A stretch of 46,232 nucleotides of DNA. Origin: a virus. A model generated the notes under the pieces. That model saw only the letters and a program-made list of their open reading frames with translations, made no database searches and had not been told where the DNA came from. Location: positions 1 to 46,232 of IMG/VR virus record IMGVR_UViG_3300035698_021104. One strand, 5' to 3'. This document shows, piece by piece, positions 1-46,232 of the stretch. The first letter of the stretch is position 1; each line of letters opens with the position of its first letter. The position numbers were made by a program, and so were the translations under genes.

Positions 1-1341
1 AGTCGCCCAGGTGGGGGTAGCCCAACAGACGCCTTCCTGCCCGCCTGTGTTATTTCTCTGACAAAGCCTTTCGTACCGTTCAGGAACTACCCAGTCACGG
101 CCATTGCCCCAGGTGTCGGCGGTTGGATCATGTTTGGCTCTGCCGTCGCTGAGCGTGACGACATCTCCATGGTCTTCGATGACCCCTCGGCAACCATGCT
201 CGTACCAAAGGCCGTCAGGTGGTATTCCGCATTGCCGGTGGAGTCTATTGGCAAGGTGAGTCGCACGACGGTATTGCGAGACCTGATCGAACTGACAGCA
301 GGTACGGACATTGAGGTATCGACAGACACCATAACGCTGGACGAGGTGGAGACCGAGTGTATTGTTGTCCGACTCACTGGCGAAGCTGGGGATGTGTCCA
401 ACTATGAGAAGTACGTAGGGCCATGCGGCGTACGACCGGATCACCAAACATGCGCCAAGACAGTCATTAAGTCAATCAACGGAGTAGAGCCCGACTGCGA
501 CGGGAATATCGAAATAGAGATAGAGGGGGACATCCCCCTGTCGTATTTGCTTGACGAGTCGAGTTCCTTGGTCGGCTTGGTGATAGATTACCCACTCGGT
601 ATGGCGGATGTCTGTGACCCAGACAAGGGCTTATCCGGACCTATCGAGGATCTCTGCGACGAAGAATCCAGCGAAGCGTCCAGCAGTTCGGAGGAGCCGT
701 CCAGCGAAGGCTCTTCCTCGAGTTCGTCATCGGAAGAAGACCCCATGGCTGGGAGCTGCAGTTCACCGATCGGCGACAGTTACAATAACGACTTCGAGAA
801 CGGCATCGATGACGTTGGTTGTTTTGCGATTGCTTCTGGTACCTGGAAATTGGCTGTGGGTGTGCCCGAAGGTGGGAGTAGTGAACTGGGCGGGGAGGTG
901 TACTTCACTGGTGAGCACACAACGAGCGTAGCTATGGCTACCTTATGGGCGAGTCTTTCCAAGGACAAGCAGATATCCGCTTCTTTCTTGGTGGACGACG
1001 ACAGCCCATCACCAGAGGGTCTGCTTATCTTCTGCTGGCAGGATGCGTGGAACTACTGGTACGTCAAGATGGACATGGATGTCATAGCTATCGGTAGGGT
1101 GCGTAACGGTTACTGGCAGGACATCGTTCCTATCGTCAACGACACGGAGACACAGAAAGAGTACGACCTGGCGCTTCTTGTCGAGTCGACAGGAGAGGAC
1201 AGCGGGATAGTTACTCTTTGGCTGGACGAGGAACTTGTAACCACCAGGAGCATATCGTCAGGTTTGCCGGACGGACGTGTTGGTCTTGGGGCGGTACGGT
1301 CTAAGGTCTACTTCGGGTACATCAATGTGGAGGCCTCGTGA
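1..1341 (+). CDS. Tail/receptor-binding protein with Ser/Glu linker and C-terminal LamG-like domain (5' partial)
   Basis: The frame is open from the first base, so the gene begins upstream; the first internal ATG (130) is not a convincing start. Three parts are visible: an N-terminal virion-like region, an acidic Ser/Glu low-complexity linker (about 650-745), and a C-terminal beta-rich region of about 190 aa with Trp/Tyr-rich strands typical of concanavalin/LamG-type carbohydrate-binding folds. Before the linker is the motif KSINGVEPDCDGNIEI, a form of the SVNGxxPDxxGN motif common in phage tail fibres and tailspikes; related versions occur in the next two genes. The stop overlaps the next start (TGATG), so translation is probably coupled. 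Tail or baseplate-associated host recognition is inferred; the exact role is unknown. Confidence 0.6.
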   Translation, partial: SRPGGGSPTDAFLPACVISLTKPFVPFRNYPVTAIAPGVGGWIMFGSAVAERDDISMVFDDPSATMLVPKAVRWYSALPVESIGKVSRTTVLRDLIELTAGTDIEVSTDTITLDEVETECIVVRLTGEAGDVSNYEKYVGPCGVRPDHQTCAKTVIKSINGVEPDCDGNIEIEIEGDIPLSYLLDESSSLVGLVIDYPLGMADVCDPDKGLSGPIEDLCDEESSEASSSSEEPSSEGSSSSSSSEEDPMAGSCSSPIGDSYNNDFENGIDDVGCFAIASGTWKLAVGVPEGGSSELGGEVYFTGEHTTSVAMATLWASLSKDKQISASFLVDDDSPSPEGLLIFCWQDAWNYWYVKMDMDVIAIGRVRNGYWQDIVPIVNDTETQKEYDLALLVESTGEDSGIVTLWLDEELVTTRSISSGLPDGRVGLGAVRSKVYFGYINVEAS

Positions 1342-2102
1342 TGGCTAAGACGTTGTTTCCACAGTGGCGCGATATGTCCGAATCCGCTAATTACCCGCTG
1401 GCAGATACAGCGACACGCATATCGACAGAAGGAGACGAGCTACCGAAGGACGTGTTGCTCGACGCCCGACTGTACCCGGTAGGTGGAACGGAGCGCCAGT
1501 ATCTGTCGAACATAAACGTCACAGCTACATTGATTACGTTCACTATCTCTGACGAAAGCGGAGAACTGGCTACTGGATCTTACGATCCCGCGGATCCTAT
1601 AGAGACGATCGCACTCACTGATGAGCATGGGCGCCCGGCTGGTTTGTTCGTATGCTCCATCCCGGCTCTGACGCTGCTTGGGAGCTGGGGTGTTGGTGAC
1701 CATGAGTTCACAGAGACGGCCGGAGCATTTGCAACCGTAGCAATAGTGCCTACACCGCAGCTGGGTGTTCGTGGTCTGCTGGCTGACGATACCTTACATA
1801 CGGACGATGTCTGGTTGGTAGGGGAAGATGGAGTCTTCTTCTCTGAGGACGAAGATGGCAACATCCGCGTCGATATTATCGGTGATCCAAGGGCCAGGCA
1901 AGAGGTCTGCGATGATTACGGCTTTGAGCCTCCTGGTCTCTTCTTGCAGTCCATCAACAACGTAGGTCCGGACGAGCACGGGGACCTCAAGATACTGTCT
2001 GGGGTCAACCAGGCAGCTGACACGGCGTTACGCATATACTCTGACGGACACAAGTTGGTATTCCGACTTGTAGGAACGAGGCTGCACGATGCCACGAACT
2101 GA
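1341..2102 (+). CDS. Tail protein, paralogue of the following gene
   Basis: A 253-aa protein. The ATG at 1341 is chosen over the GTG at 1338 because GGAGG (1329-1333) lies about 7 nt upstream of it; both overlap the stop of the previous gene. The N-terminus (ANYPLADTATRI... LPKDVLLDARLYP) aligns with that of the next gene (SYPIVESDNPF... IPNTLLLDAGFLF), so the two look like duplicated genes. Near the C-terminus QSINNVGPDEHGDLKI is the tail-fibre-like SINGV/PDxxG motif also found in the gene before. No catalytic motif is seen. Inferred role: repeated structural or adhesion component of the tail tip. The function is not established. Confidence 0.6.
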   Translation: MAKTLFPQWRDMSESANYPLADTATRISTEGDELPKDVLLDARLYPVGGTERQYLSNINVTATLITFTISDESGELATGSYDPADPIETIALTDEHGRPAGLFVCSIPALTLLGSWGVGDHEFTETAGAFATVAIVPTPQLGVRGLLADDTLHTDDVWLVGEDGVFFSEDEDGNIRVDIIGDPRARQEVCDDYGFEPPGLFLQSINNVGPDEHGDLKILSGVNQAADTALRIYSDGHKLVFRLVGTRLHDATN

Positions 2103-2979
2103 CTTCTACAACCACAACCGCTTCATCAGCTACCCGATAGTGGAGTCTGACAATCCCTTCACGTTCTCATCTATTGAAATACCAAACACACTGCTATTGG
2201 ATGCTGGGTTCTTGTTCAGCTCAGGAATGGAGTACGACCCTGAAACAGACAAAGTGAACATCATCGGGCTCTCGAAGGCTGGGACTACGTTAACCATTGT
2301 GTTCGAAGCTACGGATGGTACCGCATTCACATTCACCAGGGATACCACAGACGCTGAGGCAGCTACTAACTATGTCTCGGCTGACGTAGCTCCAGATGGG
2401 CGAGCCTTCCTAGTCACCGGCGATATTGCTGAGACTCTCGCTCTGCTGCCTAGCGATGGAGACTATGCGGCTGACGAAGATTACGCAGTAGAGCCCGCGG
2501 TCGTTCAGACACTCGATGACGCATTCGTCAGCACCGTGAATTTGGCGTCCAAACGAAGATTCCCATGGACACCCCCTGAGGGTTGCCCCCCTCCAGATGA
2601 GCTGGACGAGTACGTCATAACTGCTCAGAATCTTGTCGGCGCACTCAAACTCAAGGAGGGTTACAACACTGAGATTATTGTCAACACCAGGGATAACTCT
2701 ATCTCGATAGGCGGCAAGCGGAACAGAGGTGACGGCGCAGTCTGCGGTGAGTATACTTTCGATGAGGACGGGGTGCCATCATTGGTAGACCAAGCGGATG
2801 GGCCCGAGTGCTCCGGAACGATTAGCACGATATCCGGAGCAGCACCTACAGAAGGCGGAGTGCTTAACCTGGTGGCAATATCTGACGGCATTGAGATTGT
2901 TCCAGTACCGGATGAGAACAAGATAATCATACGGTTTGGGTCTGGCTATACGGCGCCGTACTGCGAGCCAGAGGAGTAG
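2089..2979 (+). CDS. Tail protein, paralogue of the preceding gene
   Basis: A 296-aa protein overlapping the preceding gene by 14 bp. The AGGAACGAGG purine stretch upstream of ATG 2089 can act as ribosome-binding site. The N-terminal 35 residues resemble those of the preceding protein, and the C-terminal SGAAPTEGGVLNL is a divergent form of the SINGV-PDxxG motif. The middle is beta-rich and acidic with scattered cysteines (for example CPPPDELDEY and VCGEYTF). Its place in the cluster suggests a virion tail or baseplate protein. No enzymatic signature is seen. Confidence 0.6.
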   Translation: MPRTDFYNHNRFISYPIVESDNPFTFSSIEIPNTLLLDAGFLFSSGMEYDPETDKVNIIGLSKAGTTLTIVFEATDGTAFTFTRDTTDAEAATNYVSADVAPDGRAFLVTGDIAETLALLPSDGDYAADEDYAVEPAVVQTLDDAFVSTVNLASKRRFPWTPPEGCPPPDELDEYVITAQNLVGALKLKEGYNTEIIVNTRDNSISIGGKRNRGDGAVCGEYTFDEDGVPSLVDQADGPECSGTISTISGAAPTEGGVLNLVAISDGIEIVPVPDENKIIIRFGSGYTAPYCEPEE

Positions 2980-2981
2980 CT

Positions 2982-5501
2982 ATGAGCAGTTCTAGCTCCA
3001 GCGCTGCGCCTGACTGGGTCTTTACAGACCGCGAGGACTGCTCGCTGCCGAATATCAGCAGCATCGACATATCGCTGATTAGCGATTGCGAGATTCCTGA
3101 CGTCCCTGACCCGATATGGCAGGTCCCAGCTTTTCCTATACCTGTCCCTCCTGATCCTTTCGGTTGCCCAGAGATAGGGCTCGACGTAGACATCGAGTAC
3201 GGTTATGACGGTTCACTCGCGGTGAGCTTCTTTCCGGGAGGGGGCGGCGACAATTGTTTCCCCAATCTTGGATTCGACATTCAATTCCCAGACTTAGATT
3301 TGGTACCGTGTCCGGAATTCAACGGCAGCGCGACAGCTACTATTGAGACTGGTTTGACCGCAGCTTTCGAGGTGGAAACCAGCATCGATCTTTGCGATAG
3401 GTCGATGAGCAGCAGCGATGGCAGTTCTTGGAGCCCTTCGGACTGCTGCATGGACTTAGGGTTAGATTTCCAAGTAACCTTCCCATGCACCGACCTGACG
3501 CTCGAGCCGGCCGACATAACTGTAAGGATGAATCACCCTGTCGCTGGCGCTATCCAGATGGAAACAGAACAATCCGGTGAGGCTAACGAGTGCTTAACTG
3601 CGCTGTTGCTCGACTTCGATCTGGATATCCCCTGTCCGACGCTTGAATTTGCCGGCGACGTCAACATAGTTTTAGCTGCGGATGCGTTGGCCGGAACATT
3701 GGAAGGCGCAACCGGCAGTAGCAACACTGATTCTGAATGTGCGATGGATCTCGATCTGCTGCTGGACCTGGATATCCCGTGTCCAACCTTAGTTGCTGAC
3801 GGAGAAGTCCAGCTTACGTTGAATCGTCCGCTGAATGCTGAATTCGCGGCGGATGCAAGCAGTGACGATAATTCGTCGCAGTGCATGCCTATTCTTGACA
3901 TGCTGCTAGATTTAGACATACCGTGTCCGACCGTGTCTGCTGAGTTCGATGCGACAATCACGATGGATCAACCAGCCGAGGCGTTGGGAACTGTTGAGGT
4001 CACCAACGAGAACACCGACAGCAGTTGTCTACCTATTCTCGACTTCGATCTCGCTCTAACTATCCCGTGCCCAGAGTTGACTATTCATGGCGGCGTAAAT
4101 GTCATCATGAATGCCGCCCCATTTGGCAGCATGGAAGTATCGTCGTTGGACAGCAACACGGAGACGTCCTGCGACACAGACTTCGGTTTGAATTTCGACA
4201 TAATGATACCATGCCCGGTTGTGCAAGCTACCGGAGAAGTCACGGTAGCTATGGCTGCTTCGGAAGTTGGTGGTTCGTTCGAAATCACTACCGACTCCTC
4301 TAATGATAGCTCGTCGTGCTTGTCGGCGCTCGACTTCGATCTGCATCTAAGCATACCTTGCGTAGGGTTCACAGTTAACTCGGCAGAAACAACGGCTATA
4401 TATGTTGACTCCTCGGCAAGCGCATATGCGTCGATAGATGGGACGATTAGCGAGAATAACGACACTGATGGTTGTAACCTGGAATTGAACCTCGACCTCG
4501 ACCTCAACCTACCGAGAGTAGCTATAGATACCAGCTCTGAGTTCGCGCTGTTTAACGGCACCGGCACTATGACGTTCACAGTAACTGATCAAGGTACGGA
4601 AGCCCAAGATAAGAAGTTGGCTTTCCTCGGGCTCGATATGTCCTGTGCGTGCCCGGAAATTATCGTTGACGCTATCGTCCCCGTTATCGCAGTGAATTAT
4701 GGGGCTGGTGATCTCGCGGTTGAAGCAGCTACGGATGTAGACTCGAATGCTGAAAGTTGTTGGGCTACGCAGGGCTTCGACTTCGACGTTACGTTCCCCT
4801 GCACGACAATCACTATTGATGCCACAGACGTAGAGACGGCCAACACATTTGGTCCCGGCGGTCTGGTAGTAACGACCGACGAGACAAACGGGATAAATGC
4901 CGATTCGTGCGAGCAAGCGCTGGACTTCGACTTCAACATCACATTCCCGTGTACTGCGCTGACGGTAGACGCAGACGCGGATGACTTCATTACATGGGCA
5001 GGTATCCCCAACGTTCAAATCATAGATAGCGTCACCCCAGCTACTGACCCATCGTGCGGGAATAACTACGACTTCAGCTTACAGCTGACGTTCCCATGCA
5101 CGCACATTATCTTTGCGAACTCGGACATCACCGCCATTTGGGGTAACGCTGGGACAGCCCTATCGTTTGTAGAAGACCGGGAAGAAGCGAAGTGTGAGAC
5201 GACATTCACTCCAAACCTTGACATCGTATTCCCGTGCTTGCCGGTCGTCGTGGAGAACAATCTCTCGACGACAAACCTGGGTACCGCGCCGGGGTTCAGT
5301 TTAGTGGCTATCTCGTCGTTATTCCCAGACGGAGTCAGCTGCCGTACTGGCGTAGGACTGGCCGGCACTATTCCGTATCTGAGCGGTATTACATCTAATG
5401 TTACTGGAACTGGAGCAGTTGTCTCTGTCGGGCTAACTCTGTCTGGCAATAATTTGGTGTTGCATGTTTCTAAGTCAACTGCTATAGCTAGATACTGTTA
5501 A
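2982..5501 (+). CDS. Cys-containing tandem-repeat virion protein (about 13 x 49 aa)
   Basis: An 839-aa protein starting two bases after the previous stop with GAGG upstream. It opens with a poly-Ser stretch, then carries tandem units of 46-50 residues. A conserved (I/F/V)PC with a preceding DFDLDI-like strand falls near residues 110, 169, 218, 267, 315, 363, 411, 460, 607, 657, 706 and 752; units near 510 and 557 are degenerate. Each unit has a second Cys about 15-20 residues before the PC, in a context like SSxC. The regular period with alternating beta-like segments and Asn/Asp/Ser turns suggests a solenoid or a string of small disulfide- or metal-stabilised domains forming a fibre. The position among tail genes supports a virion surface role. 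No family is recognised. Confidence 0.65.
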   Translation: MSSSSSSAAPDWVFTDREDCSLPNISSIDISLISDCEIPDVPDPIWQVPAFPIPVPPDPFGCPEIGLDVDIEYGYDGSLAVSFFPGGGGDNCFPNLGFDIQFPDLDLVPCPEFNGSATATIETGLTAAFEVETSIDLCDRSMSSSDGSSWSPSDCCMDLGLDFQVTFPCTDLTLEPADITVRMNHPVAGAIQMETEQSGEANECLTALLLDFDLDIPCPTLEFAGDVNIVLAADALAGTLEGATGSSNTDSECAMDLDLLLDLDIPCPTLVADGEVQLTLNRPLNAEFAADASSDDNSSQCMPILDMLLDLDIPCPTVSAEFDATITMDQPAEALGTVEVTNENTDSSCLPILDFDLALTIPCPELTIHGGVNVIMNAAPFGSMEVSSLDSNTETSCDTDFGLNFDIMIPCPVVQATGEVTVAMAASEVGGSFEITTDSSNDSSSCLSALDFDLHLSIPCVGFTVNSAETTAIYVDSSASAYASIDGTISENNDTDGCNLELNLDLDLNLPRVAIDTSSEFALFNGTGTMTFTVTDQGTEAQDKKLAFLGLDMSCACPEIIVDAIVPVIAVNYGAGDLAVEAATDVDSNAESCWATQGFDFDVTFPCTTITIDATDVETANTFGPGGLVVTTDETNGINADSCEQALDFDFNITFPCTALTVDADADDFITWAGIPNVQIIDSVTPATDPSCGNNYDFSLQLTFPCTHIIFANSDITAIWGNAGTALSFVEDREEAKCETTFTPNLDIVFPCLPVVVENNLSTTNLGTAPGFSLVAISSLFPDGVSCRTGVGLAGTIPYLSGITSNVTGTGAVVSVGLTLSGNNLVLHVSKSTAIARYC

Positions 5502-5524
5502 CCCCACCGCTGGCAGGAGCGATT

Positions 5525-7336
5525 ATGGGTACGCAGCTGAAGAAGAAGTTGGTCATGCATCTCAGGTTGGCGCCTGGCGATGCCTTGGTGGCCACCGCTC
5601 TCGTTCGTGACCTCCACTTAGCTTACCCCGGGGAGTTTGAGACGGACTACCGCGGCGTAGCTCCGGAGATGTTCTGGAACAGTCCGTACATCACCAAGCT
5701 AGACGACATGGCTGCGGACGTCCAACACGTACAGCTTGCGTACTCCGTGGGTATTCACCGATCGAACCAAGACAGATTCCACTTCGCTTATGGGTATCAT
5801 CGAGACTTCGAGAAGAAATACGGAGTCACGGTGCCTATGACTACGATCCTTCCGGACATCCATTTCTTGACGCCCGAGCTTGTAGAGCCCCCCATCACTG
5901 GAGATTACTGGCTCATTGTCTCTGGCGGCAAGAAAGACTTCACGACGAAGTGGTGGGACCCCGAGCGGTGGCAACAGATCGTAAAGGAGTTGAAGGGTGA
6001 AGTGAAGTTTGTACAGATCGGCGCGAAAGGACGACATCATGTTCACCGCGACCTATCAGGCGTGGTAAACCTAGTAGGTAAAACCAACCTTAGGACGTTG
6101 CTCCGGCTCGTCCTCCACTCCCGCGGTGTCATTTGTCCTATAACTTGCATGATGCATATGGCTGCCGCGTGTTATCGTCCGTGCGTTGTCGTTGCTGGCG
6201 GTCGTGAGCCTTGGTGGTGGGAAGCGTACACGAACAACAACCTTCAAGCCAACATGCAGCTGCTGCATAAAGGTTGGGAGCTTACCGATCAGGAGCGATT
6301 GCTGGATCACATCTATCTCCATTCGCTAGGCAAATACGGCCTGGCTTGCTGTTCGGAGAAGGGTTGCTGGAAGCCGCGCGTAAGTTCGTCCAAACCCGAC
6401 AAGCAATGCGTCAACGTAGTGCGAGCTGAGACAGCCATGATTCCCAAATGCTTAGAGCAAATACAGGTAGCGGACGTGGTTAGTGGAGTACGCCTCTACG
6501 AAAGCAAAGGGTACTGCCAGGAGAACAGATTGACCGGACAGTTAGATCGAGGAGGGAAAGTAGAGATGGTTCCCAGTAAAGAAGCGCTGCGTCCACCTAT
6601 AACCATTTGCGCTCTCTTGTACGGAACGTATACGAATTTGCACCAGCGATGCGTCACCAGCATCATGCGCACTACGAGCCCGCAAGAGGCCAAACTACGC
6701 ATCGGCATGAACGAAGTCTGCGGGGCTACTAAGATGTGGTTGAGCAAGCTGCAGAAAGATAACCCTGATCGTACCTTCGATATATTCAACTCAGAGGAAA
6801 ACATCAAGAAGTATCCGATCATGCAGAGGATGTTCCACGACCCAGACCGCCCGATCGATACGAAATGGTTGGTTTGGGTGGATGACGATACGTGGTTTAC
6901 GAAGAAGGACTGGCTGTTGATTCTATCGCAGGAAATAGCCACTTACGAGCTGCAAGGATATACGTGTTACGGAAAGATATACTACTACAACCTCAACCAG
7001 GGGCAGATTGACGTCGTCAGACAGGCCAAGTGGTTCGACAACAAGCCGTTCAGATCTCAGAAGCGTGTGGTCAAGGGCCAGACAAAACACCGGTTCAGAT
7101 CCGAGTTTCCGGTAGGTGGGTTTTGGGCGGCGAGAAACGATGTAATACAGGCCCTTGACTGGCCAGACCTGCGTCTGCATCATAATGGTGGGGACATCCT
7201 CTTCGGAGAAGCCCTGCACCAATCAGGAAACCTGGTGCGGCCGTTCGAATATGGAGTAACGATCAACGACTCTAAGCGACGCGGGTTCAGCGAACCAGTG
7301 TTAGGACGAGGAAAGAAATGGCTAAAAAAGGCATAA
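5525..7336 (+). CDS. Two-domain glycosyltransferase (GT9-like plus GT2-like)
   Basis: A 603-aa protein with SD CAGGAG before ATG 5525. Residues about 8-290 resemble heptosyltransferase family GT9: an N-terminal HLRLAPGDALVATALVRDL strand-loop-helix, a central SGGKKDFTTKWWDPERW segment and an ICPITCMMHMAAA donor-site region. Residues about 355-595 resemble a GT-A fold (GT2-like) with the metal-binding DDD at 453-455 in WLVWVDDDTWF. Two sugar-transfer domains in one chain inside a tail gene cluster suggest glycosylation of a virion protein; the neighbouring Ser/Asn-rich repeat protein is a possible acceptor (inference). Modification of host surface glycans is the alternative. Cytoplasmic: no signal peptide or membrane segment. 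Confidence 0.75.
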   Translation: MGTQLKKKLVMHLRLAPGDALVATALVRDLHLAYPGEFETDYRGVAPEMFWNSPYITKLDDMAADVQHVQLAYSVGIHRSNQDRFHFAYGYHRDFEKKYGVTVPMTTILPDIHFLTPELVEPPITGDYWLIVSGGKKDFTTKWWDPERWQQIVKELKGEVKFVQIGAKGRHHVHRDLSGVVNLVGKTNLRTLLRLVLHSRGVICPITCMMHMAAACYRPCVVVAGGREPWWWEAYTNNNLQANMQLLHKGWELTDQERLLDHIYLHSLGKYGLACCSEKGCWKPRVSSSKPDKQCVNVVRAETAMIPKCLEQIQVADVVSGVRLYESKGYCQENRLTGQLDRGGKVEMVPSKEALRPPITICALLYGTYTNLHQRCVTSIMRTTSPQEAKLRIGMNEVCGATKMWLSKLQKDNPDRTFDIFNSEENIKKYPIMQRMFHDPDRPIDTKWLVWVDDDTWFTKKDWLLILSQEIATYELQGYTCYGKIYYYNLNQGQIDVVRQAKWFDNKPFRSQKRVVKGQTKHRFRSEFPVGGFWAARNDVIQALDWPDLRLHHNGGDILFGEALHQSGNLVRPFEYGVTINDSKRRGFSEPVLGRGKKWLKKA

Positions 7337-7824
7337 AGAAGAACCTGAAGCTGAAGATGCCTAACCCGGCTGCAGGGTTCCTTCATAAGCCTGGGACGCC
7401 AGCTAAAGCCCCAACCACGGAAGAGTATGCTGACAAGTTCGTCTTAGACCCTCGGAACATAGCTGTCATTATGTGGGACGATGGGTTCTTCGCTGAAGTT
7501 GAGATGTTCTGGCCGGTGCAGGACTCGCTGACTAAGGCTAAGGCTGAGCTGATAAGGCGGAAGATACTAGAGCCAAGCGGGCAGTTCAGTGAGAAGGGCT
7601 GTAAGGGCTGCAAGAAGGGCCCTCTGGTTATGGTAATTGTTCAGTTAGCTCGGCATTTCCAAACGCTGTTTCTTGCGAAAGCTGACCGCGGGCTCAAAGA
7701 ACTAAACGAAATGTGCTCACAGCTTCGTGCTTTCCTAGTCAAGCGAAAGCGAGTGAAGTCCGACCAAGCCATTGTCTTTCTCGCCCGCATGGCTGACAAT
7801 AAGTTACGGAGGTTCACCTTCTGA
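7318..7824 (+). CDS. Hypothetical basic protein with CxxC pair
   Basis: A 168-aa protein overlapping the glycosyltransferase by 19 bp; GAGGAAAGAA precedes the ATG, so the start is well supported. The N-terminus is Lys-rich (MAKKGIKKNLKLK), the centre has KGCKGCKKGP, which could bind a metal, and the C-terminal half is helical and basic. It sits between the glycosyltransferase and tail proteins and overlaps the next start by 1 bp (TGATG), so it belongs to the same operon. No family recognised; a nucleic-acid-binding or virion assembly role is possible. Confidence 0.6.
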   Translation: MAKKGIKKNLKLKMPNPAAGFLHKPGTPAKAPTTEEYADKFVLDPRNIAVIMWDDGFFAEVEMFWPVQDSLTKAKAELIRRKILEPSGQFSEKGCKGCKKGPLVMVIVQLARHFQTLFLAKADRGLKELNEMCSQLRAFLVKRKRVKSDQAIVFLARMADNKLRRFTF

Positions 7825-8495
7825 TGCTTACGATTGCGGTGACCGATACCGAACAGGGTGGAGAGCTTGCGGTGGATGTTGCTGGTAGCTCTGCGGCCGG
7901 CACAATCTACTACGCTATCGATACTCTGACTGCGGGCGCTACCTGGAGCGTTGGAGGTACGTTCGCTGCCGACGGTGTCGTTACGATCACTGACTTGGTC
8001 GATCACACTTGGTATTTGCTTATTGCCGTTGAAGCCGACTCTGTCGTCCCGTCCAGCCTTGCACGATGTCGGCCGACATCCGGCAGCCTCGCTTACTATG
8101 GTGTCGACTGGGAGCGTGAGGCTATCGAAGATTACACGGAAGGCCGCACGACTGGCTTCAAGCTGGTAATTACGGCGCGCTCGCCGGTCAACATGCCAGC
8201 AGCTATCTTCTTGTGGCGTCGCGAATCCTTCAGCGCTTTGGGGACCACAGATAGAGATGTCCCGTTCACTGTGTGCTCACCTGGGGATTTCGATGAGTAC
8301 CCAGCTGATGCGCCGCTGACAGGTGGGTCATACTTCCGTTCCGATACATTCGAGATCGTAGCGGCGTGCATTACGGACCTCGATGAATTGTACGAATCAG
8401 TCGTCGCTGCAATACACAACCTGCTCGACACCATGGAAGACCTTAGGGTACTGGATCGAGAAGCTCTTGGACATTACGGAGCATACACAGAATGA
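7824..8495 (+). CDS. Hypothetical virion protein with N-terminal Ig/FN3-like region
   Basis: A 223-aa protein starting at the A of the previous TGA. Residues about 1-75 read as a beta-sandwich (GTIYYAIDTLT... DGVVTITDLVDHTWYLLIAVEAD), similar in texture to fibronectin-III or Ig-like domains common in phage tail proteins. The rest is mixed alpha/beta with a helical acidic C-terminus (about 180-215) resembling small tail-completion proteins in composition. The stop overlaps the next gene by ATGA. Role inferred from position only. Confidence 0.6.
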   Translation: MLTIAVTDTEQGGELAVDVAGSSAAGTIYYAIDTLTAGATWSVGGTFAADGVVTITDLVDHTWYLLIAVEADSVVPSSLARCRPTSGSLAYYGVDWEREAIEDYTEGRTTGFKLVITARSPVNMPAAIFLWRRESFSALGTTDRDVPFTVCSPGDFDEYPADAPLTGGSYFRSDTFEIVAACITDLDELYESVVAAIHNLLDTMEDLRVLDREALGHYGAYTE

Positions 8496-8791
8496 CAGAC
8501 GTAACTATCGATGTGAATACGATCAAGACGCTGGCAACCGACCCTTGGGTTGAGATGCATATCCCTCGACTCCATAAGTTGCTCAACAGAGTGCGGCAAC
8601 CGAAGCAGTCGAAGAGACGCTGTTGCGGCGGTAAGATCAAATCGACGATAGGTGTAGCTACCAGACAAGCAAAGAGCTTGATCCTGGCTTTGGGTGTTCA
8701 TGATTTAGATCTGCTGAAAAAGCGACTGAATGCTGAGCATATCGTTATATTTGTACCGGGTCGACATGGGCCAGAGCGCCACGTCAGGTAA
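8492..8791 (+). CDS. Hypothetical basic 99-aa protein
   Basis: Overlaps the preceding gene by four bases (ATGA), typical of coupled translation. The protein is basic with a cluster KQSKRRCCGGKIKS around residues 38-51 and a Leu-rich helix after it. No known family is recognised. Its place between a beta-rich virion protein and a tail-fibre-like protein suggests a virion or assembly factor. Confidence 0.55.
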   Translation: MTDVTIDVNTIKTLATDPWVEMHIPRLHKLLNRVRQPKQSKRRCCGGKIKSTIGVATRQAKSLILALGVHDLDLLKKRLNAEHIVIFVPGRHGPERHVR

Positions 8792-8801
8792 GGAGCACAC
8801 A

Positions 8802-9620
8802 ATGGGTTCTCCCTTTTTCTCTGAAGTAGCCGTTCCTACCTCGTGGGGTTCGCTGTCCGCCGCGTCTCGGTATGGCTCCTTCGACGTCTCTACCCCATCT
8901 GGCAACGCAGGAGCATTGTCCGTGCGCTCTGCGGGTACGGAGGATGTTGTAGAGTGGGCTGCTGGAGAGAATCATCGGTTCCTCAACATCGATCTCAGCA
9001 GCGTCGAGGTCCAGGGTACCGATGGCGACACCATCAATATCCAAGGCGCACTCAGTGATGTCCCAAACGCTGAATACATAGCTAAGGGTATCCGGCGCGA
9101 ACAAACGATAGCGCAGAGCGAGGAAGAGGAAGAGGGTGGTGGTGGAGCGGTGGTGCATAATGACACAACCAGCCGCACAGCTGCAGGTGCCCACCCAACC
9201 ACCGCTTTGACTGCCGGCACGGACGACTTTGACGGAGTATTGTCCGGTGCGGATGATACAGTGCAAAAGGCCCTCGATACGCTCGATGACCACATTCATG
9301 TCAACACCACCAGCGCTGTCGCGGATGTTAGCGGCGCCGTCAATTTAGATATGGATGGTTCTAATAACGTCAGCTGGACGTTGGACGGTAATGTCTCGGG
9401 CATCACGCCGACGAATACGGAAGCAGGGGTGTGCAAGTCTGTTAACCTTTTCATCACAGCGGACGGTAGCGATCGGGATGTGGTGTTTGGAGATTGGTTG
9501 TGGGCCGGCAGCAAGCCAGATTCCGATACCGTCGCAGTGACTGCCAGCAGCACAATCATGATCACAATCATAGCTTTGGGTACGACTATTGTTGCAGCGC
9601 AGGCTCCGCTGGAGACATAA
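8802..9620 (+). CDS. Tail fibre-like protein
   Basis: A 272-aa protein. The ATG at 8802 is chosen because TAAGGAG lies about 6 nt upstream; an in-frame TTG at 8730 inside the previous gene lacks a good SD. The central stretch GAHPTTALTAGTDDFDG followed by LSGADDTVQKALDTLDDH is a classic phage tail fibre/tailspike motif (known pattern: xFDGxLSxxDxTVQxALDTLD). Before it lies an acidic poly-Glu/poly-Gly linker (about 100-116). After it come beta-strand repeats and a hydrophobic C-terminus. Likely a trimeric fibre or collar-type structural protein. Confidence 0.7.
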   Translation: MGSPFFSEVAVPTSWGSLSAASRYGSFDVSTPSGNAGALSVRSAGTEDVVEWAAGENHRFLNIDLSSVEVQGTDGDTINIQGALSDVPNAEYIAKGIRREQTIAQSEEEEEGGGGAVVHNDTTSRTAAGAHPTTALTAGTDDFDGVLSGADDTVQKALDTLDDHIHVNTTSAVADVSGAVNLDMDGSNNVSWTLDGNVSGITPTNTEAGVCKSVNLFITADGSDRDVVFGDWLWAGSKPDSDTVAVTASSTIMITIIALGTTIVAAQAPLET

Positions 9621-9621
9621 G

Positions 9622-9717
9622 ATGAGTCACCAGGCGTTGAAGATTGCATACGCAGTTGTAGCGTTTGGATTCTTATTGCTGGCTTACTACATCTTCCGAG
9701 GAAGAACAGATGTCTGA
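9622..9717 (+). CDS. 31-aa single-span membrane peptide
   Basis: A tiny ORF starting one base after the preceding stop, with the in-frame purine run GGAGACATAAG just upstream. It has a short positively charged start (MSHQALK), an 18-20 residue hydrophobic segment (IAYAVVAFGFLLLAYYIF) and a charged tail (RGRTDV). It overlaps the next start by 8 bp, so it fits the operon exactly. Phages use such peptides as holin-like, antiholin-like or regulatory membrane factors, but here the function is unknown. Confidence 0.5.
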   Translation: MSHQALKIAYAVVAFGFLLLAYYIFRGRTDV

Positions 9718-10540
9718 CATGATCACCCCCGCTATGCTTGCCGTTATGGCTGGTGGTGGCGGAGACTTACCTATTTACAGCTATACGGTATCTTCGCCCG
9801 ACAGCGACATAGTCATCAGAGACGAGTTGATGAACCTACCTGATGCGTGGGATGGTACGTCTGCAGCTATACTCTATTTCACTAATGAGTCAACAATAGG
9901 GGCAACCAGCACAAGTAATCACGCCTTACGCACGGGTGTGATCCCGTCTAACTGTTTTTTGTACGTCGACAACTCCAACGCTTTCGTAGACGGTAAGGGT
10001 GGTAAGGGTGGAGACTCCGACGCAATAGACGGAAAAGTTGGGTTGCCTGGTGGAGGATCCTTCGACGCCAGAGGTTGTGATGCGTATTTATCGGTCAACA
10101 ATGAGGATGGGTACATGCGCGGTGGTGGTGGCGGCGGGGGAAGTGCTGGTCGCTCAGCATATTCGTTTATGGACAATTGTACAGACTTTACTACTGGTGG
10201 CGGCGGCGGCGGGCAAGGTCGAGGTGGAGGTTTGAAGGGCGTTACTGGTTACTTCTTCCCTTCCTATCTTGCTCCTACTGACGGCTTGGATGGCAGCATA
10301 TCTGGTGCTGGCACAGGCGGTATAGACGTCAATAGTAATAGTAAATCAGGTAATGGCGGAGCTTTCGGTAATGCTGGTCAAGCGGGCGCTGACGGGGTAG
10401 ATTGCACTGATGGACCGCTGCCAGCACATGTGGATGGTGGTAGTGGAGCTGCAGGCGGGGCAGCCGGCAATGCTGTAACTGGAAACGCTAACGTCAATCT
10501 GTGGGTGAATGTAGGTACGCGGGCCGGAGCAGTCACCTAA
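9710..10540 (+). CDS. Glycine-rich adhesin-like tail protein
   Basis: A 276-aa protein. The ATG at 9710 (MSDMITPAML) is preferred over the upstream in-frame TTG because CGAGGAAGAACA precedes it. The N-terminal third is beta-rich with a putative attachment segment. The C-terminal two thirds carry many short runs of five to eight Gly separated by Ser/Asp/Asn-rich segments (for example RGGGGGGGSAGRS and TGGGGGGQGRGGG). This pattern is typical of polyglycine-II sandwich domains in tail-tip adhesins such as the gp38-type adhesins of some T4-like phages. Inferred role: receptor recognition at a fibre tip. Last gene before a strong terminator. Confidence 0.65.
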   Translation: MSDMITPAMLAVMAGGGGDLPIYSYTVSSPDSDIVIRDELMNLPDAWDGTSAAILYFTNESTIGATSTSNHALRTGVIPSNCFLYVDNSNAFVDGKGGKGGDSDAIDGKVGLPGGGSFDARGCDAYLSVNNEDGYMRGGGGGGGSAGRSAYSFMDNCTDFTTGGGGGGQGRGGGLKGVTGYFFPSYLAPTDGLDGSISGAGTGGIDVNSNSKSGNGGAFGNAGQAGADGVDCTDGPLPAHVDGGSGAAGGAAGNAVTGNANVNLWVNVGTRAGAVT

Positions 10541-10635
10541 ATATAGTACGAAAATCCGTTATTATACATTGGAAGCCGTTAGGTTTCCTACTTCGGGTCC
10601 CGTCATTCTTACGAATAATGGATCAGCACCCGCGG

Positions 10636-10683
10636 CCCTATTTGGGTAACTCAATCCTTCCAGATTGAGTTATCCAAATAGGG
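10636..10683. terminator. Bidirectional hairpin terminator between convergent genes
   Basis: A 21-bp inverted repeat (arms 10636-10656 and 10663-10683, one G-U pair) with a 6-nt loop CTTCCA. It separates the rightward tail operon from the leftward gene ending at 10729. No long T tract follows, so a Rho-independent mechanism is likely but not certain. The rest of 10541-10728 holds only short imperfect hairpins and no ORF. Confidence 0.75.
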
Positions 10684-10728
10684 CTGTATCTTACCCCCCA
10701 GGAATACACCGGCTTAGAGGTCACCACC

Positions 10729-13359
10729 TTAGCTATTAGACTTCGCCGACTCGTACGTGTAGCTGCTCCACGCATTGTAGACCTCATCCCAGAACTTCAT
10801 TCGGACTACCCAAGCAAACTGGGAGATCTTCGGTTTTGGAACCAAGGCGTCGTTGTCAGCGAAACAGCTGGTCAACAACCCTTGGTTCAGTCCCACTATG
10901 CCTGCCTGCTTGAATTGCCGACGAATCTTTTCTCTATGTATCAGGACAAGTTCGTCGTCATCTAGGAAGAGAACTGCCGGGTATTTGGAGCGCTCAATGT
11001 CGCCTCCACGGTGAGATGTCAGCCTTCCTGCGTCCAATAGGCTATTGATGATGTACAGGAAGATGTGACTGTAGTCCGCGGCGCCGAATGGCGAGACATC
11101 ACTAACCCGCTGCTTAGCGAGATTGAAGACAGCTTCAGTACCAGCCCATTCACTCATTATGTCCAGCACTAGATGCTGCAGGTTACCTACTCTTTCGTCA
11201 GAGGACATCTTGGTGACGGCCTTCAATACCTCTACCAGAAATCTATCGAACGGAATCGTCCTGTTTGTCGTCTGTATCTTCCGACTGGGAGTTACGAATA
11301 CCCACCGGCCGTTGAGCGCAGCACAGCAAGCCTGGATGTGACTCAAAGGGAAGATGACGTTACCAGGGTTCAGGTTTATCCATTTCGTAGCTGCCTGATC
11401 TGTGTCGAACGATCCCAAGACTGGAACCACATCCCGGACGCGATGGGTATCTTTTGCTGCCACAGAAAACTCTACACGGCGAAGATGCATATTCTCAGCT
11501 GCTGAACGCATAAGCATCCCATCTAGTCCGGTATGTGTTTCAACTAGGCCGATCGGTTGTGGGTCTTCGTAGAAGTAGGGAGCGATCACGTTCCCAGCAA
11601 AAGCGGCAAAGAAGGACCACAGCGCTGCGTTATGTTCGTTGGCGTCCAGCAAACCAACAATGCGGGTTGGTGGTAGTGTATCTTCGAGCTTCACGTCTGA
11701 CAAGGGGTGGTCACCCTCTGAGAAGTAACTGGTCTTCTCGGTTTGTCCTTCGCTTACGGTTACGTAAGGCATGACAAATGCTCTGTCGTTGTTCCAGTTG
11801 GGCTCGTCGTACCCATAGATAGTCTCGAGGTGTGGGGAGAACATTTTAGCCAGATGGTACAACGACGCAGTGTTGGGACTGGCCTTCGAAGAGGATTCAG
11901 TGATAGGCACGTACCCATGCTCTAATAAGAGGCTGTGTGCCCACTCTGCGTTTTTGACACTGACTATCTTCTCGTCCAACTCGAACGGGACGGATAAACC
12001 AGTGGGGGTGCGTAACTCACCGCAAGCGAGAACTTGTTTAGTGTCTCGCATGTAGATGAGCAGGTGAAGGCGTATGATGAAGTTCGATGTTCGGCGCCAA
12101 TCGCCCGTCGTTTTGTTGTACTTGAAGATGTTGTTGTCTCGTTCTGAGTATTCACCACTAGCTATAGCTACCGTGACGCCGTTTCCTTTGTTGGCTGCAA
12201 GTATGTCGTTGATGAATTGCTTATCAGTGTTGGTGGTAGCCGACTCCAGGAGATCGTTTATCTCAGTGGCGTTCAACTGGAGTCTTTGACATAGGCCGCA
12301 AGATTCCTCCCAGTTGCCGTTCTTGAATGCAGTGCGCAGCATAACGTGCCACGGTTGCGACTCTTCTACCATGGTCCGGAATGTCTCAGTCGCTCCACCC
12401 TTCAGCAGGCCGTTCTCCAGGTCGTCATCCGGCATCAGCTGGGGGTAGACAGATATCCTTGCCCTCCTGCCCGCCAACTTGGCCGCTAGGAATACCCGCT
12501 CGTCTGGCGATCGACTCCAAACAATGACGTTCTGAGCGTGTAGTTGATTCCACGCATTGTTCGTCCACTCGTTGTAAACGACCAGTGGAAGCATACCGGC
12601 GTTCGTGCGAGCATTCCGCAGGTGCATAGCCATAGCGAATACGGGATCATCGACAGCTATGACGGTGTTTGCGTTAGCAATAGCTGGGTCGAGGAACATA
12701 AGTCCGTCGAGATGCTTATCCGGTCCCGGCCTGAAGGCGTACTCGAAGAACTTCTTCTTACCGGTGATGTGGAAACAACAAAGCCCTGTAATGCGGTGTG
12801 GAACGTCGTAAAGGGGAGAAACGATCAGGTACTTATTAGGCTGATCTGTTGTGACCGACCAGCCAAGTCTCTTGATCTCGCCGACGAAACCCGAACCGAA
12901 ATACTGACCAAGATTGTCTCGCCAGCTTGGGTGATTGATAAGGTCAGCCATTCCGTAAAACGAGGTGTAGTAATTGGCCTCCTTAGCGTTGTACAATTTA
13001 CGAGTAGTTGCCTCCCAGTTTGTGTTGATGACTTCTCGCAAATCGATGCCGGCTTTGTACGACTTATAGATCAGCTCGACGGACAGGAAGGAGGTACCCC
13101 GCACGCGAGCGAACATGCTCTTCACCAGATAGCGGAAAGCTACGTCTACAGGCTTATGCTTAGCCGCAGCGTACAACTCGATAGCGTCACCGTGCCACGC
13201 ACACTCACAGTAGAACCAAGCTCCAGCTCGAGGATCCGCTACACCGTGCATTGACCCAGTCTTGCATAACGGACAGTCGAATGTTGCCGGCAAGTGGTTG
13301 ACCTTTACTCCTAGCTCTTGTAGAATCTCAGTATAGGCGAACTCAAAGGAGACGGACAT
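10729..13359 (-). CDS. Large primase/helicase-like protein with degenerate catalytic motifs
   Basis: An 876-aa protein on the minus strand; GGAGA stands about 5 nt before ATG 13359. A longer form from 13491 would add 44 plausible residues but has no SD. Residues 29-60 form a CHC2-like zinc finger (C29, C32, C51, C53; CxWHGDAIELYA). Around 233-290 is a TOPRIM-like region, but VEGxxDA reads VDDPVFA and the following DxD is not recognisable. Residues about 430-560 resemble a DUF927-type primase-helicase region. Around 603-615 the P-loop position reads LVETHTGLDGML, without GKS/T. Inference: a primase-helicase derivative that may have lost nucleotide chemistry while keeping DNA binding. A separate DnaG-like primase is encoded at 40325. 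Confidence 0.6.
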   Translation of the reverse strand: MSVSFEFAYTEILQELGVKVNHLPATFDCPLCKTGSMHGVADPRAGAWFYCECAWHGDAIELYAAAKHKPVDVAFRYLVKSMFARVRGTSFLSVELIYKSYKAGIDLREVINTNWEATTRKLYNAKEANYYTSFYGMADLINHPSWRDNLGQYFGSGFVGEIKRLGWSVTTDQPNKYLIVSPLYDVPHRITGLCCFHITGKKKFFEYAFRPGPDKHLDGLMFLDPAIANANTVIAVDDPVFAMAMHLRNARTNAGMLPLVVYNEWTNNAWNQLHAQNVIVWSRSPDERVFLAAKLAGRRARISVYPQLMPDDDLENGLLKGGATETFRTMVEESQPWHVMLRTAFKNGNWEESCGLCQRLQLNATEINDLLESATTNTDKQFINDILAANKGNGVTVAIASGEYSERDNNIFKYNKTTGDWRRTSNFIIRLHLLIYMRDTKQVLACGELRTPTGLSVPFELDEKIVSVKNAEWAHSLLLEHGYVPITESSSKASPNTASLYHLAKMFSPHLETIYGYDEPNWNNDRAFVMPYVTVSEGQTEKTSYFSEGDHPLSDVKLEDTLPPTRIVGLLDANEHNAALWSFFAAFAGNVIAPYFYEDPQPIGLVETHTGLDGMLMRSAAENMHLRRVEFSVAAKDTHRVRDVVPVLGSFDTDQAATKWINLNPGNVIFPLSHIQACCAALNGRWVFVTPSRKIQTTNRTIPFDRFLVEVLKAVTKMSSDERVGNLQHLVLDIMSEWAGTEAVFNLAKQRVSDVSPFGAADYSHIFLYIINSLLDAGRLTSHRGGDIERSKYPAVLFLDDDELVLIHREKIRRQFKQAGIVGLNQGLLTSCFADNDALVPKPKISQFAWVVRMKFWDEVYNAWSSYTYESAKSNS
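13308..13336 (+). promoter_or_regulatory. Sigma70-like promoter inside the antisense gene
   Basis: TTGACC (13308-13313), 17-bp spacer, TAGAAT (13331-13336). Predicted start near 13343, followed at once by AAAGGAG (13345-13351) and ATG at 13358. It lies within the first codons of the minus-strand gene. Confidence 0.6.
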
Positions 13360-14425
13360 GATTTCTCCAATCGGTAGGCTCCACAAGTACTCCGAGTTCG
13401 GGTCGATCCCGGAGTACGTGGCAAATGCGACCGACGAACAGTGCTCGGCCAATTCCTCTGTTCCTATGTCTTCCAGGGCTGACGTGAGCATGCCCTGTCA
13501 GACTAAGATCGCGACTTGGCTTTCTGCTCTTAACTTCTTCAGCGGGGACGAAACATCGCAACCCAGAGATGTCGTCGAACAGAAGCTGATCAAGTTCGCG
13601 TCGCACTGGGGTATTCTGCATGACGTCCTCAGCGTGAAGCAAGCGTGTGTCGACGGGCCCGGGGAAGATCTCAGCGCGCAGTTTGCGATCGATGACAAGA
13701 ACCTGGGTGTCCGCGTGATGCCAATTAACGATGAAGACGGCGTCAAGTTGGCAGCCGCTCAGTTGTACGATGACCGCATGAAGTACCCGTGGGCGATGCG
13801 GAAGGCAGCAGCTACTCGTATCTTGGCTGCTGCTGAGCAAATGGACGTTGAGCTCGGCGAGTATGGGCAGTACCTGGAGAAGGCCGCTGGTCTCGGGTTC
13901 ACTCCTGGGCCAGAACTCGCCCGTAAGCTCGCAGACCGGGCGTACTTCTCGAAGCAAGCTGAATGTGCTGAGTCTTTGCGCGCGGCTGCCGGCATGGTTG
14001 CTGATGATGACATCCCCGAGATAGCGATGCTCAATAAGGTTGCGTCTGTTGTGGATGCTGTCGATCGCCTCGAACATCTGTACCCTCTGTACGAGCGAGA
14101 GAACTTGCCCACTCCTGAGGAGCTGTGCTTCAGCCGTACGAATAGTATGGTTAAGCGCGCCTGCGATTCTATCATTTCTCTGCAGGACGGTCAAGCTTTG
14201 TTGAAGCGGGCGTTGGCTGGTGTGCCGGCAACTGCGTTCAAGGTGCTTGGTGATGACTTTGTCGTGGCTGTCGCTTCTGATGACGGCACTGTTGATATTG
14301 AGAAGGCGGCTGAGTTGCTGCCGACCATTCCTCGGGATGAAGCTGCTTTGATTACTATCGCGCTTAAGGACGGCTTCATCACTGCGAATAGTGCTGACGA
14401 CCTGCTCGAGGCCGCGGGAAACTAA
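13358..14425 (+). CDS. Hypothetical Ala-rich helical protein (possible virion or scaffold protein)
   Basis: A 355-aa protein. The ATG at 13358 has an excellent SD (AAAGGAG, 6-nt spacer) and a promoter just upstream; a second ATG at 13490 would give 311 aa without the part antisense to the minus gene. The sequence is Ala-rich and mostly helical (for example KAAATRILAAAEQMDVELGEY and ARKLADRAYFSKQAECAESL) and ends in a compact C-terminal region. Such composition occurs in capsid-associated or scaffold-like proteins, but no family is recognised. Together with the next gene it forms a two-gene rightward unit. Confidence 0.6.
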   Translation: MISPIGRLHKYSEFGSIPEYVANATDEQCSANSSVPMSSRADVSMPCQTKIATWLSALNFFSGDETSQPRDVVEQKLIKFASHWGILHDVLSVKQACVDGPGEDLSAQFAIDDKNLGVRVMPINDEDGVKLAAAQLYDDRMKYPWAMRKAAATRILAAAEQMDVELGEYGQYLEKAAGLGFTPGPELARKLADRAYFSKQAECAESLRAAAGMVADDDIPEIAMLNKVASVVDAVDRLEHLYPLYERENLPTPEELCFSRTNSMVKRACDSIISLQDGQALLKRALAGVPATAFKVLGDDFVVAVASDDGTVDIEKAAELLPTIPRDEAALITIALKDGFITANSADDLLEAAGN

Positions 14426-14428
14426 CCC

Positions 14429-15139
14429 ATGAAACCAGTCGAAGAGATTAGGGCAGCGCTGGAGTCGGAAGAGTCGTTTGCCTCTACGCTGCTTACCGCA
14501 CTGATTGATAGGTGGGGACTTGAGTGGTTCGACTGGGATCCCGGCACAATATGGGCGTCTGCTTTGGCTGAGTTCCAAGCTGAAGTTCCGACTGACAATA
14601 AAGACAAGATCCAGGGTGCTCTGCTCGCAATGACGACTAATCAATTCTACGTCAGCGTCGAAGCATTCATTCACATCTGCAACGCTCTCAATGGGTCTGG
14701 CGCTGACTTCCAGACGTACGATCCAGCTACGATCGAAGAAGCCGCTTGGGCTGTTACAGAGGTATACCTCCTTGACGGCCCAAGCGGCGATCCACAGCGG
14801 TTGTTCTCTCAAGAGATCCAATCGTACCTCCGGGCTCGAGCGCGAGCTGAGGGGTTTACTAGATTACCGACGCCCCTCGACTCCATTGTCGACCTGCCGG
14901 ATGAGTTCGCTGACACTTCAGAAGCTCTTGATACTGCAGATACTGAACTGTTCCAAGCATCGTGGGAAATCCGCCAAGATAAAGTCAACGCCGTAGAAAA
15001 TCGAGTCAAGCTCGGACTGTCTACGATGGTTCAGCAGATTGGTCGGATTCCTCTATTGAACGGAGATTCTGAATCGTGGACAAAATTCTCCGGAGCAAAG
15101 CTTCGATTGGCATCCCAAAGTAGTAAGCCGGAAGCGTAG
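14429..15139 (+). CDS. Hypothetical protein
   Basis: A 236-aa protein starting 3 nt after the previous stop; only a weak SD is visible (GGGAAACTAACCC), so coupling to the upstream gene is likely. The N-terminal half is rich in Trp and acidic residues (DRWGLEWFDWDPGTIW), the middle is helical, and the C-terminus is charged. No motif or family recognised. Its last 119 bp overlap the antisense gene ending at 15021. Confidence 0.55.
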   Translation: MKPVEEIRAALESEESFASTLLTALIDRWGLEWFDWDPGTIWASALAEFQAEVPTDNKDKIQGALLAMTTNQFYVSVEAFIHICNALNGSGADFQTYDPATIEEAAWAVTEVYLLDGPSGDPQRLFSQEIQSYLRARARAEGFTRLPTPLDSIVDLPDEFADTSEALDTADTELFQASWEIRQDKVNAVENRVKLGLSTMVQQIGRIPLLNGDSESWTKFSGAKLRLASQSSKPEA

Positions 15140-15521
15140 GTATCTTCGTTGGCTCAACTGTAGTTAACAGCTCGCAATCGTAAGTAAGCCCCCTAAACGT
15201 CAGCCATCTACCCTCTAGCAAATTGAGCAGACCAGCCATAGGTCCTCGATTCGCAGCAGTAGCCAAAGCAGATAAGATTGGTTGTTTCAGAAAACACAAC
15301 CCACCTGTTGCTGCGTTCGTAGGCAGTCCGGTACGTCGAAGCAGCGAGTAAACGATAACCACTGCCGCCGAAGCTGGCGACAGTGGCTGTTTGGGATCTT
15401 CGTGCAGGATAACAGTGAGCACGTAATTCGTGTCGCTCAGCTCTATGCCCCACTCCGTAGAGAGAGCATCGGCTGTGATTACGCCCCCGGCATCGAGTTC
15501 AGGTACACTTCCCTGCGCCAT
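15021..15521 (-). CDS. Hypothetical protein
   Basis: A 166-aa protein with a strong SD (AAGGAG, about 7 nt before ATG 15521). It has mixed alpha/beta composition with a helical middle (SPASAAVVIVYSLLRRTGLP) and a charged C-terminus. It overlaps the upstream minus gene by 43 bp and the convergent plus gene by 119 bp. Unknown function. Confidence 0.6.
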   Translation of the reverse strand: MAQGSVPELDAGGVITADALSTEWGIELSDTNYVLTVILHEDPKQPLSPASAAVVIVYSLLRRTGLPTNAATGGLCFLKQPILSALATAANRGPMAGLLNLLEGRWLTFRGLTYDCELLTTVEPTKIPTLPAYYFGMPIEALLRRILSTIQNLRSIEESDQSAEPS

Positions 15522-15781
15522 TTGGTTATCTCCTTCTTAGCGCTGCCAGTGCTGGTCAGCGCATGGCCTTCATCGTCTACCGGGTATGGAGATCCGAGAG
15601 TAGGCGAGATAGTGAGATGCGCAAATCCGCAAGCATTCTTGGCGCGGGAAACCCATCTGGTAAACTCGTCGGAATAGAACTTCATGTTGTCGGTCGTCTC
15701 CAAGACGATCTTTGTTCTTCCCGTCCCGTGTTGAATGTCAATCACGGAAAACGGGACACCTTCCACTGTAATTGCTTCCAT
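15479..15781 (-). CDS. Hypothetical small beta-rich protein
   Basis: A 100-aa protein with SD AGGAG about 8 nt before ATG 15781. The first half reads as beta strands (MEAITVEGVPFSVIDI and TKIVLETTDNMKFYSDEF). It is the first gene of a two-gene minus unit driven by the promoter at 15824-15852. Unknown function. Confidence 0.6.
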   Translation of the reverse strand: MEAITVEGVPFSVIDIQHGTGRTKIVLETTDNMKFYSDEFTRWVSRAKNACGFAHLTISPTLGSPYPVDDEGHALTSTGSAKKEITKWRREVYLNSMPGA

Positions 15782-15823
15782 TAGTTTCTCCTAGTCGTGC
15801 CCACGATACTTCGCACTAAAGGG

Positions 15824-15852
15824 AGAATAACACACAAGAAAGCCTAAGTCAA
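15824..15852 (-). promoter_or_regulatory. Sigma70-like promoter for the minus-strand gene pair
   Basis: On the minus strand TTGACT (15852-15847), 17-bp spacer, TATTCT (15829-15824). Predicted transcript start near 15816, about 35 nt before ATG 15781. Its -35 box is 6 bp from the 27-bp dyad element at 15859. Confidence 0.55.
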
Positions 15853-15858
15853 TAGCTA

Positions 15859-15885
15859 AAGATCAAACCACGCGGTTTGATCTCA
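15859..15885 (-). repeat. 27-bp dyad element, copy 1
   Basis: Ten-bp arms AGATCAAACC and GGTTTGATCT around ACGC. The same 27 bases occur as the exact reverse complement at 36334-36360. This copy sits in the divergent intergenic region, upstream of the minus promoter and directly before the SD of the plus gene at 15897. It may be an operator/activator site or an RNA hairpin. The rest of 15782-15896 holds no ORF. Confidence 0.7.
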
Positions 15886-15896
15886 GGAGTAACAAC

Positions 15897-16673
15897 ATGC
15901 CTAATGCACCTTCAGAACTGGCTCCGTTGCCAGGAGCTAAGAGCAGTGGATGCTTAAACGGGATTGAGTTCGATAAGTCCATTACGACGCGTTTAGGCGA
16001 AATGAGAGTAGTTGCATACTGGGCTTACGATGCTTTCGGACTTATAGGTCCAGAGCAAGGTGGCGTCTGCGTAGCCCTCGTTATGTCGGATGGCTGCCCG
16101 AACTTACTTTGCGCTTACGGGTTGCCTTTTGCCCGAGCGCAGAGGATGAAGCTCGCGGTAACTGTAGCTGAGGAAATTGAACGACTCAAGGACAAGAAGT
16201 CCATCCAGAAGGATTTGTTCAAGTTCCTGAGTTCCATGCCTAACCCGAACAAGAACAAGAATGCGGACGCCAAAAGTAAGGAGTCGAGTCGCATTCATTT
16301 CGACATGCGTTGCGACATAATCCCTGACGTGGGAGCTACGTTTGGAGGCAAGGAAACAGCTGACAGCTACACCGAGCTGAGCGGCGACGATCGCAGTGTT
16401 CTAGCTGACTGGGTCAATCTCGTGAAGAGCGGACTCCAGCGGCAATTCTTTACTGGGCGGCTGTACAGGGCTATGAGTTTGGTTGCTCCGACAGCGGCGT
16501 ACGATGTTGGGGGTTTCTACGGTACGTATATCGTGGGCCCCGATAAGACTGTCTTGGATAAGTTCAGTCCGGAGGGTGATATGTCCTGGGTGTCCATTTA
16601 CCCGAAGCGCGAAGCTTTGTATCGCGCTATGGTCGCAGCTACGGCTGAGGAGCTTAGCGCAGCTACTTGCTGA
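15897..16673 (+). CDS. Hypothetical protein
   Basis: A 258-aa protein with SD CAGGAG before ATG 15897. The N-terminal half contains beta-rich and Cys-containing segments, then a helical Lys-rich stretch (about 100-130, KNKNADAKSKESS) that may be a flexible linker. The C-terminal part is alpha/beta with GGFYGTYIVGPDKTV. First gene of a four-gene rightward unit with the radical-SAM-like and GHKL proteins. No known family recognised. Confidence 0.6.
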   Translation: MPNAPSELAPLPGAKSSGCLNGIEFDKSITTRLGEMRVVAYWAYDAFGLIGPEQGGVCVALVMSDGCPNLLCAYGLPFARAQRMKLAVTVAEEIERLKDKKSIQKDLFKFLSSMPNPNKNKNADAKSKESSRIHFDMRCDIIPDVGATFGGKETADSYTELSGDDRSVLADWVNLVKSGLQRQFFTGRLYRAMSLVAPTAAYDVGGFYGTYIVGPDKTVLDKFSPEGDMSWVSIYPKREALYRAMVAATAEELSAATC

Positions 16674-16717
16674 CGTTATACTTCTTGGCTGCGTTTACAG
16701 GCGGGCTGCACCAGAAC

Positions 16718-17416
16718 ATGAAGACATATCGGTCGGTTGACTTTACGACGATGTGTCCTCGACTGCGGCAAGGTAAGCCATGCCGCTACTGTTACGTGCA
16801 AGCTAACCGCAACAATACTTGGTTCGCGAAATTGGTCGTCGAAGACATCCCGTACGATGGATGTATACTTCGCATGCGCAAAGAGACTATCGATCGGCTC
16901 AACTTGATGGGCGGCATTAGATTGTTCGCTTCATCTGACTTTTTACCGAAACACGCCGACCGTATTCGCACTATGTTGGACGACTGTAGCAAAGTAGGTT
17001 TGAGCGCGAAAGCTATCACAAAACGCCTGGACTTTATTCGGCGATTTCACAAGCATCCGGCGATTTCAGCTATCAATTTATCTATCGACTTCCTAAAGCG
17101 AGGAGGAGGACCGCACAAGTTGGTAGATGCAAAACGAGCTCGGGATAGGTACTCGAAGGTGTTTATCCGATCGGTTGCTCTATCCCGAGCTGAAGCTGAG
17201 GAACAGTGCGAAAACCCAGACATAGATGTAGTGACGCTTAACCACGGCACCAACGGATTTCACGTATTCCGTCACGCGGAAGCAGCAGAGTTAGCGATGC
17301 AGTACCCAATGAGATTGTGCTGCGAAACTCACGTGTGTGACGGTTGTGATTTACGTTGCGGACTTGGAGGACACAATGGGGAAAGAGGTAGAGATCCCTT
17401 ACGGGATAACGGGTAA
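16718..17416 (+). CDS. Radical-SAM-like Fe-S protein
   Basis: A 232-aa protein. The ATG at 16718 is preferred; an in-frame TTG at 16667 would overlap the previous gene and add 17 hydrophobic residues. Near the N-terminus is CPRLRQGKPCRYCYV (C13, C22, C25), a Cys cluster ending in CxYCY as in radical SAM enzymes but with CX8CX2C in place of CX3CX2C. Downstream, GGIRLFASSDF and GLSAKAITKRLDF resemble the strand/loop pattern of a radical SAM TIM barrel. The C-terminus has five Cys (CCETHVCDGCDLRC), possibly an auxiliary cluster. The substrate is unknown. A zinc-binding protein is the alternative. Confidence 0.55.
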   Translation: MKTYRSVDFTTMCPRLRQGKPCRYCYVQANRNNTWFAKLVVEDIPYDGCILRMRKETIDRLNLMGGIRLFASSDFLPKHADRIRTMLDDCSKVGLSAKAITKRLDFIRRFHKHPAISAINLSIDFLKRGGGPHKLVDAKRARDRYSKVFIRSVALSRAEAEEQCENPDIDVVTLNHGTNGFHVFRHAEAAELAMQYPMRLCCETHVCDGCDLRCGLGGHNGERGRDPLRDNG

Positions 17417-19445
17417 GTACGTCAAGGGTTGGGGAATTGTTGAGGCTATTCGTGAGGCTATTGCTAATTGTCTCGACACCGGCGCGAAGTATGACGGCAT
17501 CAAGTTTGTGCCTGGCTCTGAAGGACTGGGTATTGTCGTCATCCGAGATTACGGCCCTGGTATGGAACGTGGGCATTGGCTGTTAGGAGAGGGCGCAGAA
17601 AAAGACACAAATCAGATTGGGCAGTTCCGAGAAGGCATCAAGCTCTCTGGTTTGGTCTGTGCCAGGTTACAACGAAAGCTGACCGCAAGGTCTGGTGATT
17701 ACTTCGTTAAGAACTTCCAGCTCGATCATAACGAGTTCCTCGATCGCAACATCTTAGTTGCCACGGTCGAGTACGGCCTGCGGCAATTCAAAGGAACAAA
17801 GGTCGAGATAGAATGCACGGAACAAGAGTATTCAGATGCTGTGAACTTGTTCCTGCGTCTGAAGCTCCCTAACGGTAAGAAGACTTGCACACCTAAGAGT
17901 AAGATATTCTTACGGAAGGATATCGGCAACGGCTCGCTGTTTGTTAACGGGCAGCTGACCGGTAAGCCGGATTCGTGGTTTTTCGACTACGATCTGGACG
18001 GCGAAGTTCTCAAGGCATCCATTAACCGTGACAGGACTGTAGTTGATACTGGCATAGCTCAGTCAGCTATTCAAAGGTTGTGGCTGGATGATGCAGATGA
18101 AAAGACTATTTTCCAGCTGCTGACCGCGCTGGAGAAGACAAACGCGAATGGGTATGAACTCACTACCCAATTTCGTTATTCCACCAGTAACTGTAATGCT
18201 AGTTGGAGTAGTGCGTTCGCTAAACTGCTCGGAAACAAAAAGCTAGCTGTTTGGTCGGCGGGGGACGATAGTCGTGACGACAGAGCACAACTCGAGTCGG
18301 CCGGCTATTCCATCTTAGGGCGCGATTCCTTCCACAACCCGGTAACGTGGGATCTGTTTGATCAGACGTTTAACTCGGTCGAGCAAACGATGACGGATCT
18401 GATGCGGTCGGCTACTGCATTAGCGAAGCGGCGAAAGAATCGTAAGGCTGATGATGGTCCACTCATTCGCGTCTCGTGGAAGGACATGCCGACTCCTCTC
18501 ATCAAGATGTTGAACAAGGCGGCATCGATAGCAACTCACTTTGTCTCAGCTGTTTACTCGCGTTGGTGGTCTTCTCTATCAACTCTTTCGGATGGCCACA
18601 TCACCCGTGTTGGTGGTTCTGCTTACACTATCCCTTGGGCAGTCTACGAGAATGACTTGCGGGAAATCCAATCCGCAGGTTGCTGCTATAACGGTACTGT
18701 GTGGATCCGTTTGGATACGTTAGAGGGTGCGTTACCGAACAAAGGATACTCTTTTACCTACGAGGAAAGATTGTTTGAGAAGCTCGTCCAAACGTGTATC
18801 GAAGAGTTGATGCACATGGTTAGCGGCTATAGTGACGAGACCAGAGAGTTCCAAACCAGCTTGATGTCTGCCTTGTCGACGGCAGCTTTAGCTATGGTTG
18901 GGGATCGCTGTCGCTATATGCCCTCAACCAATGCCTACCTTGAGCCTAAGTCATCCTTAGCGTTGTTGCCCTACACTTACCCGAGCTTGGACGTAACCAA
19001 GAGCTCAAGATCGAGATCTCGGTTATCCATGCGGTTCAAACCAAACACTGTATTTGCGTTTAGGCTCCTGGAGCTGCAGAGCGTTTTGCGTAAGTTGAGT
19101 GACGTGCAGATAAATATGGCAGGTTCAGTTACTAAGCGGCTGAACGCAGAGCCATGGTTCTATTGTGGGCAGTATATTCCGGTCAACACGAATAAGGCTG
19201 GGGCTTTCCGCAACATCAAACGATTGGTGTTCGCCGCGTTAGACAAGGACGAACAGATTAGGCACATCGTGACGTGTTCTCTAAGGGGGTATGCAAAGCG
19301 AAAGTCGAAGTGGGTCGTTCAACATTTTGTTGGGCAGGATATCTACCCACATCTTACTGTGCTTACGTCAACCATAGGACGTGACGTAAGCGATATCAGC
19401 GAACTGCCCGTTAGTCTGGCGGCGGACAGTGGAGGAACTACATGA
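17376..19445 (+). CDS. GHKL-family ATPase with C-terminal zincin-like remnant
   Basis: A 689-aa protein. ATG 17376 has SD TTGGAGG; it overlaps the previous gene by 41 bp. The N-terminal ATPase fold of the GyrB/Hsp90/histidine kinase/MutL superfamily is clear: N-box E27-N31 (EAIANCLD), G1 box DYGPGM (58-63), G2 box GQFREGIKLSG (82-92). Near residues 475-490, EELMHMVSG followed by SDETREF resembles the HExxH region of zinc peptidase-like domains, with the first His replaced by Glu (E476 E477 L M H480). Inference: ATP-driven conformational machine with a non-catalytic zincin-like domain. Substrate unknown. Confidence 0.7.
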   Translation: MGKEVEIPYGITGKYVKGWGIVEAIREAIANCLDTGAKYDGIKFVPGSEGLGIVVIRDYGPGMERGHWLLGEGAEKDTNQIGQFREGIKLSGLVCARLQRKLTARSGDYFVKNFQLDHNEFLDRNILVATVEYGLRQFKGTKVEIECTEQEYSDAVNLFLRLKLPNGKKTCTPKSKIFLRKDIGNGSLFVNGQLTGKPDSWFFDYDLDGEVLKASINRDRTVVDTGIAQSAIQRLWLDDADEKTIFQLLTALEKTNANGYELTTQFRYSTSNCNASWSSAFAKLLGNKKLAVWSAGDDSRDDRAQLESAGYSILGRDSFHNPVTWDLFDQTFNSVEQTMTDLMRSATALAKRRKNRKADDGPLIRVSWKDMPTPLIKMLNKAASIATHFVSAVYSRWWSSLSTLSDGHITRVGGSAYTIPWAVYENDLREIQSAGCCYNGTVWIRLDTLEGALPNKGYSFTYEERLFEKLVQTCIEELMHMVSGYSDETREFQTSLMSALSTAALAMVGDRCRYMPSTNAYLEPKSSLALLPYTYPSLDVTKSSRSRSRLSMRFKPNTVFAFRLLELQSVLRKLSDVQINMAGSVTKRLNAEPWFYCGQYIPVNTNKAGAFRNIKRLVFAALDKDEQIRHIVTCSLRGYAKRKSKWVVQHFVGQDIYPHLTVLTSTIGRDVSDISELPVSLAADSGGTT

Positions 19446-19879
19446 ATGTCAGCATCTACGGGAACGTCGTCCTGAGGGCGTCTACCGAGCTCATGCAACT
19501 TGCTAGCGATATTAGTCGAGAGATCAGAGCCAAATCCAGCCCGTCAGCTACAGATACTGAGATGATTGGTGATATGCTTGTATTTCGTGTGCGGGCTGAG
19601 TGTACCATGGAGTTTGAGGAGTGCATCGATCTGACTGCTCAACTTCGACACCTGGTTGAATTTGCCATGGAGAAGGGTCAGCTGATCCTTTGTCTTGATG
19701 GCGAGCTGAGGACTATCCCATACAAGGAGGGCGCCACTCCAACTACTAAGGCATTGAATGTCATACAGAAAACAGCACGCGAGCTCAACCTAGTACACTT
19801 GTCTGCAGCTATGGATATTCTCCTCGCTGAGGGCAAGAGGAAGGTCGGCATTCCAGAGCTCGACAAATTCACGACTTGA
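19442..19879 (+). CDS. Hypothetical protein
   Basis: A 145-aa protein overlapping the GHKL gene by ATGA with SD GGAGG 7 nt upstream. It is alpha/beta with helical N- and C-terminal parts. No motif recognised. Tight coupling suggests it works with the GHKL ATPase. Its 3' end overlaps the convergent terminase gene by 11 bp. Confidence 0.55.
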   Translation: MNVSIYGNVVLRASTELMQLASDISREIRAKSSPSATDTEMIGDMLVFRVRAECTMEFEECIDLTAQLRHLVEFAMEKGQLILCLDGELRTIPYKEGATPTTKALNVIQKTARELNLVHLSAAMDILLAEGKRKVGIPELDKFTT

Positions 19880-21677
19880 TATCGTGATCCGGCTGTAGAT
19901 TGTAAGCTTCCGCAATATTGGGAAACTGGCCTCGCGTGTGGAATATCGCACACGACGCGAAATTCACAGCGTGGGCTATATCGTCGGATTTACCCGCCAC
20001 CTTAGAGATGACGACATAATCAGCACCTCTAGGGCGTTCGAGTGTGTCTCGCACTAGATTTAGAAAATCAGACAGCAGATGTTTGGCTGACTCGAACTCA
20101 GGGAAGAAGATGAATTTAGTCTTTATCAGGGCGCAGAGCATCTCTAAACTGCGTGCCTTGTCCAGAGAGTAGTAGTAGCGTACCGAACCTGTTTCCGGGC
20201 CGTGAAAGACTATCATCTTCTTTTTTGTAGGTGGAACGTACAGAAACGGAATAATCTTAGCCATAGGGAACCCTGCTTGTATCAGAAGCGTTTCCTTTAC
20301 TGAGCCGGTGTTCCCGAAGTCGTGAGCAAAGAATTGGCACCTGAACCTGGCAAACAGCCCCATGATGATCGCCACTTCTTCGGCATCTTCAACCGTAGAC
20401 ATGAGACGATCCGCATAGAGTGTCTCTAGTTTACCGTCACCACGCAATCCCATAACAGCTATGGCTGTGTATGAGTCACCGCTCATCCCACGGCCACCCC
20501 AGTCGACACCCATCACTCGTACGGCGTACTTGCTGACGTGCTTAGTGGCTTCCGCTATTGTGTTTTCGTGCAGGATTGCGGTCGATTTCAATTCATCAAG
20601 AGTGACTAACTTCTGTCCGATATCGCAAGCTTCACCCATGATCTCGTTCATGAACTTACCTTGCGGGTAGTTACGCTGGCTCCTCAGCAAATCTGTCCAC
20701 TTGCTCTCGTCGGCGTGGTGCAATGGGAGCAAGATCTGAGGGATGTGGTATCCGGCGAACTCAACGCGCCGATCTTGGTAGGCGTGAATATACCTACCGA
20801 GGCTGACATCTAGCGGTTTACCACATTTGGCGCATATGACTGCTGTACCATACTTGGTGATGTTCTTAGCTGGGCCCATCATCTTAAGCGCGTGGTGATT
20901 AGTCCTAGCGATGTTGTGGAAGTTGCAATGCTGGCAGGTGGTGACCCACTCTGCTTGCGAGCTATCCTCCCAGAGAGCGTGTGCTGTATTGTCGAGCGTG
21001 GTTGGCGTGCCGGCATACTGACGTAAGGACCACTTAGATCCGGAGAGGGTCTGCTCAATGACCGGCAGGAAGTCCCAATTGATATCGGCGATCTCGTCGT
21101 AGACGATTTTGTCTACAGCGAAACCACGTATCCGGGAGCAGTCAGTCAGCGCGTAACTGAAGTGCATGGTTGATCGGTTACGGAAGGACTTCTGCCACAC
21201 AGACTGAGTATCCCCTTTACCGATAAGGAAAGGTCTGAGTGGGCTATCCTCGATGAACGGTTTCACGTAGTTGCTCGACAACCTACGAGCTTGCTCAGAA
21301 ATAGGCAACACGAAGAGTGTATTGAAAAACGGCATAGCTGCTGTTTGGATAACGCCCTGCGCTGACACGCTAGTCGATTTCGAAACCTGTCTAGCGCACA
21401 GAAAAAGTACACGCCATGGAGCATTTGTTCCGAACAACGGTTCCATCGTGAAGTGCTCTTCCAGTGAGTAAGGGCGACCACGCAGTTGCAACAACATAGG
21501 AAGGAGCGGAGCGAATGATTTTGTGGCAGGAAGCGAGCGAACAAGATCAACCAACATCTGCTGCCCGGCCATCACGTCAAGTTTCGGGTTTGCGGCGTTG
21601 TCGTTCGACCACCTCAAGGCTTTATCTATGACGGACAAACAGTTCTGCTCGTCTTGGACGGCCGCGTTGGAAGCCAT
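19869..21677 (-). CDS. terL: Terminase large subunit (GpA-like packaging ATPase/nuclease)
   Basis: A 602-aa protein. ATG 21677 has AAGGG about 8 nt upstream; a TTG at 21683 is too close to the SD. Motifs (numbered from the TTG): Walker A-like CARQVSKST (96-104, Arg/Gln form typical of terminases), Walker B IVYDE (193-197), a zinc-binding insertion with C250, C253, C284 and C287, and an RNase H-fold nuclease with MGVDWGG (Asp394), a second acidic region HDFGNTG and a C-terminal KSDDIAHA. This layout matches the lambda GpA-type family. The enzyme cuts concatemeric DNA and pumps it into the prohead. It is the only structural-class gene here on the minus strand; no small subunit is recognised. 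Confidence 0.9.
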   Translation of the reverse strand: MASNAAVQDEQNCLSVIDKALRWSNDNAANPKLDVMAGQQMLVDLVRSLPATKSFAPLLPMLLQLRGRPYSLEEHFTMEPLFGTNAPWRVLFLCARQVSKSTSVSAQGVIQTAAMPFFNTLFVLPISEQARRLSSNYVKPFIEDSPLRPFLIGKGDTQSVWQKSFRNRSTMHFSYALTDCSRIRGFAVDKIVYDEIADINWDFLPVIEQTLSGSKWSLRQYAGTPTTLDNTAHALWEDSSQAEWVTTCQHCNFHNIARTNHHALKMMGPAKNITKYGTAVICAKCGKPLDVSLGRYIHAYQDRRVEFAGYHIPQILLPLHHADESKWTDLLRSQRNYPQGKFMNEIMGEACDIGQKLVTLDELKSTAILHENTIAEATKHVSKYAVRVMGVDWGGRGMSGDSYTAIAVMGLRGDGKLETLYADRLMSTVEDAEEVAIIMGLFARFRCQFFAHDFGNTGSVKETLLIQAGFPMAKIIPFLYVPPTKKKMIVFHGPETGSVRYYYSLDKARSLEMLCALIKTKFIFFPEFESAKHLLSDFLNLVRDTLERPRGADYVVISKVAGKSDDIAHAVNFASCAIFHTRGQFPNIAEAYNLQPDHDIKS

Positions 21678-21754
21678 TGTCAAATCCCTTCTGCTTTTCG
21701 TCGTGGCAATCCTGATGTACTCGTTCAGTTTCGTACATCTGGTTGCCGGTGGTC

Positions 21755-21783
21755 TTGCCTCAGTGCTTCGTTCCCTTTATGAT
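21755..21783 (+). promoter_or_regulatory. Putative sigma70-like promoter, rightward
   Basis: TTGCCT (21755-21760), 17-bp spacer, TATGAT (21778-21783). It overlaps the -10 of the divergent minus promoter. It would transcribe the small genes from about 21790. Confidence 0.4.
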
Positions 21784-21806
21784 AGTATATTGGGGACAGA
21801 AGTCAA
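21779..21806 (-). promoter_or_regulatory. Putative sigma70-like promoter for terL
   Basis: Minus strand TTGACT (21806-21801), 16-bp spacer, TATCAT (21784-21779). Predicted start near 21772, about 95 nt before the terL ATG. Confidence 0.45.
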
Positions 21807-21826
21807 AGCAGAAAGCGAGAACAAGA

Positions 21827-22015
21827 ATGGCAACTATCCGAAGCAGAGACCCTGGACCGAGTCAAAGATCCTGGAAGCTGAAATTGTGGCACCTCCCGGG
21901 GATCACACACATTCGGGGACTCATCAGATCCCACAGTCGACCGGTCAACGAAGTTCACCCAGACTTGGCGAACGAGGATCAACCATGTCGGCAAAGGATT
22001 CATGAAGAGCCGTGA
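21827..22015 (+). CDS. Small basic hypothetical protein (uncertain)
   Basis: A 62-aa ORF following the putative promoter, rich in Arg, His and Pro (MATIRSRDPGPSQRSWKLK at the start). The SD is weak. A second overlapping frame, open to 22005 and starting at 21628 antisense to terL, would encode a protein with one membrane span and a hydrophilic tail. Both cannot be equally likely, and neither is proven. The 62-aa frame is preferred because it fits the promoter. Confidence 0.3.
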   Translation: MATIRSRDPGPSQRSWKLKLWHLPGITHIRGLIRSHSRPVNEVHPDLANEDQPCRQRIHEEP

Positions 22016-22145
22016 CGGCGGTTTGGCAACCACTATCGGTACAGTGATTGTAGTCGCTGCCTTTCTCAGTTGGACCGCAGGTAGTTTTCTGCCGGGTCTA
22101 ATAGGGGTGGCTGCAGTTTATGTAATCATGAAGTCGAACTCTTAA
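22002..22145 (+). CDS. 47-aa membrane protein
   Basis: ATG 22002 has AAAGGA 5 nt upstream. After a charged start (MKSRDGG) come two hydrophobic segments, TTIGTVIVVAAFLSWTAG and FLPGLIGVAAVYVIM, and a short polar end, so a two-span hairpin membrane protein is likely. The stop codon lies in the loop of a terminator hairpin. Function unknown; holin-like factors can look like this. Confidence 0.5.
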   Translation: MKSRDGGLATTIGTVIVVAAFLSWTAGSFLPGLIGVAAVYVIMKSNS

Positions 22146-22166
22146 TAGGAGTTCGGCTTTCTCTTA
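22131..22166 (+). terminator. Intrinsic terminator
   Basis: An 11-bp stem (22131-22141 with 22149-22159, one G-U pair), 7-nt loop, followed by the T-rich TCTCTT. It separates the short unit at 21.8-22.1 kb from the next genes. The SD of the next gene follows at once. Confidence 0.6.
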
Positions 22167-22177
22167 GGAGGGGTACG

Positions 22178-22600
22178 ATGAGTTCGTTCAGATCTGTAGT
22201 CTATCGTGAGTCTTCCTTTTACCCTTGTGATATCCGCATAAACACCGCATTCCTGGTGGTGTCCGCTCTTGCTAGAGAGTTGATCGACACGAAAGACTTA
22301 CCGCGTGGAGATGCGGATGCGTTAGTGAACATGTACCGTAGCGACGAGCTTCATGGGTGGATAATTGAAATAGCTCATGGGGGAGAGTTCCACAGAAGAT
22401 TAGCGGGGCTACAGTTACGCGAGGCTCTGCGCGCCATACAGAATCTTCAAGCCACGATACCACGTTACGAGGGCGCCGAGTTCCGTACTCCTGAGGTAGG
22501 GGCGTTTATCTCTACGCTAAGGGGGGCTGCCTTAGAGATTAGTCCCGACGACAAGATTTGCTTGTTTTTCGCAGGCGACGATGAGGACGAGGAGAACTAG
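22178..22600 (+). CDS. Hypothetical protein with acidic tail
   Basis: A 140-aa protein with a very strong SD (TTAGGAGGGG). Mostly helical with REALRAIQNLQ in the middle; the end is LFFAGDDEDEEN. The gene at 22838 ends in a similar pattern (FLFFGDDDVYGDD), suggesting a shared acidic C-terminal tag. No known family. Confidence 0.6.
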   Translation: MSSFRSVVYRESSFYPCDIRINTAFLVVSALARELIDTKDLPRGDADALVNMYRSDELHGWIIEIAHGGEFHRRLAGLQLREALRAIQNLQATIPRYEGAEFRTPEVGAFISTLRGAALEISPDDKICLFFAGDDEDEEN

Positions 22601-22602
22601 AC

Positions 22603-22854
22603 GTGCCGGATGACAAGGTGCCTACGATCGTACTAGATATGGCCAGCGGCATACTCGACGTTACTGCAAGTACTCACGATATCAGGATCATCCTCGTCGA
22701 CCACGATGCAGCGTTCGACTCCTCCAGTGAACGAGTGATAGCGCTAGAGAGTGGGGGGCGCGCTGAGATCACCGAGATTGGCGGCAATATCGACAAAGAG
22801 CTTGTCGAGAAGTTTGTGCGCTTGACGGAGGAAGCCGATGCGCGACAAGCATAG
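22603..22854 (+). CDS. Hypothetical small acidic protein
   Basis: An 83-aa protein starting with GTG 22603, with GAGGAG about 9 nt upstream and 2 nt after the previous stop. Alternating beta/alpha pattern (TIVLDMASGILDV, DIRIILVDHD) and an acidic C-terminal helix. It overlaps the next gene by 17 bp. Unknown function. Confidence 0.55.
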   Translation: MPDDKVPTIVLDMASGILDVTASTHDIRIILVDHDAAFDSSSERVIALESGGRAEITEIGGNIDKELVEKFVRLTEEADARQA

Positions 22855-23173
22855 AATAGATACCGCAAAAGCCATGATCAACATAGATCAAGACGACGCA
22901 CTGGACGCAGTAAATGAAGTCCTCAACAGGCTGCAGGAAGACAGCGACCACATTATCCTTGATATTGTTGTTCCGGGCTTGGATTTCCACGACCTCATTC
23001 AAGCGCTGGTGCTCGCGCAACGTGACCTCATCGGCATGCGCCTCAAACGGATAGAGGACTGCGATGAGTCTAACTTTCAGGCGGATATCTCGGGACACAA
23101 ACTAGAGGACGCCCCCGGGGATGATTTCTTGTTTTTCGGAGATGACGATGTCTACGGCGACGATCATGGGTAG
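22838..23173 (+). CDS. Hypothetical acidic protein
   Basis: A 111-aa protein with SD GGAGG 6 nt before ATG 22838. Helical N-terminal half, beta strand HIILDIVVPG, helices, then a Phe/Asp-rich acidic tail ending DDDVYGDDHG. Similar ending to the protein at 22178. Unknown function. Confidence 0.55.
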   Translation: MRDKHRIDTAKAMINIDQDDALDAVNEVLNRLQEDSDHIILDIVVPGLDFHDLIQALVLAQRDLIGMRLKRIEDCDESNFQADISGHKLEDAPGDDFLFFGDDDVYGDDHG

Positions 23174-23354
23174 TTATTTGCTAGCCGGTGCGTTAGCTCT
23201 CGTTGCTTGGTTTATGTGGAAAGAGTTGAGAGCTATCCCCGTACCGCAACGACAAGACTGTCTAGTTTGTTGGTTACTCTGGGCGTTTACAGCGATGGTG
23301 TATGTTTCGGTCATTGTCGTAATGTTGTTGTCGATTTGTACCGTACTGACCTAA
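23148..23354 (+). CDS. 68-aa two-span membrane protein
   Basis: ATG 23148 is chosen because GGAG (23138-23141) lies 6 nt upstream; a later ATG at 23166 is the alternative. Two hydrophobic segments (SYLLAGALALVAWFMW and CWLLWAFTAMVYVSVIVVMLL) are joined by a short basic loop with CLVC. It overlaps the previous gene by 26 bp. A holin-like or other membrane role is possible; no lysis enzyme is seen beside it. Confidence 0.5.
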   Translation: MSTATIMGSYLLAGALALVAWFMWKELRAIPVPQRQDCLVCWLLWAFTAMVYVSVIVVMLLSICTVLT

Positions 23355-23366
23355 CTGGGAGGCGCA

Positions 23367-23843
23367 ATGAAAACATCTATCGATATCGAGGAGCTGAAGT
23401 TCAAAGAGACGAAGTCGAATGCAACTGTTATCGCCAAGCTGAACACTTACCTAGCGGGAGTCAGTGGAGCGGCTGTGTTGACGATCTCTGACTGCGAGTG
23501 TGACCTCAAGCAGCTTAAGTTGCATATTTTCGACGCTGACCAGCACGAGGCGATAAGAGCGATGGAAATCGTCAACAAACTAGAGCTAGCGGTAGATCCC
23601 ATTAAGTCTAGTTGGACTACGTCAGCCAGGCGCAGGCATACCGACCGAGAACTGCTGCGGAAGGTATTCGATCGCCTCTTTTTGGATGAATACGGCAAAA
23701 AGGCCGGGTACAACTCTTCTAAGGCGCAGGACAGCGATATGTGGGACAACATCACCCAGCTAGTTCGAGCGCGCTTCTCACACGTTGTGATGGAGGACTG
23801 GGACGAGATCGAGGAGCAACCGAGTGGAGAACAGCCCACCTAA
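23367..23843 (+). CDS. Hypothetical protein
   Basis: A 158-aa protein with SD GGGAGG. The first half has strands and CxC (SDCECDL); the second is basic then acidic (ARRRHTDRELLRKVFDRLF... DWDEIEEQPS). It overlaps the next GTG start by 20 bp. No known family. Confidence 0.6.
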   Translation: MKTSIDIEELKFKETKSNATVIAKLNTYLAGVSGAAVLTISDCECDLKQLKLHIFDADQHEAIRAMEIVNKLELAVDPIKSSWTTSARRRHTDRELLRKVFDRLFLDEYGKKAGYNSSKAQDSDMWDNITQLVRARFSHVVMEDWDEIEEQPSGEQPT

Positions 23844-24495
23844 ACTAAATGCGTATACTGCCTATCTCGTATCCGGGCACGCAAACGTGCTAATCGATTT
23901 TGAGTATTGCTTACCTGCCCCGCTTTCTTCTTACGTTGTCGAGTTCAAACCTGATGACGATATCGAAAAGCTCCGGGCCGATATCGAGTTGTATTGCGAC
24001 GACACTTTACTTAGTGCTGGACATTCCTCGCTGGGTGACTTCAATTACAGTGAGATGGTCGGGACCATACTAGGTCTGACCCACCCGAAAGAACTCATAG
24101 CTGCAGTCGACTACTGTATGTATGTTCGGGCGGACATGCTGCGAGACATCATTAAGGAGCTGTCAAAACACCAATGCTCAGAGGCCGAGCGCACAATACA
24201 CGTCAAGCTAATCGCCGGAACGACCAGCGATGTGGTTGTGAGCCGAGTGATAGCTGGGTCAGTTGAACCTATTGAGTTGAGCTTAGCTATGGGCGATATC
24301 CAGCAAAAAGTGAAAGGTGGATTGTTAGATCGTCTGCTCGCAATGATCCGCGGCAGAGGTTCTTCCACCGCTGAACCTATCTTCTTGGCAAGCACTGGCT
24401 CAACCATCATCGACCGACAAACCTATCAGCGAATACTCGACAAGCCGGAACAACACGCCTTGGTTTCGTTGGAGTACAAAGAATGGACAGAGTAA
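23824..24495 (+). CDS. YxxEFxPxD paralogue family protein A
   Basis: A 223-aa protein starting with GTG 23824 (GAGGAGC about 9 nt upstream). It shares, in order, three regions with the proteins at 31362 and 32028: SYVVEFKPDDDIEKL near residue 35; GLTHPKELIAAVDY in the middle; and a C-terminal block ending ILDKPEQHALVSLEYKEW. The three genes form an intragenomic family not recognised from elsewhere. The MoxR/VWA genes follow after one small gene. Confidence 0.6.
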   Translation: MENSPPKLNAYTAYLVSGHANVLIDFEYCLPAPLSSYVVEFKPDDDIEKLRADIELYCDDTLLSAGHSSLGDFNYSEMVGTILGLTHPKELIAAVDYCMYVRADMLRDIIKELSKHQCSEAERTIHVKLIAGTTSDVVVSRVIAGSVEPIELSLAMGDIQQKVKGGLLDRLLAMIRGRGSSTAEPIFLASTGSTIIDRQTYQRILDKPEQHALVSLEYKEWTE

Positions 24496-24767
24496 AACGG
24501 CTAGGTGTGGATGTCGGCGAGGCTTCGTCGCATCTGCTCGAGAAATATCCCGAACTTGATGGGCTCGTGATTATGTTCATTACCAAAGAGGGGAGCAAGA
24601 AAGAATGGCCAAAAACAGCTATCTTCCGTCAGGCTAGATGCGGGGCGGTTGAGTTCTTAAGGCGTGTACTCATTGTGACGCACGTCAATCTTGCGGGTTT
24701 GGTCAATCGTTTTACCGAGGCTTGTTGTGAGACGTGCCAGCAGATTCTTTCAAAAGGGGAGAGATAA
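24483..24767 (+). CDS. Hypothetical protein with Cys pair
   Basis: A 94-aa protein overlapping the preceding gene by 13 bp; GGAG lies 8 nt before ATG 24483. Alpha/beta N-terminus (LEKYPELDGLVIMFI) and a C-terminal CCETCQQIL that could bind a metal. It ends 2 nt before the MoxR-like gene. Unknown function. Confidence 0.55.
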   Translation: MDRVKRLGVDVGEASSHLLEKYPELDGLVIMFITKEGSKKEWPKTAIFRQARCGAVEFLRRVLIVTHVNLAGLVNRFTEACCETCQQILSKGER

Positions 24768-24769
24768 CG

Positions 24770-26206
24770 ATGCAAGACATCACTAACGAATCCACTTCTC
24801 CGGTTCGCGTTGCGATGCAAGACAGCCCTACCAACATAGAGGATGCGCTTGATGTCATCAAGAGTCAGTTCTTCCAGCACGAGTCGCTCATCCCGCTTGG
24901 TGAGTTGGCGCCCATGGTTGTCATGCCCGTCGCGCTGATTGGCATGTCTGGTCAGGGCAAGTCTTCCGCACTGCAGCGTCTTGTGCGTGACGTTTCCCGG
25001 ATGCTGGGGATAAGCGTGCGATTGATCGTCGTTAACTGCAGTGCTCTCGACTCGGAGACTATGCTGCAGGTGCCGAACCTCAAGATCGCCGGCATGCGGG
25101 CACTGGTCAAAACGATCCGTGCCGGAATCAAAGCAGAGGGCGGGTCCGAGCAGGAGCAACACCTGGACGGTCTGCTGTCGGAATACGATCAGGAAGCTCG
25201 AGGTGGCACTTCCGTCCCTTGGGTCGAGAAGCTGTACGATAATGTTCCCACGCTCCTGGTGTTTGAGGAAGTACTCAACATCGACTACCGCATGGCTGAG
25301 GCGATCAAGGCGCTCATCTCTAACCGCACTATTGATGGTGAGCGCATCTCCGACAAGGTCGTCATCACGGCTACGTCCAATCCTCCGGACCCCGGGTTCG
25401 CGGCCAAGGAACAGTGCTTGTCCTTCCAGCAGCGGTTCTACTGGATTTACGTGGCTTCGGACTACGAATCTTGGATGAGAAAGATGTGGGTTGAAGATGG
25501 CGGCATCCTCACTCACGAAGGGCAAGAGCCAAGCGATTGGGTCGTGTGGTTCAACAGGTTTACTCGTTTTGCTGGCGCTGAATTCTTCTCCAGCTGTACG
25601 AGCGCACGCGAACTGACGGCTACGATCGACTCGACGATCAGGCAAATGCTCATGCGAGAGTGGCGCGACGAGCAGGATAACTACGTCCACCCTTCTATGT
25701 TGGCTAAGATGGAAGGCATCATCCGCATGTTCCAGCAACGCCTGGGTATCCTCCCGGCTGAGAAGCTGCGTGAATACGTCACGCACGGCTCGAATCCGAA
25801 GTACAGCATCATTCTGGCCGAGGAGCTGCTCAAGGCGGATGAGAAGCAGTTCCAGGTCTACGTGGAACGCATGACGTGGTGGAAGCAAGAGCAAATGCAG
25901 ATGCATCTGACGACTACCGGCTTCGATATGAAGTGTTGGTTCGCCAGGCAAAGACAGGTCCTCCCAGAGCAAAACATCGAACGAATCTCGGACATTGCTC
26001 CGTTCTTGCAGGCGGATCTGCTGTCTGATCTGATGCGCTGCGGTTTCGGCCGCAACCAGGCGCGGATTATTCAGACGGTTAAGCAGCGGCACCCCGAATC
26101 TCACGCTGCGATCTCCGCGTTGGAGAAGGCGTACAAGGAGCAGCGCCAGGCTGATACTGCCGCTGAGCGGGAGTTCCAGAAAGCAAAGAGGGAAGACAAT
26201 GAGTAA
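24770..26206 (+). CDS. MoxR-type AAA+ ATPase
   Basis: A 478-aa protein. ATG 24770 has SD GGGGAGAG; an upstream in-frame start at 24734 lacks one. Walker A GMSGQGKSS (58-66), Walker B-like LLVFEEV (E166, E167; the usual Asp is replaced by Glu), sensor-1 TATSNPP (N204). The C-terminal 200 residues are helical. MoxR AAA+ proteins act with VWA proteins as chaperone-like remodelling pairs, and a VWA gene follows after one small gene. Inferred role: ATP-driven remodelling of a phage or host complex. The substrate is unknown. Confidence 0.8.
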   Translation: MQDITNESTSPVRVAMQDSPTNIEDALDVIKSQFFQHESLIPLGELAPMVVMPVALIGMSGQGKSSALQRLVRDVSRMLGISVRLIVVNCSALDSETMLQVPNLKIAGMRALVKTIRAGIKAEGGSEQEQHLDGLLSEYDQEARGGTSVPWVEKLYDNVPTLLVFEEVLNIDYRMAEAIKALISNRTIDGERISDKVVITATSNPPDPGFAAKEQCLSFQQRFYWIYVASDYESWMRKMWVEDGGILTHEGQEPSDWVVWFNRFTRFAGAEFFSSCTSARELTATIDSTIRQMLMREWRDEQDNYVHPSMLAKMEGIIRMFQQRLGILPAEKLREYVTHGSNPKYSIILAEELLKADEKQFQVYVERMTWWKQEQMQMHLTTTGFDMKCWFARQRQVLPEQNIERISDIAPFLQADLLSDLMRCGFGRNQARIIQTVKQRHPESHAAISALEKAYKEQRQADTAAEREFQKAKREDNE

Positions 26207-26435
26207 GGCTTTTGACGAAGCGAGCGCCTTGGCGAAGGAAATGGGGGAGAGGTTTGTAACCGCCAAAGAAGAAGCCGAACGAGCCGGAATATGGCACACC
26301 GCAAAGATCAAGGAAGTGGAGCGTGCCTGGATCAGATACTTAGATGCACTAGAGAAGTGGGAGACTGTAGTCGGCAAGGATATTGTAGCGCTTGAAGCGT
26401 CTCGTATTGGTCTGACTGGAGCTGCTTTTGATTAG
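26199..26435 (+). CDS. Small helical protein between MoxR and VWA genes
   Basis: A 78-aa protein overlapping the MoxR-like gene by 8 bp, SD GAGGGA. Almost entirely charged amphipathic helix (KEEAERAGIWHTAKIKEVER), likely coiled coil. Its position suggests an adaptor of the MoxR-VWA pair (inference). Confidence 0.6.
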   Translation: MSKAFDEASALAKEMGERFVTAKEEAERAGIWHTAKIKEVERAWIRYLDALEKWETVVGKDIVALEASRIGLTGAAFD

Positions 26436-26448
26436 GAGGAAAGCCGAC

Positions 26449-27780
26449 ATGGACCTTAGCACTAAGCTTAACCCGATGCGCTTTCTGCCTATGAGCGACG
26501 CAGAATCGCAAATCATGTCAGTCACCATGCGCAGCATGATTCGTTCGGGCGTTTACTACAGGCCCTTCATCTACGCAACGTCTTGGCGCTCAGTTGAATT
26601 TGACGGCAGCCCTATCCTTGTTCAATTGGGTATCAAGGGTGATGGCTCCATACGCCTGGCCGTAGACATGGTGCGGTTCGGCGACCTGACGTTAAACTCA
26701 CGCGCTATCTTTCTCTCGCGTGCATTCCTGTCGTTGATGCTGGGACATGCCGATCCCATCAAGATGGGTTCGATCGAAGACGCCTACGGGAGGAGTAACA
26801 CCCTCGTCGCCGAGAACCTGGTACTCAACCAGTCCTTTCGGGAAATGCTGGATGTGATATCTGAAGTTCAGTATCGCTGGCCTAAAGCCGGATTCGCATT
26901 CCCGATGCCAGAAGACTACGAGTTCCGCGGCGGACAAACAACCGCTGAGTATGCCAGGCTGCTTTTCGAGAAGTTCGGCAGAGAGAGCGACAAGATCAAC
27001 GAGTTGGCGGCGTTGCTGTCTCAGATACTGAGCGTCGACTCTGTAGATGACCAGAACCGCATACCGCCGAAGTTGGTACACTCGGCTGTCCAGAGGTTGT
27101 GCAAGCGAGCCGAACAATTCCGCAGCCAGGAGGACTCCGGTGGAACTTTACCTGGGGAAGCAGAAGAGTACATTGAAGCGCTCAACGCTCCGCCTCCTCT
27201 GAGTCTTGCTGAGATCATGCTTCGCGCTACCCGGTGCATCGAACGAGGCAACGAAGAAGTAAACAAGACTAGGCTCCGGCGCAGTACCAGGCATCCAGGC
27301 ATCCGAGGGAATAGGTTCACCAGCGGCGCTAGCTGGGTCCTTTGTGTCGACACCTCGGGATCCATGCAGAAGGCAGACCTACAGACGGTCTACCCAGTGG
27401 CTAAAGGTTTGCTTCGCTTAGGGTGTGCTGTCTGGCAGATTCAGGCGGACGTCGACGTGACAGCTGAGCTTCGTCGGATCGACTCCAGCGATACCATCGA
27501 TACGTTCTGGGGTCGAGGTGGCACGTCATTCATGCCGGCCATCAACTACGTGTCAGAGATGTTGGGCACAAGTACCTTTAGTGTGGATGGAATGCTCTAC
27601 ATCACTGACGGTTATGCAAGCGATTTGTCCAGCTTAAGTGGGGCGCCAAAGCCGCCATTTGAGTTGGTGTTTGCGCTGACAGCCAACGGCATGGATCAAG
27701 AACGATTTATGCATCATGCACCGGAATGGTTACCGCCAGCAAGAGTACGCAAAATGGCGGCAATAGGAGAACGGCAGTGA
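26449..27780 (+). CDS. VWA protein of the DUF2201 type with lost metallopeptidase motif
   Basis: A 443-aa protein. ATG 26449 has SD AGGAGG. The C-terminal VWA domain has a complete MIDAS: D301-T-S303-G-S305, T359 in GRGGTSF and D387 in YITDGYA. The N-terminal region matches the layout of the DUF2201 metallopeptidase-like domain: LSRAFLSLMLGH (89-100) aligns to the usual HExxH helix plus third His, and AENLVLN (121-127) to the following conserved helix. The HExxH itself is RAFLS, so only H100 remains. Probably a non-catalytic partner of the MoxR ATPase. The end overlaps the next start by GTGA. Confidence 0.75.
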   Translation: MDLSTKLNPMRFLPMSDAESQIMSVTMRSMIRSGVYYRPFIYATSWRSVEFDGSPILVQLGIKGDGSIRLAVDMVRFGDLTLNSRAIFLSRAFLSLMLGHADPIKMGSIEDAYGRSNTLVAENLVLNQSFREMLDVISEVQYRWPKAGFAFPMPEDYEFRGGQTTAEYARLLFEKFGRESDKINELAALLSQILSVDSVDDQNRIPPKLVHSAVQRLCKRAEQFRSQEDSGGTLPGEAEEYIEALNAPPPLSLAEIMLRATRCIERGNEEVNKTRLRRSTRHPGIRGNRFTSGASWVLCVDTSGSMQKADLQTVYPVAKGLLRLGCAVWQIQADVDVTAELRRIDSSDTIDTFWGRGGTSFMPAINYVSEMLGTSTFSVDGMLYITDGYASDLSSLSGAPKPPFELVFALTANGMDQERFMHHAPEWLPPARVRKMAAIGERQ

Positions 27781-29195
27781 AAACCACAACGTACAAACTC
27801 TACACGAAACAACAATTGGAAGCAGCAGGGGTTATGCCCTCTGTGTACGACGTGCCTACACCAGGTTACCCCAACCTTCAGCTTGGTGGAAAAACACCGG
27901 GCGGAACTAAGCGCAGATCTCATGGCTCGCGTTACGCCACAGCAACGATCGGTAGAATTTCCGCGTTCATGTCTTATCTCACCGTTTTGGGTTACGACTT
28001 TAATGGGCTACACGTCCTAGACGGCAGCCCATCCAGGCATAGTATGACCACCGCTGGACACGCGGCAGCTATGGGCATCTACCACAATCGTAGTGTTATC
28101 CTTCCAGCAAATATCGCTAATGGTGTATTCAGCCGTCTGTTCTACGAGCAGGGACTCGATCCAAATGCAGATCTGGCAATGCGGGGGATTGTGCTGGAAA
28201 CAGATCCCTTAGAGTTGTCGAGGTCTTTTGACGGAAGCGGTCAATTACCGAATGACTTGTCTGATACGCCCCCCGAACATATCGACATCCTCGAGCGTAG
28301 AGTTATCGACACAGTAAATGCGACGTGGGCGAACTGCTGCGAAATCACGGAGAACCTCGATGGTTTGATCTCGCGGATGTCTGTCCTGGGATTGGGAGAC
28401 GTTGATCTATGTGTGTCCACAACTCGCGAGAAGCTAGTAAAACACATGCCTCGCATCAAGTATTATCTCCTGAATTCTCTCTACCACTTTCTTGGAAAGC
28501 TCCGGACTCCTGGGTTTGACTTGGCTCGCTTTGCTCGGCCGCTCATTGAGTTCGAGTGTTTTCAGAACACGGACGTAAACTCACATAGAGGCAGCGCAAT
28601 GGCTGCGTTCAGTACGGCGCTCGCTGTAGATGTTGCTCGGTTGGCTGCGCAAGAGCACAGGAACCTATGCCGAGCCCAGCTGCTGCAGGATTTCCTGGAC
28701 GTGACGGATAACCAGATACGCACAACTACGCGACAACTGTTGACCGACGTACACATACGTGATTTGCGTTACAGTCCCGTGTTCGACGAAACTGTTGTTA
28801 GCATAGCGTTGAGCAGCATAGAGAAGTTCATCCAGCTGGCTCTGAGCGGCAAGAAATTCGAACCTGAATCCGTTGCTGTTTTGGCGCCCTGGAAAGCAAA
28901 GACAACTGACGACGCTAATTATGCTCTCGCTAGCAGCAGCTTCGAAAGACATAGCGGCAATCTCAGCAGTTTTAACACCGAATACGATGACAACGCAGCT
29001 CTACTACCTCCAGTAAAGCGGGTCAAAGTAACGAAAACCGGTGTAATATCTTTTCTGATGACCCCCAAAACTAGGGAACGCGTCCAGATAGCAGCCGGCG
29101 AAGCTCCAGATCAGTTGACGGACCTACGAAGCCACATAATCCCCGTCTTCGATGGGATCTTCGGTAGGACGAGGATTACTCATGGACAAGATTGA
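27777..29195 (+). CDS. Hypothetical protein
   Basis: A 472-aa protein. GTG 27777 has SD TAGGAGAA and overlaps the VWA stop by 4 bp; an upstream in-frame start at 27726 is less likely. Basic N-terminus (YKLYTKQQLEAAG, KTPGGTKRRSHGSRY), then a mostly helical body and a beta-rich basic C-terminus (PPVKRVKVTKTGVISFLM). No known motif is recognised. Translational coupling suggests it works with, or is a target of, the MoxR/VWA pair. Confidence 0.6.
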   Translation: MKTTTYKLYTKQQLEAAGVMPSVYDVPTPGYPNLQLGGKTPGGTKRRSHGSRYATATIGRISAFMSYLTVLGYDFNGLHVLDGSPSRHSMTTAGHAAAMGIYHNRSVILPANIANGVFSRLFYEQGLDPNADLAMRGIVLETDPLELSRSFDGSGQLPNDLSDTPPEHIDILERRVIDTVNATWANCCEITENLDGLISRMSVLGLGDVDLCVSTTREKLVKHMPRIKYYLLNSLYHFLGKLRTPGFDLARFARPLIEFECFQNTDVNSHRGSAMAAFSTALAVDVARLAAQEHRNLCRAQLLQDFLDVTDNQIRTTTRQLLTDVHIRDLRYSPVFDETVVSIALSSIEKFIQLALSGKKFEPESVAVLAPWKAKTTDDANYALASSSFERHSGNLSSFNTEYDDNAALLPPVKRVKVTKTGVISFLMTPKTRERVQIAAGEAPDQLTDLRSHIIPVFDGIFGRTRITHGQD

Positions 29196-29715
29196 CACGT
29201 TGCACGAACTACGGCTAGCGATAAATGCTCCTCCAGACTGGGGCGCGATCATCATAGGAGATGGCTCCGGCACCAACACTGAGAGTCCCGGGGGCTGGTG
29301 TGCTTATGCTCTCATCAACGTCAAGGGGCGTATCGTACGTACCCCGGCGTTCATTGGTGGAGTCTCGTTAGGTGGATCCGTGAACTGGATGGAGTGCATG
29401 CCTTATTGGCACGCACTCAGGCATATCCACTACGCACACTTCAGCGGCCGGTTACCGCAGCATTTTGATGTCCGGATGGTGACTGACTCTGAGTGGACCG
29501 CCAACGCTATGTCTGGTAAGTACACGATCAAACACCATACGGACATGCGAGCTCTGTTCCGGTACTTCGGCGGGTTAGGTTACGAGATATCTTGGCACCA
29601 CTTCCCTAGAGAGGTTGTCTCGGTGAACTCACTGGCCGACATAATGTCAGCGGCAGCGCGTGAGTATATGACGGGGTTGGAACCACCACTGCAGTCCGCA
29701 GTGCTGCCGGACTAA
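29182..29715 (+). CDS. RNase H-like protein
   Basis: A 177-aa protein. ATG 29182 has GAGG 8 nt upstream and overlaps the previous gene by 14 bp. It shows the RNase HI fold pattern with four acidic residues in the expected places: D27 in IIIGDGSG, E71 in NWMECMPYWHAL, D102 in MVTDSEWTANAM and D153 in NSLADIMSAAA, preceded by HFPREVVSVN, matching the HVxREx-N-xAD end of RNase HI. Likely removes RNA primers or R-loops during phage replication. An RNase H-like relative with another role cannot be excluded. Confidence 0.7.
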   Translation: MDKIDTLHELRLAINAPPDWGAIIIGDGSGTNTESPGGWCAYALINVKGRIVRTPAFIGGVSLGGSVNWMECMPYWHALRHIHYAHFSGRLPQHFDVRMVTDSEWTANAMSGKYTIKHHTDMRALFRYFGGLGYEISWHHFPREVVSVNSLADIMSAAAREYMTGLEPPLQSAVLPD

Positions 29716-29731
29716 CAAACAAGGAGAATAC

Positions 29732-30580
29732 ATGCCCGCAAAACCCAAGAAGGGCGGGCGAGTACTAGAGCTGGTGAATCAATTCCCGAGAACTCCAGTT
29801 AACCAGCTAGCGTTTGACGCTACGATTGGAGTCATCACGCCGTGGTTACTACGAGATAGAGATCCAGATCGCGCACCACTCACCCATGCAGAAACATTGC
29901 TTAGGGCCTTTCAGATACGTGAAGCCACAATGCTGGCCGCTGTTGATGTAATCGAGAAGGACAAGAAGAAGCACGTAAGGTACGCCCCCGGTGTTGATCC
30001 AGACAAGTTGATCAAGCGCATTACCAGGACCTTGCGGTGTAAACCTTTTGGTGGAGCTATCAACGTCAACTACAAGTTCAGTTGTGGTATCCGGCAGGCT
30101 TGCGTCTATTGCCGGTATCGCCTCATCAAATCCCTGCTAGAGGGATGGGACCGGCCGGCTTTCGCTAAGCTCAACGAGTTGGTATCGGTTTCTAGCGTCA
30201 GTACTACTGATGATGTTCTCGAGCGGTTAATCGAGCACAGACATCAGATCATGCGTGATCTCCGGTGGAAGCATCGGTTACCTGGTAAGCCGCGGCTCAT
30301 CCTACAGACATTGAATCTACATCCCGACAAGAGAGAACTCAAGTACGAGAATCAAAAGTTAGTCTGGGATAATCGTTACCGGTGGACCTACACCATCATC
30401 AGTAAGTTTCCGTCTTTGGTTGAGAAGCCTTGGCGTACGGCGAACAAGTCTTTCGGGGAAGCTGTAGCTCAGACGCTGACGTTCACCATAGGTGGATTCA
30501 TTGCCCCGAGCGTACACATTCACGGATTATTCGAGTTCCCGAAGTTTCAATCCGTGAAAGTGCAACCCGTGAGGGTATAA
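29732..30580 (+). CDS. Hypothetical basic protein with Cys cluster
   Basis: A 282-aa protein with SD AAGGAG. Rich in Lys/Arg throughout. Near residue 115 is a cluster CGIRQACVYCRYR that might bind zinc or Fe-S; the end is hydrophobic then basic. No family recognised. Last gene before a strong hairpin at 30594. Confidence 0.55.
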   Translation: MPAKPKKGGRVLELVNQFPRTPVNQLAFDATIGVITPWLLRDRDPDRAPLTHAETLLRAFQIREATMLAAVDVIEKDKKKHVRYAPGVDPDKLIKRITRTLRCKPFGGAINVNYKFSCGIRQACVYCRYRLIKSLLEGWDRPAFAKLNELVSVSSVSTTDDVLERLIEHRHQIMRDLRWKHRLPGKPRLILQTLNLHPDKRELKYENQKLVWDNRYRWTYTIISKFPSLVEKPWRTANKSFGEAVAQTLTFTIGGFIAPSVHIHGLFEFPKFQSVKVQPVRV

Positions 30581-30593
30581 TCCTATTTCTCCT

Positions 30594-30633
30594 CTCAGTG
30601 GGGTCGGGATATTGTGATCCCGGCCCTGCTGAG
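30594..30633 (+). terminator. Hairpin terminator
   Basis: A 17-bp stem (30594-30610 with 30617-30633, three G-U pairs) and 6-nt loop ATTGTG, 14 nt after the previous stop and followed by TTCCTTCC. Likely ends the 22-30 kb transcript. Confidence 0.7.
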
Positions 30634-30676
30634 TTCCTTCCAGAAATGCAGAACCACCCCCAGGAGCAGTTCTAGT

Positions 30677-30713
30677 GTGTCTGGACCTGTCAGACACTGG
30701 GTATACCTGTCTG
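30677..30713. promoter_or_regulatory. Cluster of TGTCTG/CAGACA half-sites (operator-like)
   Basis: TGTCTG at 30678-30683, CAGACA at 30691-30696 and TGTCTG at 30708-30713. The middle element can pair with either neighbour. ACCTGTC is repeated at 30685 and 30705, exactly 20 bp apart. Could be an operator for a dimeric regulator or a pair of alternative RNA stems. Confidence 0.4.
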
Positions 30714-30779
30714 AACGCTCAGAAGGCTTCTGTGTGTGTGTAACGAGTATTTTGTTGTTCGTTCTTTTTCTTTACTCTT

Positions 30780-30943
30780 TGCGCGCACACTTGGTTGGGG
30801 TGCGCGCAGTACCGGAGGGCTTTCTCAAGAGAGAAAGGACTGTTACGTTTCCTCGTGGATCCGTAACTGTCCTTTCTACGTAAGTAGAAAGCCCATGTGT
30901 AACCGGAGCCGAAGGCTTCGGATTATACACAAGAAAGGACAAT
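30780..30943 (+). promoter_or_regulatory. Highly structured RNA leader with possible SD sequestration
   Basis: Contains a 9-bp GC stem (30780-30788 with 30800-30808), an outer stem (30817-30825 with 30886-30894), a long stem (30832-30847 with 30862-30877, 15 pairs and one mismatch) and a hairpin at 30896-30931. The segment GTCCTTTCT (30869-30877) can pair with AGAAAGGAC at 30832-30840 or with the identical nonamer at 30932-30940, which is the SD of the gene at 30944. Alternative hairpins CTTTCTC-AAGA-GAGAAAG and CTTTCTAC-GTAA-GTAGAAAG compete with the outer stem. This suggests a switch controlling translation (inference). The 30634-30779 part holds no ORF and a T-rich stretch. Confidence 0.55.
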
Positions 30944-31369
30944 ATGAATATTGTTGACCTTGCTGAAATAGCTCATCCTGACTGTTTAGCTCAATGTGAT
31001 GCAGGCAGCACGTCGAGAGAGGAATGTGTTCGCTTATGTCCATTCAAGTTCAATCCAGGTATTGGACCTGAGGATGCTTTAGGTCTTATGCCTATCGAAC
31101 TGTTGGATGAGTTAACCAAAGAACTTTCTAGGCAGAGGGAGAAGAATGAGCATTGGCCGATGAGCTGTAACATTTCTGAAGTCAGTGCCCGTAGTTCGGC
31201 AGTCGAGACTTTGTCGTCTGTCATGCGTCACGAAGGCGTACCTGAATGTAGAATGAACCTGTACGCTAAAGCTATGCTGTTCATCATAGCTGCTGCACAT
31301 ACGAAGGCGCAAGGAATTGGCGAGTACAACTATAATCGTAACCTCAAATGGGGCAATTGGGATGCCTGA
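30944..31369 (+). CDS. Hypothetical Cys-containing protein
   Basis: A 141-aa protein with SD AAAGGA 4 nt before ATG 30944, lying in the structured leader. The N-terminus has CLAQCDAG followed by EECVRLCPF (C-x3-C ... C-x3-C). The middle is helical, and the C-terminus is aromatic and polar (YNYNRNLKWGNWDA). No family recognised. First gene after the leader; the next gene overlaps its end. Confidence 0.55.
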   Translation: MNIVDLAEIAHPDCLAQCDAGSTSREECVRLCPFKFNPGIGPEDALGLMPIELLDELTKELSRQREKNEHWPMSCNISEVSARSSAVETLSSVMRHEGVPECRMNLYAKAMLFIIAAAHTKAQGIGEYNYNRNLKWGNWDA

Positions 31370-32018
31370 GCCCGAACAACAGCCGGAATACCAAGTACCA
31401 ACAGTTCTTGAGTTGATGAATTTTGGACCCTCGCGCAGTTGGACGTGCAATCGTGGGGCGTTGATTTGGTTACCGAGAGTGGACGAGTGTCCGGCAGTCA
31501 CTCCGTACGTGAAAGAGTTTCAGCCTTCCGATTCGATCGAGGAGATCAACGATGCAGTGACACAAGATTTCATCAACTGCATAGCTGACCCGTATCCCGG
31601 GTTTCAGTTCTGCTCGTTAGATGTGATGGGTGGCGTTATAACGCTAGGGCTTGTTGACCCTGTCGGTTTCCGAAAGAAACTTCTTGAGAGGTGGGGAATT
31701 CAACTCAACGATGTCCGCATAACGATCGAAGATGCTGCAAAATTCCGGATGCGGCTGCAAGACATGCCGGAGCACGAACTCGCAAGCCACATATTATCCG
31801 GTGGTCCAGTTGACGCTACGATACAGGAAAGTCTTGGCGACGCTAACTCCAGGTGGGCTTTGCGTACGCTCTTGAGTTTCACGACCGGAGACGTAGCGCT
31901 TAGTAAGCTATTCCTCTGGGAGACGGAATGCGGATTACCTTGCAGCGCCGTTCAAGTTGTAGAGGCTCTGGAGGAACCATGGAACTTTGCGCTCGTTACT
32001 CATAATGATCTCGATTAG
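31362..32018 (+). CDS. YxxEFxPxD paralogue family protein B
   Basis: A 218-aa protein. ATG 31362 (GGGG about 9 nt upstream) overlaps the preceding stop; a TTG at 31317 is less likely. Shares with proteins A (23824) and C (32028): YVKEFQPSDSIEEI, GLVDPVGFRKKLLERW and the C-terminal VVEALEEPWNFALVTHND. Function unknown. Confidence 0.6.
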   Translation: MPEPEQQPEYQVPTVLELMNFGPSRSWTCNRGALIWLPRVDECPAVTPYVKEFQPSDSIEEINDAVTQDFINCIADPYPGFQFCSLDVMGGVITLGLVDPVGFRKKLLERWGIQLNDVRITIEDAAKFRMRLQDMPEHELASHILSGGPVDATIQESLGDANSRWALRTLLSFTTGDVALSKLFLWETECGLPCSAVQVVEALEEPWNFALVTHNDLD

Positions 32019-32027
32019 GGGGAAACG

Positions 32028-32732
32028 ATGAGCGGAAACAGTTTGCTGAAACAGCTACTAACTATGGGTGATCGGGAGCTAGGCGGGTTTGGTGAGGACT
32101 ATCTACACGCAGCCTTGGTATGTGCTGACGATTTGGATATTGGCGTGACGGACTACATGCGGGAGTTCAGACCTTTTGATGACCTGCAACGCTTGGAGCT
32201 CGAAGCCTTGGATTTTGTCGACGGTCAAATGGTTAATGGGAATTGGTCAGTGCAGCATAAGGAAAGCGATATTGCTGTTGCTGAAACATTCAGCCCACCT
32301 GTCTTCAGGCTCACTGGCTGCTGTTCAGGCCTGCGGGAGCCGGAGCGCTTCAGGTTGCTGTTGTTACAGTACTGGAACAACTTCATGTTTCGGGTCAGTG
32401 AGGTAGCCAACGGAATGTTAGACAACTGGGCGAAGTTGTCGTGTGACTTCGTTACTATTGTTAAGGCGGACATCACTATGGCTTGGACGGACCCTGGGTT
32501 TGACCGGGACCCCTCCGTCATAGACAGAAGAAATACGCTGTACCAAATCAGTCGGGATGTTCGCACGTTGATGGATAATGGTTCGCCTTACTATTTTCCG
32601 CTGTGGTTGGCTGGTTACCATCAAGCTGTGTCGGTGTCTTCGATCTGCGATGCGTTGGACGATCCGGGAAGCTTTGTGTTGGTATTCCATCCGGACGTAC
32701 CTTGGGAGTATAATAAAGCAGATGCCTTTTGA
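32028..32732 (+). CDS. YxxEFxPxD paralogue family protein C
   Basis: A 234-aa protein with SD AGGGGGAAA. Shared blocks: YMREFRPFDDLQRL near residue 45, GLREPERFRLLLLQYW in the middle, and CDALDDPGSFVLVFHPD near the end. It lies immediately before the SbcD-like nuclease gene. Function unknown. Confidence 0.6.
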   Translation: MSGNSLLKQLLTMGDRELGGFGEDYLHAALVCADDLDIGVTDYMREFRPFDDLQRLELEALDFVDGQMVNGNWSVQHKESDIAVAETFSPPVFRLTGCCSGLREPERFRLLLLQYWNNFMFRVSEVANGMLDNWAKLSCDFVTIVKADITMAWTDPGFDRDPSVIDRRNTLYQISRDVRTLMDNGSPYYFPLWLAGYHQAVSVSSICDALDDPGSFVLVFHPDVPWEYNKADAF

Positions 32733-32742
32733 GGAGGAACAG

Positions 32743-33891
32743 ATGAAGTTTCTAGTGGCGGCTGACTGTCATTTGTGGCCTATCACTAAGCGGTTAGCTA
32801 CGCGTACCCCAGATGGCGAAACACAGATCATGACTGGGGATTCGTTCTATGCGTTTCAGCAGCTGGCGGAGTATGCTGGCGCCAACGACCTGCCGATCAT
32901 TCTGGCTGGCGACACGATTGAAGAAGGAGAACGAGGCGGAGTTAGTGAGTGTTTGCGGTTCATGTCTGACCAGCTCACCAAGAACAAGGTCAAGCTGGTG
33001 CTTTACGTGGTAGGGTCACACGATAGCTCGAGGACGACAGGCTTAGATGACAACCCACCTTGGCTGTCACATTTGGCCGGCATCGAGACTGTGCATTTGG
33101 CTCAGGGGGTGTGGTGCCAGAAGGATATCCGTATTGCGGGGATCGATGCCCAACGTACTCCGGCTGACTTTGCCGCGGAGCTCGAACGCGTCAAAAAGGA
33201 TATCGGCAACTTGGATGTGCTGATTATTCACCAAGGGGCGAAGGAGCTGCTACCGTTCGAGAATGCCAGCGAGACGTCGTTTGCTGAGTTAGATGGTGCG
33301 GCGAAGTTGGTGATTAGCGGCCACGTGCATAAGATGGTCTACGAGGCTATCAGTGATGGTACGGATTTCTTGTCGCCTGGGTCGCTTGTGTCGACGCAGA
33401 GTAATGAGGAGCCGAAAAAGTTAGCGCACATCTTGGAGATCACTAAGTATGCGGTAACGTTGGTCGGACACATCGAAATCTCTAATAGACCTAGATTTGT
33501 TCGGTTGGCCATCACTGAAGAGGAGAAGGCGGAAACTCTTGCGTTCATGAAAGAGTATGAATTGAGCGACGACCTGCCGAAGGATGTGCGGTGGCCGTTG
33601 TTGTCCGTGCGTTACACGCCGACTGGTGGCTTCTTCAACGAGATGATGGCTGCGGCTCACGAGAAGTTCTACGTCAACGCGACGCCATGCCCCACGGTTG
33701 CGGAACAAATACAGCAGCCGGGGTTCGCTGACGATGATGGGAGTGTGCTCCGCATCATAGATAAGCACATCACGAAAGACACGGACGCACACAGATTGGT
33801 GGCTGAGTTACTTACGGTGCAGGGCGCAGTCCCGACTGAGGTTGTGAGCCGGCACGTGGACCAGATCATCCATGGGGGTGCTTTATCATGA
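32743..33891 (+). CDS. sbcD: SbcD/Mre11-like metallophosphoesterase nuclease
   Basis: A 382-aa protein. ATG 32743 has SD GAGGAGG; the longer open frame upstream is antisense-like and rejected. Metal-binding motifs in order: D8-x-H10 (AADCHLW), G56-D57 (LAGDTIEEG), GSHD 91-94 (canonical GNHD), H163 (IIHQGAK) and GHVH 193-196. This is the calcineurin-like order of SbcD/Mre11. Works with the SbcC-like ATPase encoded two genes on, to process DNA ends and hairpins in recombination-dependent replication. The stop overlaps the lipoprotein start (ATGA). Confidence 0.85.
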   Translation: MKFLVAADCHLWPITKRLATRTPDGETQIMTGDSFYAFQQLAEYAGANDLPIILAGDTIEEGERGGVSECLRFMSDQLTKNKVKLVLYVVGSHDSSRTTGLDDNPPWLSHLAGIETVHLAQGVWCQKDIRIAGIDAQRTPADFAAELERVKKDIGNLDVLIIHQGAKELLPFENASETSFAELDGAAKLVISGHVHKMVYEAISDGTDFLSPGSLVSTQSNEEPKKLAHILEITKYAVTLVGHIEISNRPRFVRLAITEEEKAETLAFMKEYELSDDLPKDVRWPLLSVRYTPTGGFFNEMMAAAHEKFYVNATPCPTVAEQIQQPGFADDDGSVLRIIDKHITKDTDAHRLVAELLTVQGAVPTEVVSRHVDQIIHGGALS

Positions 33892-34187
33892 GGAGTAGAG
33901 CGGTATTGCTGGTGCTTTTGTTTGCAGCTTGCGCGTTGCTGCTGTCTGGGTGTGGAGAGCCTACGGAGCTGGTTTACGTCACGTTGACTGCTACCCCAGA
34001 AGAAGTGAAGGGCGTCATGAAGGTCGCTACCAACGACAAGCTCCCAGTGACTGTCGGAGAGACGAAGCGATTAGTCCAACGGGATATTGGTGGGTTTGTT
34101 GTTATCCATCCGAGTGATTTCAAGGTCCTGGCTGATGCTTACAACGAGCTGATGCGACAGAGGAGGGAGGCAGAGAATGTGGATTAA
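33888..34187 (+). CDS. Putative lipoprotein between sbcD and sbcC
   Basis: A 99-aa protein. N-terminal signal with Arg (MRSRA), hydrophobic stretch and lipobox LLSGC (Cys22), then a 77-residue polar tail ending in a basic/acidic helix. It is predicted to be exported and lipidated. It overlaps sbcD by 4 bp and sbcC by 11 bp, so it is translated with them. Phage lipoproteins can act in superinfection exclusion or as outer-membrane spanins; no partner inner spanin is seen. Role uncertain. Confidence 0.65.
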   Translation: MRSRAVLLVLLFAACALLLSGCGEPTELVYVTLTATPEEVKGVMKVATNDKLPVTVGETKRLVQRDIGGFVVIHPSDFKVLADAYNELMRQRREAENVD

Positions 34188-36336
34188 GCAGCTGACTATG
34201 CGGGACTTTGGTCCTATTGAGCAGCTGACTATAGATTTCACGCAAGGCACCAATGGTATTTTCGGTGAGAACGGTGCCGGCAAGTCTCACGTTGGCGACG
34301 CTATCCGGTGTCTGCTTACCGGTGATCTTCCTAAGACTAATGGTTGGTATCTGCGAGATTTCGGCAGGGGCCCGAAGAAGTTTGTCCTCGAAGGGCTCTT
34401 TGACTTCGGCGGTAATGACGTCGCCATCAAGCGTACGTTTACTGCAAAGAAGGGTGAGGCTGGCGATCCGGATGAAGGTGTTCCGCCTTCAGTGTCAGCC
34501 AGGGCTTCCCTCAAGACTGGAGGCTTTTCGTTATCCTCGGTGGCTGACGTTAACGACAAAGTCGTTGAGCTGCTCGGTGTCAGCAACAAGCGTAAGCTGG
34601 AAACAGCGTTCGTAGATCAGCACGAGACAGACTTGCTTCTCCGTGCGAAACCCGCGGAACTCAACAAGCTGCTGCAGGACAGGTCCGGCGCTCGCATTTG
34701 TGAGCAAGCTCGTACTGCAGCCTTATCCATGCGCGCTACAATGAATACGACCGATCGCAGTGAAGAGATAGCAACCGACTCGGCTGGACTGCTGGAGAAA
34801 GAGGAGGAGCTTAAGGTTGCCGCGAGCGAGCTGGAGCAGAAGGCAGAGGACATCAAGAAGATCGACGTCGACGCACTAAACCTAGTGGTCAAAACCTACG
34901 ACACGTTTGAAACTGTCGTTGCGCTGTTAGACGAAGTTAAGGATGAAGCCAAAGCGCTGGACGATACCCTCAAGTCGATGATCGTAACTCGATCAGAAGA
35001 CGCTAAGAAGACGCAGACGTTGTCTGTTGAGCGGGACAGTAAGAAAGACAGGTTCCAGATTGAGAGTCGAGCGCTCGGTCAAATGTCTGTGTTACAACAA
35101 CTCGCTGACGCCAGGGCCAGCAGTGAACGGGCGCTCGCCAAGATTGTGGATGAGCTAACCGTGATCACTGAGAGCCAACCACAACAGCCGGGTGTCGAAG
35201 AAGAAGAGGTGGCTAAGAAGGAGCAGATGCTCCAAACCGTTGAGGCGGAGTTCAGCGCTTTTGCCTCTCTTATTGCGTCGTACGAGAAAGATGGGACATG
35301 CCCGCTGTGCTTTGGTGTTCCTCAGGAAAGCAGAATCAACCACGCTAAGGATATCGCTGCGCAGCATACGCGCTACCTTGTCAGCGCTAACGAGATCGCG
35401 AAGCTTCGAGCGGCGTGGAACAAGTTCCATACGGATGTTGAGAACCGCATACGTCGAACAAAGGAGCTTGAGGGTCAATTAGCTGTGGTAGCTGAGGCGT
35501 TGGAAAAGCAGCCCCCAGTTGTAGCTCCGTCGTCGGAGTCTTCTGCTGTCAGCAAGAAGTTCATAGCAGAGTTCGAGCAATTAGAGAAGTTCATCGCAGA
35601 GCAGGCAATCTTAACTGCCAGGCACGAACAAAAGTACAGCAGTACCGTCGAACGAAGAGCTGAGCTGGATGTTGAGATCGAGAAACTCAAGGCCAAGTAT
35701 GTTGCGGCTCCCACCGAAGCTACCTACCTCTCGGCCAAGCAGACGCTCAACAACAGAACTGAGATGCGCGTAGCTGTTGCTGGGTTGTCTGAGCGGGTCA
35801 AGCAGTTATGCGATGATGTCGAAGAGCGGAAGGGATCGTTAGAGCGCCTGAAGGAAGAACAGGCGGCAGGCGACAAGATCCGCAGGGCTGGCGATATGCT
35901 GGACGTGATCATAGGTACGCTGCACCACACGGCAATCCCGGCTGACATCACGGCTGAGTATATGCGAGAGATCAACCGAAGGATGGCGGAATACTGCGAG
36001 CGGTTGAGTGTTCCGTTCACGCTGTTCTTGGACGAGAAGTTGATGATGTTCATGGCGCAGTTCGATGATCGAGCTCAGCCGGTGTTCTTGTTGTCTGGCG
36101 GGCAGAAGATTATCGCAGCGTGGGCTTTCCATTTGGCGATGGTCACCTACGGCCAGGATGGAACGCTCGGATTCTTGTACCTTGACGAGCCTACGGACTC
36201 GCTCAGCGATACGAATCGTGCGAACGTCACTTCAGCTGTTGAATTCCTCAATACGACGTTCGAGGGTCTGCAGCTTATTGTTGTGACGCACCATCCTAAG
36301 CTGGCTGGTGTTTTCTCGAACTCGCATAGGATATGA
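34177..36336 (+). CDS. sbcC: SbcC/Rad50-like SMC-type ATPase
   Basis: A 719-aa protein. Walker A GENGAGKS (30-37), two long coiled coils with a zinc hook CPLC (C375, C378) in the middle, ABC signature LSGGQ (639-643) and Walker B LYLDEP (D670 E671). Complete Rad50/SbcC layout, shorter than the E. coli protein and close to T4 gp46-type phage forms. Partner of the SbcD-like nuclease. Its TGA stop is part of the 27-bp dyad element. Confidence 0.88.
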   Translation: MWIKQLTMRDFGPIEQLTIDFTQGTNGIFGENGAGKSHVGDAIRCLLTGDLPKTNGWYLRDFGRGPKKFVLEGLFDFGGNDVAIKRTFTAKKGEAGDPDEGVPPSVSARASLKTGGFSLSSVADVNDKVVELLGVSNKRKLETAFVDQHETDLLLRAKPAELNKLLQDRSGARICEQARTAALSMRATMNTTDRSEEIATDSAGLLEKEEELKVAASELEQKAEDIKKIDVDALNLVVKTYDTFETVVALLDEVKDEAKALDDTLKSMIVTRSEDAKKTQTLSVERDSKKDRFQIESRALGQMSVLQQLADARASSERALAKIVDELTVITESQPQQPGVEEEEVAKKEQMLQTVEAEFSAFASLIASYEKDGTCPLCFGVPQESRINHAKDIAAQHTRYLVSANEIAKLRAAWNKFHTDVENRIRRTKELEGQLAVVAEALEKQPPVVAPSSESSAVSKKFIAEFEQLEKFIAEQAILTARHEQKYSSTVERRAELDVEIEKLKAKYVAAPTEATYLSAKQTLNNRTEMRVAVAGLSERVKQLCDDVEERKGSLERLKEEQAAGDKIRRAGDMLDVIIGTLHHTAIPADITAEYMREINRRMAEYCERLSVPFTLFLDEKLMMFMAQFDDRAQPVFLLSGGQKIIAAWAFHLAMVTYGQDGTLGFLYLDEPTDSLSDTNRANVTSAVEFLNTTFEGLQLIVVTHHPKLAGVFSNSHRI

Positions 36337-36360
36337 GATCAAACCGCGTGGTTTGATCTT
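36334..36360 (+). repeat. 27-bp dyad element, copy 2
   Basis: Exact reverse complement of the copy at 15859-15885. It begins with the sbcC stop codon and lies 52 bp upstream of the -35 box at 36413. Confidence 0.7.
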
Positions 36361-36363
36361 CAT

Positions 36364-36410
36364 GACTATTTCTGGGGGTCCGCCAACATGCAGGACCCCC
36401 AGAAATAGTC
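36364..36410 (+). terminator. Perfect 18-bp hairpin terminator
   Basis: Arms 36364-36381 and 36393-36410 pair perfectly; 11-nt loop. It ends the sbcCD transcript just before a new promoter. Confidence 0.75.
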
Positions 36411-36412
36411 GT

Positions 36413-36441
36413 TTGACTCTGGTTTTGACGCAGCGTAGAAT
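36413..36441 (+). promoter_or_regulatory. Sigma70-like promoter for the replication operon
   Basis: TTGACT (36413-36418), 17-bp spacer, TAGAAT (36436-36441). Predicted start near 36448, about 34 nt before ATG 36482. The strongest promoter match in the window. Confidence 0.7.
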
Positions 36442-36481
36442 GGGTAGCTCAAGCTGTCGGTAACGGCAAGGAGGAGCAATC

Positions 36482-37111
36482 ATGCCCATGATCGAGATAG
36501 ATATACAGCTGCGTTTCACCACGCCATCGCTTGGGGCAGCACGTAAGCCGCGCGATTCCGTGTTGTACCATCAGCGCTCTGGTGACCATGTCGTGTTTAT
36601 GGAAGGATGGCTTGTTACTGCTACGAGACGGGGGGCTCAGGCATTAGGGAAGTACTACGACCTGGTGTCAAAAGTACTATGGCAACCTGTCGTGGACGGT
36701 AACACCGCAATCTATAAACGGTACTTCGCCCCTCGAAGATACCGCAGGCACGAAGCCTTTCTGGCCGGCAGCTTGATCGGGCTACGCGCTATGATTCCGT
36801 CGGAACTTGGTATTGATGGATTCTGCGAGGTGTTGGAAGTAGTTGGCAAGTATTTTGGCATCAGCCCGTGGGGGCACGACGGATCTGAGAAAGGTTGGGG
36901 TAAGTTCATAGTAGAAGGAGTCGAACAACATCGTGGAAATCCTCGTGAGGAAGCACGGAGCGTTCCTGGAGATCAGTCCAACGGAGATAGCACTACCACT
37001 TCTGACGGACCACCTGATATTCACCAGGAAGAAGCCTCTCTACGGCCCGGAACGGGCGAAGCAACGCAGGATGATGAGTTACCAGGAGGAGCTGCTCTAC
37101 AAGTTGAGTGA
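36482..37111 (+). CDS. Hypothetical protein with disordered C-terminal tail
   Basis: A 209-aa protein with SD AAGGAGG. Residues 1-150 appear folded (beta-rich start IEIDIQLRFTTPS, then basic and helical). Residues 151-209 are polar, Gly/Asp/Gln-rich and look disordered; this part overlaps the helicase gene in another frame by 179 bp. Unknown function. First gene of the replication operon. Confidence 0.6.
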   Translation: MPMIEIDIQLRFTTPSLGAARKPRDSVLYHQRSGDHVVFMEGWLVTATRRGAQALGKYYDLVSKVLWQPVVDGNTAIYKRYFAPRRYRRHEAFLAGSLIGLRAMIPSELGIDGFCEVLEVVGKYFGISPWGHDGSEKGWGKFIVEGVEQHRGNPREEARSVPGDQSNGDSTTTSDGPPDIHQEEASLRPGTGEATQDDELPGGAALQVE

Positions 37112-38369
37112 GAAGGCCGGCAATATTCTAACCTTTGTGGGCCTCTACTCGCGGATAGAAGCAGCGCTCAAGGACGGCGGACATTCGATAAAGTTTATCG
37201 ACGACACGCCGTTGCCTACATTCGATCCTCAATTCGATCGGTTGGATCCAGATTTCCAGTTACGAGTTAGTCAACGAGAGATGCTGGCACTCATGTTGTC
37301 TTGTGAGCGCGGGCAGTTCAACGGGTTCACAGCCATAGGTAAAACGACACTTATTGCGCAGTACTTGCGCTTGTTTCCGACGGGCATTTTTGTTGTGTGC
37401 GCGCAGCAGCGACCAATCGTACGCGCGATCTATGCTGACCTTGATAAGATCTTTCCAGGCGAGATAGGGATGTGCGGTGACGGGCGTAGCGACATCAACC
37501 GTATAACAGTTACTACGGCTGCCAGCTTGCCGAAGACCCCGGACAACCCTTATGCGTTGCTGTACGACGAGGTACATACGGCAGGGGCCGAGGGAACGAG
37601 CGCGGACCTCATGCATTTCACTAGCTGTAGGATGTATGGATTCAGCGCGTCAACGGAGTGTCGCACAGACGGAGCTGATTTACTCGTTGAAGCTTTGTTC
37701 GGTCCGGTGCGAATCAAAGTCGACTATAAAGCTGGTCTTGAGCGAGGGGAAGCGATCCCCATAGATGCGTACTTCTACGAGTTTGAGCTGACAGACCCTA
37801 AGGATACGAAGAACGTCGTTACCAAGAAGCGCCACAATGTTTGGAGGAATCGTCCGCGCAATGGAGCCATAGAGCGGATCGTTAGGTTTTGGGAGAAGGA
37901 GTTAGGCGACCCGCAAATACTCATCATGGTTGAAACGTTCGAGCATATGGTCTACCTGAAGAAGTACCACTTGCCGGACTACGAGATCATGTATGGTTCC
38001 GCCGATAAGCGCAGGATTAGCGCGCTCAAGAAACATCTACCCGATGACTTCAAGCCGTTAACGCCGAAGCGACAGGCGCAGATTGTTGAGAAGTTTGAGA
38101 CGGGGGAGCTTCGGCGACTGATTTCTACAACCACACTCGGCACTGGCGTGGACTTCACAAAGCTAGACGTCATGGTACGGGCAGATGGCGGGGCAACGGA
38201 GATCAGCAACATTCAGTTCCGCGGTCGGGTTACTAGAGGTGAGCGTGGCGTCTATTGCGATCTCTCTGTGACGGGAGACAATAACGAAACACGTAAATCA
38301 CAATCGAGGAGACGAAGCTGCGTAAAAGACGGATGGAACGTACATACACTGCCTCTCCCGATTGCGTGA
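36933..38369 (+). CDS. SF2 DNA helicase (UvsW/T5 D10-like)
   Basis: A 478-aa protein starting with GTG 36933 (AAGGAG about 12 nt upstream). Walker A GFTAIGKTT (131-139, K137), DEVH box 212-215, motif III-like FSAS, and motif VI QFRGRVTR (Q428, R432, R435). The N-terminal 100 residues resemble the accessory domain of phage SF2 helicases that remodel branched DNA. Probable role: fork or R-loop remodelling and recombination. It overlaps the gene before by 179 bp and the next by 37 bp. Confidence 0.8.
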   Translation: MEILVRKHGAFLEISPTEIALPLLTDHLIFTRKKPLYGPERAKQRRMMSYQEELLYKLSEKAGNILTFVGLYSRIEAALKDGGHSIKFIDDTPLPTFDPQFDRLDPDFQLRVSQREMLALMLSCERGQFNGFTAIGKTTLIAQYLRLFPTGIFVVCAQQRPIVRAIYADLDKIFPGEIGMCGDGRSDINRITVTTAASLPKTPDNPYALLYDEVHTAGAEGTSADLMHFTSCRMYGFSASTECRTDGADLLVEALFGPVRIKVDYKAGLERGEAIPIDAYFYEFELTDPKDTKNVVTKKRHNVWRNRPRNGAIERIVRFWEKELGDPQILIMVETFEHMVYLKKYHLPDYEIMYGSADKRRISALKKHLPDDFKPLTPKRQAQIVEKFETGELRRLISTTTLGTGVDFTKLDVMVRADGGATEISNIQFRGRVTRGERGVYCDLSVTGDNNETRKSQSRRRSCVKDGWNVHTLPLPIA

Positions 38370-38887
38370 AACTGGCAAACGTACTTCGGGATCACTATAC
38401 AAGACGGAGGCGTATGTTCCACCCGGCATACTCGCCGGGCAAACGATGGGTTGGTACGTGGCTGCGGGCGGCTGAAGCTATTATCGCCATGGGCGGCGTA
38501 GACGTGCCCATGTTTGTCGCCGCGCAGTTTGCTGTAGTTAAGCCGTTCCCGCAACCCAATATGCTCTGCGGTGAACGAGCTTTCGAGAGGTACCGCCAAC
38601 ATGGGCCATCTCTCGGTGAGGAGCGACAGCGTAAGCTCGAGTTCGAGTTGTCGTTTATCCAATCGCGAGAGAAGATAGGCGTACCAGTTGAGGAGTTGTT
38701 GAGAAATGAAGGAACACCGCTGAGTGCGTTGTTCCGTTTTTGTGTGGCTGCAAACATAGGGGATACGGAAACGGAGGACAGGTATGCTGAGGCAGCGCGC
38801 ATGCAGTTGACAGATCCTACGTCGCGGAAAGTCTACGAAAGTCTTGTGCCTTGGGATAGGCTAGGAGGCGTGGATGGATGCACATAA
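38333..38887 (+). CDS. Hypothetical protein of the replication operon
   Basis: A 184-aa protein. ATG 38333 has a poor SD; an in-frame CTG at 38318 lies 6 nt after GGAG and could be a non-standard start adding five basic residues. Arg-rich N-terminus (RDHYTRRRRMFHP), helical body. It overlaps the DnaB-like gene by 14 bp. It could be a helicase loader or accessory factor by position; no family recognised. Confidence 0.55.
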   Translation: MERTYTASPDCVKLANVLRDHYTRRRRMFHPAYSPGKRWVGTWLRAAEAIIAMGGVDVPMFVAAQFAVVKPFPQPNMLCGERAFERYRQHGPSLGEERQRKLEFELSFIQSREKIGVPVEELLRNEGTPLSALFRFCVAANIGDTETEDRYAEAARMQLTDPTSRKVYESLVPWDRLGGVDGCT

Positions 38888-40325
38888 TCTGATGGCTGAA
38901 GCTGATCTCGTTTTCATCCACCTCATTAGGCGCGGACCAGTCTTAACTCAGGCTGTTGCTCGAGGTCTAACTGAAGTACCATTTTCGGCCCGGGCCTATC
39001 TGCACTACGGCGTCATTATGAAGGCGCTGTTGGCGTGGCGCAAACGACGCGAGAATACAGCTATAACTCAAGCTGTACTGGAAACTATGGTCGGCAGCAT
39101 CTTCAGCAAGATGAGCGAAGTTACGGACAATCTTCGAAACAGAGCAAGGGCGCTCATACTGGCAGCGTTTATGTTCGAAGACTTTGTCGACGATTACATC
39201 ACTGGGTTTGACGGGCCCTTGCGTCGATTAGTAAATACGGTACTCATGATTCCAAAAGCCCAGATGTTAGTGGAAGGTTTCAATCAATCGAGAGCGATAG
39301 ATCAAGATGCTGTCGACAGTTTCATGACAGACTACAGGCGTAGTCAGATATCCTACGATGACGGGACAAAAGTGTTTGCCAATGTCAGTAAGTTGTTGTT
39401 AGGTGACAGCCCACAAGTCACTGGGTTGGACTTCATCGATAAGCCTATGGGAGGGTTGCGCGAGAGGTGCGCTGTAGGTTGGATTGCTGAATCATCTGGC
39501 GGTAAGACGGTCATCGGCTGTCAGGTTTTGTGCGAACAAGCAATACGCGATCGGCATTGCATGGGGTTCCTCTATGAGCAGCCCCTGGATGGTGATGTTG
39601 CTGAGCGTATTATTGCGTGCGGTGCAGAGGTGTCACGCGAAGATCTCACTAAACCGTTTGACGAGTTAGAACCAAGGGTACGCGATCGTATTGCGTCGGC
39701 GACAGATCAGATGGACAAATACCTGTCTATCTACGAGATGACGGCTAACTCTAAACGCGGGTTCGGTGGCGTAGCTGAGATTGAGAGTTTGCTGCAAGGT
39801 AAGCTCGATCGCGGTATTGATGTGAAGTTTCTGCTCATCGACTGGTTGCTGCCGATGGTCAACAAGGCGTACAGCTTGGGCAAGAACACGTCTGCACTGC
39901 AGTTGCGAGAGAAGATAGAGTTGACGTTACAGCAGTTGTCCGACGTCAGGGATAAGTATGGTGTTCAGATTGTTGTCCTACACCAGCTTGCTCCGAGTAT
40001 CGTCGAGGGCAAGACTCCGTTATGGGAGCCGGACTATACCAATGCTGCCGAGTGTAAGGGCTTTGGTTGGCTGTTGGACTACGTGTTTGGGTTCGGCAGG
40101 AAATGCTCCAAGTCTAACTGCATGTGGTTCATCGCGTCGAAGACCAGGAACAGCGGTCGGATCCGACGTGTTGTGCAGATGGACTGGAAGGCCAATAGGA
40201 TATTTGACGTTGACGACATGTGGTACCCAAATCGCCGAGCAGTGAACCAAGATTACTTTATGCAGAAGGATGTCTCCGCTCTTGGCTCGGACTTGGGAGT
40301 TTACGACGGAGAGGAGGATCTGTAG
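38874..40325 (+). CDS. DnaB-type replicative helicase
   Basis: A 483-aa protein with SD AGGAGG 5 nt before ATG 38874. N-terminal helical domain (1-170), then a RecA-like core: Walker A AESSGGKT (205-212), conserved YEQPLDGDVAERII (234-247), Walker B LLIDW (D323) and motif H3-like VVLHQLA (368-373). C-terminal basic segment WFIASKTRNSGRIRR. Unwinds the phage fork with the DnaG-like primase encoded next. The stop overlaps the primase GTG. Confidence 0.85.
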   Translation: MDAHNLMAEADLVFIHLIRRGPVLTQAVARGLTEVPFSARAYLHYGVIMKALLAWRKRRENTAITQAVLETMVGSIFSKMSEVTDNLRNRARALILAAFMFEDFVDDYITGFDGPLRRLVNTVLMIPKAQMLVEGFNQSRAIDQDAVDSFMTDYRRSQISYDDGTKVFANVSKLLLGDSPQVTGLDFIDKPMGGLRERCAVGWIAESSGGKTVIGCQVLCEQAIRDRHCMGFLYEQPLDGDVAERIIACGAEVSREDLTKPFDELEPRVRDRIASATDQMDKYLSIYEMTANSKRGFGGVAEIESLLQGKLDRGIDVKFLLIDWLLPMVNKAYSLGKNTSALQLREKIELTLQQLSDVRDKYGVQIVVLHQLAPSIVEGKTPLWEPDYTNAAECKGFGWLLDYVFGFGRKCSKSNCMWFIASKTRNSGRIRRVVQMDWKANRIFDVDDMWYPNRRAVNQDYFMQKDVSALGSDLGVYDGEEDL

Positions 40326-41392
40326 TGACCGTCCTCAACCCAACGCTTTACCGTGCCTTGACCCGGTATGGAAAGATCGATGTCCATAATGAGGGCGAGC
40401 ACTACGTATTCGTAAACCGTGGCACACCGAGGGCGCCACGAATAGAGACGCTACAGGGCGGAGAAGAGTACGCTATCAATTGTCCGTTTTGCGGCGATAA
40501 GAGGAAGCGGTTGTGGGTGAACCATATGTTCGGTCAAAGCCTCAAGAACGTCCCACGACTTAATCACCTCGCTGTTTGCCATAACGAGGACTGCGAGGTA
40601 CGAGAATTGATCGATGAGGCCCTCTCGAATATACCGTACGGTGAGGTCATCCAGGCTGAGGAGTTCGAAGGCGAGGTAAATTGGGACACCTTGGCTGAAC
40701 TAATGGTAAAGAACTTGTTTCAGATCGAAGCAGTGACGAGGCTCGATCAGTTGCTTGAGGATCATCCAGCGGTGCAGTACGTGTGCGATAGGCAGTTTGA
40801 TCCGGAGTTGCTGGCCAAGGTTGCGGGCGTGTCGTACTGCGGGCTAGAGGGGATAAGGCAAGCTCGTTGTCGGCTGATCATACCTGTGCTCTATGGAGGC
40901 CGACAGATTGGTTTCCAAGCGCGAGTAATACCGAACCATACGTCCGGCAACTGGAAAACCAAGTATTGGACGTCCCCTGGGTACAAGAAGTCCAGGTTCC
41001 TGTACGGCTACGACTGGGCGCGTGAATATAAGTTCGTGGTCGTTGTAGAGGGTCCCACTGATGCGTGGCGCCTGGGACCGCCAGCGGTAGCGACGTTGGG
41101 GGCTGGGATTTCTACACACCAAGCTAAGCTCATTGTCGACACATGGCCGGGGTTGCCGGTCGTCTTGCTTCAAGACCCATCGACAGCCAACGCTGATGTT
41201 GACCGTCAGTGGAACAAAGGGCGGGAGCGATTGATCACTGAAACTGGTGGCGTATCCCCCGTCCTTCACATTAAGCTGTCAGACCGAGATCCCGGTGATC
41301 ATTGTCGGGACGAGTTATGGTCATTGATTTTTGACTACGCGAGGAGCAACAATGTCCGGTTGGACACCAGTAAAGTTCAGCAGCATAGCTGA
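40325..41392 (+). CDS. DnaG-type DNA primase
   Basis: A 355-aa protein. GTG 40325 has SD AGGAGG and overlaps the helicase stop. Zinc-finger C53-x2-C56 with C85 and C90 (NCPFCGDKRKR... CHNEDC), then TOPRIM motifs VVVEGPTDAWRLG (E242, D246) and LLQDPSTAN (D284), followed by DRDPGD. Shorter than bacterial DnaG and resembling phage primases without a helicase-binding domain. Synthesises RNA primers. It overlaps the polymerase gene by 41 bp. Confidence 0.85.
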   Translation: MTVLNPTLYRALTRYGKIDVHNEGEHYVFVNRGTPRAPRIETLQGGEEYAINCPFCGDKRKRLWVNHMFGQSLKNVPRLNHLAVCHNEDCEVRELIDEALSNIPYGEVIQAEEFEGEVNWDTLAELMVKNLFQIEAVTRLDQLLEDHPAVQYVCDRQFDPELLAKVAGVSYCGLEGIRQARCRLIIPVLYGGRQIGFQARVIPNHTSGNWKTKYWTSPGYKKSRFLYGYDWAREYKFVVVVEGPTDAWRLGPPAVATLGAGISTHQAKLIVDTWPGLPVVLLQDPSTANADVDRQWNKGRERLITETGGVSPVLHIKLSDRDPGDHCRDELWSLIFDYARSNNVRLDTSKVQQHS

Positions 41393-44312
41393 CGATTTCG
41401 AACTGTCCACGAGCGATCACATCCCGGAACCGGGCCCGGGTATCGTTGCTGCGTGGGAAGCCAGCGGTATTGAGAAGCTCGAAGACTTCCTGAAGTTGGC
41501 TATGCTTGTGCCCACACCGATAGAGGTACCATACAAGCGAAAGACGGCTGGTACGCTGGTGGAGGGCACACACACTGTGACATTCTTGCCCGGCCATGTT
41601 GTGGGAAACCCGAACAAAGACCTACTGTACGGACCCATGAAATCTGACATCATGGTCATCGGTAAGAACCCCGGAACTGAAGAGACGGAAAGCAATAGGC
41701 TGTGGGTCGGCCCGGCTGGTAAGTATGCCACGGAAGTCTTCGCCGAGTATGGCCTCAACTTCCAGGAGACTTACGGCACGAACGTCGTAAGGTTTTATCC
41801 TCCGATAGGCGGTAGGTTGTTGTCGCCTTGGATCGCTGAGTCTCGGTATTTCCTACTGCAGGAGATCGAGCTCGTTGAGCCTAAGTTCTTGCTTTTATTC
41901 GGCGCCGACGCTCTCAAAGCACTGTTCGGTAAGGGCGCAGCGTTAGCTAAAAGCCGCGGCACTGTGTTGGACTACAGAGGAATACCTACTGTCGTGACTA
42001 ACAACCCATCACACATTGTTCGTAACCCTGAGTTAGGGTCAGCTTTCCGTGAAGATGTCGCCAGGTTTGCTCGGCTAGTTCGTGGTGAGTCTACCGAGAA
42101 TCACGAAGGGTGTTCATACCCGGTCATCAAGACGGCTGAAGAGTTCGATGCAATCATGCCATACTTGATGAAGCATACAGCGTTCGCTGTTGACTGTGAG
42201 TGGGAAGGTGAAAGCTCGCGCCGTCCTGGTTCACACTTGCTGACCGTGCAGATTAGCTGCAAGGCGCGGGAGGCTTTTGTCATTGTGTTGCGATCGGACG
42301 TATCTAAGACAGAGTTCCAGCCTAACATAAGTGCCGCGATCCAGCGACTACGGAAGGTATTACATCGTGATGGCGTTGAGCTGTATGGTCACAACTTCCG
42401 TGCTGACATGGCTTGGCTCTCAGATCTAGGCATCCCGTTAGACAAGCAGTTCGTGAAGTGGGGGTTTGATACCATCCTAGCAACACACCTATTGTCCGAA
42501 CAAGATGGCCCGTCGCTCAATGACTGCGCCTTACGGATGACGGACATGGGTCGATACGACTTCGAGCTGCAGAAGATGTTGGCCGCTGGGTACAGACACT
42601 CCACGGTACCGGATGAGGTATTGTGGCCCTATGCCGCGAAGGATGCGGATGCTACGTTCAGGATTGCTAAGACGCTCAGAAAGAGGCTGTGGGATCAACA
42701 CGTTCAGGAGTGCCGGTATCAGGGCTTATTGCCGATCGAGGAGTACCGACCACCTGGCGACAAGTGGGTAGGCACGCTGTGGAATCTGTACTACCATGTC
42801 GTGCTGCCGGCGACGTGCGGCATCTTCGAGATGGAATCTACCGGCTTGCCTGTCGACTGGAAGCAATTGGAAGAGATGATCGACATTTTCGATATCAGGG
42901 CTAACGAGATCCACGAAGAGTTGCGTAACCTGCTTCAATTACCTACGTTCAACATCAGGAGTTTCCCTGCTGTGTCAGAGCTACTGTTCGGCTCGCCCGA
43001 CAAGGAGGACGGACTTGGCAGCAGGTGCTTAGGGCTCACTCCTATCAAGACAACAGGTAGGCGCGGCGTCCAATGGCCCGAGGTTGTTGAGCGCGAGGAG
43101 GCGTTTTGGGACCAAGGCCGCGGGTGGGTGAGCTCGAAGTATTCTCCATCTACAGACCAAGAATCGCTCGGAATGCTGTGCGAGGAATTCCCAGACATAA
43201 GGGAACTGAAACTCGTAAAGGACTTCCGTGTTGCCGACCAAGTTCGTAAGAACTTCTTGTGTGTCGGCAGCGAGGATGAGGATACCGGGGAGATCACATA
43301 TGAGAAAGGGTTAGCTGGGGTCATTGATCCTGATGGAAGAATCCGGACACACCTATCACAGCTTGCTGAGACTGGACGATGGAAGTCGTTCAGACCTAAC
43401 CTGCAGAACTTACCGAAGGGTAAGGAAGGAACCATAGCTGCGCTCTTCCCGCCAGATGTAGAGGTACCTACTATGCGGAGCGCGTTTGTAGCTTCGCCTG
43501 GGTGTTTCCTTGTGGAGGCTGACTTCGTATCGGCTGAGTTGTTTACTCTAGCTTATGCAGCTGGTGATCAGGTCATGATATCAGACCTGGAAACCAGGGA
43601 CGACAAAGGTGATCTCGTCAGCTTACATACCGTCCAAGCAATCAACATGTTTCGTTTGGATATGACGGTGGCTGAGTTTGAGGAAGAACGTAAGAAGCCA
43701 ACACCTGAAGGTAGACGCCTGGATGGGATGCGAGTCAGCGGAAAGGCTGTGAACTTCGGCATTCCTTACCAAAGAGGAGCTAAAGCAATAGCTAGGCAGG
43801 TGCGACGTGAAGGTGTTGTTTGTACTACCGGTGACTCCCAGGGTTGGATTGATGCGTTTTACAACAGGAATGTGAAGACAGGTTTGTTCATCAACAATTG
43901 CAAGACTTCAGTTATTGATCCCGGCTATGTACAGACGGAGTTCGGTCGGAAGCGCAGGTTTGATGCTTCTTCGATTGACTCAGTTCTAGCTGGGCAACAA
44001 CGCGAGGCATGTAACTTCCCTATCCAATCTACAGTTGCAGACGCGTTATCCTTGGCTGTTGTTCATCTGCAGCGGGAACGAGATAAGAGAGGTATGCGTT
44101 CTCGCATAGCATTAGCGATTCACGATGCTGTGTTGTTAGAGGTACCTTACGAGGAGTTGGACGAGGCATTGAGGCTACTGCAGCTTTGCATGTGCGAGCT
44201 GACCTTTGTGCCCAATATTGGTCTGCATTACTACATCGACGTGGAAGTTTACGAGCGATGGGGAGTAAAGGCCGATAAGAAACTTGTGCAGAAATGGAGA
44301 AAAGCCGAATGA
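41352..44312 (+). CDS. Fused uracil-DNA glycosylase and family A DNA polymerase
   Basis: A 986-aa protein with SD GAGGAG before ATG 41352. Residues about 85-245 match family 4/5 UDG: VIGKNPGTEETESNRLWVG (102-120) and TNNPSHIVRNP (216-226). Exonuclease: ExoI D281-x-E283, ExoII HNFRAD (347-352), ExoIII Y427-x3-D431. Polymerase: motif A D724 (ADFVSAEL), motif B K798...NFGIPY, motif C HDA 924-926 where HDE is canonical. Main phage replicase. A UDG-like N-terminal domain on a phage Pol I is known (for example SPO1). UDG activity here is not shown. Confidence 0.85.
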   Translation: MSGWTPVKFSSIADDFELSTSDHIPEPGPGIVAAWEASGIEKLEDFLKLAMLVPTPIEVPYKRKTAGTLVEGTHTVTFLPGHVVGNPNKDLLYGPMKSDIMVIGKNPGTEETESNRLWVGPAGKYATEVFAEYGLNFQETYGTNVVRFYPPIGGRLLSPWIAESRYFLLQEIELVEPKFLLLFGADALKALFGKGAALAKSRGTVLDYRGIPTVVTNNPSHIVRNPELGSAFREDVARFARLVRGESTENHEGCSYPVIKTAEEFDAIMPYLMKHTAFAVDCEWEGESSRRPGSHLLTVQISCKAREAFVIVLRSDVSKTEFQPNISAAIQRLRKVLHRDGVELYGHNFRADMAWLSDLGIPLDKQFVKWGFDTILATHLLSEQDGPSLNDCALRMTDMGRYDFELQKMLAAGYRHSTVPDEVLWPYAAKDADATFRIAKTLRKRLWDQHVQECRYQGLLPIEEYRPPGDKWVGTLWNLYYHVVLPATCGIFEMESTGLPVDWKQLEEMIDIFDIRANEIHEELRNLLQLPTFNIRSFPAVSELLFGSPDKEDGLGSRCLGLTPIKTTGRRGVQWPEVVEREEAFWDQGRGWVSSKYSPSTDQESLGMLCEEFPDIRELKLVKDFRVADQVRKNFLCVGSEDEDTGEITYEKGLAGVIDPDGRIRTHLSQLAETGRWKSFRPNLQNLPKGKEGTIAALFPPDVEVPTMRSAFVASPGCFLVEADFVSAELFTLAYAAGDQVMISDLETRDDKGDLVSLHTVQAINMFRLDMTVAEFEEERKKPTPEGRRLDGMRVSGKAVNFGIPYQRGAKAIARQVRREGVVCTTGDSQGWIDAFYNRNVKTGLFINNCKTSVIDPGYVQTEFGRKRRFDASSIDSVLAGQQREACNFPIQSTVADALSLAVVHLQRERDKRGMRSRIALAIHDAVLLEVPYEELDEALRLLQLCMCELTFVPNIGLHYYIDVEVYERWGVKADKKLVQKWRKAE

Positions 44313-45811
44313 GTGCGTACGACACTTATGACGAAGAACAGCTGTATGCAGAACTGCCGGATCAGAGTGGCGCTGATACTCGGACATTCGGCAACTATCT
44401 GTGGAAGGACGGCGTCCAACCACAGGGCCGAGATGTTCGCTTTACGAATAACGATGAACCGAACATCATTCGTTTGGTTGGTCCTCCTGATGGGGCTGGC
44501 GGTATCAAGTCTATGCGCTTTTTCAGCCGTCGCGCTCGCCCTGGTGACTTTTCATTGAAGAACTGGCTGTTGCGCGTAGCCCGAGTGCCCCTCTGTGCAT
44601 TCGCTGGTCCGAAGACTGGCGATAAGACTGTCGATGCATGTCGTATTACCTGGGTCGCTGACTGGTCCCGCGAAGCTAAGGCGGCAGCCAGAGAGAGCAA
44701 CACCACCTTGCCGCCGCACTTCCACCAAGAGATCCGGGCTCATTCTCGTACCGTCATTGACAGGCATCCGGATTGGAAGAAGTATGTCCCGTACAAGGGC
44801 AAGACTGACTACCAGATGACCGCCCTTCGTTCGCCGGTCAACTCGTACATCCTTTGCGGTTACTTGTTCCAGCATCCGGATGTGGAGTGCAGCAGAGCGA
44901 AGCCGACCAAGGCTGTTCTGATTTGTGGAGCAACGACTATCAACCAAGGGCTCCACAAGTTGGTCTTGGAAGAGAACGCCGGGTACGTCACGTCAGCGGA
45001 CATGGACTACGATACGATCGTCAGCAAGCAAGAGCAGTTGCGGCGTTTTACTAATCCAGATCCGTTTGACGTGGAAGACGGCCGAGATGTCGTCATCGGT
45101 TTCCACAAGGTTAAGAAGGCCGCGCAAGGTGCTGACTCGGGCGGGCAAGCTGGCGGGCTTCGAGACTTCAATCACTACACGGTTGAGTTTGGAGATCAGC
45201 CGACACCGTGCCCGACTGATGTTCAAGCGGCAGCATACACTCCTGTGTTGGAGTACCTTTGGTATCCGACGCCGGAAGAGATCCGTGATGCCGCGATCGA
45301 GCGTGCTGGCTGTAACCCTGACTATCAGGAATTCCTGTGGAGCTGCATCCAGCTCTCCAGGCTCCGCTATCCTGGCTTGATCCAGGGCCTGCAGTTCGAC
45401 GGTGGTGCGCCCAACCAGCAGCCACAGCAGCCACAGCAGCCCGCTCAGGCTGCTCCTGTGACCCCGCAGGTCTCCCAGGTGCCCCCACCCGCTCAGACGG
45501 CCCCAGCGGCGACTACAGCACAAGCAGCTCCAGCTCCGGCTGGTTCGGTCAACTGGGGTGCGGCTAGTGGTGGTGGTGGTGGTAGTTCAGCTCCACCTGC
45601 AGACGACGAACCGAAGCCGGCCACTGGACAAGGTCTGGGTGTTGCTATCCCTGATCCTGATAGCGGTTTTGACGACGACTTCCCGCCCATGCCACCAGCA
45701 GGAGGAGGCGCGGCAGCGGTGGCACCACCTACGGGTCCGGCTGTTGGCGCTGATGGTGCCAACGATGTGTTAGCCAGAGCTAGGGCTATGCAAAGCCAGA
45801 TCCCCAAGTAG
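44309..45811 (+). CDS. Probable single-stranded DNA-binding protein
   Basis: A 500-aa protein overlapping the polymerase stop by ATGA. Residues 1-370 appear folded with a basic, aromatic-rich core (VPYKGKTDYQMTALRSP, NPDPFDVEDGRDVVIGF). Residues about 370-500 are a Gln/Pro/Ala/Gly linker containing DSGFDDDFPPMPP, like the acidic tip used by SSB proteins to bind partners, although it is not at the very C-terminus. Position between polymerase and RecA supports an SSB role. No zinc site is clear. Inference rather than firm assignment. Confidence 0.6.
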   Translation: MSAYDTYDEEQLYAELPDQSGADTRTFGNYLWKDGVQPQGRDVRFTNNDEPNIIRLVGPPDGAGGIKSMRFFSRRARPGDFSLKNWLLRVARVPLCAFAGPKTGDKTVDACRITWVADWSREAKAAARESNTTLPPHFHQEIRAHSRTVIDRHPDWKKYVPYKGKTDYQMTALRSPVNSYILCGYLFQHPDVECSRAKPTKAVLICGATTINQGLHKLVLEENAGYVTSADMDYDTIVSKQEQLRRFTNPDPFDVEDGRDVVIGFHKVKKAAQGADSGGQAGGLRDFNHYTVEFGDQPTPCPTDVQAAAYTPVLEYLWYPTPEEIRDAAIERAGCNPDYQEFLWSCIQLSRLRYPGLIQGLQFDGGAPNQQPQQPQQPAQAAPVTPQVSQVPPPAQTAPAATTAQAAPAPAGSVNWGAASGGGGGSSAPPADDEPKPATGQGLGVAIPDPDSGFDDDFPPMPPAGGGAAAVAPPTGPAVGADGANDVLARARAMQSQIPK

Positions 45812-45826
45812 TCCGACACCAGTGAT

Positions 45827-45855
45827 GGGGCGTGGATGATGTTTGTCCGCGCCCC
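45827..45855 (+). terminator. Hairpin between SSB-like and recA-like genes
   Basis: A 10-bp GC-rich stem (45827-45836 with 45846-45855, one G-U pair), 9-nt loop. Weak T run after it; may be a partial terminator. Confidence 0.5.
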
Positions 45856-45878
45856 GTTACTATTCAGGAGTACGATCT

Positions 45879-46232
45879 ATGGTCAAAAAGGCAGCTAAGC
45901 GTAAGACTGGTGTCCCTAACAAGGTCGTGCGGAAGAACGAGCGAGTAGATTTAGGACAGCCGACCGTTAACCGAATGAAGGATGCTATTGCAGCAGCTAA
46001 GACGAAGTATGGATCGCACATCAAGCAGCATGCGGAACTCGATGGTATCGTCCGGGTGGTGGAGACATTCCCGTATGCGTTGCGCTATCTGTTCGACGCT
46101 AACGGAGTCATCCTCGGGGCGGCATACTTCCTCGAGGGCGAACCAGCTTCAGGCAAATCGCAGTTTGGCTACGAGTTGGGCAAGCTGTTTATGCAAGAAG
46201 GCGGGGCGTTCATCCTCATAGACACCGAGAGC
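45879..46232 (+). CDS. RecA/UvsX-like recombinase (3' partial)
   Basis: 118 codons are present before the window ends. ATG 45879 has SD AGGAG. Lys/Arg-rich N-terminus (MVKKAAKRKTGVPNKVVRK), then a RecA core with Walker A FLEGEPASGKSQ and the following FILIDTES. Strand exchange and recombination-dependent replication role. Truncated by the window end. Confidence 0.75.
   Translation, partial: MVKKAAKRKTGVPNKVVRKNERVDLGQPTVNRMKDAIAAAKTKYGSHIKQHAELDGIVRVVETFPYALRYLFDANGVILGAAYFLEGEPASGKSQFGYELGKLFMQEGGAFILIDTES

What the first reader, a model, noticed from the sequence alone, without database searches (positions are those of the whole stretch)
30677..30943. Structured leader with a nonamer that can pair with either an upstream strand or the downstream SD
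AGAAAGGAC occurs twice (30832-30840 and 30932-30940, the second being the SD), and GTCCTTTCT at 30869-30877 can pair with either. At least five further stems, some mutually exclusive, lie in 270 nt. This is the architecture of a translational switch or a structured non-coding RNA, and no known riboswitch class is recognised.
Basis: partly seen in the sequence, partly recalled or inferred. Interest (0 to 1): 0.7.

Follow-up and report, generated by a model that had tools for sequence, protein, structure and literature searches.

The report
Hairpin-rich leader before phage replication genes
A 363-base stretch that codes for no protein, lying just before the DNA-replication genes of a large bacterial virus, would fold into a string of strong RNA hairpins; the folding is real, but the proposed on/off switch for protein making is not supported by the energetics or by any related sequence found.

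Summary
AGAAAGGAC is at 30832-30840 and at 30932-30940 (the SD of the 141-aa gene 30944-31369), and its complement is at 30869-30877. The region 30581-30943 is the largest non-coding gap found in this 46-kb virus contig and its most structured + strand stretch (fold z about -8.4). The switch reading is not supported. The 30832/30869 hairpin has predicted probability ~1, the SD:30868-30877 alternative ~0, and the alternative is about 14 kcal/mol worse. The start region is no more closed than in the phage's other genes (rank 20-24 of 36). A better predicted SD partner is a U-rich tract at 30739-30766, only modestly above chance. No homologue of the leader was found, so covariation could not be tested, although 28 records of related phages were searched. 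Most likely this is a transcription-unit boundary: a 3' hairpin of the upstream operon, then a hairpin-packed 5' leader of the SbcD-SbcC-helicase-polymerase operon. An origin of replication is the best rival: a codon-position-3 GC-skew change, the T-richest 35 bases of the contig and its only perfect DnaA box coincide here, but relatives do not show this consistently. No Rfam family matches. Low to moderate interest.

The parts
29732..30580 (+). Upstream gene (282 aa, unknown function), last gene of the upstream + strand operon
   Evidence: ORF, positive codon score; no Pfam match; one weak relative (37% over 76 aa) in one related phage record; AlphaFold model unusable, pLDDT 35
30554..30581 (+). 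Promoter-like site GTGAAA-16-TATAAT, overlapping the end of the upstream gene; candidate start of the leader transcript
   Evidence: 10 of 12 matches; not above chance (2 sites found, 4.7 expected); inference only
30594..30633 (+). Hairpin H1: 17 bp with 3 G-U pairs, 6-nt loop, starting 14 nt after the upstream stop codon; likely 3'-end hairpin of the upstream transcript
30677..30714 (+). Two mutually exclusive short stems (30677-30683/30691-30697 and 30690-30696/30708-30714)
   Evidence: sequence
30739..30766 (+). U-rich tract predicted to pair with the SD and start codon (30931-30956, p about 0.9); overlaps the T-richest 35-nt stretch of the contig
   Evidence: duplex -17.8 kcal/mol, reached by 37 of 2000 shuffles
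30777..30811 (+). Hairpin H5 with arms TGCGCGCAC/GTGCGCGCA (30780-30788/30800-30808)
30817..30894 (+). Hairpin H6: outer stem 30817-30825/30886-30894, inner stem 30832-30847/30862-30877, which contains the first copy of the nonamer and its complement
   Evidence: predicted pair probability 0.998 or more
30896..30929 (+). Hairpin H7, ending two bases before the SD sequence; its 3' arm overlaps TTATACACA (30923-30931), the only perfect DnaA-box consensus in the window
30932..30940 (+). SD sequence AGAAAGGAC, second copy of the nonamer
30935..30961 (+). Local hairpin around the start codon (-7.6 kcal/mol), the default SD partner when the U-rich tract is absent
   Evidence: 15 of 2000 shuffles as stable
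30944..31369 (+). Downstream gene, 141 aa, Cys-rich N-terminus, no known relatives; first gene of the presumed operon that runs through SbcD, SbcC, helicase, DnaB-like, primase and DNA polymerase
   Evidence: codon score positive; no match in Pfam, PHROGs, phages, viral or genome contigs

Best explanation
The region is a transcription-unit boundary that works as RNA of the + strand. H1 (30594-30633) marks the 3' end of the upstream operon. The stretch from about 30640 to 30943 is the hairpin-packed 5' leader of the replication operon. H5, H6 and H7 fold locally and leave the ribosome-binding site at ordinary accessibility. Their likely job is mRNA end stability, processing or insulation, with at most modest tuning of translation through the U-rich tract that pairs with the SD and start codon. 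Shown: non-coding status, strong + strand folding, the pairings as predictions. Inferred: promoter position, termination at H1, and every functional role. The nonamer duplication is real, but at equilibrium it is inert as a switch.
For: Non-coding by codon usage between two coding genes. Best-folding + strand 300-nt window of the contig after GC correction, tied with 36301-36600; z -8.4 to -8.8. The + strand folds better than the - strand (-164 against -140 kcal/mol). Across the long intergenic hairpins of the contig, departures from Watson-Crick pairing are G-U rather than A-C by 8 to 1 in + orientation, which favours RNA of the + strand over a DNA cruciform. Comparable hairpins sit at other gene-block borders: 10633-10686, 22131-22159, 36362-36412. 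RBS accessibility is ordinary. The H6 inner hairpin has p about 1. Synteny with about 200-kb phages places it just before SbcD-SbcC-helicase-polymerase.
Against: No transcript data. H1 has no U-tract and the terminator scan does not call it. The promoter-like site is not above chance. The leader is not found in 28 related phage records by a single-sequence covariance model, so no conservation backs a function. Three origin-like signals also fall here.
Confidence: 0.5

Rival explanations
1. The region is (part of) an origin of replication: a T-rich, easily melted tract flanked by inverted repeats, directly upstream of the replication operon.
For: The best single GC-skew change point of the whole window is at 30700. 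GC skew at codon position 3 in + strand genes goes from -0.016 (11 genes just left) to +0.118 (13 genes right), p = 0.0026; best gene break 29.2-30.9 kb, permutation p = 0.0075. The T-richest 35-nt window in 46 kb is at 30745-30749 and its A+T ties the contig maximum. The only perfect TTATNCACA of the window is at 30923-30931. In two relatives the detrended skew minimum also lies between terminase and the SbcC/SbcD genes (G022 97 kb, G012 oriented 176 kb).
Against: Two other relatives have the minimum elsewhere. Perfect DnaA boxes are absent from G012 and G001, so the single box is probably chance. No iterons. In 1-kb bins the skew stays positive on both sides, and differences in transcription could cause the shift. 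Hairpin G-U pairs favour RNA.
Confidence: 0.17
2. A translational switch: the 30869-30877 strand is exchanged between the 30832-30840 arm (SD free) and the SD (translation off).
For: A 10-nt perfect complement to the SD within the leader is rare (15 of 3000 shuffles) and unique among 31 starts tested. A strand could be freed by a ribosome, protein, antisense RNA or RNase.
Against: The off state is about 14 kcal/mol worse and has p ~0, also at all transcript lengths tried. No leader peptide across the first arm has coding-like codon usage. The start region is no more closed than in other genes. No homologue to test covariation.
Confidence: 0.08
3. The SD and start codon are masked by the U-rich tract 30739-30766 in long transcripts and freed in shorter ones, in the manner of the T4 gene e and I-TevI leaders.
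For: Pairing p about 0.8-0.97 once the transcript passes the start codon; duplex energy reached by 37 of 2000 shuffles and about 1% of contig windows. Precedent: PMC3014915.
Against: Opening energy with the full leader (9.9 kcal/mol) is hardly higher than without it (8.7) and below the gene median in the same context. No promoter known between 30766 and 30930.
Confidence: 0.13
4. A free-standing structured non-coding RNA made from this gap, acting in trans.
For: Length, strong fold, non-coding.
Against: No Rfam match; no clear promoter or intrinsic terminator bounding it; not found in relatives.
Confidence: 0.08

Closest known systems
T4 gene e / I-TevI type leaders with a structure-masked start (PMC3014915)
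   Same: Phage mRNA leader in which a helix with an upstream strand covers SD and start codon
   Different: Here the masking partner is far upstream and encloses three hairpins, the start is not unusually closed, and no late promoter that would remove the upstream strand is known
Metastable SD-sequestering hairpins of type I toxin mRNAs, aapA3 (PMC6733600)
   Same: Sequences that could pair alternately with the SD
   Different: The alternative strand is already locked in a far more stable local hairpin before the SD is made; no antisense RNA is known here
HK022 put antitermination RNA (PMC9378689)
   Same: Structured RNA at the head of a phage operon
   Different: No sequence or structure comparison with put was made and no downstream terminator is mapped; resemblance of setting only
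Hairpin terminators and mRNA end structures at phage operon borders
   Same: Hairpins just after stop codons and between gene blocks, several in this contig
   Different: No U-tract after H1; five or more stems are packed into one gap instead of one

Membership tests
Known structured RNA family (Rfam 15, riboswitches and ribozymes included) | Score at or above a curated covariance-model threshold | tested here: not met
   No match in the window at gathering scores; only chance-level matches with E up to 10
Translational switch of SD / anti-SD type | Two mutually exclusive conformations of comparable stability, one covering the SD | tested here: not met
   14 kcal/mol apart, alternative p ~0; equilibrium calculation only
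Translational switch of SD / anti-SD type | Covariation of both pairings in homologues | not testable with these tools
   No homologous leader found
Translational switch of SD / anti-SD type | A signal (ligand, protein, temperature, stalled ribosome) changes expression | not testable with these tools
   needs experiment
Intrinsic terminator (H1) | G+C-rich stem followed by a T-run | tested here: not met
   Strong stem, but only TTCCTTCC follows; not called by the scan
Origin of replication | Nucleotide-skew shift at the site | tested here: met
   Change point at 30700 and GC3 shift p = 0.0026; seen in the syntenic interval of only two of four relatives
Origin of replication | Cluster of initiator boxes or iterons | tested here: not met
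   One DnaA-box consensus only, no iterons, boxes absent in G012 and G001
Structured mRNA leader at an operon border | Non-coding, folded in the coding-strand sense, between two same-strand gene blocks | tested here: met
Structured mRNA leader at an operon border | Present as a transcript 5' end | not testable with these tools
   no expression data

The most novel reading that the evidence does not exclude
A new bistable phage leader RNA in which displacement of the 30832-30840 arm, by a protein, a trailing ribosome, an antisense RNA or RNase cleavage of H6, frees the 10-nt anti-SD and shuts off the first gene of the replication operon.
Probability: 0.06. Interest if true: 0.55.

Novelty: new member of a known kind. 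Interest (0 to 1): 0.27.

Why it matters
If it is only an operon-border leader, it adds one more structured phage UTR from an uncharacterised group of about 200-kb phages. If the skew shift reflects an origin, it would point to where replication of this group starts. If the switch were real, it would be a new way to gate a phage replication operon. None of the stronger readings is established here.

Tried and rejected
Homologues of the first gene, the gene upstream and the leader: none in viral contigs, phages, genome contigs (first gene only), or about 30 records of related phages reached through polymerase motifs and an alignment, apart from one weak relative of the upstream gene. A single-sequence covariance model of H6+H7 found only itself (and the opposite strand of the same place) in the window and nothing in 28 related records. 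An exact 16-mer match in another viral contig (L069) lies in a different context and is chance. The idea that the upstream gene is a HUH/Rep or transposase protein with its origin or guide RNA downstream was not supported: no Pfam match for the gene, only E = 0.095 to a transposase zinc domain for its weak relative; AlphaFold pLDDT 35. Intergenic ORFs as leader peptides: negative codon scores. Structured gaps in relatives: L005's was a mis-called coding region, and L004's hairpins look unrelated. Group I introns, ribozymes and riboswitches: no Rfam match. tRNA/tmRNA: none.

Full report
What the window is. It is a 46,232-base linear virus record with no named relative nearby. Its genes are colinear with those of about 200-kb phages in the viral contig collection: tail and structural genes, terminase, a VWA protein, SbcD, SbcC, a helicase, a DnaB-like protein and a family A DNA polymerase, at roughly 20-45% protein identity. 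No closer relative was found, so the leader cannot be compared with homologues.

The observation. The whole non-coding gap is 30581-30943. Codon usage is positive for the genes on both sides and negative for the ORFs inside the gap. The fold of 30581-30960 is -164 kcal/mol, z = -8.4, and the region is the most structured + strand stretch of the contig after correction for G+C, tied with 36301-36600. The SD being a perfect 10-nt complement of a leader strand is above chance (15 of 3000 shuffles; next best of 31 starts is 8 nt).

Is it a switch? The 30832-30877 hairpin is formed with probability about 1, from any of three assumed 5' ends. Forcing the 30868-30877 strand onto the SD costs 14 kcal/mol and has probability about 0. 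Growing the transcript in steps does not change this: the hairpin is complete by 30880, before the SD exists (an equilibrium calculation at each length, not a kinetic one). In the full leader the SD and start codon pair instead with a U-rich tract at 30739-30766, which is only modestly unusual (37 of 2000 shuffles). Without that tract, a local hairpin around the start codon takes over. The energy to open the start region is 8.7-9.9 kcal/mol, rank 20-24 of 36 genes, so the leader does not close the start in any special way.

RNA or DNA? The + strand folds better than its complement (-164 against -140 kcal/mol; z -8.8 against -7.1). When helices are extended treating G-U and A-C alike, the intergenic hairpins of this contig carry 8 G-U and 1 A-C juxtapositions in + orientation, and the single A-C lies in the proposed SD:nonamer helix. 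This favours RNA hairpins on the + strand. The numbers are small.

Border of transcription units. H1 starts 14 nt after the stop of the upstream gene; similar long hairpins stand between the convergent genes at 10.6 kb, before 22178 and after SbcC at 36.36 kb. None has a clear T-run. A perfect TATAAT lies at 30576, but promoter-like sites are not above chance. A boundary with a hairpin-rich leader is therefore the most economical account. Termination, promoter and function are inferred.

Origin as rival. A scan for one change point in GC skew puts it at 30700. At codon position 3 of + strand genes the skew moves from -0.016 to +0.118 across the gap, p = 0.0026. The gap holds the T-richest 35 nt of the contig and its only TTATNCACA. 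Of four relatives, two have their detrended skew minimum in the interval between terminase and the SbcC/SbcD genes and two do not; perfect DnaA boxes are absent from two, single in one and scattered in one. I keep the origin at 0.17.

Known families. No Rfam match. Phage precedents for SD-masking leaders (T4 gene e, I-TevI; PMC3014915), metastable SD-sequestering hairpins (PMC6733600) and operon-head antitermination RNA (PMC9378689) resemble it in part, but membership in none of them was shown here.

Limits. All pairings are energy-model predictions; several tests were tried on the same region and their p-values are not corrected; the contig is a fragment; the host and expression are unknown.

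Noticed in passing
15859-15885 and 36334-36360: A 27-nt sequence, AAGATCAAACCACGCGGTTTGATCTCA, occurs twice, exactly and in opposite orientation, 20 kb apart; each copy is nearly palindromic (GATCAAACC-4-GGTTTGATC) and lies in or at the edge of an intergenic gap, once just before a start codon and once at the stop of SbcC. Operator-like or a hairpin pair.
   Followed up: partly
10633-10686: A 24-bp near-perfect hairpin between convergent genes, without a T-run.
   Followed up: partly
36362-36412: A 20-bp near-perfect hairpin after SbcC, before the next gene on the same strand.
   Followed up: no
L004 18530-18645: Two long palindromic hairpins (around CCCCCTATAGGGGG and CCCCCCTATAGGGGGG) in a 562-nt gap downstream of the polymerase in a related phage.
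   Followed up: no
L014 1966-4447: Six tRNA genes upstream of the replication module in the closest relative, while the window itself has none.
   Followed up: no
15832-15842 and 30927-30937: ACACAAGAAAG is shared by two intergenic gaps, the second being at the SD of the leader gene.
   Followed up: no
30575-30583 and 30920-30928: GTATAATCC and its reverse complement GGATTATAC stand near the two ends of the non-coding gap; about what chance would give.
   Followed up: no
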